From Phycisphaerales bacterium (GTDB lineage Bacteria; Planctomycetota; Phycisphaerae; Phycisphaerales; UBA1924), in contig JADYYE010000118.1 of assembly GCA_020853815.1 (NCBI GenBank), positions 1 through 64,000 of the forward strand: a stretch of 64,000 bases of DNA, written 5' to 3'. Of the stretch, positions 1 through 64,000 are shown in pieces; within the stretch, counting starts at the first letter, position 1; each line of letters begins with the position of its first letter. Both the position numbers and the translations under genes were made by a program. Below the pieces are notes generated by a model that was not told the origin of the DNA, searched no databases, and saw only the letters and a list, made by a program, of their open reading frames with translations.

Positions 1-1473
1 ATGGAGTTCCTGCTCATCAACCACCCGCTGGATTGCCCGGTGTGCGATCAGGCGGGCGAGTGCTTCCTGCAGGACTATTCCTATGAGTACGGGCGGGGCG
101 TGTCGCGCTTCCAGGAGCAGAAGGTCAAGCAGCCCAAGAAGGACGTCGGCCCCCACGTCCTGCTCTACTCCGATCGGTGCATCATGTGTACCCGCTGCGT
201 GCGGTTCACGCGCGAGGTGACGGGCACCGCGGAGCTCTCCGTGCAAGGCCGCGGCAACAAGGAAGAGATCGACACGTTCCCGGGCGTTCCGCTCGCCAAC
301 GAGCTGTCGGCCAACGTGGTTGATCTGTGCCCGGTGGGCGCGCTGCTGGACAAGGACTTCCTCTTCTCCCAGCGCGTGTGGTTCCTCAAGTCCACGCCGT
401 CGATCGACGGCCTGACCGCCAGCGGCGACAACCTGTTCATCGAGCACAACCAGGGCAAGGTCTACCGCGTCAAGCCGCGCACCAACCCCGCGGTCAACAA
501 GTGGTGGATCACCGACGAGGTTCGATACGGCTGGCGGCACATCCACGCCGACAACCGCCTGACCACGCCGATGCGTCGCCAGTATGGCGCGCTGGTCGAG
601 ACAGACTATCCCAAGGCCTACGACGACACGATCGAGGGGATCGCCAAGGAGACGTCGATCGGCAAGCGCCTCGCGGTGCTCGTCAGCCCGATGCTCTCGT
701 GCGAAGAGGCGTACGCGCTGGCGACGCTGGCGCGCCGGCTTGATCCCAAGGCCATTCTCGGCGTCGGGCCCGTTCCGGTGCGCGGCCAGGACAAGGTGTA
801 CCCGATCGGTGCGGACGAAAGGAGCCCCAAGGCCTTCAAGGTCTACGCCGAGAAGGCACCGAACGCGCGCGGCGTGCGTCGTGTGCTGGGCGCGCTGGGC
901 GGCACGGTCGTTGAGTTCGACGACTTCCTGAAGTCCCTCGGGCACGGCACCGGCAAGAGCGACATCGGCGCGGTCCTGCTCACCGGCAACTATCCCGACG
1001 CATGGGCGACCGACGCGCTCGTGAAGTCGCTGGGCGGCAAGTTCGTCGTGCTGATCGACACGCTCATGAACCGACTGGTCGACGAGGCCAACGTCGTCCT
1101 GCCCGGCGCGACGTGGGTGGAGAAGGCCGGATCGTTCGAGAACGCCCGCGGCATGATCCAGCCCTTCGAGCGGGCGATCCCGTGCGTCGGCGCGTCAAAG
1201 TCCGAAGGGCAGCACGCGATGGATATTGGCGCGGTGCTGGACGGCGCGGAAGTGCCCGTCGACGAGACGCGCCCGGTCGTCGTGTTCACCACCAAGGGCC
1301 AGGTCCCCGCGGGCACGGAGCAGGCGACCACGATCGCGGGCGCGTTCAACGCGGCCAACGTGCGCGCGGAGATGGCCCGCGCGTTCCCGGCGCTGTCGGT
1401 GTTCGTGAGCGACGTGAAGCCCCCGGCCGCCCCGGCGCTCGCCGAGCCCGATATGGCGATGGTCGAGCTCTGA
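1..1473 (+). CDS. nuoG: NADH-quinone oxidoreductase subunit G, 5'-truncated by the window edge
   Basis: Iron-sulfur subunit of respiratory complex I, passing electrons from NADH towards quinone on the cytoplasmic arm. The first residues contain HPLDCPVCDQAGEC, the His-x3-Cys-x2-Cys-x5-Cys ligand set of cluster N5. Residues around 60 give CIMCTRC and a later VDLCPVGAL, the four cysteines of cluster N4. The rest resembles the molybdopterin-oxidoreductase-like fold of NuoG. The N-terminal [2Fe-2S] ferredoxin domain, roughly 90 residues in the family, is absent because the gene starts upstream of the window. The Met at position 1 is therefore internal, not the start codon. A small membrane protein follows after 13 nt. 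Confidence 0.95.
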   Translation: MEFLLINHPLDCPVCDQAGECFLQDYSYEYGRGVSRFQEQKVKQPKKDVGPHVLLYSDRCIMCTRCVRFTREVTGTAELSVQGRGNKEEIDTFPGVPLANELSANVVDLCPVGALLDKDFLFSQRVWFLKSTPSIDGLTASGDNLFIEHNQGKVYRVKPRTNPAVNKWWITDEVRYGWRHIHADNRLTTPMRRQYGALVETDYPKAYDDTIEGIAKETSIGKRLAVLVSPMLSCEEAYALATLARRLDPKAILGVGPVPVRGQDKVYPIGADERSPKAFKVYAEKAPNARGVRRVLGALGGTVVEFDDFLKSLGHGTGKSDIGAVLLTGNYPDAWATDALVKSLGGKFVVLIDTLMNRLVDEANVVLPGATWVEKAGSFENARGMIQPFERAIPCVGASKSEGQHAMDIGAVLDGAEVPVDETRPVVVFTTKGQVPAGTEQATTIAGAFNAANVRAEMARAFPALSVFVSDVKPPAAPALAEPDMAMVEL

Positions 1474-1486
1474 TCGAGGGACCGCG

Positions 1487-1681
1487 ATGGAAACGCTGCA
1501 GTGGGTCGTGGCGGTGATCGTGCTGATCGGTGCGACGGCGTTCGTCTTGGTGTGGTGGCGGATCGGCGATCAGTGGGCCGACGAGGAGCACCAGAAGTTT
1601 CCGAAGAAGCGATCGCCGCACGACGGGAAAGAGAAGATCGTGATCAAATCGAGCAAGCCCGACGGAGGTTCCGGTCAGTAG
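1487..1681 (+). CDS. Small single-span membrane protein, unknown
   Basis: A 64-residue protein with one hydrophobic segment at about residues 5-24, followed by a charged tail rich in Lys, Glu and Asp. It starts 13 nt after the nuoG stop and is probably co-transcribed with it. The reading frame has normal codon use and no competing frame is convincing. I do not recognise a family. It could be a small accessory protein of the complex I operon or simply an unrelated membrane peptide. Confidence 0.6.
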   Translation: METLQWVVAVIVLIGATAFVLVWWRIGDQWADEEHQKFPKKRSPHDGKEKIVIKSSKPDGGSGQ

Positions 1682-1744
1682 CCCGATCGTGAGGGCGGGC
1701 GTGAACGGATGACGCGACGTCTGCGTTGAAACTCCTTTCATTCC

Positions 1745-1796
1745 CTGTCTCGCTGCCCCCCTGTTTCACTGTTTCGCTCTCTCGCCGTCTTGCTTC
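1745..1796. repeat. Degenerate octamer repeat, minus-oriented copy
   Basis: Pyrimidine-rich stretch between the small membrane gene and hisS. Read on the minus strand it is a run of degenerate octamers of the form AGCGARNC (for example gcgagaga, gcgaaaca, gtgaaaca, gcgagaca). It is the most decayed member of the octamer family whose best copy lies at 11313-11440. Confidence 0.5.
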
Positions 1797-1820
1797 CACC
1801 GCATCGGAGCCCCGCCCCTC

Positions 1821-3278
1821 ATGGCCGACAACAAGCCGATTCAACCACCCACCGGCACACGCGACCTGTACCCGATCGAGGCGGCGCGGCGCCGATTCAT
1901 CACGGAGGCGTGGCGCCGCGCGTCGATCAACCACGGCTTTGAGGAGGTCGACGGGCCGACGTTCGAGTTCACGGAGCTCTATACCAAGAAATCGGGCGAG
2001 GGGATCGTTTCCGAGATCTTCGGCGTGTTCAGCGGCAAGGACGAGCAGGGCGTGAAGGCGCTGGGCGAAAAGCTGGCGCGGGGCGTGGATGCGCCCGCGC
2101 CGTATGCGCTGCGACCCGAGTTCACGCCGACGCTGGCGCGGATGTACGCCGCCAAGGCCGCGAGCCTGCCCAAGCCCACAAAGTGGTTCACCGCCGGGCC
2201 GTTCTTCCGGGCCGAGCGCCCGCAGCGCGGGCGGCTGCGTGAGTTCTTGCAGTGGAACTGCGACGTGATCGGGCTGGCGCTCCCGGAGAAGCCGACGCCG
2301 GACGATGTCGCGCGGGCGACGGCACAAGCCGACGCGGAGGTGATCGCGGCGTGCGTGGGGTTGCTGCGCGAGCTTGGACTGACGTCCAAAGATGTGCGCG
2401 TGAAGTTTGGTCACCGTGGTCTGCTGGTCAATTTCTTGGCACAGTGCGTGTCACCATTCACTTCAGCCGACGCCGTGGTAGCGCTACTCGATCGCCGGCC
2501 CAAGATATCCGATGCCGTGTTTGCAGCAGAAGCGAAGCAGTTGGCGTTTGAATGGGAGAAGTTCGATTCACTCGTCTTGAGCTACAAGATTCATCACGTC
2601 TTTTCCAGTGTGGCGGAAGTTGAGGTTGCGAAGGGGGTCGAGCTTACGAGCATTGAGTCCTACGCAATCCAGTTTGGTGAAGCCGTGAGAACTGCTGGGC
2701 TTACGAACTGGGTTGAATTGGATTTCTCCATCGTCCGCGGCCTCGCCTACTACACCGGCATGGTCTTCGAGGTCATCGTCGACGGCGAGCGGGCCGTCGC
2801 CGGCGGCGGACGCTACGACAACCTCATCGAACTCTTCGGCGGACCCTCGACCCCCGCGGTCGGCTTTGGCATGGGCGACGTCGTCCTCTCGCTCGTGCTG
2901 CAGGACAAGGGCCTGATGCCCAGCGACGCGGAGCTGATGCAGATCTCCGGGGAGTCGCCCGACGTGTTCGTGATCTCGAACGGCACGCCCGAGGCCGACG
3001 CGGCGCTCCCCGCGGTGCTCGCCGATCTTCGGCGCGGCACGCGCGAGTCGCGCGGGCGCGATTCGCTCCACGCACGCCGCACCAACAAGACGACCAAGAA
3101 CGTCGGCAAGCTCCTGCAAGAGGCCGAGAAGTCCGGCGCGCACTTCGCGGCGATCGTCGAATCGGCGGGCGAGGTCACGCTCAAGAACCTGCGGACCCGC
3201 GAGCAGGACCAGGCCAGGACGCCGATCGCGTCGCTGAAGGCGGAAGTGCTGAAGCGGCTCAGCCGCGTGGACGCGTGA
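1821..3278 (+). CDS. hisS: Histidyl-tRNA synthetase
   Basis: Class II aminoacyl-tRNA synthetase that charges tRNA-His in the cytoplasm. Motif 2 is FFRAERPQRGR from residue 128. The histidine-binding motifs are RGLAYYTG at about 306 and GGGRYDN at about 328. A C-terminal anticodon-binding domain follows. At 485 residues it is longer than the usual 420-430. The stretch from about 2400 to 2735, between motif 2 and the HisA motif, has clearly lower GC and uses codons such as ATA, AGA, CTA and GTA that are rare elsewhere here, so the gene looks mosaic (see findings). A strong hairpin follows the stop. Confidence 0.96.
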   Translation: MADNKPIQPPTGTRDLYPIEAARRRFITEAWRRASINHGFEEVDGPTFEFTELYTKKSGEGIVSEIFGVFSGKDEQGVKALGEKLARGVDAPAPYALRPEFTPTLARMYAAKAASLPKPTKWFTAGPFFRAERPQRGRLREFLQWNCDVIGLALPEKPTPDDVARATAQADAEVIAACVGLLRELGLTSKDVRVKFGHRGLLVNFLAQCVSPFTSADAVVALLDRRPKISDAVFAAEAKQLAFEWEKFDSLVLSYKIHHVFSSVAEVEVAKGVELTSIESYAIQFGEAVRTAGLTNWVELDFSIVRGLAYYTGMVFEVIVDGERAVAGGGRYDNLIELFGGPSTPAVGFGMGDVVLSLVLQDKGLMPSDAELMQISGESPDVFVISNGTPEADAALPAVLADLRRGTRESRGRDSLHARRTNKTTKNVGKLLQEAEKSGAHFAAIVESAGEVTLKNLRTREQDQARTPIASLKAEVLKRLSRVDA

Positions 3279-3286
3279 GCCGTGGA

Positions 3287-3317
3287 GGAATCCTGCCGCT
3301 TGTGACGGCAGGTTTCC
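3287..3317 (+). terminator. Hairpin after hisS
   Basis: CCTGCCG (3292-3298) pairs perfectly with CGGCAGG (3306-3312) across a 7-nt loop. After one mismatch, four more pairs extend the stem to 3287/3317. A short TTT follows at 3313-3315. It lies 9 nt beyond the hisS stop and is a plausible intrinsic terminator, although the T-tract is short. Confidence 0.65.
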
Positions 3318-3707
3318 CATCAGCGCCGCCCTTCGCCCGCACAAGATCAACGTGTCCATCCAGGCCCCGTCGCGCTCGCCATCACGATGGGCTCGCGAAA
3401 CGCCCAGCCACCCCGAACCAACCACGCACGATCACTCCTTGAATCGCCGAACCTCGGGCGACGCGGGCCGGGCGTGCAGAACGCACCGCTTTCCCGCTCC
3501 CTCCATCGACCCGTGTGCGGGGCCGCATTCACACGCGTGGCTTCCTCCGCCACGTCTTTGTCGCTCCGGCGTCGCTCATCGGAACCTTGTGAATAGTTCG
3601 AGTCCAGGCGCAAAGACCGCTTCCAGCGAGCGGGTTTCCGCCTCGGAGAGGCGGGCCACCGGGTGCGCGGGGTCTACATTGGCTTGTTGTTCCTCGTCGC
3701 TCGCGTG
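3318..3707. other. Intergenic region hisS to the ClpP-like gene
   Basis: About 390 nt without a convincing gene. Open frames here are short, in both directions, and lack family features or a ribosome binding site. The only structure I see is a 23-nt hairpin repeat at 3638-3660, shared with 29514-29536 and related to 18242-18266, and a promoter-like hexamer at the right end. Confidence 0.6.
3638..3660. repeat. Dispersed hairpin repeat, copy 1
   Basis: CCGCCTC-GGA-GAGGCGG hairpin followed by GCCACC. The 23 nt are identical to 29514-29536. A third copy, inverted, lies at 18242-18266 with paired substitutions that keep the stem intact. Confidence 0.7.
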
Positions 3708-3713
3708 TATTCT
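3708..3713 (+). promoter_or_regulatory. Putative -10 hexamer of a leaderless promoter
   Basis: TATTCT lies 6 nt before the ATG at 3720, with TTGTTG at 3684-3689 (18-nt spacer) as a possible -35. Transcription would start at or next to the start codon. The same spacing recurs before about 15 other genes in this window (see findings). Confidence 0.4.
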
Positions 3714-3719
3714 GATGTG

Positions 3720-5027
3720 ATGTTTCAGACGCCGGCACATCGATGGCGCGAGCATCACTCCGCCCCGTTTCTTCCTCCCGCACTTGTGTGTGCTCTCCTT
3801 GCGATCGCGTTGCCCCTCCGCGCCCAACCTCCAAGGGACACCCCGGCGTCCGAACCGCCCGCGACCGAAGCGCCCGCGGCGGACCCGCCCGCGCGCCCCG
3901 ATTCACCGCCGACATCTTCTTCCGACAGCACGCCGCCCGCCAGGCCCAAGGCCGCCCGCGTCTATCACCTCCGTCTCGACGGCGACTTGGATTGCACCGC
4001 GCTCGTCGCGGCGCTCCGCGAGCGCCTTGACGACGCCGCGTCCAAGAAATCCGGCACGATCATCCTTGAACTTTCGGGAAACCGCTGGCGCCCCGACGTT
4101 GTCCGCGACCTGGCCTTCGCCCTGCGCGAGAGCCGGCTGCACACGATCGCGGTGCTGAGCGATCCACGGGACCATTGTGTCGGCGCGGGCGCACTGGCGA
4201 TCGGCCTGCTCGCCCAAGAAGTCTTCATCGAGCGCTCGACCGGCATTCTCGCCACGCCCGAACACATCGCCCGCGAACTCGCGCCCGAGTCCGCCGATCT
4301 TGAAAAAGCCACGCGCGAACTCTCCGGGTCGCTCCACGTCACGCTCGCGCCGCGCGGCCTGGAATCGCTGGCGTGGATGATCGCCGATCCCACGCGTGAA
4401 GCGCTCGAAAAGCCCCTCTACATCACGCCGGCAACGACGATCGCGCCCGCCCGGCTCACCAACTCCCCGCCCTCACCCACGGATCAGACGCGCGGCCGCA
4501 CGCCGACGCCCGCCGTCAAGCCCTCCGCCGCTTCCAGCGAGCGTGGGGTGGCCGTCGAGCTCTCCGCGGCAGACCTCGAATCACTCGGGCTCGCAACGCC
4601 GATCCGTGGTCTGGCGAACGTCGCCGCCGGTGTCGGCACGCGCCTGGCGCCCGTTTCGCTCCGTGTTTCGCTCGACGAGGCGCGCGCCAAGGCCTCCGAT
4701 CATTTGGCGGTCGCCGATCGCTCGCTCGCCGCGGGCGAGAAAGACCTTGATCTCGATTGGCCGCGCGATCCAAACGTCTCGCGCGACACGTACCAGAAGG
4801 CCGCCACCCGCGCCTCGCGCGAACTTGATTCCGTCACGAGCTCCCTCGCCTCGCTCGAATCGTTGCTCGCCGAGTTCCCCGAGTTGACGCGCACGCCCGC
4901 CCCGGGTCAGACAAGCATCGCCGGAAAGCCATCGGCCTACGCCGCCCGCTGGAAACGCGAGGCTCAGAACCGCGCCGACGACCTCGCCAAACTGCGCGAA
5001 AAGGCCCGCCTGTTCGCGTCCCAGTAG
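3720..5027 (+). CDS. Secreted protein with a ClpP/NfeD-like fold, probably inactive
   Basis: A 435-residue protein with a signal peptide (hydrophobic core about residues 18-32, likely cut after LPLRA). A Pro/Ala/Asp-rich linker follows, then a domain starting near residue 80 that resembles the ClpP-class fold of NfeD/SppA membrane-bound peptidases: a beta-strand with DGDLDC, a GTIILELSG strand and a GAGALAIGLLAQEVFI segment. Where these peptidases carry the nucleophilic Ser, this segment has Ala, so catalysis is doubtful. The C-terminal part is helical and charged, possibly coiled coil. The start at 3720 is chosen because the hydrophobic signal follows it and a -10-like TATTCT lies 6 nt upstream. 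Family assignment is by eye only. Confidence 0.65.
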   Translation: MFQTPAHRWREHHSAPFLPPALVCALLAIALPLRAQPPRDTPASEPPATEAPAADPPARPDSPPTSSSDSTPPARPKAARVYHLRLDGDLDCTALVAALRERLDDAASKKSGTIILELSGNRWRPDVVRDLAFALRESRLHTIAVLSDPRDHCVGAGALAIGLLAQEVFIERSTGILATPEHIARELAPESADLEKATRELSGSLHVTLAPRGLESLAWMIADPTREALEKPLYITPATTIAPARLTNSPPSPTDQTRGRTPTPAVKPSAASSERGVAVELSAADLESLGLATPIRGLANVAAGVGTRLAPVSLRVSLDEARAKASDHLAVADRSLAAGEKDLDLDWPRDPNVSRDTYQKAATRASRELDSVTSSLASLESLLAEFPELTRTPAPGQTSIAGKPSAYAARWKREAQNRADDLAKLREKARLFASQ

Positions 5028-5351
5028 GTTTCCGCTCGAATCCGCTCGGCGTGCCGCGAATCCGCCTGAGGACCGTGCTCTTCGTTGCTCCGCCCGGGTC
5101 AGGCGCCGCCGACTCCCGCCATTCTCCGAATCCGCGAACCCCCGCGCCCCGAACACCATATAGATAACCATCGATGCGATTCGCGGGCTCCCGATCCCGC
5201 CCCGATCGTGTATGCTGGGCTCGTGCATCGGCGGCAACGGATCGCCGCCTCCCCGCCCGACGCGGCCTCTCCGGGCCACTCGGGCCCCCCCCACGGACGG
5301 CCCGGTCTTTTTTCGTTCGACCCGCCTCCAGCCCCCCCGGAGGACCACCCG
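5028..5351. other. Intergenic region upstream of the glycosyltransferase gene
   Basis: About 324 nt. An open frame continues upstream from the glycosyltransferase, but its composition is non-coding and it has no conserved features. A TATGCT at about 5212-5217 could be a -10 element for a leader of about 130 nt. I see no terminator, repeat or RNA gene. Confidence 0.5.
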
Positions 5352-6110
5352 ATGCGCACCCTCGTCGCCATCCCCGTCTACAACGAAGAGAACACCGTCC
5401 GCTCCGTCGTCGAACGCGTGCTCGTTCACGCCGGGAATGTCCTCGTCGTCGATGATGGCTCGACCGACGCCGGCACCTCGCTCCTTCCGCGTCTCCCCGT
5501 CGACATCATCCGCCACACCGTCAACCGCGGCTACGGGCGATCGATCCGCGACGCCTTCGCGTGGGCGATGGCCGACGGCTATGACTGGGTCGTCACGATG
5601 GACTGCGACCTGCAGCACGAGCCCGACGAGCTTCCGAACTTCTTCGATCGCATCAACGAGGACAACGCGGACGTGATCTCGGGCTCGCGATTCCTGCCCG
5701 CGTCCAAGGCGGAGGGCCTGCTCCCGCCGCCCGAGCGCCGCCGCATCAACTCCTCCATCACGCGCGAGCTCAACGAGCGCCTGTCGTCGCGCCTGGGCTC
5801 TCTCACCGACGCGTTCTGCGGCTACAAAGCCTTCCGCGTCGACGCCCTCCGCTCGCTCTCGCTCCGCGAAGACGGCTACGCGTTCCCGCTGCAGTTCTGG
5901 GTGCAGGCCGCCGCGCGACGCCTTCGCGTCTCTGAAATCCCCGTCACGCTGATCTACAACGACCCGAACCGGAGCTTCGGCGAGGAGCTCGACGTCGCCA
6001 GCGTGCGCCTTGAGCATTACCGGCGCGTGCTGCACCGCGAGCTCTCGCGCCACCGCCACGAGCTCGAGCCCGAAGCGACCCGCGGCGTGTGCTGCCGCAG
6101 CTGCCAGTAA
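5352..6110 (+). CDS. Family 2 glycosyltransferase (dolichyl-phosphate-mannose-synthase type)
   Basis: A 252-residue GT-A glycosyltransferase. It opens with RTLVAIPVYNEENTV, then VLVVDDGSTDAG for the nucleotide-sugar site, and has MDCDLQHEP as the DxD-like metal-binding motif. It ends after a conserved QFWVQA/EIPVTLIY region and lacks C-terminal membrane spans, so it resembles the soluble DPM1-like enzymes that transfer sugar to a lipid phosphate carrier. The ATG at 5352 is chosen because the GT-A fold begins immediately after it. It stands alone: no other polysaccharide genes are adjacent, so the acceptor cannot be inferred. Confidence 0.85.
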   Translation: MRTLVAIPVYNEENTVRSVVERVLVHAGNVLVVDDGSTDAGTSLLPRLPVDIIRHTVNRGYGRSIRDAFAWAMADGYDWVVTMDCDLQHEPDELPNFFDRINEDNADVISGSRFLPASKAEGLLPPPERRRINSSITRELNERLSSRLGSLTDAFCGYKAFRVDALRSLSLREDGYAFPLQFWVQAAARRLRVSEIPVTLIYNDPNRSFGEELDVASVRLEHYRRVLHRELSRHRHELEPEATRGVCCRSCQ

Positions 6111-6270
6111 CCAGTGACACGCGCAAGACGCGCGATTCACAACCTACGAAACACGACGTACTTGCTCCCGCCTCGATCCACAAAGTCGACCGCGGCTGTG
6201 ATTCTGCTTCATTTCTCCTCGCTCTCCCATTCCCAACTCTCGTCTTTCCTTGCATTCCCGTCCTATCCGT

Positions 6271-6323
6271 CTCAGCGCTCTCCGCGACCTCCGCGGTGAA
6301 ACCTCTTCTCTTCCCCATTCCCG
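6271..6323 (+). repeat. 53-nt direct repeat, copy 1
   Basis: Identical to 6401-6453, offset by 130 nt. The core reads CTCCGCGACCTCCGCGGTGA and is followed by a CT-rich tail ending in CCCCATTCCCG. A decayed version of the same core and tail occurs downstream of argS at about 11501-11570. Confidence 0.85.
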
Positions 6324-6400
6324 ACTCCCGCCTTCTCCGCGTTCCGTCTCTTTCTTCCATTACCCTTCGCGCTCATCGAGCCCTTCGAGTTCCTGTCCTT

Positions 6401-6453
6401 CTCAGCGCTCTCCGCGACCTCCGCGGTGAAACCTCTTCTCTTCCCCATTCCCG
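6401..6453 (+). repeat. 53-nt direct repeat, copy 2
   Basis: Exact copy of 6271-6323. It ends 26 nt before the start of the BshC-like gene, and the open frame of that gene runs back into it, which would give a false upstream GTG start at 6426. Confidence 0.85.
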
Positions 6454-6468
6454 CCCGGCTTCTTCCCC

Positions 6469-6474
6469 TAAACT
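6469..6474 (+). promoter_or_regulatory. Putative -10 hexamer of a leaderless promoter
   Basis: TAAACT, 5 nt before the GTG at 6480. It supports that GTG as the true start instead of the in-frame GTG inside the 53-nt repeat. Confidence 0.4.
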
Positions 6475-6479
6475 CCGCC

Positions 6480-7874
6480 GTGCCCACGCCGCCCAAGGAA
6501 TCACTCACGCTCGAGCCCACGCCCTCGCGCTGGCTCGATCTCGTGCGTGAACGCCGCCCGCGCGTGCCCGCGTGGCTCGCCCCATCCGCCGCCGCGTTCC
6601 GATCGCAGCTCGCCCTCCCCGAATCCCCGCTCGTCATGAGCGGGCACCAGGCGATCCTCTGGCATCCCGGCATTCTCGCCAAGTACATCGCGGCCAGCGC
6701 TTGCGCGCGTGCGGCCGGCGCCTCCGCCGCGTGGGTCGTCGTCGACCAGGACACCCCGCCGCCGCACGAACTCGCCTGGCCACGCCGCGCCAGCATCAAC
6801 AGCAACCGCGTGCTCATCGGGGCGCAGCGATTGAGCTACGCCTCGCCCTGCGACGCCGACGTGCCCGCGTGCGCCCGCCCATCCCTCATCGCCGGCACGA
6901 CAGAAGACGATCCCCTCTTCATCGACCCCGCCGGCGCCCTGCCGCGGATTCGCGCCGCGATCAACCACGCGGCACGCTCGCCCAACGCCGCGGCCCAGGT
7001 CACCCGCGCGATCGAATCGCTCCTCCCGCCCTCCGTCGCTCCCGTCCCGGCGTTCTTCGCGACCTCGATCGCACGCACCGACTTCTTCGCCGCCATGGTC
7101 CGGCACATGCACGCCGATCCGCGCCGCTGCATCGAAACCTACAACGCCGCCGCGCTGGCTCACCCCGACGCCGACATCCGCCCGCTCGACGCGAGCGCGC
7201 TCGAACTCCCGCTCTGGCACATCTCCGGCCCGCTCGGCCGCGCCACCCGCCGCGCCGTGGCGGCCGGCGATCTTGAAGCGACCCCCGCACTCGAGCTGGC
7301 ACCCCGCGCGCTCCTGATGACCGCGCTCCTGCGTCTGGCCGCGTGCGACCTCTTCATCCACGGCACGGGCGGCGTGACCTACGACCGCGTCACCGATGCG
7401 TGGATCGCTTCCTGGCTCGGGCCCGACGCCGTCCCCGCGCCGACCGCGCTCGCGACGGCGACGCTCCTCCTCCCGCTCGACGCCGCGCCGCCTGACCCCC
7501 CCACCGACGAAGCCTTCACCGCGCAGCGTACCTACCGCGACGCGCTCCACAAGCCCGGCTCGCTGGGCGATCAGACGCTCGAATCACAACGCCGGGCGCT
7601 CGTCGAGTCCATCGCCGCGTCCGCGTATCGCTCCGCGCAGCGAGAGCATCTCTATCGCGAGCTCCATCAACTGCTCGCGCTTCACCGCGAGCGTCACGCA
7701 TCCGCCATCGAGGCTCGCCGCGCCGCCGCGCTCGCCGCCCGCACGAGCGCCAAGGACCGCGCCGGCTCGATCCGAACCTGGGCCTTCCCGCTCTATCCCG
7801 AGACCTCGCTCTCGCGCCTGCGCGACGACATTCACCGGGCGTTCACGCCCGCCGCGCCGGGGGGCTCATCATGA
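6480..7874 (+). CDS. Conserved hypothetical protein, weakly BshC-like
   Basis: A 464-residue soluble protein. Residues about 53-65 read SGHQAILWHPGIL with a following Lys, then VVVDQD. This pattern resembles the GQQ...GGP...K...D region of BshC, the cysteine-adding enzyme of bacillithiol synthesis. A later FIHGTGG..YDRVTD segment also looks like a binding site. The C-terminal third is helical and Arg/Ala-rich. The overall similarity to BshC is too weak for me to assign function. Its stop overlaps the start of the next gene by ATGA, so the two are translationally coupled. No other bacillithiol genes are seen here. The GTG at 6480 is preferred over 6426 because the upstream part is repeat DNA. 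Confidence 0.65.
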   Translation: MPTPPKESLTLEPTPSRWLDLVRERRPRVPAWLAPSAAAFRSQLALPESPLVMSGHQAILWHPGILAKYIAASACARAAGASAAWVVVDQDTPPPHELAWPRRASINSNRVLIGAQRLSYASPCDADVPACARPSLIAGTTEDDPLFIDPAGALPRIRAAINHAARSPNAAAQVTRAIESLLPPSVAPVPAFFATSIARTDFFAAMVRHMHADPRRCIETYNAAALAHPDADIRPLDASALELPLWHISGPLGRATRRAVAAGDLEATPALELAPRALLMTALLRLAACDLFIHGTGGVTYDRVTDAWIASWLGPDAVPAPTALATATLLLPLDAAPPDPPTDEAFTAQRTYRDALHKPGSLGDQTLESQRRALVESIAASAYRSAQREHLYRELHQLLALHRERHASAIEARRAAALAARTSAKDRAGSIRTWAFPLYPETSLSRLRDDIHRAFTPAAPGGSS

Positions 7875-8824
7875 ACTCGCGCGCCGCGCCGATCACGCTC
7901 GCGCTCCTCACTCTCGCCGCCGCAGCAACGATTCTCTTCTACAGCCTTCGTCCGACGAACATCAACAACGCCGCGACCGGCGCCGCCCCACCCGCCCACG
8001 CCGTGGAAACTCCAACCGCCAAGCCCCCGCCGCGAATCGCCGTTCTCTCGCCCGCCCTCGCCGTCATGCTCAGCGATCTCGGCGCCGCGCCGTCCATCGT
8101 CGCGCGACACGGCTATGACATGATCCTCGACAAGTCCCTCCCTTCCTGCGGCGATCAATCCGGCATCGACTACGAATCGCTCCTCTCCGTCCGCCCCACC
8201 CATGTGCTGATCGAATGGGGAAGCCGCCCGCTCCCCGAACGCCTTGTCGAACTCTCCGCGTCGCACGCCTGGAACGTCCGCGCGTTCACGCTCCTTTCGC
8301 TCGATGATGTCACGCGCTCACTCGTCGAACTCTCCACGACGCTCAAGGACGCCCGCCTCGACGTTTCCGAGAGATCGGCCGCGCTCGCCGCGACGCTCGG
8401 TGACTCGACGCGCCCACGCCCCGATCTTGCGCGCCTCGACGGCGTGCTCTTGCTCATGTCCGTGCGTCCGCCCGCCGCCCTCGGGCCCGGCTCGGTCCAC
8501 CACGAGATCCTCACGCGCCTCGGCGCCACCGCCGCCCTGACCAAGCCATCGCCCTATGTCGAACTCGACACCGAAGACGTGCGTCATCTCGCGCCCGGCG
8601 TGATCGTGCTGGTCACACCCCGCGCCGCCGGCGCCGCGCCGGTCGCCAAGGACACGCCCGAGGCCCGCCGCCTTCTGCTGGGCCCGCTCTCGGCGCTGGA
8701 CATCCCCGCCGTGCAAAGCGACCGCATCATCGTCATCGACGATCCGCTCGCGCTCCTTCCCACCACGCGCCTTGCCGACTTCGCCAAACAGCTCGGCGAC
8801 CGGCTCGAAGCCCTCGCGCGCTGA
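7871..8824 (+). CDS. BtuF-like periplasmic metal/cofactor binding protein
   Basis: A 317-residue protein with an N-terminal hydrophobic signal or anchor (about residues 7-26). The rest resembles the helical-backbone, cluster A substrate-binding proteins of cobalamin, haem or iron-chelate ABC transporters: RIAVLSPALAVML, then a VARHGYD strand, CGDQSGIDYESLLSVRPTHV as the typical 'where the ligand sits' segment, and a C-terminal lobe ending DFAKQLGDRLEAL. It overlaps the upstream gene by 4 nt. No permease or ATPase gene is adjacent, so it is an orphan binding protein or serves a transporter encoded elsewhere. The ligand cannot be told from sequence. Confidence 0.75.
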   Translation: MNSRAAPITLALLTLAAAATILFYSLRPTNINNAATGAAPPAHAVETPTAKPPPRIAVLSPALAVMLSDLGAAPSIVARHGYDMILDKSLPSCGDQSGIDYESLLSVRPTHVLIEWGSRPLPERLVELSASHAWNVRAFTLLSLDDVTRSLVELSTTLKDARLDVSERSAALAATLGDSTRPRPDLARLDGVLLLMSVRPPAALGPGSVHHEILTRLGATAALTKPSPYVELDTEDVRHLAPGVIVLVTPRAAGAAPVAKDTPEARRLLLGPLSALDIPAVQSDRIIVIDDPLALLPTTRLADFAKQLGDRLEALAR

Positions 8825-9026
8825 TCGCGCTCCACAACCCCACTCACGCTCGGTCGAAATCCGCGCCCCCCGCGCCGGGGATCGGCCCTGCATCGGCCAC
8901 GTCGAGGGCGACCGCCCACAAACCCCTCGGGAGGCGCGCCCCCTGGTCGGAGCGCCCCAAATGAACGCTCGCACCGTGCCATCGTTCAACAAGGCAGGCG
9001 CACCCCTTGCACGGGGTTAGTCCACG

Positions 9027-9063
9027 CTTACAACCACTTTGGTGCGCACCAAAGTGTCCGTCC
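9027..9063. repeat. 37-nt repeat with 22-bp perfect palindrome, copy 1
   Basis: The palindrome occupies 9035-9056 with centre TTTGGTGCGCACCAAA. The flanks CTTAC and GTCCGTCC are shared with copy 2 at 9185-9221. Confidence 0.85.
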
Positions 9064-9184
9064 TTTGCCCCCCTTCCCAGAATTCCGAAAAAAATCTTCG
9101 GACGATCCCGCCCCGCGCGCAACCCCCTTCACGGCCACTGTTTCCGCCATCGCCTATGGCCCATCGCCCTCTGGTTAGTGCCTG

Positions 9185-9221
9185 CTTACCACCGCCTTGG
9201 TGCGCACCAGAGTGTCCGTCC
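9185..9221. repeat. 37-nt palindromic repeat, copy 2
   Basis: Matches 9027-9063 at 33 of 37 positions. The inner palindrome is TGGTGCGCACCA (9198-9209), and one substitution (A to G) breaks the outer arm. Confidence 0.8.
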
Positions 9222-9412
9222 GCCCCCTGGGTGGAGAGCAGGTTGGATCGTGCGTGTGTTCCCCGCCGCTCTTTGACAAGTGAATACGCCGGCCGGGGGC
9301 CGAGGCGCCCCACACGGCCTCGCCCCCCGGACTCCGCTCGCCGCCCGCGCGCCTGGTCGGCTCGTTCCACCGCCGCTCCCCATTCGCACCCTCCGGCTCA
9401 TCCCCTGTTCCC

Positions 9413-9418
9413 TACCAT
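9413..9418 (+). promoter_or_regulatory. Putative -10 hexamer of a leaderless promoter (argS)
   Basis: TACCAT followed by 7 nt and then the ATG of argS. There is no purine-rich ribosome binding site between them. The same TACCAT spacing precedes mqnC and the rhomboid gene. Confidence 0.45.
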
Positions 9419-9425
9419 CCGAACC

Positions 9426-11312
9426 ATGTCTTCTTCCGACCCCATCTCGATCCTCTCCGATCGTTTCCGCGCCGCGATCCGTGCCGCCTTTCCCCAGCTC
9501 ACCGGCGACATCGATCCGCTCATCGCGCCGAGCAAGCAGGCCCAGTTCGGTGATTTCCAGTGCAACGCCGCCATGAGCCTCGCCAAGCAGCTCGCCTCCA
9601 AGCCCCGCGACGTCGCCCTGGCCATCGTCAAGCACGCCGACCTCGGCGATCTGGCCGAGAAGCTCAGCGACGCCTCCATCGCCGGCCCGGGCTTCATCAA
9701 CATCAAGCTCCGCGGCGATTCGCTCGGCTCGCTCCTTGCCTCGATGGACGCGCCTTCGCTGGGTGTTGAGCCCGCCCGCGAACCCATGACCGTCGTGGTC
9801 GACCTCATGGGCGTCAACCTCGCCAAGCAGATGCATGTGGGCCACCTCCGCTCGCCCTTCATCGGCGACGCGGTCGCGCGCACCTTCGAGCGACTCGGGC
9901 ACGCGGTCCTCCGCCAGAACCACCTCGGCGACTGGGGCCTGAACATCGCCATGACCGTCGCGCGTCTCATCGAGATGCGCGACGCCGGCACGCTCGATCT
10001 CAACTCCATCACCCTCGACCAGCTCGACGCGGCCTACAAGGCCGCCGAATCCTCGACCCGGCGCGACGCCGACGGCCTGGCCGCCGCCCGAAAGTCCGGG
10101 CACCCCAAGGCGATCGCGGAGCTCGAGGCGCAGGTCGACGGCGCGACGGACGCGTTCTCCCGCGCCCGCCAGACGCTCGTCAAGCTCCAGGCCCACGACC
10201 CCGACACTTTCGGCGTGTGGCAGCGCATCCGCGAAGTCACCATGTCGGTGTGCCTGGCGGTGTGCCAGCGCCTGCGGGTCAACGTCACCGACGAGCACAG
10301 CGCGGGCGAATCAAGCTACGCCGAAGAACTCGCGCCCATGGTCGCGGACCTGGAGAAACGAGCGGTCGCTGAACTCGATCAGGGCGCGCTCATCGTCCGC
10401 GTCGATCAGCCGCCGCGTGACGCCGCCGGGAATCCGGCGTGGGAACCGATCAAGGAGCCCTGCCTGGTCCGCAAGACCGACGGCGGATTCCTGTACGCAA
10501 CGACCGACGTGTGCGCCATCCGCCGGCGCGTGCAGAAGCTCCTGGCCGATCGCATCATCTATTGCATCGACGCGCGCCAGAACCTGCACCTGCGACAGGT
10601 CTTTGCCGCCAGCATCCGCGCCGGCTACGCCACCAACCCGCGCACCGGACGCACCGCCGTCATGGAGCACGCGGCGTTCGGCGCGGTGCTGGGCGAGGAC
10701 GGGCGTCCCTTCAAGACCCGGAGCGGCGACAGCGTCTCGCTCCAGGCGCTCATCGACGAGGCCGTCGAGCGCGCCGGCGCCGCCGTCCGCGCCCGCAGCA
10801 CCGCGATCTCCGATTCCGAACTCCGCGCGACCGCCGAAACGATCGGCGTGGCGGCCATGAAATACGCCGACCTCTGCAACGATCGCTCACGCGACTACAT
10901 GTTCAGCTTCGACCGCATGCTCGCCTTCGAGGGCAACACCGGCCCGTACCTTCTCTATGCCTACGCCCGCATCCGGCGCATCTTTGAGAAGGCCCGCGAA
11001 CGCGGCGTGGAAAGCTCCTGGTCCTCCGCCGGGTTCCGTATCGCGGCGCCCAGCGAGAAGACGCTGTCGCTTGCCCTCTTGCCTTACAACGCCGCCGTCG
11101 CCCGCGTCGCGGAGACACTCCAGCCGCACCACTTGTGCCAGTACCTCTACGACCTGGCGGGCACCTTCAGCACGTTCTATGACCAGTGCCCCGTGGTGGA
11201 CGCGCCCGATGCCGCCACGCGCGACTCGCGCCTCCGCCTGTGCGACCTGACGGGGCGTGTGCTCCGCGACGGCCTGTCGGTCCTGGGCATCCCGACGCTC
11301 GAGCGGATGTAG
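9426..11312 (+). CDS. argS: Arginyl-tRNA synthetase
   Basis: A 628-residue class I synthetase. An N-terminal Add-1 domain leads to the HIGH-type motif HVGH at residues 137-140 within GVNLAKQMHVGHLRSP. LRQNHLGDWG follows, and a long helical insertion lies at about 200-260. The KMSKS region is degenerate, as is common in ArgS (GRPFKTRSGD). The C-terminal anticodon-binding DALR-type domain ends in PTLERM. The start at 9426 fits the family N-terminus, and the upstream open frame is repeat-containing spacer. An octamer array begins directly after the stop codon. Confidence 0.96.
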   Translation: MSSSDPISILSDRFRAAIRAAFPQLTGDIDPLIAPSKQAQFGDFQCNAAMSLAKQLASKPRDVALAIVKHADLGDLAEKLSDASIAGPGFINIKLRGDSLGSLLASMDAPSLGVEPAREPMTVVVDLMGVNLAKQMHVGHLRSPFIGDAVARTFERLGHAVLRQNHLGDWGLNIAMTVARLIEMRDAGTLDLNSITLDQLDAAYKAAESSTRRDADGLAAARKSGHPKAIAELEAQVDGATDAFSRARQTLVKLQAHDPDTFGVWQRIREVTMSVCLAVCQRLRVNVTDEHSAGESSYAEELAPMVADLEKRAVAELDQGALIVRVDQPPRDAAGNPAWEPIKEPCLVRKTDGGFLYATTDVCAIRRRVQKLLADRIIYCIDARQNLHLRQVFAASIRAGYATNPRTGRTAVMEHAAFGAVLGEDGRPFKTRSGDSVSLQALIDEAVERAGAAVRARSTAISDSELRATAETIGVAAMKYADLCNDRSRDYMFSFDRMLAFEGNTGPYLLYAYARIRRIFEKARERGVESSWSSAGFRIAAPSEKTLSLALLPYNAAVARVAETLQPHHLCQYLYDLAGTFSTFYDQCPVVDAPDAATRDSRLRLCDLTGRVLRDGLSVLGIPTLERM

Positions 11313-11440
11313 CCAGACAGCCAGACAGCCAGCGAGCCAGCGAGTCAGCGAGTCAGCGAGCCAGCGAGTCAGCGAGCCAGCGAGTCAGCGAGGCAGCGAG
11401 GCAGCGAGGCAGCGAGGCAGCGAGGCAGCGAGGCAGCGAG
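11313..11440. repeat. Octamer tandem array, 16 units
   Basis: Sixteen consecutive 8-nt units starting on the base after the argS stop: 2 of AGCCAGAC, 8 alternating AGCCAGCG and AGTCAGCG, and 6 of AGGCAGCG. The pattern suggests stepwise expansion by slippage, with the right end most recently homogenised. Related decayed arrays lie at 1745-1796, 33604-33648 and 33963-33995. Confidence 0.95.
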
Positions 11441-11593
11441 GCCGGCGGATCATCTCGCCGCGGACCCGTCTTCGGGCCTTTGCTCTACCTCTCCTCTCCT
11501 CTGCGTTCTCCGCGACCTCCGCGTTGCAATTTCCTTGTCTTCCCCACTCCCCATTCCCGACTCCCCGTTCCCCTCATGCGCACCAAACGAACA
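11441..11593. other. Spacer between octamer array and porin terminator
   Basis: No gene. A pyrimidine-rich stretch at about 11501-11570 is a degenerate copy of the 53-nt repeat at 6271-6323 (shared core CTCCGCGACCTCCGCG and tail CCCCATTCCCGACTCCC). Confidence 0.6.
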
Positions 11594-11619
11594 CGGCCGG
11601 CCCCTTGGGGGACCGGCCG
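11594..11619 (-). terminator. Hairpin downstream of the porin gene
   Basis: CGGCCGG (11594-11600) pairs with CCGGCCG (11613-11619) around a 12-nt loop. On the minus strand, the porin's direction, it is followed by TGTTCGTTTGG, a weakly T-rich tail. It lies about 50 nt past the porin stop and is a plausible intrinsic terminator. Confidence 0.6.
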
Positions 11620-11668
11620 AGTCGGAGTCATCAAGTTCGGAGCTTTCGCCCCGCGAACGCGGAACGTC

Positions 11669-12889
11669 TTAGAAGACGAGGGTCATCTGGAGACGCAGCG
11701 CGATCTGATCGCTCTCGCTGTCGGTGCGCAGAGCGTTGTTGTTGCTGTCCATGATGCCGACGGTCAGATCGTTCTGATCGGGCTCATTGACGAACCACTG
11801 CACGTCGGTGGTGAACTTGGCGGCGTGCGACTCCTGGAAGAAGTAGTGGTTCCAGCCGAGGCCGAGGGTGTGGAAGTCATCGTCGCCGGTGCGATCGCCG
11901 TCCGGGATGACCCAGTCCCAGCGAGCGAAGAGCTCGTCCTGGGCGGCCACGAAGATGCCGAACTGGGCGATCACGCCCCAGTCGTCGGTGCTGGCGTCGC
12001 TGCCGCCCTCATCGGGGTCGTTGTGCTGGCCGACGCCGGCGAGATAGAAGTTCCAGCCGTTACCCTCGAGGCTGTAGTCCAGGGTGTACTGGAGCATGTT
12101 GGCCTGCTCCTGGCTGGAGACGGCGGCGGTGTTGCCGACGTGCTGCCAGTGGAGGGCCGCGCCGAAGAGGCCGGCCATTTCCTTGTTCTGCCAGCTGGTG
12201 AAGTCGTTGAAGCGCTTCCAGTCGTCGCCCCACTTGAACTCACCGCGGGCGGTCAAGGCCAGGTCGCCCTCGGAGGCCGAGTTGTACGGGGTGTTCAGGG
12301 TGCGCGGGCCGTCGCTGACGGCGCCCATGAAGCGGAACGCGTCCGACTCATAGGTCCACATGATGCCCTGGGCGCGATCGGCGGTGAAGATCGTGTTGAC
12401 GACCGAGCGGTCGACCGAGAGCTGCTTGGTGTCGCCGACGAGCTCTTCGCGGAGCATGGGGAGCTTGAACTGGCCCCACTTGATCGCGTTGTTGTCGTCG
12501 AGCTTGTAGTTGCCGTACGCATCCTTCAGGCCGGCCTCGCCGCTCTTGTTGAAGTCGGCGTCGATCTTGAACGACAGGTTGTCGTTGCCGATCGTGCCCG
12601 TCACCTCGATGCGGGTGCGCGGGATCTCGAAGCCGTGGGTGTACCCGCTGTCATGGCCCGACGAACCGCCGGACGGATTGTCGCGGAAGTTGTGGATCCA
12701 GCGGAACTGGGTGAAGCCGCCGACCTTCACGGTCGAGCCGGCATCGGCGAACATGCCCGCGCTGTTGGCGCGGTTCTGGCTGGCGGCCAGAAGCTCGGCC
12801 TGGTACGCGCGATCGCTGGTGTCACCGGCCATCGCCGCGGTGCTCAGCGCCGCACCGGCGATTACCACGAGAACGCTAGTCTGCTTCAT
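11669..12889 (-). CDS. Outer-membrane porin, OprP/OprO (phosphate-selective) type
   Basis: A 406-residue protein with a clear signal peptide (MKQTSVLVVIAGAALSTAAMA). The mature part shows alternating aromatic beta-strands, for example GGFTQFRWIHNF, GFEIPRTRIEVTG and NDNLSFKIDADFN. It ends in LRLQMTLVF, a C-terminal Phe recognised by the outer-membrane assembly machinery. IPRTRIEVTG and WGQFKLPMLREEL are typical of the OprO/OprP family. AAGGAG lies about 10 nt before the ATG. It is transcribed away from phoB-phoR, whose proximity would suit control by phosphate, but I could not find a tandem Pho box. Substrate selectivity is not established. Confidence 0.85.
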   Translation of the reverse strand: MKQTSVLVVIAGAALSTAAMAGDTSDRAYQAELLAASQNRANSAGMFADAGSTVKVGGFTQFRWIHNFRDNPSGGSSGHDSGYTHGFEIPRTRIEVTGTIGNDNLSFKIDADFNKSGEAGLKDAYGNYKLDDNNAIKWGQFKLPMLREELVGDTKQLSVDRSVVNTIFTADRAQGIMWTYESDAFRFMGAVSDGPRTLNTPYNSASEGDLALTARGEFKWGDDWKRFNDFTSWQNKEMAGLFGAALHWQHVGNTAAVSSQEQANMLQYTLDYSLEGNGWNFYLAGVGQHNDPDEGGSDASTDDWGVIAQFGIFVAAQDELFARWDWVIPDGDRTGDDDFHTLGLGWNHYFFQESHAAKFTTDVQWFVNEPDQNDLTVGIMDSNNNALRTDSESDQIALRLQMTLVF

Positions 12890-13613
12890 GTCCTGAGACT
12901 CCTTGATGAACAGCTACTCCGACGGGGCTTTCCGACCGGGCACCAGCCCGACCCGGGAAGCCTTGGAACGCCGCTGCTGACGTTCCGGTTGATCCTGTTG
13001 GTCCGCCGACACACAGCTCGCCGGCGCTGCCGAGACTCCCCCGGCATCCACCCGCGACCTCCATCCGCCGTTGCCGGCCGCCGCGGGACTTGTTCTTTCT
13101 GACGGCTCCGCTCGAACGAGACAAAAGCCGTGTTCGGAAGTGTCGATGATTACGCCGTCGATCCCGCTCGTCAAGCCCGACCCCCGGAACCGCTCCGAGT
13201 CCTGGCCTGTCAACCGAGCCTTTCCTCCAGCACGCACCCCGGCAAAACTCGCCGGTGTGGTCTGTCGCATCGGCGTCCGGTTCGCGCGTCCTCCACAAAT
13301 CCGCGACCTCGGCCGTTGAAATCCCGACCAATCTACCCAAAAACGCGCAAGGTATGCCTGAATCACACCCCGCCGCGGGCAATCCCCCGCGTGGACGCGA
13401 TGCTAGCACTCCCAAACCAGCGTGTCGAATGATGACATCGAAGTCGTGAATATTGTGGATAACTCGCGCAAATCCTTGATTTGCTGCGTTTTAGCGCAAT
13501 CCGAATCCATCTTCAACCGCGCGTGAATCAGGCCGTTACTAGGCTTTTTCGCCGCACTTTCCGACCATCGTCGCGCGTTTCCGCGGCGGCCTGTCAGAAT
13601 GGAGTCGACCCGC
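12890..13613. other. Divergent intergenic region, porin / phoB
   Basis: 724 nt between divergent genes. Small open frames here lack features. I searched by eye for paired CTGTCAT-like boxes with 4-nt spacing. Only isolated partial matches appear (for example CTGTCAGAAT at about 13591-13600), so no Pho box is claimed. The 13430-13550 part is notably more AT-rich than the rest and may hold the promoters. Confidence 0.5.
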
Positions 13614-14369
13614 ATGAACGCCTCGCCGCTCGCCGCGTCTCGACAGGCCGCCAGCTCCATGCCCCAGCACAAGCACATCCTGGTCGTGGACGACGAGCGC
13701 GATCTTCTCGAGCTCCTGCAGTTCAATCTTTCCAAGGCCGGCTATGAGGTATCCACGGCGTCCAACGGGCGGCTCGCGCTCGAGTCCATCGCTCAGCGCG
13801 CCCCCGACCTGATCCTTCTTGACATCATGCTCCCGGAGTTATCCGGGACCGAGGTCGCCGGGCGCGTCCGCGCCAACCCCACCACCGCCCACATCCCCAT
13901 CATCATGCTGACGGCCAAGGGCGAGGACGTCGACCAGATCGTCGGGCTTACGGTCGGGGCCGACGACTACGTCACCAAGCCGTTCTCGAACAAGGTCCTG
14001 CTCGCCCGCATCGAGGCGGTCCTGCGGCGATCTTCGAAGCCCAGCGCGGAGAGCCGCCAGATGTCGCTGGGCCCGGTGCGCGTGAACAGCGACACCCACG
14101 AGGTCTGGGTCGACGACCAGGCGGCCAAGCTCACGCTGACCGAGTTCCGGCTGCTGAGCGCCCTGATGCAGGGCGGGGGCAAAGTCCTGACCCGCGCGGC
14201 CCTGATGAACAAGGCGATCGGCCCGGGGATTACGGTCACCGAACGCACCATCGACGTTCACATGACCGCCATTCGCAAGCGTCTAGGGCCGCACGCGGGC
14301 ATGATCAAGACCGTCCGGGGCGTGGGCTATCGCATGACCCCCGACGCCGCGGGCCCCGATGAGAGCTGA
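13614..14369 (+). CDS. phoB: OmpR/PhoB-family response regulator
   Basis: A 251-residue two-domain regulator. The receiver domain begins HILVVDDE, the phospho-acceptor is Asp70 in LLDIMLPE, and the conserved Lys122 sits in YVTKPF. A winged-helix DNA-binding domain ends with the typical RTIDVHMTAIRKRLG and TVRGVGYRM. It overlaps the adjacent kinase gene, forming a two-component system, probably for phosphate limitation by analogy with PhoB-PhoR. The start at 13614 has GGAG 9 nt upstream; 13599 and 13659 are alternatives. Confidence 0.9.
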   Translation: MNASPLAASRQAASSMPQHKHILVVDDERDLLELLQFNLSKAGYEVSTASNGRLALESIAQRAPDLILLDIMLPELSGTEVAGRVRANPTTAHIPIIMLTAKGEDVDQIVGLTVGADDYVTKPFSNKVLLARIEAVLRRSSKPSAESRQMSLGPVRVNSDTHEVWVDDQAAKLTLTEFRLLSALMQGGGKVLTRAALMNKAIGPGITVTERTIDVHMTAIRKRLGPHAGMIKTVRGVGYRMTPDAAGPDES

Positions 14370-14421
14370 TCGCGCTCGAACCGCTCGGCTGGTCGCGCGT
14401 CCCGCGATAGCATGGGCCTCC

Positions 14422-15954
14422 ATGGCGGACGATGGAACAACTGATCCGGCGCGCGGGGCCCCGTCGGGCGGCGCGACTTCCGCGGAGAACCGGGCGAGGA
14501 CGCCGATCGCCCCCGGTTCCGCTCGCTCGCCCGCCGGAGCCGTGAGCGGGGCCAGGCCGCTGGTTTCGCGCGAGAGTGCTTTCACCGCGCTGGCGGTGGT
14601 CGGTGCGGCGGGCGTCCTGAGCGAGTTGCTGAGCGCGCCGCCCATGATCGCGGTCGCGCTGGTGCTCATCGCGGCGATCACCGGCGTCGTGGTCGTTCTG
14701 TCCGGCTCGCGTCGCGACGCCGCCCCGGTTCGCGTCGATGCGCTCGACCAGCTCCGGGCCACGCTCGCGGCGGGCCCGCGCGAATCGGGCGAGGAGCTGG
14801 TGGCGCTGGTGCGTCAGAGGCTGGCGGCGGCGAACCTGACGGCGTCCAACCTGCGGGCCGTGCTCGACGCGGATCGCGACCCGGTCCTGGCGACGGACTC
14901 CGCGGGCGAACTGGTGATCTGGAACCGCGCGACGTGTGATTTCTTCGACAGGCCGGCGCCCGCGCTGCGGGGGCGGGTGATCGACGAGCTCTTCACGCAG
15001 TCGGAGGTGCTGGGGCTGCACGCGGCCGCCGTCGCGGGCCAGGCGCGGGCGGCGCAGGTGCGCATGAATCGCCAGGGGGTGATGCGCGTGTACGAGGTGG
15101 TGGCCGCGCCCGCGGCGCTGGAGCTGGGCGGCCTGTCCACGCGTTCGCGCGCGACGTACGCGGAGCCGGGTGTGGTACTGACGCTGCGCGACGTGACGGA
15201 GCTGGCGCGGGCGGTGCAGCTGAAGACCGACTTTGTGGCCAACGCGAGCCACGAGCTGCGCACGCCGCTCTCGTCGATCAAGGCCGCCGCCGAGACGCTG
15301 GGCGAGATGGTGGAAGAGCCGCCCATGGCCGCCCGACTGGTGCAGATGGTTGCGGCCAACACCACGCGCCTCGAGGAACTCACGCGCGACCTGCTGGACC
15401 TTTCGCGCCTCGAAACGCCCGAAGCCTCGGTCGAACTCGCGCCGGTTCGCCTCTCCGAGCTCTTTGAGTCGCTCGCGCCCGTGTTTGAGGCCGCGTGCAA
15501 GGAGCGCAACCTGCGGCTGGTCTTTGAGGCCGGGCCCGTAGCGGACCCCGGCGCCGGCCCCGGCGCGAATTCCGATGCGGACGAGTTCGAGAGCGACCCC
15601 CGGCTTCTCTCGCTCATCCTGAAGAACCTTATCGAGAACTCGACCAAGTTCGCCTATGAGGGCACCGCCATCCGCGTCGTCGCGTCGCGCGGCTCGTCCG
15701 GAGACGCTCTGCGAATCCAGGTCATCGATCAGGGCGTGGGCATCCCGCTCAATGCGCAGGATCGCATCTTCGAACGCTTCTACCAGGTCGATCTCTCCCG
15801 CGCCGGCGGCACGTCGCGCCGCGGCACGGGGCTGGGGCTCGCCATCGTCAAGCACGCCGCCAAGGCCCTCGGCGGCACGATCAGCGTTCAATCCGTCTGG
15901 AAAGAGGGGACGACGATGACGGTCGAACTCCCGGCGATCCCGCCGGCGGCCTAG
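14422..15954 (+). CDS. phoR: PhoR-type sensor histidine kinase
   Basis: A 510-residue membrane kinase. Two hydrophobic segments at about residues 50-90 are followed by a PAS-like domain (LDADRDPVLATDSAGEL), then a HisKA domain with His277 in NASHELRTPLSS. The ATPase domain has LIENSTKFAY (N box), DQGVGIP (G1) and GTGLGLAIVKHAAKALGG (G2). It partners the adjacent response regulator. Two starts are possible: ATG 14359 overlaps the phoB stop by 11 nt, and ATG 14422 has TAGCAT 8 nt upstream and loses only a poorly conserved Arg/Ala-rich stretch. A Gly/Pro/Ala-rich insertion (about residues 375-388) lies before the N box. Confidence 0.92.
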   Translation: MADDGTTDPARGAPSGGATSAENRARTPIAPGSARSPAGAVSGARPLVSRESAFTALAVVGAAGVLSELLSAPPMIAVALVLIAAITGVVVVLSGSRRDAAPVRVDALDQLRATLAAGPRESGEELVALVRQRLAAANLTASNLRAVLDADRDPVLATDSAGELVIWNRATCDFFDRPAPALRGRVIDELFTQSEVLGLHAAAVAGQARAAQVRMNRQGVMRVYEVVAAPAALELGGLSTRSRATYAEPGVVLTLRDVTELARAVQLKTDFVANASHELRTPLSSIKAAAETLGEMVEEPPMAARLVQMVAANTTRLEELTRDLLDLSRLETPEASVELAPVRLSELFESLAPVFEAACKERNLRLVFEAGPVADPGAGPGANSDADEFESDPRLLSLILKNLIENSTKFAYEGTAIRVVASRGSSGDALRIQVIDQGVGIPLNAQDRIFERFYQVDLSRAGGTSRRGTGLGLAIVKHAAKALGGTISVQSVWKEGTTMTVELPAIPPAA

Positions 15955-16061
15955 GCATGTCGGGTTCGCCTTCGAACCTTCACCTCGCGTGAGTCCCTCT
16001 GGTTTCCCTGCTGTCGCCGCGGACTGGGTCCTCGAAGCCGTGATCGCGCATCGCTCAGCGC

Positions 16062-16643
16062 CTACGTCGGCTCGTCGGGCACGCCACCCAGCCCGAGCGC
16101 CCGGGCCGTCGCGCGAAGGCGCGATGCCATGACCACAAGCGACGACGGGATCACGCGCACGTCGCCCACCACGCTGATGAAGTTCACGTCGCCGCCCCAG
16201 CGCGGCACGAGGTGGACATGCAGGTGCTGGGGCACGCCCGCGCCCGCGGCCCGTCCCTGGTTGAGCCCGACGTTCACGCCCTGCGGATTCAGCGTGCGCT
16301 CCAGGATGTCCATCGCGACATCGACAAGCGACCAGAGCGAGGCTCGCTGCGCGGGCGTGTAGTCGAGTAATCGCCCGCGCGGGTCGCCGAGCGCGACGAG
16401 CAGGTGCCCGTTGGCGTAGGGAAAGCCGTTGAGGACGATGAGGCCGTCGGCGCTGCGATGGACGACGTGGTTGGGCGCGTCCTGCGCGGGCGAGTTCCAG
16501 TAGTCGAGGAGGAACGAGCCGCTGGAGGCGGTGGGCGGGCCGGAGTTCTTTTCGCGCGCGTCGAGGGCTTCGAGGTATTCGAGTCGCCAGGGCGCGTGGA
16601 GCGCCGGGCGGCCTTCGCCGCGGGGTGGGTTGGTGTGAGCCAT
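16062..16643 (-). CDS. HIT-family hydrolase/nucleotidyltransferase (Ap4A phosphorylase-like)
   Basis: A 193-residue histidine-triad protein. The catalytic motif is QHLHVHLVPRW, and the upstream VVLNGFPYANGHLLV-type strand and GLNQGRAAGAGVPQHLH loop match the branch of HIT proteins acting on diadenosine polyphosphates or nucleoside phosphoramidates. It ends VPDEPT. AGGGTA at 16652-16657 (TACCCT on the minus strand) lies 8 nt before the ATG, so this is another candidate leaderless gene. It is divergent from pepA. A second, shorter HIT protein is encoded at 50670. Confidence 0.88.
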   Translation of the reverse strand: MAHTNPPRGEGRPALHAPWRLEYLEALDAREKNSGPPTASSGSFLLDYWNSPAQDAPNHVVHRSADGLIVLNGFPYANGHLLVALGDPRGRLLDYTPAQRASLWSLVDVAMDILERTLNPQGVNVGLNQGRAAGAGVPQHLHVHLVPRWGGDVNFISVVGDVRVIPSSLVVMASRLRATARALGLGGVPDEPT

Positions 16644-16719
16644 GCGAGGGAAGGGTATCGCGCCGTTTGCCCCTGTTGCGCTCTACACTCGTGCTCTCTT
16701 CCCACTTCAAGGAGTTCCC

Positions 16720-18225
16720 ATGTTCCAGTCCATTCGCGTCGGCGGCACGGGTCGAGACACGCTCGTGGTCGGCTATTTCCAAGGGCAAGCGTTTGACACC
16801 ACCACCGCCAAGGTGCTGAAGCAGGTTGATCCCTCCGGTGCGGCCGCGGGCGCCCTCAAGCGCCCCGAATCCACGGGTGACGCGGGCGCGATCGCCGAGG
16901 CTTTTGCCAGCGCCAAGGGCGGTCAAACGACGCGGGTGCTGGTGGTCGGGCTGGGCAAGCCCGAGGCGATGGACACCGACGCGGTGCGCACGCTGGCGGG
17001 CAACATCGGTCGCAAGCTCGCGGCGGTGAAGGCGACGGGCGTTCAACTCTCGCTCACGCCGTGCTTCGAGAAGGCGGGGCTCGACCTTGCCGACGCGGGC
17101 CAGGCGTTCGGCGAGGGGCTGGGCTTGCTCGCGTGGGTGTGCGACGAGTTCAAGGGGACGGCCGCGAAGAAGGCGACGCGCGTGAAGCTCTCGATCCGCG
17201 CGGGCGAGAGCGAGTTTGACGGCGCGATGGCGCGGGGTGTGGACCTCGCGGAATCGGCGAACTTCACGCGAACGCTGAGCCAGACGCCGCCCAACGTGGC
17301 CACGACGGGCTTCATCGCGGACATGGCTCGGAAGCTGGCGCGGAAGACGGGGCTTTCTTGCAAGATCCTCGAGGGCGAGGAGCTGGTGCGCGAGAAGATG
17401 ATCGGGCTGATCAACGTGGGCAAGGCCAGCGAGAACAAGCCCTGCCTGATCCGCCTTGAGTACAAGCCGCGCGGCTCGTCGGGCAAGAAGCCCGCGGTGC
17501 TGGTGGGCAAGACCATGACGTATGACACGGGCGGGTTGTCGCTCAAGATCAACAACGGCATGGTGGGGATGAAGCGTGACAAGGACGGCGGGTGCGCGGT
17601 GCTGGGCGCGATGCACGCGATCGCGACGGTCATCAAGCCGCGGAGGCCGGTGGTGGCGCTTTTGGCGGTCGCGGAGAACTCGATCAGCGACGAGGCGTAT
17701 CGCCCCGACGACGTGCTTCGCTATCGCAACGGCGTGACGGTCGAGGTGACCAACACCGACGCGGAGGGACGCCTGGTGCTGGCCGACGCGCTCTGCTGGG
17801 CCTGCGACAAGGAGAAGCCGGCGTACATCATCGACCTGGCGACGCTGACCGGCGGCGTGGTGGTGGCGCTGGGCTCGACGTTTGCGGGCATGTTCTGCGA
17901 GCACGACGGGCTGCGCGGGAAGATCGAGGCCGCCGCCAAGGCGACGGGCGAGCGCGTGTGGCGCCTGCCGATGCACGCCGAGTACCGCGACCTCATGAAG
18001 AGCCCGATCGCGGACATCCTCAACAGCAACCCGAATCGAAAGGCGCACCCGATCCAGGGCGCGGCGTTCCTGTCGTACTTCGTCGACGAGAAGGTCCCGT
18101 GGTGCCACCTCGACATCGCGGGCGTTCACGCGACGGAGAAGAGCGCCGGGTGCTTCGTGGAGGGTCCGACGGGCTGGGGCGCGCGGCTCCTGGCGAATCT
18201 CCTCGAGAACGACACGGGTCGCTGA
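16720..18225 (+). CDS. pepA: Leucyl aminopeptidase (M17)
   Basis: A 501-residue cytosolic aminopeptidase that removes N-terminal residues from peptides and uses two divalent metals. Lys264 and Asp269 lie in GKTMTYDTGGLSLK. The family signature NTDAEGRL is at 345-352. The MKRDKDGG segment replaces the usual MKxDMxG, a modest variation near a metal ligand. AAGGAG sits 5 nt before the ATG at 16720, favouring it over the open-frame start at 16642. A 9-bp perfect hairpin repeat follows about 20 nt after the stop. Confidence 0.94.
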   Translation: MFQSIRVGGTGRDTLVVGYFQGQAFDTTTAKVLKQVDPSGAAAGALKRPESTGDAGAIAEAFASAKGGQTTRVLVVGLGKPEAMDTDAVRTLAGNIGRKLAAVKATGVQLSLTPCFEKAGLDLADAGQAFGEGLGLLAWVCDEFKGTAAKKATRVKLSIRAGESEFDGAMARGVDLAESANFTRTLSQTPPNVATTGFIADMARKLARKTGLSCKILEGEELVREKMIGLINVGKASENKPCLIRLEYKPRGSSGKKPAVLVGKTMTYDTGGLSLKINNGMVGMKRDKDGGCAVLGAMHAIATVIKPRRPVVALLAVAENSISDEAYRPDDVLRYRNGVTVEVTNTDAEGRLVLADALCWACDKEKPAYIIDLATLTGGVVVALGSTFAGMFCEHDGLRGKIEAAAKATGERVWRLPMHAEYRDLMKSPIADILNSNPNRKAHPIQGAAFLSYFVDEKVPWCHLDIAGVHATEKSAGCFVEGPTGWGARLLANLLENDTGR

Positions 18226-18241
18226 CCCCGGAGTCCTGCTT

Positions 18242-18266
18242 GGTGGCACGCCTCTCCGAGGCGTGC
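18242..18266. repeat. Dispersed hairpin repeat, inverted copy, after pepA
   Basis: GCACGCCTC (18246-18254), loop TCC, GAGGCGTGC (18258-18266): a perfect 9-bp stem. It is the inverted version of the elements at 3638-3660 and 29514-29536, with paired A/T for C/G changes that conserve pairing. Its position suggests it may also serve as the pepA transcript end. Confidence 0.75.
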
Positions 18267-18282
18267 GGAACGCACAGTTATC

Positions 18283-19173
18283 ATGCCGGACCCTCGAAAC
18301 GAACTTCGTGAGTCGGGTGGTGAGCGCTCTGGCAATCCCGCGTGGCTGCGCGAGTCGTGGCCGACGCTCCTGTCGCGCCGCGCCACGCTGTGGTGGTACC
18401 GGCGCGGTGATCGATACGCGCGGCACCGATCGATCCTGGCGCAGGGTCTTGACTTCGCGCGCCCCACGACCGTGCCGCCCTTGCGCGAGGCGATCGCGCT
18501 CCAGCTGGCGCTGCGCCTGCCGCGTTCGCTCGGGCGTGCCGCGCCGGAGTGGCTCGTCCTCGCGCTGGCGAGCGTTCTCTCCGGCGTGATCCACGTTCTG
18601 GCGGCGTTGCTCGGCGCGATCGTGTGGCTGGTGCGCGTGCCGGTACGGATGGTGCTCCGCGTCGTCCGTCGCATCGCCCGCGCGAGAGATGCGGGGCGCG
18701 TGCGGCGTGAGTGCTTTGTCGACGTCGCGCCGGGCGTTGCGATCGGGATCGAGCTGGGGCCGCCGGGGGCGACGAGCGGGCACGCGACAACACCGAGCGT
18801 GCGCCTGGAGTCCTACCAGCAGCGCGGCACGCGTGTGCTGATCTTCCTGCGCCGCGTCGGAGAAATCGCGCCCGGCGCGACGTGGTGGGTGTTCCTGCAC
18901 GCGCGCCCCGAATCCTCTCCCGGGGAGCACGCGCTGGCGTCGCTGCCGCTGCCCTTTCATCATGTGCCGGGGCTTGAGTTGCGGCATTGGCCAAGCGGGC
19001 GCGTGTACCGCGCGGAGTTTGACGCGCGCGAGCTCGGCGAGGGCGCTTTCAGGCTCGAAGCGGGCGTGTACGACCCGACAACCCACGCGAGCATGGTGAC
19101 GCCGCGCGGCGCGCCGGGGATCGAGCTTGGCGTGATCTCGATCGAGAGCGCGACCCCGGGAGGAGGCGCATGA
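18283..19173 (+). CDS. Unknown membrane-associated protein
   Basis: A 296-residue protein. An Arg-rich N-terminal region leads to one or two hydrophobic segments at about residues 85-125. The C-terminal half is soluble, predicted beta-rich, with a GIELG...RLESYQQRGTRVLIFLRRV segment and a closing GIELGVISIES strand. I recognise no family. The stop overlaps the next start by ATGA, so it is coupled to a protein of the HAD/glycosyltransferase-associated type, hinting at a role in a cell-surface polymer. This context is the only functional clue. Confidence 0.6.
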   Translation: MPDPRNELRESGGERSGNPAWLRESWPTLLSRRATLWWYRRGDRYARHRSILAQGLDFARPTTVPPLREAIALQLALRLPRSLGRAAPEWLVLALASVLSGVIHVLAALLGAIVWLVRVPVRMVLRVVRRIARARDAGRVRRECFVDVAPGVAIGIELGPPGATSGHATTPSVRLESYQQRGTRVLIFLRRVGEIAPGATWWVFLHARPESSPGEHALASLPLPFHHVPGLELRHWPSGRVYRAEFDARELGEGAFRLEAGVYDPTTHASMVTPRGAPGIELGVISIESATPGGGA

Positions 19174-20663
19174 GCGCGCCCGCGGGGTCAGCCACGATGG
19201 CGCAGCGCCTGACGGCGCGGTTCGCGGCCCGCGCGGGCTCCGAGGGCGTGCGGAACTACTGGCGTGGCATGGGGGCGATCCTTTCCGTTGCGACCGGCGC
19301 GCGCGACTCCGACGATCCGCACCGCGAGCTCGGGCGATTGCTCTCGATTCCGTTCGCGGCGTTCGCGATCCATGTGCTCGACGAATCGCGCCGGCTCGGG
19401 ATCGACCACCTGTATTTCCTGGCGCGCGAAGGGGCGATGTTCATGCGCCTCTGCCGGCGTCTGGCCCGCGCCCGCGGCGAGGCGATGCCGGGCGCGACGT
19501 ACCTGGGCGCAAGCCGTGCGTCGACGTTCCTCCCCTCGATGCACGAGCTCTCGCTGGGCGAGATCGCCCGCGTGTGGTACCAGTATCCGCACCAGTCGTT
19601 CTCACGACTGCTGCGGAACCTGTCGCTCGATGCGGAGGTCTTCGGCGCCCACGCGCGCCGCTGCGGCGTGCCGGACCTGGGCGCGCCGATCAACAACCCG
19701 CTCGCGCACGCGGGGTTGGCGCGGTTCCTGAGTGACGATCGCGTGCGGGCGGATTTCACACTCGCACGCGACCGTGCCCGCCGGCTGCTCGCGGAGTATC
19801 TGCGCGATCGCGGCTGGTTTGACGCCAAGTTCGCGGGGCTGGTCGACGTTGGTTGGAAGGGCTCGATGCAGACCAATCTGTGGCGAGCCGCCCCGCCCGC
19901 GCGGTTGCACGGCCTGTACCTGGCGCTCTCTCCCATCGTCAGCGACGACGCGCCCGGATGCTCTCGCGCGGGGTTCCTCGCCGACACGCGCGCCGACGAC
20001 TGGGCCCAGGACCAGGTCCTCCTCAACGGCCCGGTGTTCGAGATGTTCGCGACCGCGCGCCACGGAAGCGTTCGCGGCTATGAGCGACGCCTCGGTCTCG
20101 GCGCGCACGCCGGACGCGTGCGCCCCGTCGTCGAGCACCACCCGGAAGAAGCGGAGAACTTTCGCGGCGTATTTGCCCGCGTTCATCAGGGTATCGACGA
20201 GGGAATCCGGGCGATCGAGCTCGCCATTCATCCGAGGCTGAGTCGCCCGGCCGTGTCGGAGGGCGAGCGCGCGATCGACTTCGCGTCGAAATCGGCGCCG
20301 GGCTCTGCAACGGGCTCTGCAACGGGCTCTGCAAAGGGGTGGCGCGACCTCTCGGGCGTCGAGCTGCGCCCGGTGGTGCTGGACCTCATGCGCCGCTACA
20401 TCGTCCATCCCACGCGGCGCGAGGCCGACCAGTTCACGTCCTATTCGCACGTCGAGAACTTCGGGGTCTATGAAACCGCGCGGTATGAGTTCACGGACTC
20501 GATCGGGCGTTTGGTTACGTCCGGTCCTGTTGCTTCGGCTTTGCAACGGGTGCGCGACGCGGTGCTGAGGCATCTCTGGCCGCCCGGCGTGGCGCGGCGA
20601 TCGGGCGTCCCCTTCGCCAACGCACTTCTCGATGCGGAACTGACGCGTCGAGCGCGGCGGTGA
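19170..20663 (+). CDS. HAD-type hydrolase-like protein associated with glycan synthesis
   Basis: A 497-residue protein. HLYFLAREGAMFMRL, then YLGASRASTFLPS, and later GLVDVGWKGSMQTNL form the pattern seen in the predicted HAD-superfamily proteins (COG5610 type) found with or fused to glycosyltransferases. It is coupled to the upstream unknown gene by a 4-nt overlap. A low-complexity GSATGSATGSAKG stretch, encoded by three 12-nt repeats at about 20304-20339, interrupts the C-terminal half. Substrate and activity are unknown, and the assignment is from motif resemblance. Confidence 0.6.
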   Translation: MSAPAGSATMAQRLTARFAARAGSEGVRNYWRGMGAILSVATGARDSDDPHRELGRLLSIPFAAFAIHVLDESRRLGIDHLYFLAREGAMFMRLCRRLARARGEAMPGATYLGASRASTFLPSMHELSLGEIARVWYQYPHQSFSRLLRNLSLDAEVFGAHARRCGVPDLGAPINNPLAHAGLARFLSDDRVRADFTLARDRARRLLAEYLRDRGWFDAKFAGLVDVGWKGSMQTNLWRAAPPARLHGLYLALSPIVSDDAPGCSRAGFLADTRADDWAQDQVLLNGPVFEMFATARHGSVRGYERRLGLGAHAGRVRPVVEHHPEEAENFRGVFARVHQGIDEGIRAIELAIHPRLSRPAVSEGERAIDFASKSAPGSATGSATGSAKGWRDLSGVELRPVVLDLMRRYIVHPTRREADQFTSYSHVENFGVYETARYEFTDSIGRLVTSGPVASALQRVRDAVLRHLWPPGVARRSGVPFANALLDAELTRRARR

Positions 20664-20862
20664 TCGGACCGGGGCAAGGCGTCATATTCGCTACAAAATA
20701 CGCGATCCGCGCGCTTTGTTGGCACGGATGGAAAGCCGTGTCATAGTTCAAGCGGCGCGCCCTTCACGGGCGTTGCGCGCGGGGAGAGGACGCCCCGCCC
20801 GCGTCGAGCGGCTGCGTATTCGCCGCCTCGAGCACGGAGAAAGTGAAGAAAGGACGGTTCGT

Positions 20863-21567
20863 ATGGAGCGGTATGTGTACGCGGGCGTGCTTGCGCGCCG
20901 GCGCGCTCCCCTGGCGGCGATCGTGGCGGCGGGTCTTTGTGCCTGCGCCGGCGCCGAGGTTGTCTATTCCAACAACTTCGAGTCCGGCGGCTGGATGCCC
21001 GAGTGGACCAGCAACGTCCGGTCCACCACGCCCATCTCCGGGCGCACGTTCCTCGGCGAGTTCAACAACGACGCCGTCCGCCTCAACCTCGGCGGCCTCG
21101 GCGCTCACACCGAGACCACCCTCTCCTTCGATTTCTACGCGATCCGCACCTGGGACGGCAACACCTGGCCCGGCCCGGACAACTTCGCGGTCCGTGTCGT
21201 GGGCGGCGCGACCATCCTCGACACCACCTTCGTCGTCAGCGAGCCCGACAACTGGCGCACCCAGAGCTATCCCGCGCCGACCGGGCAGGGCGACTTCACC
21301 CAGCGCACCGGCGCCGTCGAGAACAACACGCTTGGCTACTCATGGCACGGAATCGCCTGCGACGCCGTGTGGCGCTTCGAGCTCAACTTCGAGCACACAA
21401 GCCAGTACCTGGCGGTCGATTTCATCGGCTCGGGCCTGCAGGGCATCGACGACGAGAGCTGGGGCATCGACAACGTGCAGGTGAGCATCAACTCCGTGCC
21501 CGCGCCGGGCGCGCTGGCGCTGGGCGGGCTCGGCCTGGCGACCGCCATGCGCCGCAAGCGCCGCTGA
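20863..21567 (+). CDS. Secreted PEP-CTERM-type protein
   Basis: A 234-residue protein with an N-terminal signal (hydrophobic LAAIVAAGLCACAGA), a beta-rich domain resembling a jelly-roll (starting VVYSNNFESGGW; WGIDNVQV near the end), and a C-terminal sorting tail: VPAPGALALGGLGLATA followed by MRRKRR. That is the PEP-CTERM layout, here with PAPGA, for processing by an exosortase/archaeosortase. GAAGAAAGGAC precedes the ATG at 20863 and fixes the start. No exosortase is encoded in the window. A nested inverted repeat follows at 21645-21703. Confidence 0.88.
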   Translation: MERYVYAGVLARRRAPLAAIVAAGLCACAGAEVVYSNNFESGGWMPEWTSNVRSTTPISGRTFLGEFNNDAVRLNLGGLGAHTETTLSFDFYAIRTWDGNTWPGPDNFAVRVVGGATILDTTFVVSEPDNWRTQSYPAPTGQGDFTQRTGAVENNTLGYSWHGIACDAVWRFELNFEHTSQYLAVDFIGSGLQGIDDESWGIDNVQVSINSVPAPGALALGGLGLATAMRRKRR

Positions 21568-21644
21568 GTCTCGCCCAAGCCCGGGCGCTTCGTCACCGAA
21601 CTTTGCCGCGCCTGGGAGTCCGGCGCGGCTCCGTCGTGCGTTCT

Positions 21645-21703
21645 TTCCAAGGGCAACCCCGCGTGTCGCGGGGCTGCTCTTGTTGGCGCATTCGCCCTTG
21701 GAA
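21645..21703. promoter_or_regulatory. Nested inverted repeat upstream of sdaA
   Basis: An outer 10-bp perfect stem, TCCAAGGGC extended by T (21645-21654) with GCCCTTGGAA (21694-21703), encloses a 7-bp hairpin CCCCGCG-TGT-CGCGGGG (21657-21673). It could be the end of the PEP-CTERM transcript, a structured RNA, or a decayed mobile hairpin element. No long T-tract follows either stem. Confidence 0.5.
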
Positions 21704-21858
21704 GCGGGCAAGACACAGCCCAACACGCGAGACGCGAGCTGGTTCGGCTTCGTGCTGATCGCCCGCACACCAACCGACTCCGCGCGGGCGGACTCCGCCG
21801 GCGACGCGCGAGCCTTCCTCAGCCAAACTACCATCGCCCCCGACAACCGGAGCCATCC

Positions 21859-23277
21859 ATGGAGGCGATCAGCGTCTTTGACATCTTCAAGATCGGCGTC
21901 GGACCCTCCAGCTCCCACACCATGGGCCCCTGGCGCGCCGCCGAACGCTTCATCAATTCCCTCCGCGAGCGCGCCGCCCTCGACCGCGTCACCCGCCTCC
22001 GCTGCGATCTCTTCGGCTCCCTCGCCAAAACCGGCAAGGGACACGGCACCGACTTCGCCGTCATCCTCGGGCTCGCCGGCCAGGACCCCGAATCCTGCGA
22101 CACCGACGCCATCGGCGCCATGGTCGACTCGATCCGGGCGCGAAAGAAAATCTCCCTGGGCGCGACCCGCCCCATCGAGTTCGATCCCGCGCGCGACATT
22201 GTCTTCCGATTCGACGTGTGCCTCCCACGCCACCCGAACGCCATGAAACTCACGGCGACTCTCTCCGACGCCGACACCATCGAAGAAACCTACTACTCCG
22301 TCGGCGGCGGATTCGTGGTGCAGGACGGCGAGGTTCCCTCCGGCGCGCGGGCCGTCAAGCTCCCCCACCCCATCGAACGCGGCGACGAACTCCTCGTCCA
22401 CTGCGCCGCCGAGCGAGCCCCGATCCCCGAGATCGTCCGACGCAACGAACGCGCCTGGCGCTCCGACGAACAGATCGACGACGGGCTCGACCGCATCTGG
22501 CGCGTGATGCAGGAGTGCGTCCACCGCGGCTGCCACGCCGAGGGCGTGCTCCCCGGCGGGCTCAACGTGGTGCGCCGCGGGTCCGCCCTCAACCGCCGCC
22601 TCCTTGACAACCACACCAGCCCGGACCTGCGCGAGTGGAAGAAGCGCGTCCGCGACTCACGCCGCGACTTCGCCTCCATCCTCAAATGGGTCAGCACCTT
22701 CGCCCTGGCCGTGAACGAAGAAAACGCCGCCTTCGGGCGCGTCGTCACCGCGCCCACCAACGGCGCCGCGGGCGTGATCCCCGCCGTCCTGATGTACTTC
22801 GACCTCTTCGCCGACTCGACCCGCCACGCCATCCACGACTTCATGCTCACCAGCGCCGAGATCGGAAGCATCTTCAAGAAAGGCGCCACCATCTCCGCCG
22901 CCATGGGCGGGTGCCAGGCCGAGATCGGCGTCTCCAGCGCCATGGCCGCCGCGGGCCTCACCCAGGTCATGGGCGGCACGCCCGAGCAGGTTCTCATGGC
23001 CGCCGAGATCGCCATGGAACACCACCTGGGCATGACCTGCGATCCCATCGCCGGACTCGTCCAGATCCCCTGCATCGAACGGAACACCATGGGCGCCGTC
23101 AAGGCCATCACCGCCGCCCACATCGCCATCGAAGGAAACCCCTCCCACGCCAAGGTCTCCCTCGATCACGTCGTCAAAACCATGTGGGAAACCGCGTTGG
23201 ACATGCAATCCAAATACAAAGAAACCGCCGAGGGCGGCCTGGCGGTGCATGTGTCGGTGAGCGTGAGCGAGTGCTGA
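21859..23277 (+). CDS. sdaA: L-serine ammonia-lyase (iron-sulfur type)
   Basis: A 472-residue single-chain L-serine dehydratase that converts serine to pyruvate and ammonia. It begins with SVFDIFKIGVGPSSSHTMGP, a hallmark of the family. The catalytic domain contains NEENAAFGRVVTAPTNGAAG and the cysteines of the [4Fe-4S] cluster in GGCQAEIG and GMTCDPIAGLVQIPCIERN. TACCAT at about 21828 with a leader of about 25 nt and a CGGAG before the ATG could drive it. It stands alone between a PEP-CTERM gene and an aminotransferase gene. Confidence 0.95.
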   Translation: MEAISVFDIFKIGVGPSSSHTMGPWRAAERFINSLRERAALDRVTRLRCDLFGSLAKTGKGHGTDFAVILGLAGQDPESCDTDAIGAMVDSIRARKKISLGATRPIEFDPARDIVFRFDVCLPRHPNAMKLTATLSDADTIEETYYSVGGGFVVQDGEVPSGARAVKLPHPIERGDELLVHCAAERAPIPEIVRRNERAWRSDEQIDDGLDRIWRVMQECVHRGCHAEGVLPGGLNVVRRGSALNRRLLDNHTSPDLREWKKRVRDSRRDFASILKWVSTFALAVNEENAAFGRVVTAPTNGAAGVIPAVLMYFDLFADSTRHAIHDFMLTSAEIGSIFKKGATISAAMGGCQAEIGVSSAMAAAGLTQVMGGTPEQVLMAAEIAMEHHLGMTCDPIAGLVQIPCIERNTMGAVKAITAAHIAIEGNPSHAKVSLDHVVKTMWETALDMQSKYKETAEGGLAVHVSVSVSEC

Positions 23278-23288
23278 GGAAAGGCGCT

Positions 23289-23320
23289 GGGCATAAGGCA
23301 TACGGCATCGGGCATCGGAG
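23289..23320. repeat. Heptamer repeat (GGCATNN), intergenic copy
   Basis: Four to five degenerate heptamers (gggcataaggcatacggcat...) directly after sdaA. The same heptamer occurs inside the mnmE coding sequence at 25948-25979 and 26145-26174. Confidence 0.75.
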
Positions 23321-23442
23321 AACGACACACAAGGTCGCCGTCCATTCCAGAATGACAGTGGCGCGCGGGTCGGGCCGCCGCGCCACTGTGCGGCAACCGC
23401 GGCGTGTGGTAGCCTGGGGCGGCTCTTTTCTCGGAGGTCCGC

Positions 23443-24795
23443 ATGTCCAACCGCCGCGAGTTTCTTGGCACGCTCGGCGCGATCGCGCTCCCCGCGTCGT
23501 ATCTCTCCTGGGCCGCCCGCGAGGCGACGGCCTCGGCGATCGTGCCCCTGCCCACGCGCGACACGCTCGGCATCCTGGGAGAGCTGGGCGACACGCCCGG
23601 CACGCCCGATGAGATCGCCCGCGACGAGTCCTTCTGGGCCCAGTGCCAGAGCGCGTTCACGGTCGACCGCAGCCTCGTCAACTTCAACAACGGCGGCGTG
23701 AGCCCCACGCCACGGATGGTGCAGGAGGCGATGAAGCGCTACTACGACTTCGCCAACTCGCACCCGACGGCGCTGGCGTTGTTTACGGTTCTGGAGCCCG
23801 GGCCGCGGAACGCGGTGCGCGAGCGCCTGGCGCGCCACTGGGGCGTGGACGGCGAGGAGATCGCGATCACGCGGAACTCGAGCGAGAGCCTGCACATCTG
23901 CCAGCTGGGGATCGACCTCGAGCCCGGCGACGAGATGCTGGCGATGACGTGCGATTACCCGCGGATGCTCAACGCGTTCCGGATGCGCGAGCGGCGCCAG
24001 GGGTGCAAGCTCGTGCTCATCAAGCTCCCGATCCCGGCGGAGGACGACGACGAGGTTCTGCGCCGCTATCGCGAGGCGATCACGCCGCGAACGCGCGTGA
24101 TCCTGATGAGCCACATCGTCAACATCACCGGGCAGATTCTCCCCGTGCGCAAGGTCGTGGAGATGGCGCGCGGGATCAACGGCGGGATCCCCGTCATCGT
24201 CGACGGCGCGCACGCGCTGGCGCACTTTGCCTTTAAGTTCCCCGACCTGGGGTGCGATTACTACGGCGTGTCGCTGCACAAGTGGCTCTTCGCGCCGCAC
24301 GGCACGGGCCTGTTGTACGTCAAGCGCGACAGGATCAAGAGCCTCTGGCCCATGTTCGGAACCGCGCCCGAGCAGGACGACAACATCCGCAAGTTCGAGG
24401 AAGTCGGCACGCACCCGGCCGGCAATTTCCTGGCGATCGGCGAGGCGCTCACCTTCCACCAGACCATCGGCGACGCTCGCAAGGAAGCCCGCCTCCGCTA
24501 CCTCCGCGACACCTGGGCCAAACGCCTGCTGGCGACCGGCAAGTGCAGGCTGCACACGAGCCTCAAGCCCCAGTACTCTTGCGGCATCGGCACGATCCAG
24601 GTCGAAGGCGTCGACAGCGCCAAGATCGGCTCGTACCTGTGGGACACGCACCGCATCGCGGTCACCCCCATCAAGCACGACGAGTTCGAGGGCCTGCGCG
24701 TCACGCCCAGCGTGTACTCGACCATGGAAGAGGTCGACCGCTTCTGCTCCGCGGTCGAGCGCGTGATCAGGAACGGCCTGCCGACAGCGCCGTGA
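23443..24795 (+). CDS. Class V aminotransferase-fold PLP enzyme with Tat-like signal
   Basis: A 450-residue protein. The N-terminus SNRREFLGTLGAIALPASYL has the RR-x-FL pattern of a twin-arginine signal, so it is likely exported. The rest is a class V PLP fold like isopenicillin-N epimerase or cysteine desulfurase: NFNNGGVSPTP, ITRNSSESLHI, VDGAHALAHF, and the PLP Lys280 in SLHKWLFAPHGTG. Related exported aminotransferase-like proteins have poorly known substrates. CGGAGGTCC precedes the ATG. Function beyond the fold is not assignable. Confidence 0.85.
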   Translation: MSNRREFLGTLGAIALPASYLSWAAREATASAIVPLPTRDTLGILGELGDTPGTPDEIARDESFWAQCQSAFTVDRSLVNFNNGGVSPTPRMVQEAMKRYYDFANSHPTALALFTVLEPGPRNAVRERLARHWGVDGEEIAITRNSSESLHICQLGIDLEPGDEMLAMTCDYPRMLNAFRMRERRQGCKLVLIKLPIPAEDDDEVLRRYREAITPRTRVILMSHIVNITGQILPVRKVVEMARGINGGIPVIVDGAHALAHFAFKFPDLGCDYYGVSLHKWLFAPHGTGLLYVKRDRIKSLWPMFGTAPEQDDNIRKFEEVGTHPAGNFLAIGEALTFHQTIGDARKEARLRYLRDTWAKRLLATGKCRLHTSLKPQYSCGIGTIQVEGVDSAKIGSYLWDTHRIAVTPIKHDEFEGLRVTPSVYSTMEEVDRFCSAVERVIRNGLPTAP

Positions 24796-24905
24796 ATCCG
24801 CACCGAGAGCCCCCGATCGACCCTGGCGGCAGCCCGAACGTGAGGCGGGACGTTCTTCGATTTTGATTCCCGGTCGGGTCTCGCGCCGGACGCCGTCCGC
24901 CCACG

Positions 24906-24911
24906 AACAAT
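24906..24911 (+). promoter_or_regulatory. Putative -10 hexamer of a leaderless promoter (mnmE)
   Basis: AACAAT, 7 nt before the mnmE ATG. The same AACAAT hexamer precedes the HIT gene at 50670 (5 nt) and trpC at 61205 (7 nt). Confidence 0.35.
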
Positions 24912-24918
24912 CCTCACG

Positions 24919-26523
24919 ATGACTCCCGGCGACACCATCATCGCGTGCTCCACCGGCGCGTCGCGGGCGGCCCGGGCGCTGGTGCGCCTGTCGGGCCCCG
25001 ACGTGCCGAACGTCGCACGCGCGATCGCGGGCGAGATCGCGCCTCGCACCGGCGTCGCGGGCGTAGTGCGCGTGCGCGACGCCGAGAGCGACGGCGTGTT
25101 TCACGAGCTTCCCGTGCTGTGCGTTCGATTCGCGGCGCCCGCGTCGTACACGGGCGAGGAGATGCTCGAGCTTTCGCTTCCCGGCAATCCGGCGCTGGTG
25201 GAGCGCGTGATCGACGCGATTATTCGCGGCGTGAACGGCGCGGGATTGAACGGCGGGGGCTCGAACCGCGCCGCGGCCCCATCGTGCATTCGGCGCGCCG
25301 AGCCGGGTGAGTTTTCCGCGCGGGCGTTTTTGCATGGGAAGCTGTCCCTCGAACAGGCCGAGGGAGTGGCGGGGATCATCGCGGCGCGCACGAGTGACCA
25401 GCTCGCGGCGGCGGACCGGCTTCTCCGCGGCGCGACGGGCGAGCGCTATCGCGCCTGGACCGACGAGCTCGCCACGCTCCTGGCGCTCGTCGAGGCGGGG
25501 ATCGACTTCACGGACCAAGAGGACGTGGTGGCGATCGCGCCCGCGGAGTTAGCACGCCGCGTAAGAGCGATCGGCGACGCGATCGCGCGTGAGCTTGGGG
25601 CGACGCGCGGGCGTGCCGCGCCGGGCGCGCTGCCGGTGGTGCTGATCGTGGGCGAGCCCAACGCGGGAAAGAGCACGCTCTTCAACGCGCTGCTGGGCGT
25701 CCGACGCGCCATCGAATCGCCGGAGCGCGGCACGACACGCGATGTGCTGCGCGAAGAGCTCGACCTGGGTGCGCACATCCCCGGCGCGGGCCGCGTGATG
25801 CTCTGCGATTCCGCCGGCCTCGACGAGTCGATCGCCACGGGTCCATCGGAGCACGCGGCGCAAGCGGCAACACGGGGTGCGCTCGCGGAAGCCGACGTGG
25901 TTGTGTGGTGCGATCCATCGGGCGGGTTTGCGTGCGATGCAACACAAGGCATCGGGCACCCGGCATCGGGCATCGGGGAGGACACTTCGTCACCGGCGCT
26001 CGGGGCTGACCGGGGTGAGCGCGAGTTCAGCGAGGGCATGATCGATGTACGAGCAGAAACTCCGGTCATCCGCGTGTGCACCAAGGGCGATCGCGGCAAT
26101 TCGCTCGCCGTCAGCAGCCGGACCGTAAGGGAGGGCATGACTGAGGGCATCGGGCATCGGGCATCAGGCATCAGCGTTGGGGCAACTTCGCCCGCGCCGG
26201 GGACAAGCGGCGCGCCGATCCCCGTCTGCGCCCTCGACGGCTGGAATCTCGATCTCCTCCGGCGCGCGATCGCCGACGCCGCGGGCGTGGGCGGTTGCGA
26301 GGGGCTCGCCGTCGCACGTCACGCCGCCGCCCTTCGAGCCGCGCACGCGAACCTCGCCCGCCTGGTGGGCGGCATCGACCCGCGCGTCCGCGCGCTGTCG
26401 AACCCCGAGATCGTGGCCGAGTCCTTGCGCGAGGCGATCGATCACCTCGGCGCGATCAGCGGGCGCCTCACGACCGAGGACATTCTGGGCAAGGTTTTCT
26501 CAACCTTCTGCGTCGGCAAGTAG
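24919..26523 (+). CDS. mnmE: tRNA modification GTPase MnmE, with two repeat insertions
   Basis: With MnmG (not in this window) this GTPase installs cmnm5 at the wobble uridine of several tRNAs. The folate-binding N-domain is followed by [19 protein letters not shown], then a G domain inserted in a helical domain: G1 GEPNAGKST from residue 245, G3 DSAGL at 297, G4 TKGD at 388-391. The C-terminus FCVGK carries the conserved Cys. At 534 residues it exceeds the usual ~450. The excess lies at about 340-383 and 397-434, on both sides of G4, and contains [11 protein letters not shown] and [10 protein letters not shown], translations of a heptamer DNA repeat also found between genes. All core motifs remain, so it is probably functional. 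Its 3' end overlaps a minus-strand gene by 24 nt. Confidence 0.93.
25948..25979. repeat. Heptamer repeat inside mnmE, copy 1
   Basis: GGCATCGGGCACC followed by two more GGCATCGG units, in the mnmE frame, encoding [11 protein letters not shown] at about residues 344-354. It lies between the G3 and G4 motifs of the GTPase. Confidence 0.9.
26145..26174. repeat. Heptamer repeat inside mnmE, copy 2
   Basis: Four GGCATCG/GGCATCA units encoding [10 protein letters not shown] at about residues 409-419, just after the G4 motif. Three heptamers equal 21 nt, so expansion in steps of three units keeps the frame. Confidence 0.9.
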
Positions 26524-26949
26524 CGACTGACGGCGCATGAACTCGTCGAGGAATCGCGCCGCGAAGGCCTCGACCGCCGCGATGGTCTGGCGCGTGCTCA
26601 CGCCCCAGCAACTGGCCGCGGGCTCGTCGTTCTCAAAGTCCGCCTGTACGATGCAGCGATCATCCACGACATACACGCTGGGGAGGCGGTCGGCGAGGTA
26701 CGCCGCCAGGGCGTTGACGCGCGGCGGGCCGATCGAGATCGTTGGTCGGGCCCGCAATTCCTCGTTGTTCAGGTACCAGACGTCGGTGCATACCGTCGCG
26801 TCCTGGCCCTTGGGCAGGCGGGCCCGCACCCGCTCGCGCAGGGCATAGGCGATCGGGCGGTCGTCGCGCTCGGCCTCCAGGTGAGCCCCCACGACGATGA
26901 TCACCGCGTTCTCGGGCTCAAACTGGGCGTGATCGCCCGAACTACTCAT
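26500..26949 (-). CDS. Conserved-looking hypothetical protein
   Basis: A 149-residue soluble protein beginning [20 protein letters not shown]. It has segments [11 protein letters not shown] and [12 protein letters not shown], a [10 protein letters not shown] motif, and a helical C-terminus ([14 protein letters not shown]). The strong secondary-structure pattern and normal codon use support a real gene. I do not recognise the family. Its last 24 nt overlap the 3' end of mnmE on the other strand. Confidence 0.6.
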
Positions 26950-27127
26950 ATAGAGCCCCTATCGAAAACCCGGCCCCGGGCGGAGTCGCCCTGCGGACAG
27001 GCCCCAAACCGGCCCGGCCACGCCCGCCGGAGCATGGCCAAGTTCAGTATCGGGTAACTTTCGCCCAGGCCGGTAATTCCGTGGGGTTGGTCCGTCTCGG
27101 CGTCGGGAGGCGGCGAACAATAAGGAC

Positions 27128-27505
27128 ATGTCCGAGCACGACACGCCGCGCCCCGACACTCCCGCCGCCCAGCCGAGCACCGGCAAGGACGAGCCGCGCA
27201 CCGCTGTCGCCGAGCGCCCCGCGACGGCGCTGACCAAGCCCGCGCCGGCCAAGCCGACGCCCAAGAACCTCCCGCCCTACCGGGTGCTCCTGCACGACGA
27301 CGACATCAATGACATGCTTTATGTGACCGCGACGCTCATGGAGCTGACGTCGCTGGGCAAGGAACGCTCGCTAATGGTGATGATGGAAGCACACCAATCC
27401 GGCGTTGCCTTGGTGCTGGTAACCCACAAGGAACGTGCCGAGCTTTTCCAGGAACAGTTCCAGTGCAAGGGCCTGACCGTCTCGATCGAGCCCGCCGAGG
27501 CGTAA
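27128..27505 (+). CDS. clpS: ATP-dependent Clp protease adaptor ClpS
   Basis: A 125-residue N-end-rule adaptor that delivers substrates to ClpAP. After a disordered Pro/Ala/Lys-rich N-terminal tail of about 50 residues comes the core PPYRVLLHDDDINDMLYV with the acidic substrate-binding site. The helix TATLMELTSLG, the MMEAHQSGVALVLVTHKERAE region and a final beta-strand GLTVSIEPAEA complete the fold. AAGGA lies just before the ATG. No clpA is adjacent. Confidence 0.93.
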   Translation: MSEHDTPRPDTPAAQPSTGKDEPRTAVAERPATALTKPAPAKPTPKNLPPYRVLLHDDDINDMLYVTATLMELTSLGKERSLMVMMEAHQSGVALVLVTHKERAELFQEQFQCKGLTVSIEPAEA

Positions 27506-27746
27506 AGCGCCCCATAACCCGACCACGCCCTTGCGATATGTCTTTCTTCCGGGCAACCAAAATCTGATTTGGCACGCTATTTCTCGCGCCCCGACCCCGC
27601 GAAGGTCGTGGAATTCCCCCGAGTCGCGTTCATCGCGCAATCGGTGCGCGAAACGCTGGAATCTCTCCCCGGTGTTCATCCACCTTCGGGAGTTGCCCCG
27701 CTCCGCCGATGCACAACCCGGGCAAGGGAGCCCAGGGGAGGAAGCA

Positions 27747-28409
27747 ATGGCGGAAGCGAATCGTCAGCGGAGTTCGAAGGGCAAGCTCAACCGTTCCAAC
27801 CAGGCCAAGCGAGCGAGCAGGAAGTCCGGTCGGTCGGGCGGCGAAAAAGTCCGGGCCGTCGAGCCCAAGCCCGTGCTCGCGCGCCCGATCCCCACGACCC
27901 TCAAGCCGGTCTTCCGAGCACCCATCATGACCAAGCGTCCCGAATACGTGAAGCTCGGCGAGCTTCTGGTCCGCGGCGGGCTGCTCTCCGACGAGCAGCG
28001 CAACGAGATCGTCGAGGCCCAGAAGAACTCGGGCCGCCCGTTCGGCGACCTGGCGGAACGCATGTTCGGCGTGAGCCCGCGCGCCATCGAGCGTGCCTGG
28101 GGTCAGCAGCTCCTGGCGCTCCTCTCGCGCGTCGATCTTGATCGCGAGGACATCGACCCCCTCGCGCTCTCGTCGATCAGCCGGCGCCAGGCCTGGCAGT
28201 TCGAGGTCTTCCCGCTCCGGTTCCTCTCGGGTGCGCTGGTCGTCTGCACGAGCGAGGAGAACCTCATCCGCGCCATGAAGTTCGCGGGCTGGCGCATCGC
28301 GGGCGAGTGCCAGTTCGTGCTCACCGAACGCACCCAGCTCGGCTCCATGCTCGAGAAGCACTTCCCGATCGACGGCATGACGCTGGGCTCGGTCGGCCTG
28401 GTCGCGTGA
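27747..28409 (+). CDS. MshEN (GspE N-terminal) domain protein
   Basis: A 220-residue protein with a basic, disordered N-terminal tail (many Lys/Arg/Ser to about residue 50), then a domain beginning KLGELLVRGGLLSDEQRNEI. That is the N-terminal domain of type II secretion/type IV pilus ATPases, which can bind cyclic di-GMP in the MshE subgroup. The sequence PFGDLAERMFGVSPRAIERA continues it. No ATPase domain follows, so it is a stand-alone version. AGGGGAGGAAGC precedes the ATG at 27747; ATG 27927 is an alternative. It may take part in signalling or in assembly of a secretion system encoded elsewhere. Confidence 0.7.
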   Translation: MAEANRQRSSKGKLNRSNQAKRASRKSGRSGGEKVRAVEPKPVLARPIPTTLKPVFRAPIMTKRPEYVKLGELLVRGGLLSDEQRNEIVEAQKNSGRPFGDLAERMFGVSPRAIERAWGQQLLALLSRVDLDREDIDPLALSSISRRQAWQFEVFPLRFLSGALVVCTSEENLIRAMKFAGWRIAGECQFVLTERTQLGSMLEKHFPIDGMTLGSVGLVA

Positions 28410-28666
28410 CCCGGGACCACCGGCCATCTCCGCCGGCGCGGCGCCCGAAGCGCGCACCGTTCTCAAGTCCGTGCTCGCGGCTTTCGGTCGCCGGCGGCCC
28501 GCGCAGCCGGGCGCCTGTGGTGGTAGGCGCGCCGTGTGCTCGATGTGAACCGACCCGCGCGGCGGCGTGGTGACACGGAGTCGGCATTCCAAACCTGGTC
28601 GGTCGGGATCGGGCGGCTGGGCCATCCGACCAGCCATCAGTATCCGGTTCCGATCCATGGCGTCGC
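28410..28666. other. Spacer between MshEN gene and comB
   Basis: 257 nt. The comB frame runs open into it, but the family N-terminus fits the ATG at 28678. No repeat or hairpin stands out. Confidence 0.5.
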
Positions 28667-28677
28667 TACGCTCCGGC

Positions 28678-29412
28678 ATGACCCGTTCGGGCCCGATCAC
28701 GGTTGCGTTGACGCACGGCGCGTATGTGCCCATCGACGGCACGAGCGCGGTGGTGATCGACCAGCTCCGCGCGGGCACGACGATCACGATGGCGCTCACC
28801 AACGGCGCGCGGCACGTCATCCCCGTAACCAGCGTTGACGAGGCGCTCGCCCGGCGGGACGCGCTTCGGCGTGAGAACCCGGGTCGGCGTGTGCTCCTGG
28901 GCGGCGAGCGCGGCGGCGTGCTGATCCCCGGCTTTGATCTCGGCAATTCGCCGCGCGAGTACACGCGGGAACGCGTCGAAGGCGCCGACATCGTTTTTAC
29001 GACCACCAACGGGACGGCGGCGTTGCACGCGGCGCGGCACTCGCCGCTGGTGGTTGTCGCGTGCCTGGCGAATCTGAGTGCGGCGGCGGCGGTGGTCGAT
29101 CGCGAGGCTCGGGCGATCTCGATCATCTGCGCCGGCACGCACGGGCTGGTGGGGCTCGACGACGCGTTGGTGGCGGGCGCGATGGTGCGATACCTGCCCG
29201 ATCGCCCGCTGTCGGAGGATGACGCGTCGCGCCTGTGCCGAATGTGGTGGGACGATGCGGCGGAGGACATCCGGAATGCGCTGGCGTCGTCGCTTGGCGG
29301 GCGCGGGCTGATCGCGCTGAATCAGCATGAGGACCTCGACTTCTGCGCGCAGATCGATATCACGAGCGTCGTGCCGCGGCTGATGGTGGACGGGTCGCTG
29401 GTGCCGGTGTAG
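28678..29412 (+). CDS. comB: 2-phosphosulfolactate phosphatase-like protein (ComB family)
   Basis: A 244-residue protein of the ComB family, which in methanogens hydrolyses 2-phosphosulfolactate during coenzyme M synthesis and in bacteria is probably a related acid phosphatase. Motifs: VVIDQLRAGTTITMAL, LGGERGGVLIPGFDLGNSP, and IVFTTTNGTAAL, then an ICAGTHG segment. These are the conserved acidic and Arg-rich metal/phosphate sites. The ATG at 28678 has TACGCT 5 nt upstream. There is no nearby sulfonate pathway gene, so the true substrate is open. Confidence 0.85.
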   Translation: MTRSGPITVALTHGAYVPIDGTSAVVIDQLRAGTTITMALTNGARHVIPVTSVDEALARRDALRRENPGRRVLLGGERGGVLIPGFDLGNSPREYTRERVEGADIVFTTTNGTAALHAARHSPLVVVACLANLSAAAAVVDREARAISIICAGTHGLVGLDDALVAGAMVRYLPDRPLSEDDASRLCRMWWDDAAEDIRNALASSLGGRGLIALNQHEDLDFCAQIDITSVVPRLMVDGSLVPV

Positions 29413-29650
29413 GGGATGGTGGGGAGAGGCAGTGGGCAGTGGGCAGTGGGCAATGGGAACCTCTGAACAATCCGAGTTCAGCCGCGAGGTCCGCTTCCAG
29501 TGGGCTGAAAAAGCCGCCTCGGAGAGGCGGGCCACCAAATACTCAGAGGTTCCAATAGGCAATGGGCCATGGGAAATGGGCCATGACCAGCTGTCGGCCT
29601 GCGACACGCCAATCGTTGACACACTCCGCCACTTCGTGACTTCCGATGTC
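29413..29650. repeat. Composite repeat island
   Basis: No gene. GGGCAGT/GGGCAAT heptamers lie at about 29430-29457 and again at 29555-29585 (GGCAATGGGCCATGGG). Between them an 11-bp perfect inverted repeat, GGAACCTCTGA (29456-29466) and TCAGAGGTTCC (29543-29553), encloses the dispersed hairpin at 29514-29536. Confidence 0.75.
29514..29536. repeat. Dispersed hairpin repeat, copy 3
   Basis: 23 nt identical to 3638-3660: a 7-bp stem with GGA loop followed by GCCACC. Confidence 0.85.
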
Positions 29651-30211
29651 TTACTTCTTCACATCGGCCCAGGCGTGCACAACCAGCTCGATGCGGGGCG
29701 GCTCGCCGGGTTTGAGCTTGGAGATATCGACATTGGGGAGCGAGCGTGGCGGGGGCAAGCTGGCGTCGTCGTTGGCTTCTTCGCTTTCGCGCGTGCCGCG
29801 GGTGAAGCGGAACTGGATGGCCTTGCCGTCGAAGGGGCGCGGGAGGGCGAGGGACCAGCGGGCGTCGGCGCCGCGGGTGAACTTCATGGCGGGGTCGGCG
29901 GGGTTCCACGCGTTCATGGTGCCGGCGAGGTAGATGGGCGAGTCGTCGCTCGCCTTGCCGCTGCGATCTTCGACGATGAGGATGACGCCCTGCGGGAGCG
30001 ATTCGGCGGGGACGAATTGCGCGGAGTCCTGGACATCGGCGGGCTCGGCCAGGCCGCGCGGGTTGATGACGGGGCGCGTGGTGGGCGGGTTCTCGAACGC
30101 GTACCAGAGCATGCCGGAGACAAGGAAGAACGGAAGGGCGAGGAAGAGCGTGAGAAGGATGAGTTTCTTGCGGCGGGATGCGGGGGACGAGTTGGAGTGG
30201 GCGGCGTTCAT
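29651..30211 (-). CDS. Membrane-anchored protein with a CBM48/20-like domain
   Basis: A 186-residue protein. A basic N-terminus is followed by one membrane segment at about residues 16-36 (LILLTLFLALPFFLVSG). The extracytoplasmic part has IYLAGTMNAWNP, the signature of early-set glycogen-binding folds (CBM48/CBM20 type), and KAIQFRFTRGT. It ends in a strand IELVVHAW. Binding of a glucan is possible but the ligand is unknown. It is divergent from the large VWA gene, with 122 nt between the starts. The start at 30211 is chosen over 30295 because the conserved membrane segment follows it. Confidence 0.7.
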   Translation of the reverse strand: MNAAHSNSSPASRRKKLILLTLFLALPFFLVSGMLWYAFENPPTTRPVINPRGLAEPADVQDSAQFVPAESLPQGVILIVEDRSGKASDDSPIYLAGTMNAWNPADPAMKFTRGADARWSLALPRPFDGKAIQFRFTRGTRESEEANDDASLPPPRSLPNVDISKLKPGEPPRIELVVHAWADVKK

Positions 30212-30322
30212 GCGGGATGATACGAACGGCGGGGCGCGCGAGCGCGCTGTGGCGGGGCCGGTGGGCGATTCAAGGCACACGGACCTCCGCAGCACCGCGG
30301 CCTCGGTGGTGCGTGCCGCGTC

Positions 30323-30328
30323 TACCCT
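30323..30328 (+). promoter_or_regulatory. Putative -10 hexamer of a leaderless promoter (VWA gene)
   Basis: TACCCT, 5 nt before the GTG at 30334. No ribosome binding site lies between them. Confidence 0.4.
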
Positions 30329-30333
30329 TCTTC

Positions 30334-33300
30334 GTGTCCATCCGGTTTGACGACACGATCTGGCTTTGGCTTGGGATCCTGGCGATCCCTTCGGCGCTGA
30401 TCGCGCTGGCGTATTTCGCGGCGATGAGCGGTCTGCGGCGCGTATCGGCGATCGTCTTTCGCGCGCTGCTCATCGCGCTCCTGGCGCTGGCGCTGGCGGG
30501 CGCGTCGAGCGTGCGCGTCACCAACGAGCTGGCGACGATCGCGGTGGTGGATGTGTCGGAGTCGGTGCGGCGGCTTCGGCCTGGGGAGCAGACGCCGGCG
30601 CTCCAGCGGGCGCAGGCTTTTCTTGCCGCGGGAGCACGCCGGCGCGGCGCGGACGATCTTTTGGGCATGGTCGCGTTCGACGGCTCGTCGATCGTGATCG
30701 CGTCGCCCTCGACGCTCGATGTTTCGGGGCGCTCGCTGGATGTGCGCATGACGCAGGGCACGGACATCGCGGGCGCGCTGCGGTTCGCGGCGTCGCTGGT
30801 GCCGCCGAGCGCCGCGGGAAGGCTCGTGCTCATTTCGGACGGGAACCAGACGACGGGGAACGCGCTGCGCGACGCGGCGGAGCTGGCGCGCTCGACGGGG
30901 CGCGCGGGCGAGCGGGCGCGGGTGCGCGTGGACGTGGCGCCCGTGGACTATGACATCCGCGACGAGGTGCTGGTCGAATCGGTGGACGCCCCGCCGCGCG
31001 CGCCGTCGGGCGTGCCCATCACGGTGCGCGTGGTGCTGAACGCGACCGACGCGGCGCGCGGCACCCTCCGGCTGATGGACGGCGACCGGGTGGTCGACAT
31101 TGATCCGTCGGGCCCGGGCGAGGGGCGGGCGCTGTCGCTCTCGGCGGGGCGACACGTCGAGGTGATCGAGGTGCCGCCCGGCGTGGATCGCGTCCACAAG
31201 TTCCGCGCGGTGTTCGACCCCGAGAATGGCGACACGCTCTCGGACAACAACTCGGGCGACGCGTTCACGATCACGCCGGGGCGCGGCTCGGTGCTGCTGG
31301 TCGACGGCGTGAGCGACGCCGATCCGGCGGGTGCGGGCTCGATCCTGTCGGAGGCGCTGCGGACCTCGGGGCTGGAGGTGACGGTCGTGCCGCCGACGGG
31401 GATTCCGCCCGATCTGCTCGCGCTGCAGGCGTATGACATCGTGATTCTGCAGAACGTGGCGTCGGATGCGGTGCCCCTGGGGACGCAGACGCTGCTGGCG
31501 ACGAACGTGGCGGACCTTGGGGCGGGGCTGGTGATGATCGGCGGGCCGGACAGCTTGGCGTCGGGCGGATGGCGAGGCACGCCGATCGAACCCCTGCTCC
31601 CCGTGAAGCTGGAGTTGCCCGACAAGCTGATCACGCCGGAGACGGCGGTGATCTTCGTGCTCGACAACTCGGGCTCGATGGGTCGGAGCGTGATGGGCTC
31701 GGCACGGAGCCAGCAGGACATCGCGAACGAATCGGCGGCGCTGGCGGTGCGCGTGCTGGACAAGCAGGACCTGGTGGGCGTGATCGTGTTCAATTCGGAC
31801 TCGGACGTGCTGGTGCCGCTCGGGGCGAACAACGAGCCCGCCAAGACGCAGGAGGCGATCCGTTCGATCAACGCGGGGGGCGGGACAAACGTGATTCCCG
31901 CGCTGGAAGAGGCCGAGCGCCAGATGAATGGCGTGAAGGCGAAGGTGAAGCACGTGATCGTGCTGTCGGACGGGCGCTCACAGAACGCGGACGGCGTGCC
32001 GGCGGTGGCGGAGCGCATGGCTGCGGCGGGGATCAAGGTCTCGGCGATCGCGGTGGGCGACCGCGCGGACCTCGAGGGCATGGAGAAAATGGCGACGGCG
32101 GGGAAGGGGTCGTATTACGCGGTGTCGAACCCGAACCTCCTGCCTCGGGTGTTCTTGAAGACGGTGCGGATCGTGCGGACGCCGATGATCCGTGAGGCGC
32201 CGTTCACGCCGGTGGTGCTGCCCTCGAGTTCGCCGATGCTGCAGGGGGTTTCGGCGCTTCCGGTGCTGGGCGGGCTGTCGCTCTCGCAGTTCCGGGGCGA
32301 GCCGACGATCTCGAACGTGATCGCGACGCCCGAGGGCGAGCCGGTGCTGGCGCACTGGACGTATGAGCTCGGGCAGGTGGCGGTGTTCACGTCGGACGCG
32401 CACAAGTGGGCGTCGTCGTGGATCGAGACGCCGGTCTACGCGACGTTCTGGTCGAACCTGGCGCGGAGGCTCGCACGCCCGGACACGGGACGGGACTATC
32501 GCGCGAGCGTGCTGCACGACGCGGGCTCGCTCGTGCTGTCGGTCGAGGCACGCGACAAGGACGGACGGCCGATCGACGATCTCTCGATCCCCGCGACGAT
32601 CTATCCGAACGACGGGGAGCCTCTCGGGGCGCGTTTGGCGCAGACGGGTCCGGGGCGATACGAGGGGCGCGTGGGCGGGATCGATCGTCCCGGCGCGTAC
32701 GTCGCGGTCTTCAAGCCCAAGGGCCCGGCGGAGAGCGTGCCGATCGCGCCGGTGATCGCGGGCGCGTCGATCTCGTCGGGGATCGAGTCGCGCCAGCTGC
32801 GCAGCGACCGGGCGCTGCTGGAGTCCATCGCGCGCGAGACGGGCGGACGCGTGCTGAGCCTGGACGATCCCGCGCCGGTGCTGTTTGATCGCGCGGGCAT
32901 CCCGGCGCAGGAGGCGCTCACGCCGCTGCGGCCCGTTCTGCTAGCGTGGGCGCTGGTGGTGCTGGTGCTGGACATCGCGACGCGGCGGATCGCGTGGGAC
33001 CGGTTCGTGAGCCGCGACTTTGGCGCGGGCGTGGCCCAGCGGGCGCGCGAGGAGACGGCGGATCGCGGCGGGGCGGCGACGAGGACGCTGACGGGGATCA
33101 GGCGGCCCGTGATCGTGCCGGAAACCGAAGCGCCGACGTTCGGCGCGGACGACGCGGCGGAGCTGGCGCGGGCGGCACGCGATCGCAGGCTCGCGGGACG
33201 CCTGCAGCAGGTCCGCGCGGGCGGCGCAGGACCGGCGGGAGCTGCAACGGGCGCGAGTGCGCCGGGCGCGGCTTCTTCAAACGTCACGCAATCGAGCGCG

Positions 33301-33435
33301 AACCGCGCCGAGGTGACACTCTCTGATTCGGCGGCGCCGATCGTGCAGGATCCCCCGCGCGAGGCGGAGACCGAGGGGTCGCCGCTCTCTTCGATCAAGA
33401 AGCGCGTGCGGGAAAGGTATCGGGAGGATGGGTAG
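30334..33435 (+). CDS. Large double-VWA membrane protein with a GATase-like domain
   Basis: A 1033-residue protein. Two N-terminal membrane spans (about residues 9-55) are followed by a first von Willebrand A domain with MIDAS VDVSES near 70, beta domains, and a glutamine-amidotransferase-like segment (SVLLVDGVSDAD; LVMIGGPDSLASGGW). A second VWA domain has MIDAS LDNSGSM near 444 and GGGTNVIPAL. A final membrane span lies near 865-885, then a cytoplasmic, disordered, charged tail. It resembles the BatA-like/COG5426-type membrane proteins of planctomycetes and relatives. Both MIDAS motifs look intact, implying metal-dependent binding of protein partners. The GTG start at 30334 places the first membrane span immediately downstream. 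Function is unknown. Confidence 0.8.
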   Translation: MSIRFDDTIWLWLGILAIPSALIALAYFAAMSGLRRVSAIVFRALLIALLALALAGASSVRVTNELATIAVVDVSESVRRLRPGEQTPALQRAQAFLAAGARRRGADDLLGMVAFDGSSIVIASPSTLDVSGRSLDVRMTQGTDIAGALRFAASLVPPSAAGRLVLISDGNQTTGNALRDAAELARSTGRAGERARVRVDVAPVDYDIRDEVLVESVDAPPRAPSGVPITVRVVLNATDAARGTLRLMDGDRVVDIDPSGPGEGRALSLSAGRHVEVIEVPPGVDRVHKFRAVFDPENGDTLSDNNSGDAFTITPGRGSVLLVDGVSDADPAGAGSILSEALRTSGLEVTVVPPTGIPPDLLALQAYDIVILQNVASDAVPLGTQTLLATNVADLGAGLVMIGGPDSLASGGWRGTPIEPLLPVKLELPDKLITPETAVIFVLDNSGSMGRSVMGSARSQQDIANESAALAVRVLDKQDLVGVIVFNSDSDVLVPLGANNEPAKTQEAIRSINAGGGTNVIPALEEAERQMNGVKAKVKHVIVLSDGRSQNADGVPAVAERMAAAGIKVSAIAVGDRADLEGMEKMATAGKGSYYAVSNPNLLPRVFLKTVRIVRTPMIREAPFTPVVLPSSSPMLQGVSALPVLGGLSLSQFRGEPTISNVIATPEGEPVLAHWTYELGQVAVFTSDAHKWASSWIETPVYATFWSNLARRLARPDTGRDYRASVLHDAGSLVLSVEARDKDGRPIDDLSIPATIYPNDGEPLGARLAQTGPGRYEGRVGGIDRPGAYVAVFKPKGPAESVPIAPVIAGASISSGIESRQLRSDRALLESIARETGGRVLSLDDPAPVLFDRAGIPAQEALTPLRPVLLAWALVVLVLDIATRRIAWDRFVSRDFGAGVAQRAREETADRGGAATRTLTGIRRPVIVPETEAPTFGADDAAELARAARDRRLAGRLQQVRAGGAGPAGAATGASAPGAASSNVTQSSANRAEVTLSDSAAPIVQDPPREAETEGSPLSSIKKRVRERYREDG

Positions 33436-33653
33436 CACGCAGCCATCGGCGCGCGATCAACGGGTTTGAACACGCCACCCAGATGAGAGACCCGCGTCGG
33501 AGGCGCGAGCCACCAAAGACACACGGACATCAGCACATATCCGTGGTGCGAAGACGGCACCGATGTCGCCAAGCCGACATCGGTGGCACGGTTCTACTCT
33601 GCCTCGCTGCCCCGCTGGTTCGCTGGTTCGCTGGTTCGCTGGTTCGTCGGAGA
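33436..33653. other. Repeat-rich spacer downstream of the VWA gene
   Basis: 218 nt without a gene. It holds a decayed relative of the hairpin repeat at about 33490-33514 (CGTCGGAGGCGCGAGCCACC) and the octamer array 33604-33648. Confidence 0.6.
33604..33648. repeat. Octamer array, minus-oriented
   Basis: Four CTGGTTCG units preceded by CTCGCTGCCCCG. On the minus strand this is AGCGAACC repeated, i.e. the same AGCGANNC octamer as at 11313-11440. Confidence 0.85.
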
Positions 33654-33905
33654 TTACAGTGCTTCGACGCTCGAGTAGTGGTCGAGGTTGACGACGACCA
33701 TCTCGCCGTCGTCCTTGCGGAGTTCGAGGCGATCCAGCCAGAGCTTCTTGTCCCTGGAGTGGGCGAACCACGAGCCGGTCTTGCTCTGTCCGGCGCGGAC
33801 GATGACGCCCTCGATGGTGGTGGTGAGCGTGCCGGTGGCGCGCGGGACCTGCTGCGTCACGCGGACGCGCTGGCCGGGCGTGTACATGGGAAGCTGCGTG
33901 GTCAT
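33654..33905 (-). CDS. Small hypothetical protein, possibly KOW/SH3-like
   Basis: An 83-residue protein: MTTQLPMYTPGQRVRVTQQV, a GVIVRAG strand, SRDKKLWLDRLELRK and a final VVVNLDHYSSVEAL. The PGQRVRVTQQV...TTIEGVIVRAG pattern suggests a small SH3-like beta barrel. AGGATA at 33913-33918 (TATCCT on the minus strand) lies 7 nt before the ATG, arguing against the longer upstream frame, which is repeat DNA. The gene is bracketed by octamer arrays. Confidence 0.6.
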   Translation of the reverse strand: MTTQLPMYTPGQRVRVTQQVPRATGTLTTTIEGVIVRAGQSKTGSWFAHSRDKKLWLDRLELRKDDGEMVVVNLDHYSSVEAL

Positions 33906-33962
33906 CGCCGCAAGGATAGGGGAAGAGGGGCGGGAAGCCAAGGGGGGAAGGCACCGGGCAGA

Positions 33963-33995
33963 GCGAAGCAGCGAGGCAGCGAGACAGCGATGCAG
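33963..33995. repeat. Octamer array, plus-oriented
   Basis: AGCGAAGC, AGCGAGGC, AGCGAGAC, AGCGATGC: four degenerate units of the same octamer as 11313-11440, upstream of the 83-residue gene. Confidence 0.8.
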
Positions 33996-34136
33996 GGGAA
34001 AGAGCCAGGAGTGGTCAGGCGGCGAGATGGGTGAGTGGTCGACATTCCGAATCCTTGCCCATGACCTCGTGCGCATTGAGAAGCGACGCATTCCGCCGAT
34101 TGTCCCCGAGTATCGAACCCGGGACACTCGCTCATG

Positions 34137-34919
34137 TCAGCTCACGCCGACCTCGACGGGGCGCAGCCCGAGAAAGACTTCGTGCCCCGTGTCGCTGTAC
34201 GAGCCATGTTCCTGGGATACGACACGCGGCTCGAATCCGGCGGCCGCGATCAATTGCAGCCACACGGCCCTCGGAAAAAGCCCCATGAAATGGCGTTCGT
34301 GGATGACCCTGGCGTCGTCGTCCACGTCCTTCAAGAGATACGCCATGTCGGAGACATACATCTCGGTCGCGGACTTGGGGATCCACCGCCACTCGATGTA
34401 GCGCAGACCTCGTCCGCCCGCGTCGCTGCCGCCGGACTCGGTGCCGGGCTCAAAGGTCTCGGAAACGAAGTCCGGCTGGAAGATCGCAACCCCGCCGGGC
34501 GCCGTGTGCGCGAAGGCGGTGCCGACGGCGCGGGCAAGGTCGGTGCGCGAAGTCATGTAGACGACGGCATCATGCACGAGCACGCAACCAAAGGCGCGTC
34601 CGAGGCGGATCGATCGCATGTCGCCCTGCAAATGTTCGCACTCCGGGTTGATGCGGCGGCTCTGGGCGAGCATGGCTGGTTCCAGGTCGACGAGAGTGCA
34701 GGCGAACCCCGCCTTCAAGTGCGTCGCGTTGTGCCCGGCGCCGCTGCCGAGGTCGAGCAAGGTGCGGGGCGGGTGTGCGCAATGGGCCTCGAACAAACTC
34801 CGGTAGCACGCCGCCACCTCCGCATAATCACCCGCCGGTGTGAGCAGAGGATACCACTCCGCCAGGTCGCGGTAGAGCCTGAGGGGCTGAGTGAGGGACG
34901 CATCCTGTTCACCGGTCAT
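34137..34919 (-). CDS. Class I SAM-dependent methyltransferase
   Basis: A 260-residue Rossmann-fold methyltransferase. Motif I is TLLDLGSGAGHNATHL, motif II ends VDLEPAML, and motif III is LQGDMRSIRLGRAFGCVLVHDAVVY; the family is the Methyltransf_25/11 type. The substrate is not evident. It begins 46 nt after glmM on the same strand and may be transcribed with it, though no functional link is obvious. The C-terminal part (VVSQEHGSYSD) resembles the beta-sheet cap of small-molecule methyltransferases. Confidence 0.85.
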   Translation of the reverse strand: MTGEQDASLTQPLRLYRDLAEWYPLLTPAGDYAEVAACYRSLFEAHCAHPPRTLLDLGSGAGHNATHLKAGFACTLVDLEPAMLAQSRRINPECEHLQGDMRSIRLGRAFGCVLVHDAVVYMTSRTDLARAVGTAFAHTAPGGVAIFQPDFVSETFEPGTESGGSDAGGRGLRYIEWRWIPKSATEMYVSDMAYLLKDVDDDARVIHERHFMGLFPRAVWLQLIAAAGFEPRVVSQEHGSYSDTGHEVFLGLRPVEVGVS

Positions 34920-34965
34920 ACTCGCGCTCGCTTTCGCCGAACTCGCGCCCTCGACCGGGCCTCGT

Positions 34966-36390
34966 CTATCCGATCACCTTCGCCGCCTCGTCCAGAAGAA
35001 TGTTCGCCTCGCCCGCCGTCGGCGCCTCGGCGATCAATCGCAGGATCGGCTCGGTGTTGCTGGCGCGGACGTGCAGCCACGCGCGCTTGGAGTCGATGTC
35101 GACGCGCACGCCGTCCTGGCGATCGATGCGTTCCTTGGCGAAGTGGCTCGCGAGCTTGTCGAGCCCGGGCTTGGCCGCTTCCTTGGCCGCAAGATCGACC
35201 TTGCGTTTCACGATCGCGTAGCGGGGGATCGCGCCGACGAGGGCCGAGAGTTTCTCCTTGCGCGCCGCCATCAGGCCGAGCGTCAGGCCCATGGCCGAGA
35301 GTGAATCGCGGACGAACGTCACGCGCGGCCAGATCACGCCGCCGTTGCCCTCGCCGCCCAGCACGCACTTCTCGCGCTTCATCGCGTCGACGACATTGGC
35401 CTCGCCGACGGCGGTGCGCACGACGTGCCCCTTGTACTTGGCCGCCACGTCCTCGAGCATCCGGCTGGTGGAGAGGTTTGCCGCCAGCACGGGCGACGCG
35501 AAGCCGCCGGCCGACAGCACGGCCTCGGCGGCGAGCGCCAGCGTGTACTCCTCGCCGATGTATTCGCCGCGCTCGTCCACGATCGCGAGCCGATCCGCGT
35601 CGGGGTCCTGCGCAAAGCCGACGTGCCCCTCGGCCTCGCGCACCGCGAGGCACAATTCGCCGAGGTTTTCGCGCGTGGGCTCGGGCGTGTGCGGGAAGAG
35701 GCCGGTGGATTCGCCGCCCAGGTGCAGGATTTCCGAGCATCCGAGGCGCTCCAGCAGCAGGCGAGCGCCCTCGGTCCCCGAGCCGTTGACCGAATCGACG
35801 ACGACGGAGAACGCGGCCGCTTCGATCGCCTGAACAAGGTCCAGTTGCTCGAGCGCGTCGACGACAAGATCGACGTGCGCCTGGGTTGCTTCCTCGTCGA
35901 GCGAGCGATGGCCGAGCTTGTCCCACGGCACCAGCAGCGACTGGCTGCCCTTGAACTTCGCGATAATCCGATCCGCAAGGGCGGCGTCGGGCGCGCAGGC
36001 GTCGACCAGGCCCGGCGCCACGCCCGCGGAACGCACAAGGCACTTCAGCCCGTTCCACTCTTGCGGGTTGTGGCTGGCGGTGAGGATCATGCCCGCGGCG
36101 GCGCCGGCGCGATCGACCGCGACGCCCGCGGTGGGCGTCATCACCACGCCGAGATCGACCACCTCGAGCCCCGCGGCGAGCAGGCCCGAGACGGCCGCGT
36201 GATGAAGGAACTCGCCGCCGGCGCGCCCGTCGCGCGCGAGCGCGACGCGGATCGGCCCGCTCCCGAAGATCTCGCGGAGCACGGCGGCGAACGCGCCGGC
36301 GTATCGGGCGGCGACGTCGGGCGTGAGCGACGCGCCGACAATGCCGCGGCCACCGGAAACACCAAGCATCAAGGGCGCGGGCGTTGACAT
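34966..36390 (-). CDS. glmM: Phosphoglucosamine mutase / phosphomannomutase
   Basis: A 474-residue alpha-D-phosphohexomutase. It has the phosphoserine loop TASHNPQEWNG, the metal loop DPDADRLAIVDE, the sugar-binding loop EGNGGVIWP, and a C-terminal phosphate-binding RASNTEPILRLI. The family includes GlmM (glucosamine-6-P to glucosamine-1-P for peptidoglycan and lipid A precursors) and phosphomannomutase, which are not separable by eye. GGAGG lies upstream of the ATG. The downstream methyltransferase gene is on the same strand. Confidence 0.9.
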   Translation of the reverse strand: MSTPAPLMLGVSGGRGIVGASLTPDVAARYAGAFAAVLREIFGSGPIRVALARDGRAGGEFLHHAAVSGLLAAGLEVVDLGVVMTPTAGVAVDRAGAAAGMILTASHNPQEWNGLKCLVRSAGVAPGLVDACAPDAALADRIIAKFKGSQSLLVPWDKLGHRSLDEEATQAHVDLVVDALEQLDLVQAIEAAAFSVVVDSVNGSGTEGARLLLERLGCSEILHLGGESTGLFPHTPEPTRENLGELCLAVREAEGHVGFAQDPDADRLAIVDERGEYIGEEYTLALAAEAVLSAGGFASPVLAANLSTSRMLEDVAAKYKGHVVRTAVGEANVVDAMKREKCVLGGEGNGGVIWPRVTFVRDSLSAMGLTLGLMAARKEKLSALVGAIPRYAIVKRKVDLAAKEAAKPGLDKLASHFAKERIDRQDGVRVDIDSKRAWLHVRASNTEPILRLIAEAPTAGEANILLDEAAKVIG

Positions 36391-36485
36391 GAGCGAGCCT
36401 CCGTGAGGGAGGAACGGTAGGGATGGTTTAAGTTTGGAGGTTCACGCTCGCGGCGAGCCCGTGACGCGAGGGCGGACGCCACTCG

Positions 36486-36530
36486 ACCCGGACCTTCCTC
36501 GCGGACTCGTCAGGTCCGGCGTCCAAAGGC
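36486..36530. repeat. CCGGACC hairpin repeat, copy A
   Basis: ACCCGGACCTTC (36486-36497) and GGTCCGGCGTCCAAAGGC (36513-36530). CCGGACC pairs with GGTCCGG. A second copy, with 12/12 and 17/18 matching positions, lies at 50581-50621. Confidence 0.8.
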
Positions 36531-36577
36531 AGTGATTGCGTGTCCAGGTGTCGTACTTCAAGCATCGCGTGCGATCG

Positions 36578-37054
36578 TCACGCCACCGCGGACTTTCGAT
36601 TCGGCGTTGAAGCGATGTCCGCCAATTGGGCGGGCTTGGCGATCTTCATGAGCGCGCCAGCCTCGTGCCGCGGGCCGATGTCGAACAGCCCGTCCTCGAC
36701 CGATGCGCCGGGCTCGATGACGATCGAGGGCGCCAGCAGCGAGCCGCGCCACGTCGCGCCCGCCGCCAGGAAGACCGGGCCGGATTGGACGTACTTGGCG
36801 TGGAGTCGGCCGAGCACTTCGATGCCGCCGGCGGCGATGACGACGCCGGCCATCAGCCACCCGCGCGGCGCGACGAGGATCTTGCCGCAGGTCTCGACGG
36901 AGTTGGCGTGGTGGTTCCCGCGGACGATGACGTCTTCGATGTGGACGCGCTGGTAGCAGTGGGGGCAGGTGAGGACGATGGCGCGGGCGCTGGCGACGAA
37001 CGGCGCCTGGCACCGGTAGCAGCGGACGGATCGCTGGCTCCTGATGGTGAACAT
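36578..37054 (-). CDS. Bactofilin-like protein with N-terminal zinc ribbon
   Basis: A 158-residue protein. CYRCQAPF (CxxC) and CPHCYQR (CxxC) within the first 35 residues form a zinc ribbon. The rest is a repetitive beta-strand domain of bactofilin type: DVIVRGNHHANSVETCGKI, then short hydrophobic strands every ~18 residues (IEVLGRL, GPVFLAAGA, SIVIEPGA). It starts 31 nt after the neighbouring bactofilin gene and is probably in the same operon. A polymer-forming scaffold with a metal-binding head is the likely picture. The zinc ribbon is unusual for this fold. Confidence 0.7.
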   Translation of the reverse strand: MFTIRSQRSVRCYRCQAPFVASARAIVLTCPHCYQRVHIEDVIVRGNHHANSVETCGKILVAPRGWLMAGVVIAAGGIEVLGRLHAKYVQSGPVFLAAGATWRGSLLAPSIVIEPGASVEDGLFDIGPRHEAGALMKIAKPAQLADIASTPNRKSAVA

Positions 37055-37085
37055 GCGCTCGCGCTCCGCGCGACGCGGGGGCGGA

Positions 37086-37631
37086 TTACTCCGCCGCCGA
37101 CTCCACGGTGCGCGGCTTGGAGATGCCCGCGAGCTTGGCCTCGAGGCCCGCGAACGCCGCCGCCAGGCCGTCTGTCGCCGCGGGGGTCGCGTGCGGCACG
37201 TTGGAGGACGGGGTCGTGGTCGGGGTCGAGCCCGGACGCGGCTGGGGTGGGGTGACGGTGCGGGTGCGCTGGGCGGCCTCGGCCTCGATGCGCTTGGCGG
37301 CGTCGGCGCCGACGCGGCAATGCCCGGTGAAGGAAGCGCCCTCGGACACGACCAGCGTCATCGCGGTGATGTCGCCGACCACGCGGGCCTTGGCGTTCAA
37401 CTGCACCTTTTCCTTGGCCGTGATGTTGCCCTCGACCACGCCGTCGACCAGCACGCGGCCGGCGTCGATGGTGGCCTTGCAGGCGGCGCCGTCGCCGATG
37501 GTGACCTCGCCCTTGGAGGAGACCTTGCCCTCGACGCGCCCCATGATCCGCGCCGAGTTCTCAAAGGTCAGCTCGCCCTTGAGGGTGGTGTCGGGGCCGA
37601 TGATCGTGGTCTGGTTGGTCGGCTCGGGCAT
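37086..37631 (-). CDS. Bactofilin
   Basis: A 181-residue polymer-forming cytoskeletal protein. After a short tail the beta-helix core runs TTIIGPDTTLKGELTFEN, GRVEGKVSSKGEVTIGD, GVVEGNITAKEKVQLN, VVGDITAMTLVVSEG: about seven regular turns. The C-terminal tail is Pro/Thr-rich and disordered and ends in VESAAE. Bactofilins form membrane-linked filaments involved in cell shape or division. The start at 37631 is chosen because it immediately precedes the conserved N-terminus, and the longer open frame upstream is intergenic. First gene of a two-gene bactofilin unit. Confidence 0.9.
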   Translation of the reverse strand: MPEPTNQTTIIGPDTTLKGELTFENSARIMGRVEGKVSSKGEVTIGDGAACKATIDAGRVLVDGVVEGNITAKEKVQLNAKARVVGDITAMTLVVSEGASFTGHCRVGADAAKRIEAEAAQRTRTVTPPQPRPGSTPTTTPSSNVPHATPAATDGLAAAFAGLEAKLAGISKPRTVESAAE

Positions 37632-37950
37632 GGTGTCCTCTCTTTGCTGTCGGCGGGCCGCGGCGAGTCCGCGGCCGTGGCTTGTGCGGGGCAGGGTACG
37701 CAGCCGCGACAACGCGGCGTTGTTCCCCGCCCACGCGGGAGTTCTGGTGCTGTCGGATCGACCAGGCCACCCGGCGGGCGTGAATTTTGGCGCCGGCACG
37801 CGGCGGGGGGCACTTGGGAATGGGGCACGGGCGATCGGTCATGGAGTATGGACCGGATGGTGGATGACCCGACGAACGAAGCTCGGGGCCAATGGGCTAC
37901 GGCTCCGACGCGGCATTCCCGGCCCAACCGCGTTCCCCCTAGCATTCTGG
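37632..37950. other. Divergent region, bactofilins / amidoligase cassette
   Basis: 319 nt between divergent genes. No repeats beyond a GGGAATGGGGCAC heptamer-like stretch at about 37808-37830. Promoters for both directions presumably lie here, but I see no clear -10/-35 pair. Confidence 0.5.
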
Positions 37951-38886
37951 ATGCCGACGGAGCTGGAGCTTGAGATCCTGCCGCAGCCCGACGACTTCAC
38001 GTGCGGGCCGACGTGCCTCCATGCCGTCTACCGCTACTTCGGTGACCATGTCGAGCTCGACGACGTGATCTTCGGGATTCAGCGGCTTGAGAATCAGGGC
38101 ACGCTGGCGGTGTATCTCGCGAGCCACGCGCTCAAGCGCGGCTATCGCGCGACGATCTACACCTACAACCTGCAGCTCTTTGATCCGACGTGGTTCCAGA
38201 CCCCGGACGTGGACATCGCGGCCAAACTGCGGGCCCAGGCCGAGCACGTGCCCAAGGTGCGCGTCCGCGAGGGAAGCCAGGCCTACCTGGAGTTCCTTGA
38301 ACTTGGCGGCAAGCTGGTCTTCAAGGACTTGACCTCGAAGCTCGTCGCCGACCTGCTCCGCACGGGCACGCCCGTGCTGACGGGGCTCTCGGCAACCTAT
38401 CTCTACCGCACCGCCCGAGAGTTCGGGCCCAGCGACGAGTACGACGACGTTCGCGGCAAGCCCTCGGGGCACTTCGTCGTGCTCTGCGGGTATCGCCCGA
38501 GCACGCGCAAGATCACCATTGCCGATCCGATGTTCCCGAACCCGCGCTTTCCGGCGCTAAAGTACGACATCTCGATCGACCGCGTGCTGTGCTCGGTGCT
38601 GCTGGGCATCCTGACCTACGACGCGAACCTGCTGGTGATCGAGCCCGGGCCGGAGCAGGCGCGGCTTGCGGACCAGGCCCATCGGAACGGCGTTGCACCG
38701 GAGAACACGAAGCCGACCAAGCGGTCACGCGCCGCGCGGGCTCCATCCAGGCCGGGCCAGTCCGCCGCAGTCGCGCCACGCAAGAATCCCAGCAAGAAGA
38801 AGTCCGCCCGCACCGCACCCCGTGCCTCCGCACGAGCGCGATCGAGCCCACGCACAGGCTCGCGCCCACGCAAGGCGACAAGCTGA
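37951..38886 (+). CDS. C39-like (papain-fold) cysteine peptidase, first gene of the amidoligase cassette
   Basis: A 311-residue protein. QPDDFTCGPTCLHAVYRYFG carries Gln12 (oxyanion hole) and Cys18 (nucleophile). His174 sits in KPSGHFVVLCGY and Asp192 in TIADP, so a full C-H-D triad is present. The domain ends near residue 245. The last ~65 residues are a Lys/Arg/Ala/Pro/Ser-rich basic tail of low complexity. It overlaps the next gene by one base (TGATG) and forms a unit with RimK-like and GCS2-like ligases. The peptidase may cut or transfer the product those ligases make, and the basic tail could be a binding or acceptor region. The triad is seen directly; the role is inferred. Confidence 0.8.
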   Translation: MPTELELEILPQPDDFTCGPTCLHAVYRYFGDHVELDDVIFGIQRLENQGTLAVYLASHALKRGYRATIYTYNLQLFDPTWFQTPDVDIAAKLRAQAEHVPKVRVREGSQAYLEFLELGGKLVFKDLTSKLVADLLRTGTPVLTGLSATYLYRTAREFGPSDEYDDVRGKPSGHFVVLCGYRPSTRKITIADPMFPNPRFPALKYDISIDRVLCSVLLGILTYDANLLVIEPGPEQARLADQAHRNGVAPENTKPTKRSRAARAPSRPGQSAAVAPRKNPSKKKSARTAPRASARARSSPRTGSRPRKATS

Positions 38887-40340
38887 TGTCAAACGTCATC
38901 GTTGTTGACAATCCGAAGGACTGGCCGCTGCACATCCACGGCGTGACGGTCGTCTCCGCGCGCGGCTATCTGACCGAGCCGCGTTTCACCGACCTGCGGG
39001 CCGCCCGGGTCTTCAATCTGTGCAAGTCGTACAGCTATCAGTCGCTCGGCTACTACGTGTCGCTGCTGGCGTCGGCCCGCGGGCACAAGCCGCTCCCCGA
39101 CATCACGACGATCCAGGACCTGAAGCTCTCGACCATGCTGCGCATCGCGGAGCACGAGCTTGAAGAGCTGATCGCCGAGAGCCTGTCCGACCTGAAGCCC
39201 GGCACGTTTCTGCTCTCGATCTATTTCGGGCGGAACATGGCCAAGCGCCACGAGCGCCTGGCGCTGGCGCTCTTCAATCTGTTCCCCGCGCCGCTCTTGC
39301 GAGCCGAGTTCCGCCACGACGGCGAGACATGGGAGCTCCGCAGCCTTCGCCCGATCGAGGCCGACGAAATCCCCAAGGAACACCTGCCGTTCGTGGGCGA
39401 GAGCGCGAAGGCGTATTTCACGCGACCCGCCCGCCGCGCCCGCAAGGTCGACACGCGCCACGACCTGGCGATCCTGTTCAACGAGAGCGAGCCCAACCCG
39501 CCCTCGGACAGGAAGGCGCTCAAGAAGTTCATCAAGGCCGCGGAGTCGATGGGGATCGACACCGAGATCATCACCAAGGACGAGTACGGGCGGGTGGCGG
39601 AGTTTGACGCGCTCTTCCTTCGTGACACGACGTCGGTGAACCACTACACGTTCCGGTTCTCGCGCCGGGCCCAGGCCGAAGGACTGGTCGTGATCGATGA
39701 CCCGGATTCGATCGTGAAGTGCGCCAACAAGGTGTATTTGGCGGAACTCCTGCACCGCCATCGCGTGCCGCACCCGCGCACGCTCATCATCCACCGCGGC
39801 AACTGCGACGATGCGCCGAAGCAGCTCGGTTTTCCGCTGGTGCTGAAGCAGCCCGACAGCTCGTTCTCGCTTGGTGTCGTGAAGATCAACACCCTGAAGG
39901 AATACCAGGACGAGCTGGACAAGCTCTTCCCCGTTTCGGACCTCCTGATCGCGCAGGAGTTCGTGCCCACCAGCTTTGACTGGCGCGTCGGCATCATCGA
40001 GCGCCAGCCCCTGTACGTCTGCCAGTACTTCATGGCCGAGAAACACTGGCAGATCTACGACCACACCAAGACCGGGCTGGACAAGGTCGGGAACTTCGAG
40101 GCCTGGCCCGTCGACGCCGCGCCCCCCGACGTGGTGCGCACCGCGATCCGCGCCGCGAACCTGATCGGCGACGGGCTGTACGGCGTGGACCTCAAGGAGA
40201 TCAACGGCAAGCCCGTCATCGTCGAGATCAACGACAACCCCTCCATCGAGACCGGCGTTGAGGACCAGATCCTCGGCGACGAGCTCTACCGGCGCGTCAT
40301 GCGCGTCTTCCTCCGCCGATTGGAGTCCCGCGGCTCATGA
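38886..40340 (+). CDS. RimK-like ATP-grasp ligase with RLAN-type N-domain
   Basis: A 484-residue protein. An N-terminal domain of about 170 residues (starts SNVIVVDNPKDWPLHI; contains ARVFNLCKSYSYQSLGYYVS) corresponds to the RimK-like ATP-grasp N-terminal domain. The ATP-grasp part has the flexible-loop strands GFPLVLKQPDSSFSLGVV, the hinge LLIAQEFV and the Mg-binding strand KPVIVEINDNPS with Glu and Asn. ATP-grasp enzymes of this group add amino acids to an acceptor carboxylate through an acylphosphate. Start and stop overlap both neighbours (1 nt and 4 nt), so the three genes are translated together. Confidence 0.88.
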   Translation: MSNVIVVDNPKDWPLHIHGVTVVSARGYLTEPRFTDLRAARVFNLCKSYSYQSLGYYVSLLASARGHKPLPDITTIQDLKLSTMLRIAEHELEELIAESLSDLKPGTFLLSIYFGRNMAKRHERLALALFNLFPAPLLRAEFRHDGETWELRSLRPIEADEIPKEHLPFVGESAKAYFTRPARRARKVDTRHDLAILFNESEPNPPSDRKALKKFIKAAESMGIDTEIITKDEYGRVAEFDALFLRDTTSVNHYTFRFSRRAQAEGLVVIDDPDSIVKCANKVYLAELLHRHRVPHPRTLIIHRGNCDDAPKQLGFPLVLKQPDSSFSLGVVKINTLKEYQDELDKLFPVSDLLIAQEFVPTSFDWRVGIIERQPLYVCQYFMAEKHWQIYDHTKTGLDKVGNFEAWPVDAAPPDVVRTAIRAANLIGDGLYGVDLKEINGKPVIVEINDNPSIETGVEDQILGDELYRRVMRVFLRRLESRGS

Positions 40341-41644
40341 GTTCTCATCACGATCCACTCCTGGAATCCAACCCCGAGGCCCCGCGACCGTTCGCGCTCT
40401 TCGAGGCGTTCGGCGTCGAGTGCGAGTACATGATCGTCGACGCCGCCACGCTCGATATCCGCCCCGTCGCCGACAAGCTCCTGCTCGAAGCCGCCACGCT
40501 CCCCGGCGCCGAGCCTTATTTCGAGAGCGGCACGGCGGTCCCGACCGAGGTTGGCCTGGGCCCGGTGTCGTGGAGCAACGAGCTCTGCGCCCACGTGATC
40601 GAGCTGAAGACCGCGGCGCCCGCGTCGTCGCTCGACCACGTCGCCGACTCGTTCCAGGACAGCGTCGCGCTGGCCAACGCCATGCTGGCGCCCATGCGCT
40701 GCGTGCTGCTGCCCGCGGGCATGCACCCGTGGATGAACCCCGATCGGGAGATGAAGCTCTGGCCCCACGGCTTCAACGAGATCTATGCCGCGTTCGATCG
40801 CATCTTCAATTGCAAGGGGCACGGCTGGTGCAACCTGCAGTCGACGCACCTGAATCTGCCGTTCCAGGGCGACGACGAGTTCGCGCGCTTGCACGCCGCG
40901 ATCCGGGCGTTGCTGCCCATCATGCCCGCGCTGGCCGCCAGCTCGCCGCTCATCGACGGCGCGACCTCGCGCAGCCTCGACAACCGCATGGCGGTGTATG
41001 CGCGCAACGCGCGGACGATCGCGAGCGTCGCGGGCGATGTCATCCCCGAGCCCGTGTGGAGCCAGGGCGAGTACCAGCGCGTCATCCTCGACCGCATCTA
41101 CGCGGACCTCAAGCCCCACGACCCGCAGGGAATCCTGGCCCACGAGTGGTGCAATTCGCGCGGCTGCATCGCGCGGTTCTCCCGCAGCGCCATCGAGGTA
41201 CGCGTGCTCGACGTGCAGGAATGTCCCGCGGCCGACCTGGCGATCCTGAAGCTGGTGAGCGCCGTGCTCAAGTGGCTCTCGGAGAAGCGTTCGCCGCACC
41301 AGGCGTCGCTCCGGGCGCTGCCCACATCGAGGCTGCGCGCGATCCTCGACCTGACCATCGACGGCGCGGATACGGCCATCATCTCCGACGCGTCGTACCT
41401 GGCCGCCCTTGGCCTGACCCCCACGCCCACGCCGGCGCTGCGCCTGTGGCAGGCGCTGGCGGAGCGAGCGGGCGCGGTGTTCGACCAGGAAACCCGCGAG
41501 ATTCTCGGCGTGATCTTCCGCGAGGGATCGCTGGCAACTCGCATCCGACGACGACTGGGCGATCGCACCGACCTGCGGGCGTTGCAGTCGATCTATGCGG
41601 AGCTTGCCCGCTGCCTGGCGTCCGGGAAGTTGTTCAGGGCGTGA
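40337..41644 (+). CDS. GCS2-family carboxylate-amine ligase (YbdK-like)
   Basis: A 435-residue member of the glutamate-cysteine ligase family 2, part of the glutamine-synthetase-like superfamily. FEAFGVECEYMIVD holds the conserved Glu pair, followed by ELCAHVIELKT for metal binding, LLPAGMHPWMNP, and a distal RFSRSAIEVRVLDVQECP. These are the expected ATP/metal and substrate sites. GCS2 proteins join an amine to a glutamate-type carboxylate; some make gamma-glutamyl-cysteine, but many have unknown products. It overlaps the RimK gene by ATGA and is the last gene of the cassette. It converges on the DUF4287 gene 13 nt away. Confidence 0.88.
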   Translation: MSSHHDPLLESNPEAPRPFALFEAFGVECEYMIVDAATLDIRPVADKLLLEAATLPGAEPYFESGTAVPTEVGLGPVSWSNELCAHVIELKTAAPASSLDHVADSFQDSVALANAMLAPMRCVLLPAGMHPWMNPDREMKLWPHGFNEIYAAFDRIFNCKGHGWCNLQSTHLNLPFQGDDEFARLHAAIRALLPIMPALAASSPLIDGATSRSLDNRMAVYARNARTIASVAGDVIPEPVWSQGEYQRVILDRIYADLKPHDPQGILAHEWCNSRGCIARFSRSAIEVRVLDVQECPAADLAILKLVSAVLKWLSEKRSPHQASLRALPTSRLRAILDLTIDGADTAIISDASYLAALGLTPTPTPALRLWQALAERAGAVFDQETREILGVIFREGSLATRIRRRLGDRTDLRALQSIYAELARCLASGKLFRA

Positions 41645-41657
41645 GTTTGCCGCGAGC

Positions 41658-42407
41658 TCACGGCGACAGCAACGCCTTCAACGCCTCAACCGCGCGGGTC
41701 CAGAACGCCCGCAGGCGCTCCACGTCCGCCGCGGAGGGCAGCTTGTTGTGCTGCACCGCGACCTGGCAGCGGGCGTCGCCCTTGGCGTAGATGTTGACTT
41801 CGACGCTGGTCGCCCGGGGCTCCGCGGGGAGCCCTTCGCCCGCGTTCCATGTGATCCGCAGCGACTTTGGCGCGGTGGCCTTGCGGATCGTAATCCAGGC
41901 GCCCGCGAGCCAGCGCGATCGCACCAGTTCATCGTTCCACGCCTCGAACACGCGCGCGGCGCTCGCCTCGATCGTGCGGCTCACACTCACGGAAAATCCG
42001 TCGGTCTTCTGGTGCTTCTGGCGGAGGCCCCGCGCCTGCTCATAGCCCACGACGATCATCTGTGACCACCAGTCGCCGACCTTATGCTCACGCGAAAGAA
42101 ACTCCGCCGCGGCCTTGTGCCCGTGCTCCTTCACGTCGAACGCGTCGAGGACCGAGAGCCAGTGGTCCCAGCCGAAGCCGGTCGCCTTCTGCACCGCGTC
42201 GCTGCTGACGCCGCCGGCGCGGGCCGAGGGGGGCGCGGGCTTGATCTCTCGGCGGCCGCTGGCGTGGCGACGCGCGGGAGCTGGGGCGTTCGACCGGACC
42301 GTGCGTTTCTTGGCGACGCGCTTTTTCTTGGGCGTGGGCGAACTCTTGGCCGCGGGCTTGGTGACCCGAGGCTTGCGCCGACCCGGATTGTGCTTGCGTG
42401 CCGCCAT
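41658..42407 (-). CDS. DUF4287 plus SRPBCC/AHSA1-like protein
   Basis: A 249-residue protein. A basic N-terminal tail of about 75 residues (Lys/Arg/Pro-rich, AlaSer stretches) is followed by a DUF4287-type helical segment (ATGFGWDHWLSVLDAFDV ... VGDWWSQMIVVGYEQARGL) and then an SRPBCC-like ligand-binding domain (SVSRTIEASAARVFEAWND; SLRITWNAGE). The same two-domain order is common in bacteria, but its ligand is not known. The ATG at 42407 gives a sensible N-terminus, and TAGACT lies about 16 nt upstream. Confidence 0.8.
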   Translation of the reverse strand: MAARKHNPGRRKPRVTKPAAKSSPTPKKKRVAKKRTVRSNAPAPARRHASGRREIKPAPPSARAGGVSSDAVQKATGFGWDHWLSVLDAFDVKEHGHKAAAEFLSREHKVGDWWSQMIVVGYEQARGLRQKHQKTDGFSVSVSRTIEASAARVFEAWNDELVRSRWLAGAWITIRKATAPKSLRITWNAGEGLPAEPRATSVEVNIYAKGDARCQVAVQHNKLPSAADVERLRAFWTRAVEALKALLSP

Positions 42408-42509
42408 GATGAACCCCCACAAGAGTCTACGGTGCCGCGCTCGCGGTGTCGCCGCGGCACGAGCCAGCGGCTCACAAGCCGTCGCGTGGACCGCGCGCGG
42501 GCGCGCCCG

Positions 42510-42515
42510 TACCAT
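42510..42515 (+). promoter_or_regulatory. Putative -10 hexamer of a leaderless promoter (mqnC)
   Basis: TACCAT, 6 nt before the ATG at 42522. It favours that ATG over the next in-frame one at 42561. Confidence 0.4.
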
Positions 42516-42521
42516 CTCCCA

Positions 42522-43994
42522 ATGCTTTCAGGAACCTCTGAAAGCACTCCAGGACCCTTCATGAACACACTCCCCGCCGGCACACCCCGCGAGTATCCGA
42601 ACCTCGACGCGCTCGACCACGCCCTGCTCCGCGCCGTCGTCGCGGGCGAGGCCCGCCTGACCAGCGAGCAGGCGCTCGAGCTCTTCAACCGCATGCCGTT
42701 TCACGAGCTGGGGCGCTGGGCCGACGCGCGCTGCCGCGAGCTGCACGGGGATTCGATCCGCACCTACATCATCGACCGCAACATCAACTACACCAATGTC
42801 TGCAACGCCCGCTGCACCTTCTGCGCTTTTCGGCGCGACGCGGGCGACGCCGACGCGTATGTGCTTCCCAAGGAGACGATCCACGAGAAGATCGCCGAGC
42901 TGGCGGCGATCGGCGGCACGCAGATCCTGATGCAGGGCGGCATGAACCCCGACCTGCCGCTCGACTACTACCTCGACCTGCTCGGCTCGATCCGCGAGAA
43001 GTTCCCCGCGATCCATGTCCACGCCTTCAGCCCGCCGGAGATGATCGAGTTCGTCCACTTCTTCAACCCGCCGGGCGCGACGCTCTTTGACAAGTGCCGC
43101 TGGGTGCTCACCAAGCTCCGCGATGCGGGGCTGCACAGCCTGCCGGGCGGCGGCGGGGAGATCTTCGCGGCGCCGGTGCGGCGCAAGATCGGCCTGGGCA
43201 AGTGCGACGCCGAGGCGTGGCTCACCGTGATGTACGCCGCCCATTCGCTCGGGATGTTTACGAGCGCCACGATGATGTTCGGGCACATCGAGGGGTACGC
43301 CGATCGCGTCCACCACATGTGGCTGGTGCGCGAGTGGCAGGACAAGGCGTTGCGAGTTTCGGAGAGCGAGGCCGATCACTTCGGGCATTACAAGGCCTTC
43401 ATCGCGTGGCCTTTCCAGCGTGAGAACACGCCGCTGGGGCGTGTGAAGCACTGGGGCGCGGAACCGGCGGAGCTTGCTTGTGAGTTTCCGGGCGACGTGG
43501 TCGCGCGTGGCTTCGCGTGGGGCGCGAACCCGGAGGTGGACTACCGCGAGCTCGGCCCGGATGCCGCCGAGTTCGGGCGTCGCGTGCGCATGAGCGGCTC
43601 TTCGGACTACCTGCGCACCCAGGCGCTCTCGCGTCTCTTCCTCGACAACATCTACTCGATCGGGGCTTCGTGGGTCACGATGGGCCCACACGTCGGGCAG
43701 ATGGGCCTGGCCTTCGGCGCCAGCGACATGGGCAGCGTGATGATGGAGGAGAATGTCGTGTCAAGCGCGGGCACGACGTACTGCCTCGACGAGGCCGTCC
43801 TCTGCCGATTGATCCGTGAATCGGGTTTCGTGCCCGCACAGCGCAACAACACCTACGACGTGCTGCGTGTCCACGACGGTCCGTCGTCGCCCGATCGCCT
43901 CGTCACCGACTGGTCCACCCACCGCGCCAAGCGCACGCATCAGGAAGCGCCGCGCCAGTCCAGGGCGAGCGTGACGATCAGCGCGACCACATGA
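42522..43994 (+). CDS. mqnC: Cyclic dehypoxanthinylfutalosine synthase-type radical SAM enzyme
   Basis: A 490-residue radical SAM protein of the futalosine (alternative menaquinone) pathway. IIDRNINYTNVCNARCTFCAF carries the CxxxCxxC cluster at Cys94, Cys98 and Cys101. GGTQILMQGGMNP, HAFSPPEMI, SLPGGGGEI and TATMMFGH-like (SATMMFGHIEG) segments match MqnC better than MqnE, which is the main alternative. A disordered tail of ~40 residues follows. Menaquinone would feed the complex I encoded at the left end of the window. No other mqn gene is seen here. Confidence 0.88.
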   Translation: MLSGTSESTPGPFMNTLPAGTPREYPNLDALDHALLRAVVAGEARLTSEQALELFNRMPFHELGRWADARCRELHGDSIRTYIIDRNINYTNVCNARCTFCAFRRDAGDADAYVLPKETIHEKIAELAAIGGTQILMQGGMNPDLPLDYYLDLLGSIREKFPAIHVHAFSPPEMIEFVHFFNPPGATLFDKCRWVLTKLRDAGLHSLPGGGGEIFAAPVRRKIGLGKCDAEAWLTVMYAAHSLGMFTSATMMFGHIEGYADRVHHMWLVREWQDKALRVSESEADHFGHYKAFIAWPFQRENTPLGRVKHWGAEPAELACEFPGDVVARGFAWGANPEVDYRELGPDAAEFGRRVRMSGSSDYLRTQALSRLFLDNIYSIGASWVTMGPHVGQMGLAFGASDMGSVMMEENVVSSAGTTYCLDEAVLCRLIRESGFVPAQRNNTYDVLRVHDGPSSPDRLVTDWSTHRAKRTHQEAPRQSRASVTISATT

Positions 43995-44036
43995 AGGCCG
44001 CGAGGCCGCGGATCGCATCCTCCGGGCACGGTTACA

Positions 44037-44759
44037 TCAGTTTCCGATCGCGTCGCGGTCGACGATCCAGAACGTGTGGCAGGTGGACGCGATGATGGAG
44101 GCGGGGAGGGCGCGGTCCTGGTCGCTGGAAGGCTGGAGTACGCGGGCGAGGATGTCGCGTTTTTCGAGGCCGGTGACGAGGAAGACCACGCCGCGCGCGC
44201 GGGCGAGCACGTGGTGGGTCAGGCTGATGCGTGGGCGGATCGAGTAGCCGGGCGGCGCGACGACGCTGATGGCGAGTCGGGCCGGATCGGGCGGGAAATC
44301 GGCGGCGGAAAAGAGGGACGCGGTGTGCCCGTCGGTGCCGAGGCCCAGGAGCACGAGATCGAAGCTCGGCGCGGCCCGGGTGAAGGTGGCGGCGAGGAGC
44401 GATTCGTAGCCTGGCGCGGCCGCGGGGCCGAGCTCGGCTTGGATATGGTGGATGTTGGATGGGGGGATCGGCACGCGAGAAAGAAGGGAGTCGGCCGCCA
44501 TGCGGAAGTTGCTCTCGGCGTGGTCGGGCGGGACGCAGCGTTCGTCGCCGAACCAGACGCGCACGCGGGCCCAGTCGATGACGCCGGGGGGGAGCGCGGC
44601 GAGGCTTGCGTAGGCGGCTTTGGGGGTCGAGCCTCCGGCCAGCGCCCAGTGGAAGACGCCGCGGGCCGCGATCGCGCGCTCGGCGGCGTGAACCACCCGA
44701 TCGCGGGCGGCATCGGCGACCTGGGACGGGCCGGAGTGGATGTCGACTCGATCGCTCAT
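44037..44759 (-). CDS. pgl: 6-Phosphogluconolactonase
   Basis: A 240-residue enzyme that hydrolyses 6-phosphogluconolactone in the oxidative pentose phosphate pathway. It has FHWALAGGSTPKAAY, RVWFGDERCVPPDHAESN with the catalytic His/Glu region, and DLVLLGLGTDGHTASLF. It is the last of the minus-strand series gnd-zwf-pgl and begins 97 nt after zwf, so the three probably form one operon. Confidence 0.94.
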   Translation of the reverse strand: MSDRVDIHSGPSQVADAARDRVVHAAERAIAARGVFHWALAGGSTPKAAYASLAALPPGVIDWARVRVWFGDERCVPPDHAESNFRMAADSLLSRVPIPPSNIHHIQAELGPAAAPGYESLLAATFTRAAPSFDLVLLGLGTDGHTASLFSAADFPPDPARLAISVVAPPGYSIRPRISLTHHVLARARGVVFLVTGLEKRDILARVLQPSSDQDRALPASIIASTCHTFWIVDRDAIGN

Positions 44760-44856
44760 GGTGGTGGTTCGGATCGAAACGGGGCATTGCCGCCCGCGGG
44801 TTGCCCGGACCGGCGCGGAGGGGCTTGCGTTTCCCCTGCCTCGCTGATTCGCTTCC

Positions 44857-46305
44857 CTAGAGGTTGACCCACTGGTGGCACGCCGGGGCGAGCAATTCGT
44901 CGGCCTTCGACGGTCCCCACGAGCCGGCGGGGTACAAGAGCGGCTCGCGCCCGGTGTCGATCAGGGGCGTGCTCACTTTCCAGGACGCTTCGACTTCGTC
45001 GTTGCGCACAAAGAGGGTGTGATCTCCCCGCATGACATCGACCAGCAGCATCTGGTAGGCCTCGGGGAGCGTGCCGAACTCCTCGGCGTAGCGGAACCGC
45101 ATCTCCTGCGTGTGCAGGCGCATTCCCTCGCCGGGGATCTTCACCTGGAAGGAGAGGTTGAAGCCCTCGTTGGGCTGGAGGGTGATGAGCAGGCGGTTGC
45201 TCTCGCTCCCGCACACGATGTAGGGCGAGAAGACCGTGGCGGGGGGCGTGCGGAACGTCACGGCGATCCGCGTCGCCTTCTTGGCCAGGCGCTTCCCGGT
45301 GCGGAGATAGAACGGCACGCCCTCCCATCGCCAGGTGTTGATCTTCAGGCGAAGGGCGGCGAAAGTCTCGGTCTTTGACGCGGGCGAGACGCCGGGCTCC
45401 TGGCGATAGCCGGCGAGGGATTTGTCGTTGATCTCACCGGCGCCGTATTGCCCGAGGACGAAGTCGTCGGGCTGGATGGTCGCGATGGAGCGAAGGATCT
45501 TGAGCTTTTCGTTGCTGACCGACGTGCCGTCGATCCCGGCGGGGGCGTCCATGGCGACCAGGGCGAGGACCTGGAGCAGGTGATTCTGGATGATGTCGCG
45601 GACAGCGCCGGCCTGTTCGTAGAACGAGCCGCGGGCCTCGACGCCGAGCTCTTCGGCGGCGGTGATCTCGACGTGGGAGATGCGGTCTCGGTTCCAGAGC
45701 GGCTCCCACAGCGCGTTTCCGAAGCGGAACGCGATCAGGTTCTGCACGGTCTCCTTGCCGAGGTAGTGATCGAGTCGGAAGAGGGCGCTCTCGCTGTAGT
45801 GCTTGTGCAGGAGCGCGTTGAGGGACTGCGCGGAGGCGAGGTCTCGCCCGAACGGCTTTTCGATCACCAGTCGCGTCCAGCCGGGGCTCTGGTTGAGTCC
45901 GGCGGCGGCGAGCGCTTCGACGGTCGGCGGGAACGCCGGGAGCGGCAGGGCGAGATAGAAGATGCGATGGCCGGGGAGGTTGTGCTGTTTTTCCAGTGAT
46001 TCGAGGCGTTGCCGCAGGGCGGTGTAGGCGTAGGAAGACGCGTCGCCCAACGACTGGAAGAAGACCGAGCGCCCGGCCCAGGCGCGGAGTTGTGCTTCGG
46101 GCGCGTGCCCGGCGAGGGCGGCGACGACCTGATCGCGGAAAGCGTCGTCGGAAAGGTTGGCGCGGGCCACGCCCAGGATGGTGGTGCGCCCGCGGGTGGC
46201 GGGGTCCTTCTCGATCTCGTGGAGCGCCGGGATGAGCTTGCGCACCGAGAGATCACCGGTGGCGCCGAAGATCACGAGGATGTGCCGATCGGGGTAGTTG
46301 GTCAT
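44857..46305 (-). CDS. zwf: Glucose-6-phosphate 1-dehydrogenase
   Basis: A 482-residue NADP-linked dehydrogenase that catalyses the first step of the oxidative pentose phosphate pathway. It shows the coenzyme fingerprint VIFGATGDLSVRKLIPAL and the active-site RLDHYLGKETVQN with the catalytic His. A conserved EKPFGRDLASA region and an ERVQITMAE-like EHVEIT segment are also present. The length is typical. The upstream gap to gnd (46306-46443) is a pyrimidine-rich repeat stretch with no gene. Confidence 0.96.
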   Translation of the reverse strand: MTNYPDRHILVIFGATGDLSVRKLIPALHEIEKDPATRGRTTILGVARANLSDDAFRDQVVAALAGHAPEAQLRAWAGRSVFFQSLGDASSYAYTALRQRLESLEKQHNLPGHRIFYLALPLPAFPPTVEALAAAGLNQSPGWTRLVIEKPFGRDLASAQSLNALLHKHYSESALFRLDHYLGKETVQNLIAFRFGNALWEPLWNRDRISHVEITAAEELGVEARGSFYEQAGAVRDIIQNHLLQVLALVAMDAPAGIDGTSVSNEKLKILRSIATIQPDDFVLGQYGAGEINDKSLAGYRQEPGVSPASKTETFAALRLKINTWRWEGVPFYLRTGKRLAKKATRIAVTFRTPPATVFSPYIVCGSESNRLLITLQPNEGFNLSFQVKIPGEGMRLHTQEMRFRYAEEFGTLPEAYQMLLVDVMRGDHTLFVRNDEVEASWKVSTPLIDTGREPLLYPAGSWGPSKADELLAPACHQWVNL

Positions 46306-46443
46306 GAGGAGAAACCGCCAAAGTTCAACTCGCTAAATCACCAAGGGATCCGACCGCGGAAGCACGCACTTGGCGGAACAAGCTTCGTCCTTCTTCTTCA
46401 CTTCTTCACTGCGTCTCTTCGTCTCTTTGCCACTTTGTCTCTT
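46306..46443. other. Spacer zwf-gnd with pyrimidine-rich repeats
   Basis: 138 nt. The part from 46384 to 46443 is CT-rich with a quasi-periodic CTTCTT / CGTCTCTT / GTCTCTT pattern, a further simple-repeat type between genes. No terminator is evident. Confidence 0.5.
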
Positions 46444-47349
46444 CTATCCGCGCTTCACCCCGTGCCCGCCGAACTGTTCGCGGAGCACGGCGAGCATCCG
46501 ATCCGCGTATGAGTTGGCCTCGCGCGAGCGGAAGCGCTCGAAGAGTGATTGCGTGATGACGGGCGCGGAGACGTCGAGGTCGATGGCGGCCTGCACGGTC
46601 CATCGCCCTTCGCCGGAGTCGGAGACCCACGGACGAACGCCTTCGAGCGTCGGATTGTCCGCCAGGGCACGGGCGGCCAGGTCGAGGAGCCATGAGCGGA
46701 CCACCGAGCCGTCGCGCCAGATTTCGGCGATCTGGCGGCAATCGAGCCCGAAGTCCTTCTTTTTCTCCATGATGGCGAAGCCCTCGGCGAAGGCCTGCAT
46801 CATGCCGTATTCGATGCCGTTGTGGACCATCTTGGTGAAGTGCCCGGCGCCGCTGGGCCCGACGTGTCCCCAGCCCCTGTCTTTGGCGGGGGCGAGGGAC
46901 TCGAAGATGGGGCGGAGGCGATCGACGGCGTCGGTGGGCCCGCCGATCATGAGCGAGTAGCCGTTGTCGAGTCCCCACACGCCGCCGCTGGTGCCGCAGT
47001 CGACGTAGTGGATGCCCGCGCCGGCGAGATCGGCGGCGCGTCGGGTGGTGTCGTGGAAGTTGGAGTTTCCGCCGTCGATGATGGTGTCGCCGCGAGCCAG
47101 GAGCGGACGGAGCTGTGCGATGGTTTCGTCGACGGGCTTGCCGGAGGGGATCATGAGCCAGACAGCGCGGGGAGCGTCGAGCCTGGCGACGGCGTCGGGG
47201 AGCGACGACGACGCGACCGCGCCGAGGCCGGCGAGTTTCTTCACGCTGTCGGCGTTGAAGTCCGAGACGACGACGCGGTGCCCGGCGCGGAGCAGCCGCT
47301 GGGCCATGTTGCCGCCCATCTTGCCCAGGCCGACGATGGCGATATCCAT
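46444..47349 (-). CDS. gnd: 6-Phosphogluconate dehydrogenase, short decarboxylating type
   Basis: A 301-residue oxidoreductase that converts 6-phosphogluconate to ribulose-5-phosphate with CO2 release. It has MDIAIVGLGKMGGNMA, then DGGNSNFHDT, the substrate-binding GTSGGVWG and the catalytic SGAGHFTKMVHNGIEYGMM. The short YqeC/GndA type lacks the extended C-terminus of the 470-residue enzymes. AAGGAGG lies 6 nt before the ATG at 47349, which is preferred over the in-frame 47373. First gene of the gnd-zwf-pgl series. Confidence 0.93.
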   Translation of the reverse strand: MDIAIVGLGKMGGNMAQRLLRAGHRVVVSDFNADSVKKLAGLGAVASSSLPDAVARLDAPRAVWLMIPSGKPVDETIAQLRPLLARGDTIIDGGNSNFHDTTRRAADLAGAGIHYVDCGTSGGVWGLDNGYSLMIGGPTDAVDRLRPIFESLAPAKDRGWGHVGPSGAGHFTKMVHNGIEYGMMQAFAEGFAIMEKKKDFGLDCRQIAEIWRDGSVVRSWLLDLAARALADNPTLEGVRPWVSDSGEGRWTVQAAIDLDVSAPVITQSLFERFRSREANSYADRMLAVLREQFGGHGVKRG

Positions 47350-47407
47350 GCACGCCTCCTTGCGTGGGGGCATGATAACGGGGATCGGGGTGGGCGTGTG
47401 GGACGGA

Positions 47408-48574
47408 CTAGCGCTTGTCGATGGGGATGTAGGGGGCGGCGTGCGGGCCGACGTACTCGGCCTTCGGGCGATACAGGCGGTTGTCGGAGAGCTGCTCGAT
47501 GACGTGCCCGGACCAGCCGCTGACGCGCGACATGGCGAACATCGGCGTGAAGAGGTCGAGCTTCAGGCCGATGGAGTGGTAGGTGGTGGCGGAGTAGAAA
47601 TCGACGTTGGGGTAGATGCCCTTGGCGCCGACTTCGCGGGCCATGATCTGCTCGATGCGGCTGGAGATCTCGTAGAGCTCGAGGTTGCCGGTGTCGGTCG
47701 CGATCTGCTTGGCGAAGGTCTTGAGGAATGTCGCGCGCGGATCGATCGTCTTGTAGACGCGATGCCCGAAGCCCATGATGCGGGCGCCCTCGTGGCGGCG
47801 GGCGAGCTTGTCCATGATGAAGGGCTCGATGATCGACATCACGTCCTTGCCCTCTTTCTTGGCGATGCCCTCGATCTCGAACAGCATCTCCATGACTTCT
47901 TCGTTGGCGCCGCCGTGGAGCGGGCCGCGGAGCGAGCCGATGGCGGCGGTGAGCGCGGAGTAGGTGTCGCTGAGGGTGGAGATGACGACGCGGGCGGAGA
48001 AGGTCGAGTTGTTCAGGCCGTGGTCCGCGTGCAGGATCATGCAGATGTCAAAGGCGCGTGCGACGGCGGGGCTGGGCTTCACGCCGTTGAGCATGTAGAG
48101 GAAGTTTTCGGCGAAGGTGAGCTTGGGATCGGGATCGACCAGGGGCAGGCCGCGCCGGTTGCGGTCGAACATGGCGATGATGGCGGGGACCTGGGCGAGG
48201 ACGTTGAGGGCCTTCTCGCGGACCTTGTGGACCTCGACGGAGTTGGGGTCGGGGTCGTGCATCGAGAGGGCCGACACCATCGTGCGCAGCATGTGCATGG
48301 GCTGGGCGTTGGTGGGCACCGAAAGGATGCGTTCCTTCATCCCCGCGGGGAGCGCGTAGCGTGAGCGGAGCTGCTGGGTGAAGTCCGCGAGCTCGCCCTT
48401 GGTGGGAAGGCGGCAGTTCCAGAGAAGGAAGACCGTCTCCTCGAAGGTCGAGTTCCGCGCCAGATCATCGATCGGGATCCCGACGTATTCGAGGATGCCC
48501 TTCTCTCCATCGATGAATGACATCCGAGTCTCGGCGGCGGTGACGCCTTCCAGCCCCTTGGCGAACGTAGCCAT
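47408..48574 (-). CDS. gltA: Citrate synthase
   Basis: A 388-residue enzyme that condenses acetyl-CoA and oxaloacetate in the TCA cycle. Catalytic segments are HADHGLNNSTFSARV, GPLHGGANEEVM and GFGHRVYK, plus the C-terminal SRVSGWSGHVIEQ. It is of the short, Gram-positive/archaeal type; a 2-methylcitrate synthase activity cannot be excluded by eye. AAAGGTGGG precedes the ATG at 48574. It lies upstream of and in line with gnd (58 nt apart) and is divergent from the rhomboid gene. Confidence 0.94.
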   Translation of the reverse strand: MATFAKGLEGVTAAETRMSFIDGEKGILEYVGIPIDDLARNSTFEETVFLLWNCRLPTKGELADFTQQLRSRYALPAGMKERILSVPTNAQPMHMLRTMVSALSMHDPDPNSVEVHKVREKALNVLAQVPAIIAMFDRNRRGLPLVDPDPKLTFAENFLYMLNGVKPSPAVARAFDICMILHADHGLNNSTFSARVVISTLSDTYSALTAAIGSLRGPLHGGANEEVMEMLFEIEGIAKKEGKDVMSIIEPFIMDKLARRHEGARIMGFGHRVYKTIDPRATFLKTFAKQIATDTGNLELYEISSRIEQIMAREVGAKGIYPNVDFYSATTYHSIGLKLDLFTPMFAMSRVSGWSGHVIEQLSDNRLYRPKAEYVGPHAAPYIPIDKR

Positions 48575-48723
48575 ACGACCCACCTTTCGCGGAACGTTGA
48601 AGGCTCCGGCGCGGCGAGGCGAGCCCCAGGTCCGCCGCCCGGCCGGAGAGTGCGCACTATAGAAAGCACCCCGAACCGCAGCCACAGAATCCCACATTGG
48701 CCGCTCGCTCTTTCTCGCCTCCG

Positions 48724-48729
48724 TACCAT
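48724..48729 (+). promoter_or_regulatory. Putative -10 hexamer of a leaderless promoter (rhomboid gene)
   Basis: TACCAT, 5 nt before the GTG at 48735. Confidence 0.4.
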
Positions 48730-48734
48730 CCGCC

Positions 48735-49913
48735 GTGATTTTTCCGGTCGGAACATCCCGCCCACATCGGCGCCCCGCGACGATCACCCTGGCCCTGATC
48801 GGGGCGATGGTCGCGACGTTTCTGTTCGCACGATTTCAGGCCCGGCTGGACCCGGAGACCTATTCGAGTCTGCTCGGGCGGCTTCACCTGACCTGGAAGC
48901 CGTCGGAGCCCTGGCGCTTCATCACCTATGCCTTCGCGCACGCGGATTGGTGGCACGTCATCTCCAACGCGGTCTTCCTGTGGGTGTTTGGGCCCAGCGT
49001 GGAGGATCGCTTCGGGCACGCGGGATTCCTGGTGTTCTTCCTGGCGGGGTCGGTGTTTGCCGGGCTGGGGCACATCGCCATGAGCCCGGCCCCGGTGATC
49101 GGCGCGTCGGGGGCGGTGTCGGCGGTGACCGGCGCGTACCTGGTCCTCTTTCCGCGAACGACGGTCCGCATCCTTTTCATAGTTTTCTTTCGTTTTTATG
49201 ACATCCCAGCGACGTGGTTCATCGCGGCGGCGGTCGTCCTCGATTTCCTGCGTCTGGGCGACGGCGGGCAGGTCGCGCACGGCGCGCACCTGGCGGGCTA
49301 CCTCACGGGCTTCGTCGTCGCGGGCGGATTGCTCGCCACGCGGATCCTCCCGCGCGAGCCGATGTATGACCTGGTCTCGATCTGGCAGCACCGCAGGCGG
49401 CGCGCGGCCCTGAGATCCGCGGTCGAGGAAGGACAGAGGGAGCGGGCCGCCAGGCAAGCGCCCGACGCCGAGCCGGTGATTTCCGAGCACGCCGCGCGGC
49501 GCCGCGCGAAGATCACTGCAGTGCTCGCCTCGGGCGATCGCGCCGGGGCGGCGGACGAGTACGAGCTCCTGCTCTCCGAGAACGGCCTGGCGTCGCCGGC
49601 GGCGTTGCTCTCCAAGCGATCGCAGTTCGAGGTCGCGGGCGCGCTCTATCAGCTCGCACGCTATCCACGGGCCATGAGCGCGTTCGAGCTCTTCGCCCGC
49701 GCGTATCCTAACGACCCGCAGACCATCGGCGTGAAGCTCCTCATGGCCGCGATCGCGGCGAGGCACATGAAAGACCACGCCCGCGCCACGACCATCCTCG
49801 ACGACATCGCGCCGAAGCTCTCGGCCGACCAACAGAGTTTCGCCGGCGACCTCCGCGCGGAGCTCGCGTCGAGCGGCGGCCCGCCCACCAATCAGCCGAA
49901 AGCCACACCATGA
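48735..49913 (+). CDS. Rhomboid-family intramembrane serine protease with a long soluble tail
   Basis: A 392-residue protein. Six hydrophobic segments in residues 15-205 carry the rhomboid signatures: a HxxxN-like HVISNAVFLW, the catalytic Ser125 in GASGAVSAV, and His185 in HGAHLAGYLTGF. The last ~170 residues are soluble and helical (KITAVLASGDRAGAADEY; ALYQLARYPRAMSAFELF), TPR-like, an extension not typical of simple rhomboids. It overlaps trpF by 4 nt (ATGA), which couples the two despite no obvious functional link. GTG start. Confidence 0.9.
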   Translation: MIFPVGTSRPHRRPATITLALIGAMVATFLFARFQARLDPETYSSLLGRLHLTWKPSEPWRFITYAFAHADWWHVISNAVFLWVFGPSVEDRFGHAGFLVFFLAGSVFAGLGHIAMSPAPVIGASGAVSAVTGAYLVLFPRTTVRILFIVFFRFYDIPATWFIAAAVVLDFLRLGDGGQVAHGAHLAGYLTGFVVAGGLLATRILPREPMYDLVSIWQHRRRRAALRSAVEEGQRERAARQAPDAEPVISEHAARRRAKITAVLASGDRAGAADEYELLLSENGLASPAALLSKRSQFEVAGALYQLARYPRAMSAFELFARAYPNDPQTIGVKLLMAAIAARHMKDHARATTILDDIAPKLSADQQSFAGDLRAELASSGGPPTNQPKATP

Positions 49914-50542
49914 GCCGAACACGCATCAAGATCTGCGGCGTACGCGACGAGGATTCCGCGATCGCGGCGATCGAGGCCGGCGCCGACGCGCTCGGCTTTG
50001 TCTTCGTCCGCGCCAGCGCCCGCTACATCGACCCCGCCGACGCCTGGTCGCTCGCCTCCGCGCTCCCGCCCTTTGTCTCCAGCGTCGGCGTCTTCATGAA
50101 CGCATCGGTCGATCACTTCTGCGACGTCGAAGAAGTCTGCCCCACCACGCTGGCACAGCTCCACGGCAACGAGGACGAGTCGATCGTGAAGCAGTGCGGC
50201 CCGGGGATCGTCCGCGGCCTGCGCTTCAGCGCCGACACCATCGACGCCGACCTCGCGCGCTGGGACGCCGTCGATGAAGTCGACGCCATTCTCGTCGACG
50301 GCTCGGCGGGAGGCGAGGGAACCACGCTCGATTGGGAACGCCTCGGAGCCGCGATCGAACCCATCTCCAAGCGCATCATCCTCGCGGGCGGCCTGACGCC
50401 CGCGAACGTGGGCGACGCGATCCGCATCGTCCGCCCGTACGCCGTCGACGTTTCCAGCGGCGTTGAGAAGGAGAAGGGCGTGAAGGACCCGGCGCTGATC
50501 GAGGCGTTCTGCGACGCCGTGCGCGAGGCCGATCGCGGGTAG
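49910..50542 (+). CDS. trpF: Phosphoribosylanthranilate isomerase
   Basis: A 210-residue TIM-barrel enzyme of tryptophan synthesis that converts PRA to CdRP. It begins RIKICGVRDED with the catalytic Cys. Other matches are GADALGFVFV, SVGVFMN, the Asp of ILVDGSAGGEGTTLDW, LAGGLTPANV and DVSSGVE. It is coupled to the rhomboid gene by ATGA overlap. The next enzyme, trpC, is encoded about 10 kb downstream, so the trp genes are scattered. Confidence 0.95.
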   Translation: MSRTRIKICGVRDEDSAIAAIEAGADALGFVFVRASARYIDPADAWSLASALPPFVSSVGVFMNASVDHFCDVEEVCPTTLAQLHGNEDESIVKQCGPGIVRGLRFSADTIDADLARWDAVDEVDAILVDGSAGGEGTTLDWERLGAAIEPISKRIILAGGLTPANVGDAIRIVRPYAVDVSSGVEKEKGVKDPALIEAFCDAVREADRG

Positions 50543-50580
50543 CGCGGATCGACGCTGTGTCGATCGTTCGTCGCGGATCA

Positions 50581-50621
50581 ACCCGGACCTTCGCCGAGCC
50601 TCGGGTCCGGCGTGCAAAGGC
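50581..50621. repeat. CCGGACC hairpin repeat, copy B
   Basis: ACCCGGACCTTC (50581-50592) and GGTCCGGCGTGCAAAGGC (50604-50621). It matches copy A at 36486-36530 at 12/12 and 17/18 positions with a different loop. Confidence 0.8.
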
Positions 50622-50658
50622 GCCGACCTTGGTTCAACTCCGCGCCGCCTTGCCAGCC

Positions 50659-50664
50659 AACAAT
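50659..50664 (+). promoter_or_regulatory. Putative -10 hexamer of a leaderless promoter (HIT gene)
   Basis: AACAAT, 5 nt before the ATG at 50670. Confidence 0.3.
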
Positions 50665-50669
50665 CGCGC

Positions 50670-51146
50670 ATGGCCAGCCCATCGCGCACGCCGTGCCCAC
50701 TCTGCCAGCAAGCCGAACGATGCCGCGACGGCGTTGAACCCATGCTCGTCGCCGCCTTGCCGCGCACGTTCGTCGTGCTTGGGAGCAATCAGGGCTTGCC
50801 CGGCTGGTGCGTGCTGGTCCTTCGCGAGCACCGCGAACATCTGGCCGAGCTTCCGCGAGAGGAGCAGGCGGCGATCTTTGGCGAGGTTGCGCGCGTCGCC
50901 GGCGCGATTCGCGCGGTATTCTCGAACTCCGGTGTGCACGCCGGTCCGCCGCGCATCAACTACGAGTGCCTCGGCAACCAGGTGAATCACATCCACTGGC
51001 ATGTGATCCCGCGGCATGCCGACGACCCCGACCCTCGCAACGCCGTGTGGGGTATCCCGCCGGAGAAGATGCAGGGATCGATGAGCGACGGCGAGAAGCT
51101 CGCTCTGATCGCGAAGCTGCGCGGAGCAATCTCAGGCAGGGAGTAA
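50670..51146 (+). CDS. HIT-family protein
   Basis: A 158-residue histidine-triad protein. The N-terminal CPLCQQ (CxxC) could bind zinc. FVVLGSNQGLPGWCVLVL and VNHIHWHVIPRHADDP follow, with the catalytic His triad HIHWHVIPR. It differs in length and motif from the HIT protein at 16062-16643, so the two are not recent duplicates. Substrates are probably nucleoside polyphosphates or adenylated compounds. It converges on the cupin gene 24 nt away. Confidence 0.85.
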   Translation: MASPSRTPCPLCQQAERCRDGVEPMLVAALPRTFVVLGSNQGLPGWCVLVLREHREHLAELPREEQAAIFGEVARVAGAIRAVFSNSGVHAGPPRINYECLGNQVNHIHWHVIPRHADDPDPRNAVWGIPPEKMQGSMSDGEKLALIAKLRGAISGRE

Positions 51147-51170
51147 GGAGCGAGCCTCAATCGTCAACGC

Positions 51171-51527
51171 TTACGACCGACCGACACCAGTCCTTTCGCT
51201 GGGCGGGCTGAAGAGATCGAGGATGTCCGTGTCTTCGTGCGCGATGCACCCGTGCGGCGCGTTGGGCGGGAGCACCAGCACCTGGCCGGCGGTCAGCATC
51301 ACCCGCCGCTCGGCGGGCGCTCCTTCGTCGAGCACGAACTCCGCGCGTCCGCTCAGCACGCAGACCATCTGCTCGTTGGCGTGCTGGTGCGTCGCCAGGC
51401 GGAAGCCCTTCGACAGGCGCACCTTGGAGATCATCATGTGCGCGCCGATGACACGCCGGCGCTCGATGAGCGGCATGGGAAAGTCGCCGGGCAGGTCGCT
51501 CCACGTCAGCACCCTTGATTCGGACAT
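51171..51527 (-). CDS. Small cupin-domain protein
   Basis: A 118-residue single-cupin protein. It shows the first cupin motif THQHANEQMVCVLSGRAE (His ligands and Glu) and the second motif VLPPNAPHGCIA. Likely metal-binding; substrate unknown. AAGGAGCG precedes the ATG at 51527. It converges with the HIT gene and is followed upstream by an inverted-repeat bounded region. Confidence 0.85.
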   Translation of the reverse strand: MSESRVLTWSDLPGDFPMPLIERRRVIGAHMMISKVRLSKGFRLATHQHANEQMVCVLSGRAEFVLDEGAPAERRVMLTAGQVLVLPPNAPHGCIAHEDTDILDLFSPPSERTGVGRS

Positions 51528-51844
51528 CGGTCGCTCCTTCGGGAAGACACTTCAACACGGAGGGACACGGAGGAACACGGCGGGATGGCGAGGGCGCAAC
51601 TTCACCACCGAGACACCGAAGCACAGAGAAGGCACACAGAGAGGAGCACACCAAGACGGGTTCAGAACAGAAAGACAGGGGTCGGATTGCCGCGACTGAG
51701 ACGGTCGCCCCGAGGCCTCAACCCTCCTCGCGAAGCGATCGGATCGCCATCCTATCCCTGGCTTTGCGACATGCGCGATCGCGACCTTCGCTCTGCCGAA
51801 CTCGGCCTCCGTGCTTCTCCGTGTCGCTCCGTGTTGGATCGAAT
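51528..51844. other. Intergenic island bounded by inverted repeats
   Basis: 317 nt without a gene. AACACGGAGGGACACGGAG (51554-51572) and its near-perfect inverse at 51817-51835 (18 of 19 positions) enclose about 240 nt. Inside is a CACCGAGACACCGAAGCACA-type stretch at about 51602-51625. The arms themselves are repeats of CACGGAGG. It may be a non-autonomous mobile element or an expanded simple repeat. Confidence 0.65.
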
Positions 51845-53071
<1,227 letters not shown>

Positions 53072-53270
53072 GACGATCTCCCGAGGGTTTCACAAATCCC
53101 AGCAAGCGTAGGCGGGATTGGTTTGGCGCTTTTCTCGCTCGCGCACGAGATGGCCGCAGCGCCGTGACGCAACGCGGCGCGGCCCGTCCGCGCTCTCGAC
53201 CCCGACCGCCAAGAACGCGTTACACTCCTTCGCCCGCCCGACGCCAAGGAAGCGACGAGGAATCAGCCCC

Positions 53271-53762
53271 ATGACGACGCCAAGCAACCGGCCTCTCGCA
53301 CCCAAGCACGTCGCGCCCGGCGGGGGCGCGATCCTCCACGGCCCGGGCGACACTTCCTACGTCAAGCTCGCGGCCGGCGAGACTGACAACCGCCTCTCGT
53401 TCACCGAGTATCACGTCGTGCCGGGCGCTGGCCCGCCCCTGCACGTGCACACGCTCGAGGACGAGACGTTCTACATCCTCGAGGGCACGATCTCGTTCCA
53501 CGTCGGCGGGAATCGGATCGAGGCAACGCCCGGCACGACGCTGTTCGGCCCGCGGAACGTGCCCCACTGCTTCAAGAACAACACGGGCCGCATCGCCAAG
53601 ATGATCCTGGTCGTCACGCCGCCCAAGAATTTCGAGGATTTCTACGCCGCGATCGGCCGCCCGGTGAACGGCCAGACGCCGGAACTCCCGATCGTCATCG
53701 AGCGGATCGGCCAGCTCGCGCCCAGGCACGGCCTGACGATCTTGGGGCCGAATCCGCTGTAG
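53271..53762 (+). CDS. Cupin-domain protein
   Basis: A 163-residue cupin. HVVPGAGPPLHVHTLEDETF carries two His ligands and a Glu, and FGPRNVPHCFKN gives the second motif. A C-terminal helix follows (NFEDFYAAIGRPV). It resembles single-domain quercetinase/dioxygenase-like cupins, but no substrate is assignable. The start at 53271 is chosen for fit with the family N-terminus; TTACACT lies about 55 nt upstream as a possible -10. Confidence 0.85.
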   Translation: MTTPSNRPLAPKHVAPGGGAILHGPGDTSYVKLAAGETDNRLSFTEYHVVPGAGPPLHVHTLEDETFYILEGTISFHVGGNRIEATPGTTLFGPRNVPHCFKNNTGRIAKMILVVTPPKNFEDFYAAIGRPVNGQTPELPIVIERIGQLAPRHGLTILGPNPL

Positions 53763-53907
53763 GCTCAGTTCCGCGAGAAGAGCGCGATCATTCGGCTTCG
53801 ACCCTGACCGTCACAAGGCCCCAAGTCCGACGTCCAACGTCACGACAACGGGCGAGATGCGCTCATGTGCTATTTGCTCATGTGCAGTGTGCAATGTGGC
53901 TTTGTTC

Positions 53908-54975
53908 CTATCCCAGCATCCTCGCGCCAAAGTCCAGCTTCATCGCCTGCTTGGCCAGGTGCAGCGTCTCTTCCGCGACCGCGTTGCCCTTCTTCAGGCC
54001 GCGTTTGATCACGTCGAGCACGATCGACTCGCCGCCCGGCTCTTCCATCTTGGCGCGTCGCACTCGCATCGGCTCCAGCATCGCGTTGATCGCCTCGCCC
54101 AGCTCGGCCTTGACGTGCCCATCACCGATATTGTCGCCCGCGGCGTATCTCCGCTTGATCTCCGCCGCCCGCGCCGCATCGTGGTTGCCGATGAACGCGT
54201 CGACGTACTGCATGAGGATGTTGCCGGGGTCGCCGGGCTCGGTCGGGCTCTGGCGCCCCGTCGTGATCTTGTTGATCTTCTTCTGCACGGTCTTCGCGTC
54301 GTCGTAGAGAAAGATCGCGTTGCCCAGCGACTTGGACATCTTGTTCTTGCCGTCGATCCCGACGAGGCGCGCCACGCGCCCGATCTTGGCCGCGGGGATC
54401 GGGAAGAGCCCGCCCGATTTCACATGGTCCCTGGGCTCGACGCGGTTGCCCACGCCGCAGTACATCTGGTTAAACTTCAGCGCCACGTCGCGGCACATCT
54501 CGATGTGCGCCTCCTGGTCCTCGCCCACCGGCACAAGCTCCGGGCGGAACGCGAGAATGTCCGCGCACTGCCCCACGGCGTACATCGGGAAGCCGAAGGG
54601 ATAACTGTCGCCCAGCCCCTTGGTCTCGATCTCCGTCTTGAGCGTCGGGTTCCGCATCACCTTGTTGAAGGGGAGCAGCATCGCGAACAGGAACGTCAGT
54701 TCCGCGATCGCCGGCACCTCGGATTGCAGCACGAACGTCGAGCGGTCCGGGTCGAGCCCCACCGCCAGCCAGTCCTTCACGATGCCGATCGTGTTGGCGC
54801 GGATGTCGGCTGGCTTGTCGGCCAGCGTCGTGAACGCGTGGACGTTGGCGATCAGGAAGTAGCAGTCATACTCGTCCTGCAGGCGCAGGCGGTTCTCCAG
54901 CGAACCGACGAAGTGGCCGAGATGCAGGCCGGTGCTGGTGGGCGTGTCGCCGGTCAAGATGCGGGGCTTGCTCAT
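53908..54975 (-). CDS. trpS: Tryptophanyl-tRNA synthetase
   Basis: A 355-residue class I synthetase. The HIGH-like motif is in TGLHLGHFVGSL and the intact KMSKS in DGKNKMSKSLGNAI. FGFPMYAVGQCADIL and VGEDQEAHIEMCRD contribute to the tryptophan pocket and ATP binding. The start at 54975 is preferred: AGGGTA at 54984-54989 (TACCCT on the minus strand) lies 8 nt upstream and the family N-terminus begins there, whereas the open frame from 55119 is a shadow. Confidence 0.96.
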   Translation of the reverse strand: MSKPRILTGDTPTSTGLHLGHFVGSLENRLRLQDEYDCYFLIANVHAFTTLADKPADIRANTIGIVKDWLAVGLDPDRSTFVLQSEVPAIAELTFLFAMLLPFNKVMRNPTLKTEIETKGLGDSYPFGFPMYAVGQCADILAFRPELVPVGEDQEAHIEMCRDVALKFNQMYCGVGNRVEPRDHVKSGGLFPIPAAKIGRVARLVGIDGKNKMSKSLGNAIFLYDDAKTVQKKINKITTGRQSPTEPGDPGNILMQYVDAFIGNHDAARAAEIKRRYAAGDNIGDGHVKAELGEAINAMLEPMRVRRAKMEEPGGESIVLDVIKRGLKKGNAVAEETLHLAKQAMKLDFGARMLG

Positions 54976-55105
54976 AGGGAGGAAGGGTACGCGCGGCGGC
55001 CGCACCACTGCAGAAAAGAAGTGAACCGAGCAAACCGGCGGCGGAAAGCTACGGCCGGAACTTCTGGCTTCGTCGGCTTCCATCCGCGTCTGTCCGTCCG
55101 CGCGG

Positions 55106-55111
55106 TACATT
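55106..55111 (+). promoter_or_regulatory. Putative -10 hexamer of a leaderless promoter
   Basis: TACATT, 6 nt before the ATG at 55118. Confidence 0.35.
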
Positions 55112-55117
55112 GCTCGC

Positions 55118-55933
55118 ATGTCAGTGCCTCCTGCCCAGCCATGGGAGTTTCAAGCAGAAATCGTGCTCACCGAGGAATGCTCGCGCCGACTCCGCGCGGA
55201 GTTTGTCGCCGCATCGCCGGAATGGCGTGTTCACTTCGCGCGCGAACATCGCGAGCTTGCGAGGATATTGTGCGGAGGAGCCATCGCGCTCGCCTGCGGC
55301 TTCACCTTGATCTTCGGTTTTCCGCGTTCGTTCCTTACACTGAGCGGGCTGGGCGCCATGCAAGTGATGCTCATCGCGATCGGCCTGGCCTCCGCCGTCG
55401 TCGGCGTCCGCCGTTTCGCGGCGCTTCGACGCGTCGCCGCCGTGTCCGCCGCCGGAACTGGCGTCGCCTCTCGATCTCCCGCGACCTGTCGATTTCACCT
55501 CTCCGACAAGGGCATTCGGGTGATCGCCCCCAACCTCGATCGCACTCGCCCGTGGGCGAACTACTGCGATGTGCAGTGCCTGCCGAGCTTCGTGATCATC
55601 GACGCGGTTGAGTTTGACAGCGTGGCCATACCCAGGGCGGCCTTCGCCTCCGAGCACGATTGCCAGCACTTCGTTTCGAAGGTCCGATCCCATGTGGAGG
55701 GAGGTGGGAGCTCGAGTTCGGTCCTCATCCCCGAGTACCTTCGGGATCACATGGTCGCCTGTCCCGGATGCAAGTACAACCTGCAAGGAGCCAGCGCAAG
55801 CACCTGCCCCGAATGCGGCCGGTCGCTCACGCTCGCCGAGGTGCCGCACGCTCGACTCTTGCGCCGCGGCGTAACCCTTGCGCCCGACGATCCGAGCACT
55901 CAGAGATCAGGCCAAGCCACAAACGCTTCGTAG
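55118..55933 (+). CDS. Zinc-ribbon membrane protein, paralogue 1
   Basis: A 271-residue protein. Two hydrophobic segments at about residues 51-69 and 76-94 are followed by a soluble domain that resembles the YcxB-like fold (ATCRFHLSDKGIRVIAPN; WANYCDVQCLPSFVIIDAVEF). The C-terminal zinc ribbon is CPGCKYNLQG...CPECGRSL. It is paralogous to the next gene (same order: charged N-terminus, two spans, ligand-like domain, zinc ribbon). Function unknown. Codon use and GC are lower than in neighbouring housekeeping genes. Confidence 0.75.
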   Translation: MSVPPAQPWEFQAEIVLTEECSRRLRAEFVAASPEWRVHFAREHRELARILCGGAIALACGFTLIFGFPRSFLTLSGLGAMQVMLIAIGLASAVVGVRRFAALRRVAAVSAAGTGVASRSPATCRFHLSDKGIRVIAPNLDRTRPWANYCDVQCLPSFVIIDAVEFDSVAIPRAAFASEHDCQHFVSKVRSHVEGGGSSSSVLIPEYLRDHMVACPGCKYNLQGASASTCPECGRSLTLAEVPHARLLRRGVTLAPDDPSTQRSGQATNAS

Positions 55934-55936
55934 AAT
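55931..55936 (+). promoter_or_regulatory. Putative -10 hexamer overlapping the preceding stop codon
   Basis: TAGAAT starts on the TAG stop codon of the upstream gene and lies 5 nt before the ATG at 55942. If real, the second paralogue has its own leaderless transcript. Confidence 0.3.
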
Positions 55937-55941
55937 GATGC

Positions 55942-56709
55942 ATGCCCTCCGACGCCGCCGAAATGCCCTTCGCTGAGTTCTCGCTCGAGGTAACCGAAGA
56001 CCATCTCCGGCGCTTCTACGCATCAGCCGTCGCGAACTCGGATGAATGGAAGCTCGCCCTTGACCGATTCCGGCAGAAAATACGCCTGAATACCTGGGCT
56101 GTGGTCATTTTCATCGTCGCGTTTTTCACCGTTCTTGTACTGGTGGTCATGGGAGTGGTCGCCGAGCGCTTCGCACCCTTGCTCCTCCTCGGAGCGATCG
56201 TGAGCGCAGGCACATCAGCCCTTCACGGTCAGCAACTCCGAACTCAGTTCAAGGCAGTACAGTCCGGCGACCTCTGGCTCAAGCAGAGCGTGGAAAGCGG
56301 GGCCGTCGGTCCTTGGAAGATCGACTTTTCAGATTCCGGTGTCCGCTCGAGAATGCGCAACACCGACGCGACGTATGGCTGGGAGCACTTCAGCGCAGCG
56401 GAGCTTGTGCCGTCGCACGTCGCTGTTCTTGCCAGCCAAGGTGTCTCGATGTACATCCCGATCGAGCTCTTCACCAGCGATGAGGCTGCTCGTGGCTTCG
56501 TGCGGCGCGTGCAGTCGATTCTTGAATCGCACGCGTGCACCGCCGCTCACCGCATCGTGGCGTACCTCCGCGATCAATCCACCCCGTGCCCGAAATGCCG
56601 CTACGACCTCAAGGGCGTTCAACACGCGACCTGCCCTGAATGCGGCCTCGCGCTCAGTTTCGAGAACGTCCCGGGCGCACGCGGAGTCGTCATGCCGCCC
56701 CGAAACTGA
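55942..56709 (+). CDS. Zinc-ribbon membrane protein, paralogue 2
   Basis: A 255-residue protein 8 nt after its paralogue. Two hydrophobic segments at about residues 52-72 and 76-96 lead to a soluble domain (WKIDFSDSGVRSRM; YGWEHFSAAELVPSHVAVL) and a zinc ribbon CPKCRYDLKG...CPECGLAL. The YGWEHFSA...VPIELF-like segment is typical of YcxB-like proteins. It may act with the first copy in one membrane complex. Function unknown. Confidence 0.75.
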   Translation: MPSDAAEMPFAEFSLEVTEDHLRRFYASAVANSDEWKLALDRFRQKIRLNTWAVVIFIVAFFTVLVLVVMGVVAERFAPLLLLGAIVSAGTSALHGQQLRTQFKAVQSGDLWLKQSVESGAVGPWKIDFSDSGVRSRMRNTDATYGWEHFSAAELVPSHVAVLASQGVSMYIPIELFTSDEAARGFVRRVQSILESHACTAAHRIVAYLRDQSTPCPKCRYDLKGVQHATCPECGLALSFENVPGARGVVMPPRN

Positions 56710-56714
56710 TCGCC

Positions 56715-57599
56715 TTACTTCCCACCCTCCGCTCTCACGTCCGACTTCGCCGCGCCCGGCGTTTGCGTTCCCCCCTGCGGCCCCCCAGTTGGTCCATAGC
56801 TCGCCGCGACGCGCACCCACGTCTTCTCGATCTCGCCCACCATCTTCGAGAACGCCGCCTTCTCGGCACGCAATCTCGAATCATCGATCGCGTCGCTGGT
56901 GGTCCACAGGTTCGCGAGCTGGCTGGCCTTCTCCGTCGCCTCCGCCAGGCCGTAGACATAGCCCGTCCGCGTATCGACCAGCGCCGCCGACGCCGTCGTC
57001 GTCACCTGCGCCTCTTCCGCCGGGAACATCCCCAGCGTGATCGTGCCCAGGATCGGGATCAGCGTCTTGCTCCCGAAGCGCGTGTCGATCGTGTAGACGA
57101 GCACCACGTCGGCCTGCAAATCCGCGGCCGCCAGGCGCAGGCTCTTCTCGTCGTTCACCCGCTCGGGCACGACCAGCCGGTTCATGGGCGCCAGCCCGCG
57201 CACCATGGGCAGCTTGCCGAGCCGCTCCATGTCGACATCGCTCTCGAGCTCGCGGAGCGTGACGACGCTGAACTTTCCCTCGCCGCGCGAGCCGTGGTAG
57301 CTGTGCGAGCGGTAGTCGTTGTCCTGCACGCGCACCGTGGCGATGACCGCGGGGAAATTGGCCGCGGGCTTGCGCGCCAGCCGCTCCGCGATCTCCTTGT
57401 CGGTGAGCAACGCCTGCTGATCCTGCGTGATGCCCAGCGCGCGGAAGTCGGCCGGCCCGCCGGGCACGCTGTAACTTGAACAGCCCCCGAGCGTGGCCGC
57501 GCCCAGCACCATCGCGATGCCCAAACCCACCACGCCGAACACGTTGAACACGTTGAACACGCACAACACGCTGGGCACCGAGGCGAACATTCCACGCAT
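56715..57599 (-). CDS. Lipoprotein, unknown
   Basis: A 294-residue protein. A long hydrophobic signal ends in ATLGGCSSY, a lipobox with the lipidated Cys. The mature part has FRALGITQDQQALLTDKEIAERLA, VVTLRELESDVDMERL, ADVVLVYTIDTRF and a TTASAALVDTRTGYVYGLAEA segment. The alternating strands resemble outer-membrane-associated lipoproteins of the 'ABC-type/TolB-like' scaffold, but I cannot name the family. The signal peptide contains VFNVFNVFGV, encoded by 9-nt tandem repeats (57531-57560). AAGGAGGTG lies just before the ATG at 57599. Confidence 0.75.
   Translation of the reverse strand: MRGMFASVPSVLCVFNVFNVFGVVGLGIAMVLGAATLGGCSSYSVPGGPADFRALGITQDQQALLTDKEIAERLARKPAANFPAVIATVRVQDNDYRSHSYHGSRGEGKFSVVTLRELESDVDMERLGKLPMVRGLAPMNRLVVPERVNDEKSLRLAAADLQADVVLVYTIDTRFGSKTLIPILGTITLGMFPAEEAQVTTTASAALVDTRTGYVYGLAEATEKASQLANLWTTSDAIDDSRLRAEKAAFSKMVGEIEKTWVRVAASYGPTGGPQGGTQTPGAAKSDVRAEGGK
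57531..57560. repeat. 9-nt tandem repeat in a signal-peptide coding region
   Basis: Plus strand GAACACGTT units (gaacacgttgaacacgttgaacac), encoding the NVF repeats of the lipoprotein's signal peptide. Unit gain or loss keeps the frame. Confidence 0.75.
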
Positions 57600-57698
57600 G
57601 GAGCACCTCCTTGTCGGCGCAGTGTATCGTCCCGTCCAATCGCCTGCCCCCCAATTCGGGTGAGCGTTCTTTGCGCCCCATATCTCTGCAAATCCAGC

Positions 57699-57729
57699 TT
57701 GACTGACCGCCCCCCCCCCCCTGTATGTT
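57699..57729 (+). promoter_or_regulatory. Sigma70-type promoter with a 12-C run in its spacer
   Basis: TTGACT (57699-57704) and TATGTT (57724-57729) are separated by 19 nt, of which 57710-57721 are twelve consecutive C. Ten C would give the optimal 17-nt spacing. A GGAG at 57745-57748 and the pseudopilin ATG at 57756 follow. Slippage in the C run would change promoter strength, as known for some phase-variable promoters. Confidence 0.6.
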
Positions 57730-57755
57730 GATATCAGTTGCACCGGAGACCTTGG

Positions 57756-58451
57756 ATGACTCCAGCGCCGGGCCGCCCAACACGCCGCGCCTTCTCGCTC
57801 ATCGAGCTCGTGGTTGTCATCGGGATCGTGATGGTGCTGATCGGGCTGCTCTCACCGATGCTGCGCGGCACATGGTCCGCGGCCCAGGGAAGCAAGCACC
57901 TGGTTCTTGTTCAGCAGCACGCCGTGCTCGTTGATCAGTTTCTCCAGAGCAACAAGGACATCTACCCGCTCCACGGCGTCAACGTCGGCGAGGCGTGGGA
58001 GAAGTGGTACCAGCCACTGGTAAGTTCGGGTCTGCTCTCCGAGAGTGACATCGACGAGAGCAAGAGCGCCAAGGGCGCTCGTGCCGAAGCCTTCGCTATC
58101 TCCGTGGCGATGGTCTATCCGCGCGAGTTCATGCAGCCCGGCAAGACCAAGGAAGACCTGTGGAAGCAACCCAACGCGCCGATCCGCCGCGCCTGGGTCA
58201 CATGGCCAGACAAGAAGGGTCTGCTCTTCGCGCCCCAGGTCGAATGGACCGGGTCGACCGCGGAGAATCCTTATTCCGGCTGGTGCTGCGGCTTCGAGAG
58301 CCCCCCAGGGCCGGTCGCGTTCGCGGACAACCACGCCGAGACACTCCGCTGGACGGATTGCGTCATCGGCGACGAACTCGTGCATGAGAACTTGGTCGGC
58401 CTGCCCGTCGCCACCACATGGGACGGGTTTGCCGGCACAGACAAACCATAG
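57756..58451 (+). CDS. Type II secretion/type IV-like pseudopilin
   Basis: A 231-residue protein with the prepilin signature TRRAFSLIELVVVIGI. Cleavage is expected between Ala12 and Phe13 (Ala replaces the usual Gly), with Glu17 at position +5. A membrane-spanning N-helix is followed by a globular domain with PLHGVNVGEAWEKWY, a late YSGWCCGFESPPG loop with two Cys, and FADNHAETLRW. The C-terminal part resembles planctomycete pseudopilin-like proteins. It begins an operon of four genes. TTG 57738 is a weaker start. Confidence 0.88.
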   Translation: MTPAPGRPTRRAFSLIELVVVIGIVMVLIGLLSPMLRGTWSAAQGSKHLVLVQQHAVLVDQFLQSNKDIYPLHGVNVGEAWEKWYQPLVSSGLLSESDIDESKSAKGARAEAFAISVAMVYPREFMQPGKTKEDLWKQPNAPIRRAWVTWPDKKGLLFAPQVEWTGSTAENPYSGWCCGFESPPGPVAFADNHAETLRWTDCVIGDELVHENLVGLPVATTWDGFAGTDKP

Positions 58452-58464
58452 AAAGGAGCGTCCA

Positions 58465-58863
58465 ATGTCCAAGTTGAAGCAGACTCTCGTCAAGTTCGCA
58501 CTGTTCCTGTCGTTTTCCGTGGCGGCGGCGACACCCATCTGCGTCAAACCATCATTCAGCTGTTCGGGAACGTGCGGGGCTGCGGGATTCACCATTTGCG
58601 AAGAAGGCTACGTCCCGGGCTCGCCTGGCCAGTTCGCGACGCTCCAGATCGTCATCCCCGCGGTATGCACGACCTACGGAAACGCGGCGGACACCGTAAC
58701 CGGCGTTTGCGGTGTGGACCCGCCCGCGGGTTACGATCCGGTGCCGCTGGGTTGCGGTGGCGGACAGGAAGGGCAGTGTTGCTACAAGAAGACTCTTCCT
58801 GCCGGTCCGGTGACAACTGTGTTTTATAAGAACATCATTCGCTATGGAGGCTTTGATTGCTGA
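58465..58863 (+). CDS. Secreted cysteine-rich protein
   Basis: A 132-residue protein with a signal peptide (LVKFALFLSFSVAAA) and ten Cys at residues 26, 33, 37, 45, 68, 82, 97, 105, 106 and 132, an even number and so compatible with five disulfides. GGGQEGQCCYKK and a C-terminal GGFDC stand out. No family is recognised. GAAAGGAGCG precedes the ATG. It follows the pseudopilin by 13 nt and precedes a membrane protein and a MauE-like protein, which suggests a disulfide-dependent folding pathway. Confidence 0.75.
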   Translation: MSKLKQTLVKFALFLSFSVAAATPICVKPSFSCSGTCGAAGFTICEEGYVPGSPGQFATLQIVIPAVCTTYGNAADTVTGVCGVDPPAGYDPVPLGCGGGQEGQCCYKKTLPAGPVTTVFYKNIIRYGGFDC

Positions 58864-58882
58864 CACTTGCGGGGAGGACTCG

Positions 58883-59758
58883 ATGACGCAGCCAGCCGAC
58901 GACCTACACGGTTGGGTTCGCATGTACGTACCGAGCTCGGGTTCCGTATTCGCCGAGTATCGCGCCGCGGGCGAGAACGCATCAAAGGCGATCTTCATCA
59001 ACGCCTACGACGTCAAGAGTCACGCCTGGTTCCGAGTCGGAAGCGCGGGCATCGAGGGGCGAGACCCATCCGGGCGAGGGTTCCGACGCGAAAAGGGCAC
59101 GCACAATATCACGCCCTGGGATGTCCATCCCACCGCGAGCGCCAGCGTCCCCGTCGATCCGACGTTTCCCGCCGTCGCGCTGATCGAACTCGCCCCATCG
59201 CTCGACTCGGCGAAGTCCGCCATGCTTGTCGCCGACTCCAAACTCAAGCTCGAGTTCCTGTGGCCAAAGGGATGGCGCCACTATCAGCCCGGCTACTTCA
59301 AGGAGGGCTTCACCGACCTCACCCCCATCCCCGTCACCTACGTCTACGACGCCGAGCTGCGCCCGTCCAGTCACACCATCGGCGATCAAGACGCGGGGCT
59401 TCCCGTCGAATACGCGCCGAACTCACCGCCCCACTTCCCGGTCGCGCAGGTGACGGCTCGCAGCGCTTGGCAACTCGTCAACCTCGAGTACATCCCCGAA
59501 GGCGACCCCACCAGGTTCACCATCGCGGGCGTCGAGGCTCTCATCCGCAAACGTCCCGATCTGGTCACCAACCCCGACGCCACCATCCGTGTTCCGATCA
59601 AACGATCTTCGGAGCAAGCGGTTCAATCAACCCCCGAGAGTCTTCCCCCCATCGACGCGACCCGCACAACGTCGACGGGCTTCGGCTGGCCGTGGATCCT
59701 CTCGGGCGCTGTGCTGATCGGCATCGCTCTCTTCGTCAAGTATCGCAGGGCTTCGTGA
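58883..59758 (+). CDS. Tail-anchored protein of unknown function
   Basis: A 291-residue protein without an N-terminal signal. The body is beta-rich (GWVRMYVPSSG; HAWFRVGSAGIEG; WRHYQPGYFKEGF), and a single C-terminal hydrophobic segment (WPWILSGAVLIGIALFV) ends in KYRRAS. The start at 58883 has GGGGAGGAC just upstream; ATG 58844 is an alternative that would overlap the preceding gene by 20 nt. It overlaps the next start by TGATG. The family is not recognised. Confidence 0.7.
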   Translation: MTQPADDLHGWVRMYVPSSGSVFAEYRAAGENASKAIFINAYDVKSHAWFRVGSAGIEGRDPSGRGFRREKGTHNITPWDVHPTASASVPVDPTFPAVALIELAPSLDSAKSAMLVADSKLKLEFLWPKGWRHYQPGYFKEGFTDLTPIPVTYVYDAELRPSSHTIGDQDAGLPVEYAPNSPPHFPVAQVTARSAWQLVNLEYIPEGDPTRFTIAGVEALIRKRPDLVTNPDATIRVPIKRSSEQAVQSTPESLPPIDATRTTSTGFGWPWILSGAVLIGIALFVKYRRAS

Positions 59759-60186
59759 TGCTGCGTTCAATCCTCATCCCCAGCGCCGTTCTCGCGGCCG
59801 TGATCTTGCTGCTGCTCTCGGGATTCGAGAAGACGCAGGACGTCACATCCTTCGAGTCGATCCTCAGGTCGCACGCGCTCGTGGCAAGCTCCGACTTGCT
59901 CCCCTTGCTCTCACGGATCATTCCCGTCGGCGAGATTGTCGTTGCGTCTCTCTCAATCTTCTTGCTCCTGCGCAAGCGCCCGCGCCCCGCGCTCCTGCTG
60001 CTTGCGGTCATCGCGGGAGCCTTCGCGTTCTATGCGCTCGCGCTCGTCGTCAATCCGCCGCCCGCTCCCACCAAGTGCGGCTGCGGCGTGCTGCGCGGCG
60101 CCGAGGCCGCCGACTGGACCTTCATCTCCACCACCAACTTTCTCGCCGCCGCCGTCCTCAGCTTGCTTCGGGCCTTCGCGAAGTAG
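59758..60186 (+). CDS. MauE/DoxX-like redox-associated membrane protein
   Basis: A 142-residue protein with four membrane segments. FEKTQDVTSFESILRSHAL is the MauE-type signature, and a KCGCGVLRG loop holds paired Cys. MauE-like proteins take part in disulfide formation or electron transfer for exported proteins. That fits the ten-Cys peptide two genes upstream. It converges on the CPBP gene with 9 nt between stops. Confidence 0.82.
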   Translation: MLRSILIPSAVLAAVILLLLSGFEKTQDVTSFESILRSHALVASSDLLPLLSRIIPVGEIVVASLSIFLLLRKRPRPALLLLAVIAGAFAFYALALVVNPPPAPTKCGCGVLRGAEAADWTFISTTNFLAAAVLSLLRAFAK

Positions 60187-60195
60187 CGGGGCCAA

Positions 60196-61224
60196 TCACG
60201 TCATGAACACCGCCATCGCGATATTCGCCGCGTTGAACAGCACATGAACCGTGATCGGCACAAGTAAGCTCTTGGTCCGCTCATACGCCACGCCGATCGC
60301 GACGCCCAAGGCGCCCAGCGTAATCATCGCGTGCCACGGCACCCGTCCCCAGTGCGCCAGCGCAAACAGCGTCGACACCACCAGGATCGACACCCACGCG
60401 CGCCGCGTCGCGCGCACCAGCGCGCCCTGCAGGCACACGCGGTACACAAACTCCTCCACGATCGGCGCGCCCACCACCGCGCCCATCGCCATGATCCACA
60501 CCCACGGGTTCCGCGGATTGTCCACGATCTCCTGGAGCGTCTTGTGCGCGATCGGCTCTGGGTACCAGCGCTCCACCGCCCACGCCAGCCACACCGAAAG
60601 CTGCGACACCGACATCACGATCGGCATGATGATCGCAAACGCCAGCACGCCCCACAGCCCGTCTCTCCAGCGCGGCGTGATCCCTTCCGCGCCCGGCGAC
60701 GCCCGCCGGTACAGGCTCAGCAACACGCACGTCGCCGTGATCCCCATGCCGTACGACACGATCGCGTACAACCCCTGCACCCGCGGCCCGGGGGTGTCGG
60801 TCTCGCTCAGCTTCACGCCCAACCCCACCAGCGCGATCGTGCCGCCGATCTGCGCGATGAGGAACGTCGCGATCGCGCCGAAGACCCACACCAGCGCGCC
60901 GAGCTCGCCCGTCTTGCGAATTCCGTTCCTCCTGAACGAACCCGGGCGGATGACGTCGCGCCACCACAAGACGCCGATCAGCGCCGCCGCCAGCCCGAGC
61001 AGCACCCACTGAACCGGCGTGATGCCCTCGAAGGACGGGATTTTGTGCGACGCCGCAGGCACCGCCTCCGCCGACCGCCCGTCGGACAGCGACGGAACGG
61101 CGGTCTGGGCGCTCTCCGCCGCGATTGTCACGGGCGAGAAACCCGTTTCGGCCTTTGTGAGCCCGCCCGCGCCCAGCGCGATCGCCAGCGCAACAATCCA
61201 CGCCGTGAACCCAAAGGTGCCCAT
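60196..61224 (-). CDS. CPBP-family intramembrane protease
   Basis: A 342-residue membrane protein with about eight spans. Its conserved motifs are EEFVYRVCLQGAL (EExxxR), FALAHWG (FxxxH) and HVLFNAAN (HxxxN), the three CAAX-protease/bacteriocin-processing (CPBP) signatures with the glutamate pair and histidines of the metal-type site. An N-terminal signal-like span and a Ser/Ala-rich linker precede the core. The 5' end overlaps trpC by 20 nt in divergent orientation. Substrate unknown. Confidence 0.85.
   Translation of the reverse strand: MGTFGFTAWIVALAIALGAGGLTKAETGFSPVTIAAESAQTAVPSLSDGRSAEAVPAASHKIPSFEGITPVQWVLLGLAAALIGVLWWRDVIRPGSFRRNGIRKTGELGALVWVFGAIATFLIAQIGGTIALVGLGVKLSETDTPGPRVQGLYAIVSYGMGITATCVLLSLYRRASPGAEGITPRWRDGLWGVLAFAIIMPIVMSVSQLSVWLAWAVERWYPEPIAHKTLQEIVDNPRNPWVWIMAMGAVVGAPIVEEFVYRVCLQGALVRATRRAWVSILVVSTLFALAHWGRVPWHAMITLGALGVAIGVAYERTKSLLVPITVHVLFNAANIAMAVFMT
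61192..61197 (+). promoter_or_regulatory. Putative -10 hexamer of a leaderless promoter (trpC)
   Basis: AACAAT, 7 nt before the GTG at 61205. It lies inside the coding sequence of the divergent CPBP gene. Confidence 0.3.
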
Positions 61225-62053
61225 CCTGGCCGAGATCGTCGAGCAGAAGCGCCGCGAGGTCGAGGCCGCCAAGGCCCGCACGCCCTTCGCCGAGCTCGAG
61301 GCGATGGTGGCGCAGGAGGAGGAGCCCCGCAACTTCTTTGCGGCGGTCACCCGCCATCCCTCGCTGGACCACACGTCGGTGATCGCGGAGATCAAGCGCA
61401 AGAGCCCGTCGGCGGGGCTGATCCGCGCGGAGTATGAGGGTGATGCGTTCGCGCCCGAGGACATCGCCAAACGGTATCACAGGGCCGGCGCCGCCGCGAT
61501 CTCATGCCTCACCGACGAGCACTTCTTCGGCGGGCGGTTGTCGTTCATCCAGCGCGTGAAGGATGCCGTCCCGCTCCCCGTGCTGCGGAAGGACTTCATC
61601 ATCGACCCGTGGCAGCTGTGGGAATCGCGTGCCGCGGGCGCGGACGCGGTGCTCCTGATCGCCGAATGCCTGACCGAGGGCGAGCTGGTCGACCTGCTGA
61701 TCCTGGCCCAGCAGCTCCGCCTGACGGTGCTGATCGAAATCCATGAGATGGAGAACCTTCTGAAGGTTCGCCCACACATCGGGTTCCCGCATCCTTCCTA
61801 TTCGCTCCTCGGCATCAACAACCGCGACCTCTCGTCCATGAAGGTCGACCTCGCCCACACCATGCGCCTGGTCGAACTGGTCGACGATCGCTCCGTGCTG
61901 GTCAGCGAGTCCGGCATCAAGACTCGCGCCGACCTTGAACGCCTCCGCTCGGTCGGCGTGCGCATCGTGCTGGTCGGCGAGCACCTCATGCGCCAGCCCG
62001 ACCCCGGCGACGCGCTCCACGAACTGATCCACGGCACACGCCGCACCTCGTAA
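61205..62053 (+). CDS. trpC: Indole-3-glycerol phosphate synthase
   Basis: A 282-residue TIM-barrel enzyme of tryptophan synthesis that converts CdRP to indole-3-glycerol phosphate. It has VPILAEIVEQKRREV, VIAEIKRKSPSAG with the catalytic Lys, ISCLTDEHFFGG, PVLRKDFIIDPWQLWE, LLGINNRDLSSM, and VSESGIKT near the end. GTG 61205 is chosen for the AACAAT 7 nt upstream; GTG 61217 is an alternative and also fits the family. Either start makes the 5' end overlap the divergent CPBP gene. A second gene of the pathway, trpF, is at 49910. Confidence 0.94.
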   Translation: MNPKVPILAEIVEQKRREVEAAKARTPFAELEAMVAQEEEPRNFFAAVTRHPSLDHTSVIAEIKRKSPSAGLIRAEYEGDAFAPEDIAKRYHRAGAAAISCLTDEHFFGGRLSFIQRVKDAVPLPVLRKDFIIDPWQLWESRAAGADAVLLIAECLTEGELVDLLILAQQLRLTVLIEIHEMENLLKVRPHIGFPHPSYSLLGINNRDLSSMKVDLAHTMRLVELVDDRSVLVSESGIKTRADLERLRSVGVRIVLVGEHLMRQPDPGDALHELIHGTRRTS

Positions 62054-62074
62054 CGCCCCCCGCGAGAACACGCG

Positions 62075-63538
62075 ATGACCCCCGACACCACACCCTCACG
62101 CCGCCTCGCGCTCATGCTCCCCGCGATGCTCTGCCTCGCGCTTCCGCCCTGCGTCATGGCACGGGAGCAACCCAGTCAGCCGCCCGCGGCCCAGCCCGAC
62201 TCGCCCTCCGGGTCCCAGCCCGTGGAGCAGCCGGGCGCCCAACCCGCCGAGGCGACGCCAGCCGGCAACGTCGACCCCGCGGCCAAGGAGATCCTGCAGG
62301 CGATGTCCGACGCCATCGCCAACGCGACCTCGATCCGCGCCAACATCAAGACCACCGTCACCGGCTCTCTCGCCGGCGTCACGCCCTCCACCGACGCCGC
62401 CGTCCGCTTGCGCAGGGTCGACGGCGCATGGCATGTCCGCGTCACCGGCTCGGGTGTCCGCAACGGCCAGGACACGAACTTCGACGTCGCCTGGGGCGGG
62501 GGCTCGATCACTTGGCTCGATCACAAGGAAAAGAAGCTCGTCGGCCGCCCACAAAACGAAGCTCGCGGCGGTTCCTACGCCCTCGCCTCTCAGGCCATGC
62601 CGACCCAGATCGTCGAAGCCATCCCCTTCAATAAAGAACTCGCCGGCGAGGAGATCACCCTCGCCGCCACCGAAGAAGTCGACGGCCAGACCTGCGACCT
62701 TCTCCACGTCCGCTACCCCAAGCGCAAGACGCTCCTCAAACTCTGGATCGCCCAGTCCGACCACATGCTCCGCAGGCTCGAACGCTCCACCGAAACGACC
62801 AAGATCACCAGCGCCACCGTCCAGGAATTTGCCAACGTCTCGCTCAACCAGGAGATCAGTGACCTCGAGCTCACCATCGCCCCGCCCGACGGCTACACCA
62901 GCGATGTCACCACTCCGCAGCACTTCGAGAAGGGCCGAGCCGTCGCCGCAGACGCGCCGAGCGCGAGCACTCCCTCTCAAGCCGAGGGTGACAATCCGTC
63001 CTCCACGCCCGCCAGCGTCATCACGCCGCCCGGCGCCGACGCTTCCTCCGCGTCGCCGGGCCCGCCTCCCGCTCCCACACCTAGCTCCGGGGGCGCCACG
63101 CTCCCCAGCGCCAAGCTCACGCTGTCCGACGGCACGACCCTCAGCACCGATTCCCTCCGTGGCAAGCCAGCCGTGATCGTGTTCTGGGGAACCTGGAGCC
63201 TCCCGGCACGCGACGCGATCGAGCCGTTGTCCATGTTCGCCGCCAGCCTCAAAGAGCCCGGCGTTCCCGTGATCGCCTGCGCCGTGCGCGAGCGCACCAA
63301 GGACGCCGCCGCGGACTTCCTCAAGAACTTCCGGCCGCGCCATCGCACCGGCGAAGAAAAGGTCGACACGAGTTCGCTGAAGGTCGCCGGCAGCGCCGAC
63401 GCGCTGGCGCGCGAGCTTGCCATCGCGCGCTACCCGACCTTTCTCGCCGTCGACGCCGAGGGAAAGATCGTCAAGAGACTGGAGGGCTTCGATCCCACCA
63501 GGACAATCGACGAACTGCGTGCCGTCGTCGCGCCGTAA
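62075..63538 (+). CDS. Exported protein with DUF2092-like and thioredoxin-fold domains
   Basis: A 487-residue protein. A signal peptide (LALMLPAMLCLALPPCVMA) and a Pro/Gln/Ala linker are followed by a first domain (SDAIANATSIRANIKTTV; GSITWLDHKEKKLVG; ELTIAPPDGYTS) of DUF2092/LolA-like beta type. A second linker leads to a TlpA/AhpC-type thioredoxin fold from about residue 335 (KLTLSDGTTLSTDSLRGK; AVIVFWGTWSLPARDAIE). The expected WCxxC is Trp374-Ser375-Leu-Pro-Ala378, so both redox cysteines are missing. The gene lies 21 nt after trpC and ends before a strong terminator. Confidence 0.82.
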   Translation: MTPDTTPSRRLALMLPAMLCLALPPCVMAREQPSQPPAAQPDSPSGSQPVEQPGAQPAEATPAGNVDPAAKEILQAMSDAIANATSIRANIKTTVTGSLAGVTPSTDAAVRLRRVDGAWHVRVTGSGVRNGQDTNFDVAWGGGSITWLDHKEKKLVGRPQNEARGGSYALASQAMPTQIVEAIPFNKELAGEEITLAATEEVDGQTCDLLHVRYPKRKTLLKLWIAQSDHMLRRLERSTETTKITSATVQEFANVSLNQEISDLELTIAPPDGYTSDVTTPQHFEKGRAVAADAPSASTPSQAEGDNPSSTPASVITPPGADASSASPGPPPAPTPSSGGATLPSAKLTLSDGTTLSTDSLRGKPAVIVFWGTWSLPARDAIEPLSMFAASLKEPGVPVIACAVRERTKDAAADFLKNFRPRHRTGEEKVDTSSLKVAGSADALARELAIARYPTFLAVDAEGKIVKRLEGFDPTRTIDELRAVVAP

Positions 63539-63617
63539 GGAAACCGGCCACCGCCCGCGGAAGTCGAGTTCAGGGTCGATTGAATTCCGGCATCCAGTTC
63601 GCGCCCCGTCGTCGCTT

Positions 63618-63668
63618 TGGAAACCCTGTGGTTTCCATTGGTTTTGCGCGATTTTCTCAGAATCGCGC
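63618..63668 (+). terminator. Double hairpin after the thioredoxin-fold gene
   Basis: Hairpin 1: TGGAAACC/GGTTTCCA (63618-63637) with loop CTGT, then TTGGTTTT. Hairpin 2: GCGCGATT (63646-63653) with AATCGCGC (63661-63668), loop TTCTCAG. The first has a good T-rich tail and is a likely intrinsic terminator for the trpC unit. Confidence 0.75.
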
Positions 63669-63902
63669 CCTGAATGCCCGCCGATTTCGCGTTCGGTAGG
63701 TTGGGCACACTCCTCATTCGCCCGCGGCGGCCTCTCTCGCCGGTGGACACCACGCGCGTGCCCTGAAAAGGACACATGCGTGTTCTTTGAGGGCTCGCGG
63801 CTGCGTGGGCGTGCCCAGGTCTCGTTCTCCTCACGAGAAGGGCGAGGCCGCTCTCGGGCGCGCGAAAGCACGCCCGAGGCGCTTGAAATTGCAGCCGCTC
63901 CC
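63669..63902. other. Intergenic region at the right end
   Basis: About 230 nt. A near-palindromic GGACACATGCGTGTTC at about 63769-63784 stands out, but no gene, RNA or repeat of the families above is seen. Confidence 0.5.
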
Positions 63903-64000
63903 ATGGCATTCGGAAAAACCAGACGCCCAGACGCGCGATCCGCCATCGCCCCGCCCGCTTTCGGCGCCGCCCACGGCGCGGGACGCTCCTTTGCCCAGAC
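63903..64000 (+). CDS. Possible start of a gene cut by the window edge
   Basis: ATG 63903 opens a frame that runs to the window end without a stop (begins MAFGKTRRPDARSA). It is only 32 residues and no family is recognisable. It could equally be non-coding. Confidence 0.2.
   Translation, partial: MAFGKTRRPDARSAIAPPAFGAAHGAGRSFAQ

Follow-up and report, generated by a model that had tools for sequence, protein, structure and literature searches.

The peptidase–ligase–ligase cassette occupies positions 37951–41644 on the plus strand of the window, the 64,000-nucleotide stretch of a Phycisphaerales (Planctomycetota) genome that was analysed, and consists of three overlapping genes. Gene 1 (37951–38886) encodes a cytoplasmic papain-like C39-type cysteine peptidase of 311 residues, as assigned from the open reading frame, Pfam and AlphaFold; gene 2 (38886–40340) encodes an RLAN-RimK ATP-grasp ligase of 484 residues, and gene 3 (40337–41644) a divergent GCS2 carboxylate-amine ligase of 435 residues. 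The TGA stop codon of gene 1 (38884–38886) overlaps the ATG of gene 2 (38886–38888) by 1 nt, and the ATG of gene 3 at 40337 overlaps the TGA of gene 2 (40338–40340) by 4 nt. A coupled cassette of a peptidase and two amide-forming ligases, as proposed in a sequence-only reading of this DNA, was thus confirmed, and its two overlaps of 1 and 4 nt were verified by the coordinates and frames. The cassette is bordered on its 5′ side by bactofilin-type genes on the minus strand, and on its 3′ side by an AHSA1-type gene, also on the minus strand, together with one for an MqnC-like radical SAM protein. A promoter and terminator scan gave no signal above shuffles, and an Rfam search gave no match. An anti-phage defence system was dropped as a candidate because PADLOC models gave no match at E 0.01, and phage origin was also dropped, PHROG having given just a weak match to an S6-modification family.

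In Pfam, gene 1 matched Peptidase_C39_2 (E, 5e-8), Peptidase_C39 (8e-5), and Guanylate_cyc_2 (5e-4), with a weak match to the related PF09778. The core of its AlphaFold model has a pLDDT above 90, and among PDB folds PCAT1 and ComA, through their C39 domains, come first. The glutathione-bound structure of Alr0975, a primitive phytochelatin synthase, ranks lower (Foldseek E, 8e-4; ~12% identity), and no Pfam phytochelatin match was reported at E up to 1. The catalytic residues are directly seen: Cys18 (motif DDFTCGPTC; codon 38002–38004), His174 (SGHFVV; 38470–38472), and Asp192 (IADPMF; 38524–38526) are conserved in 99%, 100%, and 100% of 106 relatives, respectively, in agreement with the complete triad read earlier. 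In-frame TGA or TAG codons seemed to lie inside some peptidase matches; in the two inspected (L161 and L164), the match lies within a single open ORF, as expected if these codons are ordinary terminal stops. The window's peptidase is a stand-alone protein with neither an ABC exporter fusion nor, by Pfam, a GNAT domain, the cassette having a GCS2 gene instead.

Beyond residue 234, gene 1 carries a C-terminal tail rich in K, R, A, and P (residues 235–311; 38653–38883), delimited by composition, relatives, and pLDDT. The tail described earlier as basic and about 65 residues long is indeed basic (K+R, 27%) and, at 77 residues, slightly longer. Its length among the 106 relatives has a median of 9 residues and reaches 40 or more in only 7; within the genus its identity is 26–71%, as against 89–97% for the core, and pLDDT is about 50 over most of its length. 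The tail is therefore predicted to be disordered, and is fast-evolving, essentially genus-specific, and lacking in most relatives; an unrelated neighbouring protein (41658–42515) has a basic extension of like composition. These observations do not support the tail as an acceptor for the ligases or as a conserved binding region. In view of its poor conservation and disorder, it was rejected as the ligase acceptor; a conserved acceptor role is excluded, while a binding role confined to the genus may exist.

Gene 2 contains an RLAN domain (38961–39395; PF14401; E, 1e-44; 152 bits against a cut-off of 25) and a RimK-type ATP-grasp domain (39726–40253; PF08443; 5e-7), as expected for a RimK-like ligase with its N-terminal domain. 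Glu446, Asn448, and Asn450 of the E-x-N-x-N-P motif are invariant in relatives. Solo RLAN-RimK genes were seen in other genomes, indicating that the enzyme is able to work without adjoining partners. Gene 3 was assigned to GCS2 by Pfam (3e-30) and by fold; Glu28, Glu30, Glu82, Glu89, and Asn173 are invariant in a 76-row alignment, and His171 is 99% conserved in relatives, in keeping with the metal-binding acidic residues predicted for a GCS2 ligase. The nearest folds to its AlphaFold model (pLDDT, 94) are YbdK and plant glutamate-cysteine ligase (2gwc), at 14–16% identity; identity to GshF structures is 12–14%, and the Pup ligase PafA and the depupylase Dop are weaker fold matches.

None of the three proteins reached an NCBIfam cut-off: gene 2 scored 66.4 of 143.4 bits for the curated RimK family TIGR00768 and 28 of 331 bits for the S6 ligase PRK10446, and gene 3 scored 43.9 of 176.4 bits for YbdK. 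Profile searches placed gene 3 and gene 1 as far from known families as the structure comparison did. Judged by cut-offs, profile searches, and folds, neither ligase clusters with characterised glutathione or S6-modifying enzymes. A RimK-family gene above the curated cut-off is located elsewhere in the same genome (L152), and the absence of a glutathione synthase, noticed earlier, extends to the whole 94%-complete genome, in which no GshB-type gene (PF02955) was found.

A species scan (one genome per species; 84,980 species) yielded at least 583 relatives, and the loci of the best 80 were examined. The ordered trio peptidase–RimK–GCS2 was present, in named genomes, in 68 of these best 80 of at least 583 matches, in which 16 named phyla are represented; the relatives' loci around an RLAN gene showed the same order on a single strand in 34 of 40 cases. 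Recurrence of the three-gene order in both sets excludes chance, and the order put forward for checking is thus conserved. The peptidase/RimK junction is 30 nt or shorter in 93 of 102 trios and the RimK/GCS2 junction in 85, with a 4-nt overlap in 48. Cultured carriers of the trio include Blastopirellula marina, Thiobacillus thioparus, Nitrosomonas communis, and Rufibacter.

The three genes are also inherited together. Among 121 relatives, every one of the 39 genomes with a strong GCS2 match also has RLAN, and of the 39 with the peptidase, 38 have RLAN, the exception (G009) bearing an orphan peptidase; all three genes occur in 38. In a hand count of strong matches across 294 genomes of the phylum (full-strength RLAN, 64; strong GCS2, 57; strong peptidase, 51), about 49 have all three, whereas independence of the genes would predict about 2. 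The pairwise-distance matrices of the three proteins correlate with r of 0.62–0.78, compared with 0.18 or less in 999 shuffles. The unit and its co-inheritance are therefore directly observed, the latter, which had been proposed for checking, through both co-occurrence and distance correlation. The RimK tree largely follows phylum, and transfer or mis-binning may account for the rows that do not. The distribution of the trio is patchy inside its own family, implying that the three genes are often lost or transferred together.

RLAN-RimK and GCS2, which are encoded by separate genes in the window, form a single open frame of 974–1022 codons in five genomes (G295, G266, G235, G241, and G347). 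This fusion is likewise directly seen: Pfam found all three domains in each of the three fused proteins scanned, and the 7 ATP-grasp and 11 GCS2 residues checked are retained except for one D-to-E replacement in L163. The fusions belong to four lineages with a mutual identity of just 50–58%, and thus do not stem from one assembly error. In G235, there is a 4-nt overlap between the peptidase gene and the fusion, after which comes a gene for an N-formylglutamate amidohydrolase (FGase). Fusion of the two ligases implies that both ligation steps act on one substrate, and strengthens the reading of the cassette as a peptide-making system.

Of 103 non-redundant loci, 35, from many phyla, have the FGase gene (PF05013; 3e-24) immediately 3′ of GCS2 and in the same orientation. 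Glu12, His13, His123, and His127 are invariant in FGase (L125 numbering), which carries a fused HD domain in L119 and a fused NUDIX domain in L097. Six planctomycete loci have an MFS transporter gene coupled to the unit; the window has none. The FGase gene was not found in the window's genome, and FGase is therefore not essential. Consequently, the earlier description of a three-gene unit stands as regards a co-inherited cassette, and is incomplete in that FGase, and sometimes the transporter, join it elsewhere.

In a role in the use of amines or peptides, catabolism would begin with GCS2 and RimK, which would gamma-glutamylate an amine or assemble a carrier peptide; the peptidase and FGase would hydrolyse it later, and the MFS protein could bring in the substrate. 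The co-occurrence of two ligases with two hydrolases fits this reading. The Puu putrescine pathway follows a comparable logic, and relatives of FGase (the HutG family) act in histidine catabolism; the match to HutG here is weak. However, no oxidoreductase, aminotransferase, or other catabolic gene recurs in the flanks of the 103 loci, and the expenditure of two ATP on two successive ligations is unusual in catabolism. We regard such a role in amine or peptide utilisation as quite improbable.

The flanks also bear on maturation of a ribosomal peptide, in which the C39 peptidase would cut the leader and the ATP-grasp enzyme would crosslink the peptide, as in graspetides. C39 enzymes are double-glycine leader peptidases, and PCAT1 and ComA head the fold matches of gene 1. 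Against this, no small ORF of 40 residues or more that might encode a precursor recurs near the operon in the 103 loci; the peptidase lacks an ABC fusion, and an ABC exporter is not among the recurring neighbours of these loci. To our knowledge, GCS2 is not a RiPP enzyme. Graspetide loci, moreover, typically have no leader peptidase gene (PMC8939145), and a ribosomal origin of the product is very unlikely.

Alternatively, RLAN-RimK might add amino acids to a host protein, with GCS2 priming or capping the tag and the C39 peptidase removing it. The RimK-like ATP-grasp domain of gene 2 and the weaker fold matches of gene 3 to PafA and Dop agree with this possibility, and a precedent is offered by RimK and the protease RimB, which make and remove the polyglutamate of S6 (PMC12239564; PMC11957791). 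Nevertheless, no acceptor- or precursor-type family recurs within 4.5 kb in the 103 loci, the basic tail of gene 1 is poorly conserved, and the RimK cut-offs are missed by far (66 of 143 bits, and 28 of 331 bits for the S6 ligase). The transporter coupling and the GshF-like fusion, in addition, suggest a small molecule. Tagging of a protein is unlikely.

We slightly favour a pathway in the cytoplasm that makes a small peptide-like metabolite without the ribosome. ATP-grasp and COOH–NH2 ligases encoded in one operon often perform successive ligations in metabolite synthesis (PMC4431377), and this reasoning on linked ligases supports such a pathway. So do the fold relatives, namely gamma-Glu-Cys ligases for GCS2 and glutathione-bound Alr0975 for the peptidase, and the ordered trio with its tight spacing, co-occurrence, distance correlation, fusion, FGase, and MFS transporter. 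On the other hand, the closest solved folds of the peptidase cut double-glycine leader peptides rather than small peptides, the MFS gene is coupled in just six loci, FGase is missing from the window's genome, and solo RLAN-RimK genes exist.

In the proposed pathway, GCS2 would convert a carboxylate to an acyl phosphate and join it to an amine; the acid is probably glutamate, reacting through its gamma-carboxylate, or one like it. The RLAN-RimK ATP-grasp enzyme would activate a second carboxylate, adding another amino acid or amine; either step could come first. After these two successive ATP-dependent ligations, the product would be a small gamma- or amide-linked peptide. The C39 peptidase, through an acyl-enzyme at Cys18, would then trim the product, transfer its acyl part, or recycle it. 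Where present, FGase would take off an N-acyl or terminal residue, and the MFS protein would export or import the molecule. In this model, the substrates, the order of the steps, and the direction of the peptidase reaction are inferred. More speculatively, and at rather long odds, the product might be a new gamma-glutamyl compound of low molecular weight, namely a thiol, a metallophore, or a compatible solute, that at least 16 phyla make with ligases like GshF and process with a papain-like enzyme dedicated to it. We found no published product for this pathway of three or four enzymes, and its spread over many phyla makes it a promising place to look for a widespread metabolite still to be discovered. 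The naturally fused pair of ligases offers biochemists a compact target and, together with the cultured carriers, makes the question directly testable.

Among known systems, amidoligase neighbourhoods that include RLAN-RimK with a fusion of GNAT and a DUF3335 (C39-like) peptidase were reportedly described by Iyer et al. in 2009. A review ties DUF3335-GNAT fusions to that work (PMC10318531), and an Azospirillum locus (L157) contains such a fusion gene immediately 5′ of, and overlapping, RimK. RLAN-RimK beside a papain-like peptidase is, therefore, an already known, computationally described kind of system. The same ligase adjoins a papain-like peptidase gene in both cases, whereas the second amide-forming enzyme is a GNAT fused to the peptidase there and a separate GCS2 ligase in the window, often accompanied elsewhere by FGase; the GCS2/FGase form is a variant of this neighbourhood, in which GCS2 takes the place of GNAT. 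No experimental study of either the GNAT-DUF3335 or the GCS2 form was found in the open-licence literature. The NAGGN osmolyte operon (asnO–ngg–aminopeptidase) is also a small operon of amide-forming enzymes and a peptidase with a dipeptide product (PMC8070244), but it consists of a GNAT/ligase, an asparagine synthase, and an aminopeptidase, without GCS2, RLAN, or C39. YbdK and plant glutamate-cysteine ligase share with gene 3 the ExE metal motif and the fold (target-based TM of up to 0.78), and differ in the low identity and the missed YbdK cut-off noted above. Alr0975 has a papain-like fold and a Cys acyl-enzyme that works on a gamma-Glu peptide; it is, however, distant from gene 1 in sequence, is not its top fold match, and has no Pfam counterpart there. 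GshF, like the five fusions, unites a GCS-type and an ATP-grasp ligase in a single polypeptide, and its two ligases act one after the other, but the domain order is opposite, the ATP-grasp is its own instead of RLAN-RimK, the GCS2 part is remote, and the cassette has the peptidase in addition. The closest analogy in logic would be GshF, a ligase joined to an ATP-grasp, with a papain-like gamma-Glu peptidase or transpeptidase acting next; the product would presumably be a different one.

The window also carries an MqnC-like radical SAM protein (42519–43994); its match to TIGR03699 scores 398 bits, slightly under the 428-bit cut-off, and is made up of two separate stretches. The split match together with the score just below the cut-off suggests an insertion after residue ~308. 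On the reverse strand, domain matches identified a bactofilin gene and an adjoining second gene (36578–37054 and 37086–37799); the neighbor of the bactofilin gene combines weak bactofilin-like and zinc-ribbon matches within one protein.

Among the loci from other genomes carrying relatives of the trio, the N-formylglutamate amidohydrolase family gene downstream of the trio has an additional C-terminal domain in two cases, HD in L119 (8705–9967) and NUDIX in L097 (5478–6731). Within the locus itself, the RLAN-RimK gene has no adjoining peptidase or GCS2 gene in L053, L065, L066, L107, L108, and L141. In the planctomycete family f17 (L166, and L167 at 4195–6476), the RLAN and ATP-grasp domains are encoded separately by two adjacent, unfused genes, followed in L167 by a gene for a GNAT.

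Follow-up and report, generated by a model that had tools for sequence, protein, structure and literature searches.

Variation of promoter spacing by simple repeats is known mainly from host-associated pathogens. In Neisseria meningitidis, poly-G or poly-C tracts lie between the −10 and −35 elements of porA, opc and fetA, and tract length sets both the spacing of these elements and the level of transcription (PMC3899988, PMC2791445). In Haemophilus influenzae, the combined divergent promoter of hifA and hifB contains (TA)9–11, and A12 or A17 is found at some copies of hifA (PMC2651432, PMC3899988). Homopolymers have also been described as switch elements across prokaryotes, in a survey that covers tracts within coding genes and whose main text does not mention Planctomycetes (Orsi et al. 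2010, PMC2831843). Our search of the open-access literature found no description of phase variation in Planctomycetes or Phycisphaerales. To our knowledge, no promoter or transcription start has been mapped in this group.

We analyzed a 64,000-nt stretch of DNA from an uncultured member of the Phycisphaerales (“the window”). On its plus strand, a −35 element, TTGACT (57699–57704), and a −10 element, TATGTT (57724–57729), are separated by a 19-nt spacer (57705–57723) that includes a run of 12 C residues (57710–57721). Transcription is predicted to start at ~57736, and GGAG at 57745–57748 is, by sequence, a good ribosome-binding site for the ATG at 57756. A preliminary description of the window had reported this arrangement of hexamers, spacer and tract, and its coordinates were exact when we re-read the sequence; it was also right that C12 is the longest homopolymer, since there is no other run longer than 8. 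The expected number of C-runs of 12 or more in the window is 0.008 under a first-order Markov model. With both strands scanned, TTGACN-(15–20)-TAnnnT has a single match in the window, the C12 site. As in SSR phase-variable promoters of the porA/opc type, a homopolymer lies between recognizable −35 and −10 elements, and the 19-nt spacing is within or next to the functional range, taken from tract-less orthologs. We consider it probable that this is a σ70-type promoter in which a slippage-prone homopolymer, equivalent to tracts in related promoters, sets the −35/−10 spacing and switches transcription of the operon cell by cell.

The operon has the content previously claimed for it, namely a pseudopilin, a secreted ten-cysteine peptide and MauE, together with a 304-aa protein. 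The first gene (57756–58451, plus strand) encodes a 231-aa pseudopilin with a type IV prepilin N-methylation motif; its match to PF07963 (E = 2.9e-5) is above the gathering score, placing it in the type IV pilin/pseudopilin superfamily. Against TIGR01710, the model for type II secretion GspG, it scores 15.4 bits (cut-off 88.85) and falls outside that family. The second gene (58465–58863, plus strand) encodes the 132-aa secreted peptide, which has ten cysteines and no match in Pfam or NCBIfam, and belongs to an unnamed family with eight near-invariant cysteines in a 46-row alignment. The 304-aa product of the third gene (58844–59758, plus strand; alternative start, ATG 58884) has a C-terminal transmembrane segment and phmmer matches in the operons of relatives. 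The fourth gene (59758–60186, plus strand) encodes a MauE-like membrane protein (PF07291, E = 3.2e-13; 50.5 bits against a gathering score of 27).

Could the tract act on the divergent gene, or on both genes as a two-way promoter? The divergent gene, to which no function is assigned and which has no Pfam match, occupies 56715–57599 on the minus strand and thus starts at 57599, and two-way tract promoters exist in relatives. However, a scan of the minus strand found neither TTGAC nor TAnnnT flanking G12, the complement of C12. The hifA/hifB arrangement, in which a single repeat is shared by two opposing promoters, is therefore not seen here. Since the divergent gene has no −35 or −10 element around the tract, we regard the promoter in the window as one-way and reject the two-way form at this site; action of the tract on the divergent gene is highly improbable.

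The window (contig C233) belongs to a draft genome of 329 contigs and 4.52 Mb. Two matches to the poly-C pattern were found in the whole genome, and none to a reversed-pattern control; the second match (L040) adjoins a tRNA gene and is probably due to chance. TTGAC-G7-TAnnnT occurs at seven sites, again with no match to the reversed control. Most of the seven precede genes for small secreted Cys-rich proteins, such as a 92-aa product with 11 Cys and a 98-aa product with 13; one (L046) looks like chance. Poly-G/C runs of 10 or more in this genome are found at contig ends or, where internal, in promoter spacers (on contigs C118 and C214 and in the window), with one 3.6-kb contig (C306), whose runs are close to its end, being ambiguous between the two classes. 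Contigs C123, C163 and C218 start, and C162 ends, within poly-G/C runs of 12–22; the run in C163 has another gene for a Cys-rich secreted peptide behind it. Assembly may break at tracts of mixed length.

A fragmented draft with contigs ending inside poly-G/C runs is also what one would expect if the tract were a product of sequencing or assembly error, with a true run that is shorter or longer, or of binning. The exact number of C residues may indeed be wrong, but the existence of the tract is not in doubt: the arrangement recurs in some 70–100 independent assemblies, including a single-contig chromosome, and tracts of mixed length would equally leave contig ends inside them. The artefact that the preliminary description wished to see excluded is thus most unlikely.

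The promoter pattern is widespread in the order. TTGAC-polyG(8+)-TAnnnT was found in 71 of 301 Phycisphaerales genomes, representing 53 of 147 genera, and the poly-C form in 45 of the 301; reversed-pattern controls gave only 3 and 5 matches, respectively. We tabulated 145 poly-G sites, leaving the sixth base of the −35 element free in the search. That base is A in 106 of the 145, the tract directly adjoins the −10 element in 91, and the spacer is 16–19 nt long in 93 (exactly 17 nt in 18). Together, the spacing, the abutment of tract and −10 element and the preference for A are properties of promoters rather than of random runs. Across the set, tracts are 8–18 nt and spacers 11–22 nt long, and tract length is anticorrelated with that of the remaining spacer sequence (r = −0.48).

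Genomes studied here have a G+C content of 68–70%, and mutation in such genomes could generate poly-G/C runs, some of which would fall by chance between promoter-like hexamers. Consistent with this, 20 of 26 runs of 8–9 are inside genes in 400 kb sampled at even intervals from a one-contig relative (G164; 3.61 Mb). However, runs of 10 or more in the same sample do not follow the fall-off seen among shorter runs and are concentrated after TTGAC, which is present within 16 nt upstream of 7 of 14 such runs but only 1 of 26 runs of 8–9. The genes behind the tracts are not a random set, and the reversed-pattern controls are almost empty. On the strength of these controls we reject a chance origin of the tract-promoter pattern, and the chance that the tract in the window arose in this way is very small. 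The G164 genome has 340 G/C runs of 8 or more, as compared to 40–56 in three relatives.

First genes behind tract promoters typically encode exported proteins, with signal-like N-termini in 108 of 130. Cys-rich products account for 39 of the 130, as compared to 8 of 267 genes in the G164 sample, a background in which the gene caller misses proteins under 90 aa. We used the G164 genes because a tract-less control from the same loci comprised only 15 genes, too few to compare cysteine content (Cys-rich products, p = 0.23); for signal-like N-termini, this control gave p = 0.013. A family of ~370-aa secreted proteins also recurs behind poly-G promoters (L047, L073, L087, L094, L098, L118, L119, L126 and L127); the L047 member has no Pfam match above the cut-off and no NCBIfam match. 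At seven loci (L047, L065, L073, L107, L118, L119 and L130), the predicted start codon is 6–7 nt after the −10 element, a distance that suggests leaderless transcripts from these tract promoters.

A pattern scan of genome contigs found poly-G-spacer promoter patterns in many phyla, among the matches listed, and this type of promoter is therefore not specific to Phycisphaerales. One record (L269; QWIH01000013) bears a cyanobacterial name, “Leptolyngbya sp. PLA1”, although over 2 kb its sequence is the same as that of a genome of the Phycisphaerales family (G190); it is apparently a mislabelled MAG. Sequence identity is complete between a congeneric genome (G214) and Phycisphaerales bacterium SJ353 (JADLFE01) over the 3 kb compared, and between another genome (G206) and Phycisphaeraceae bacterium ACE_PLA16 (JAHBXE01) over 2.2 kb. 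The named records L269, L319 and L320 are the same assemblies as genomes of relatives, and are thus uninformative on strain-level variation.

Orthologs of the operon provide a more direct comparison. A protein search identified ~53 relatives of the pseudopilin that match it over its full or nearly full length, distributed over many genera of the family; none was a full-length ortholog from the three same-genus genomes searched. We read 50 upstream regions from this subfamily, counting C/G runs of 7 or more. Poly-G/C is present in 29 and (TG)n in 3, giving 32 of 50 with a repeat, nearly always in the spacer, and about one third of the promoters have no repeat. Other pseudopilins have no such repeat upstream (0 of 15; Fisher p = 8e-6). 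The (TG)n cases (L147, L151 and L158) come from three members of one genus (g22), with different repeat numbers at the same spacer position. The tract comparison called for by the preliminary description hence shows repeats that differ in kind (G, C or TG) and in length, with spacers that cluster around the functional range. The recurrence of the arrangement at many independent loci, including those of the operon's orthologs, supports the proposal of a promoter that can be switched by spacer length.

Spacing in the subfamily is 13–22 nt for tract-bearing promoters (33 sites) and 16–20 nt, with a mode of 17 nt, for tract-less promoters (12 sites), and its variance is greater among the tract-bearing promoters (standard deviation 2.2 vs 1.1; Levene p = 0.009). 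In an exploratory, post hoc observation, none of the 33 tract promoters has a spacing of exactly 17 nt, as compared to 6 of the 12 tract-less promoters. Although spacers of 17 nt do occur in the wider set (18 of the 145 sites), such a deficit would be expected if assembly had mostly captured tracts at non-optimal lengths. In two sister species with similar flanks, the spacers are 20 and 19 nt long; such differences in repeat length at corresponding loci of relatives are also a feature of porA/opc-type promoters. Paralogs within a genome can differ further: two that are 94% alike downstream (G013) have spacings of 11 and 16 nt. However, a second pair, 87% alike downstream (G164), has kept 19 nt in both copies despite substitutions. 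Equal spacing in some paralogs would fit either a low rate of slippage or stabilizing selection on spacing.

Repeats also occur near the start of the pseudopilin gene in other positions. In a few copies, the C/G run is outside the promoter spacer; at one of these (L196; G071:C7), C10 immediately precedes an ATG near the beginning of the gene, and the switch may here take a translational form. In genus g34 (L146, L207 and L153), GGGCAT/GGGCAC hexamers are repeated in tandem where the gene for this pseudopilin starts, which multiplies the start codon immediately downstream of the −10 element.

An alternative explanation casts the tract as a fixed element of the promoter, such as a GC-rich spacer, a regulator site or a G-quadruplex, with its length kept by selection. 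The centering of total spacing on 16–19 nt, the anticorrelation of tract length with the rest of the spacer and the paralogs that hold the same spacing would all fit such an element. However, G and C on the coding strand and TG dinucleotides are all found in this role within one operon family, which argues against recognition of any single sequence or quadruplex. Furthermore, the wide ranges of tract and spacer length across the order, and the greater variability of spacing with a tract than without, also speak against a fixed length. We consider a fixed element unlikely, and favor a tract whose length varies by slippage.

The association of the pseudopilin with the Cys-rich peptide is close. 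A gene for a secreted peptide directly follows the pseudopilin gene in 45 of 49 copies, and 46 aligned peptides have a proline in common in addition to the eight near-invariant cysteines. Further downstream in relatives, MauE is often present, and a ~300-aa protein is encoded at several loci. Two-way tract promoters were found at four distinct loci in three genomes (L081, L095, L096 and L108). These are near-palindromic, for example TTGACAGAATA…tract…TATTCTGTCAA, and each strand has its own −35 and −10 elements flanking a single tract; the pseudopilin gene is on one side and the Cys-rich gene on the other. Pseudopilin and Cys-rich genes are thus tied to one tract in two gene orders, which suggests that their products function together. 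The module they form appears to be undescribed so far. A similar two-way pattern was seen in an Oscillibacter record (L287).

How might the switch operate? Replication slippage would add or remove C residues in the tract, and the number of C residues would move the spacing through the functional range, from 19 nt with 12 C to 17 nt with 10 C, the spacing typical of tract-less orthologs. The whole operon, from the pseudopilin to MauE, would be turned down or up in individual cells, and the assembled promoter, with C12 and 19 nt, is probably in a weak state. The product would be an apparatus that is secreted or surface-located, with the pseudopilin possibly helping to export or assemble the disulfide-rich peptide and MauE possibly contributing to the peptide's thiol chemistry. 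The sequence comparisons suggest that these bacteria randomly switch a secreted Cys-rich protein system, much as pathogens switch surface proteins. For Phycisphaerales as a whole, we lean slightly toward a broader proposal, that phase-variable promoters with poly-G, poly-C or TG repeats jointly randomize the expression of secreted Cys-rich peptides and their partner pseudopilins across the lineage.

If this is correct, planctomycetes that are not known as pathogens would have a system of contingency loci, possibly driven by phages, predators or competitors, and the module under randomized expression would be an undescribed secretion or surface module. The spacer-repeat arrangement recurs in a planctomycete order and accompanies one particular, unnamed gene pair. 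The linkage of this pair to tracts gives a concrete handle on the role of the eight-Cys secreted peptides, and the model predicts cell-to-cell variation that could be visible in metagenomic reads.

Like porA, opc and fetA, the nearest mechanism on record, the locus described here has a homopolymer inside the −35/−10 spacer and an exported product. Switching is established for the Neisseria genes, whereas for the planctomycete locus it is proposed from sequence. The settings also differ, with an uncultured planctomycete in place of a mucosal pathogen and a pseudopilin/Cys-rich peptide module as the target. The resemblance to hifA and hifB is of another kind. The copy in the window is one-way, its repeat is a mononucleotide C/G repeat, and its target is a pseudopilin rather than a chaperone-usher pilin. 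Nonetheless, a spacer repeat controls pilin genes in H. influenzae and would control a pseudopilin gene here, in both cases the type of repeat is replaceable at homologous loci, and in relatives of the planctomycete, as in H. influenzae, one tract serves two divergent genes, here those for the pseudopilin and the Cys-rich protein.
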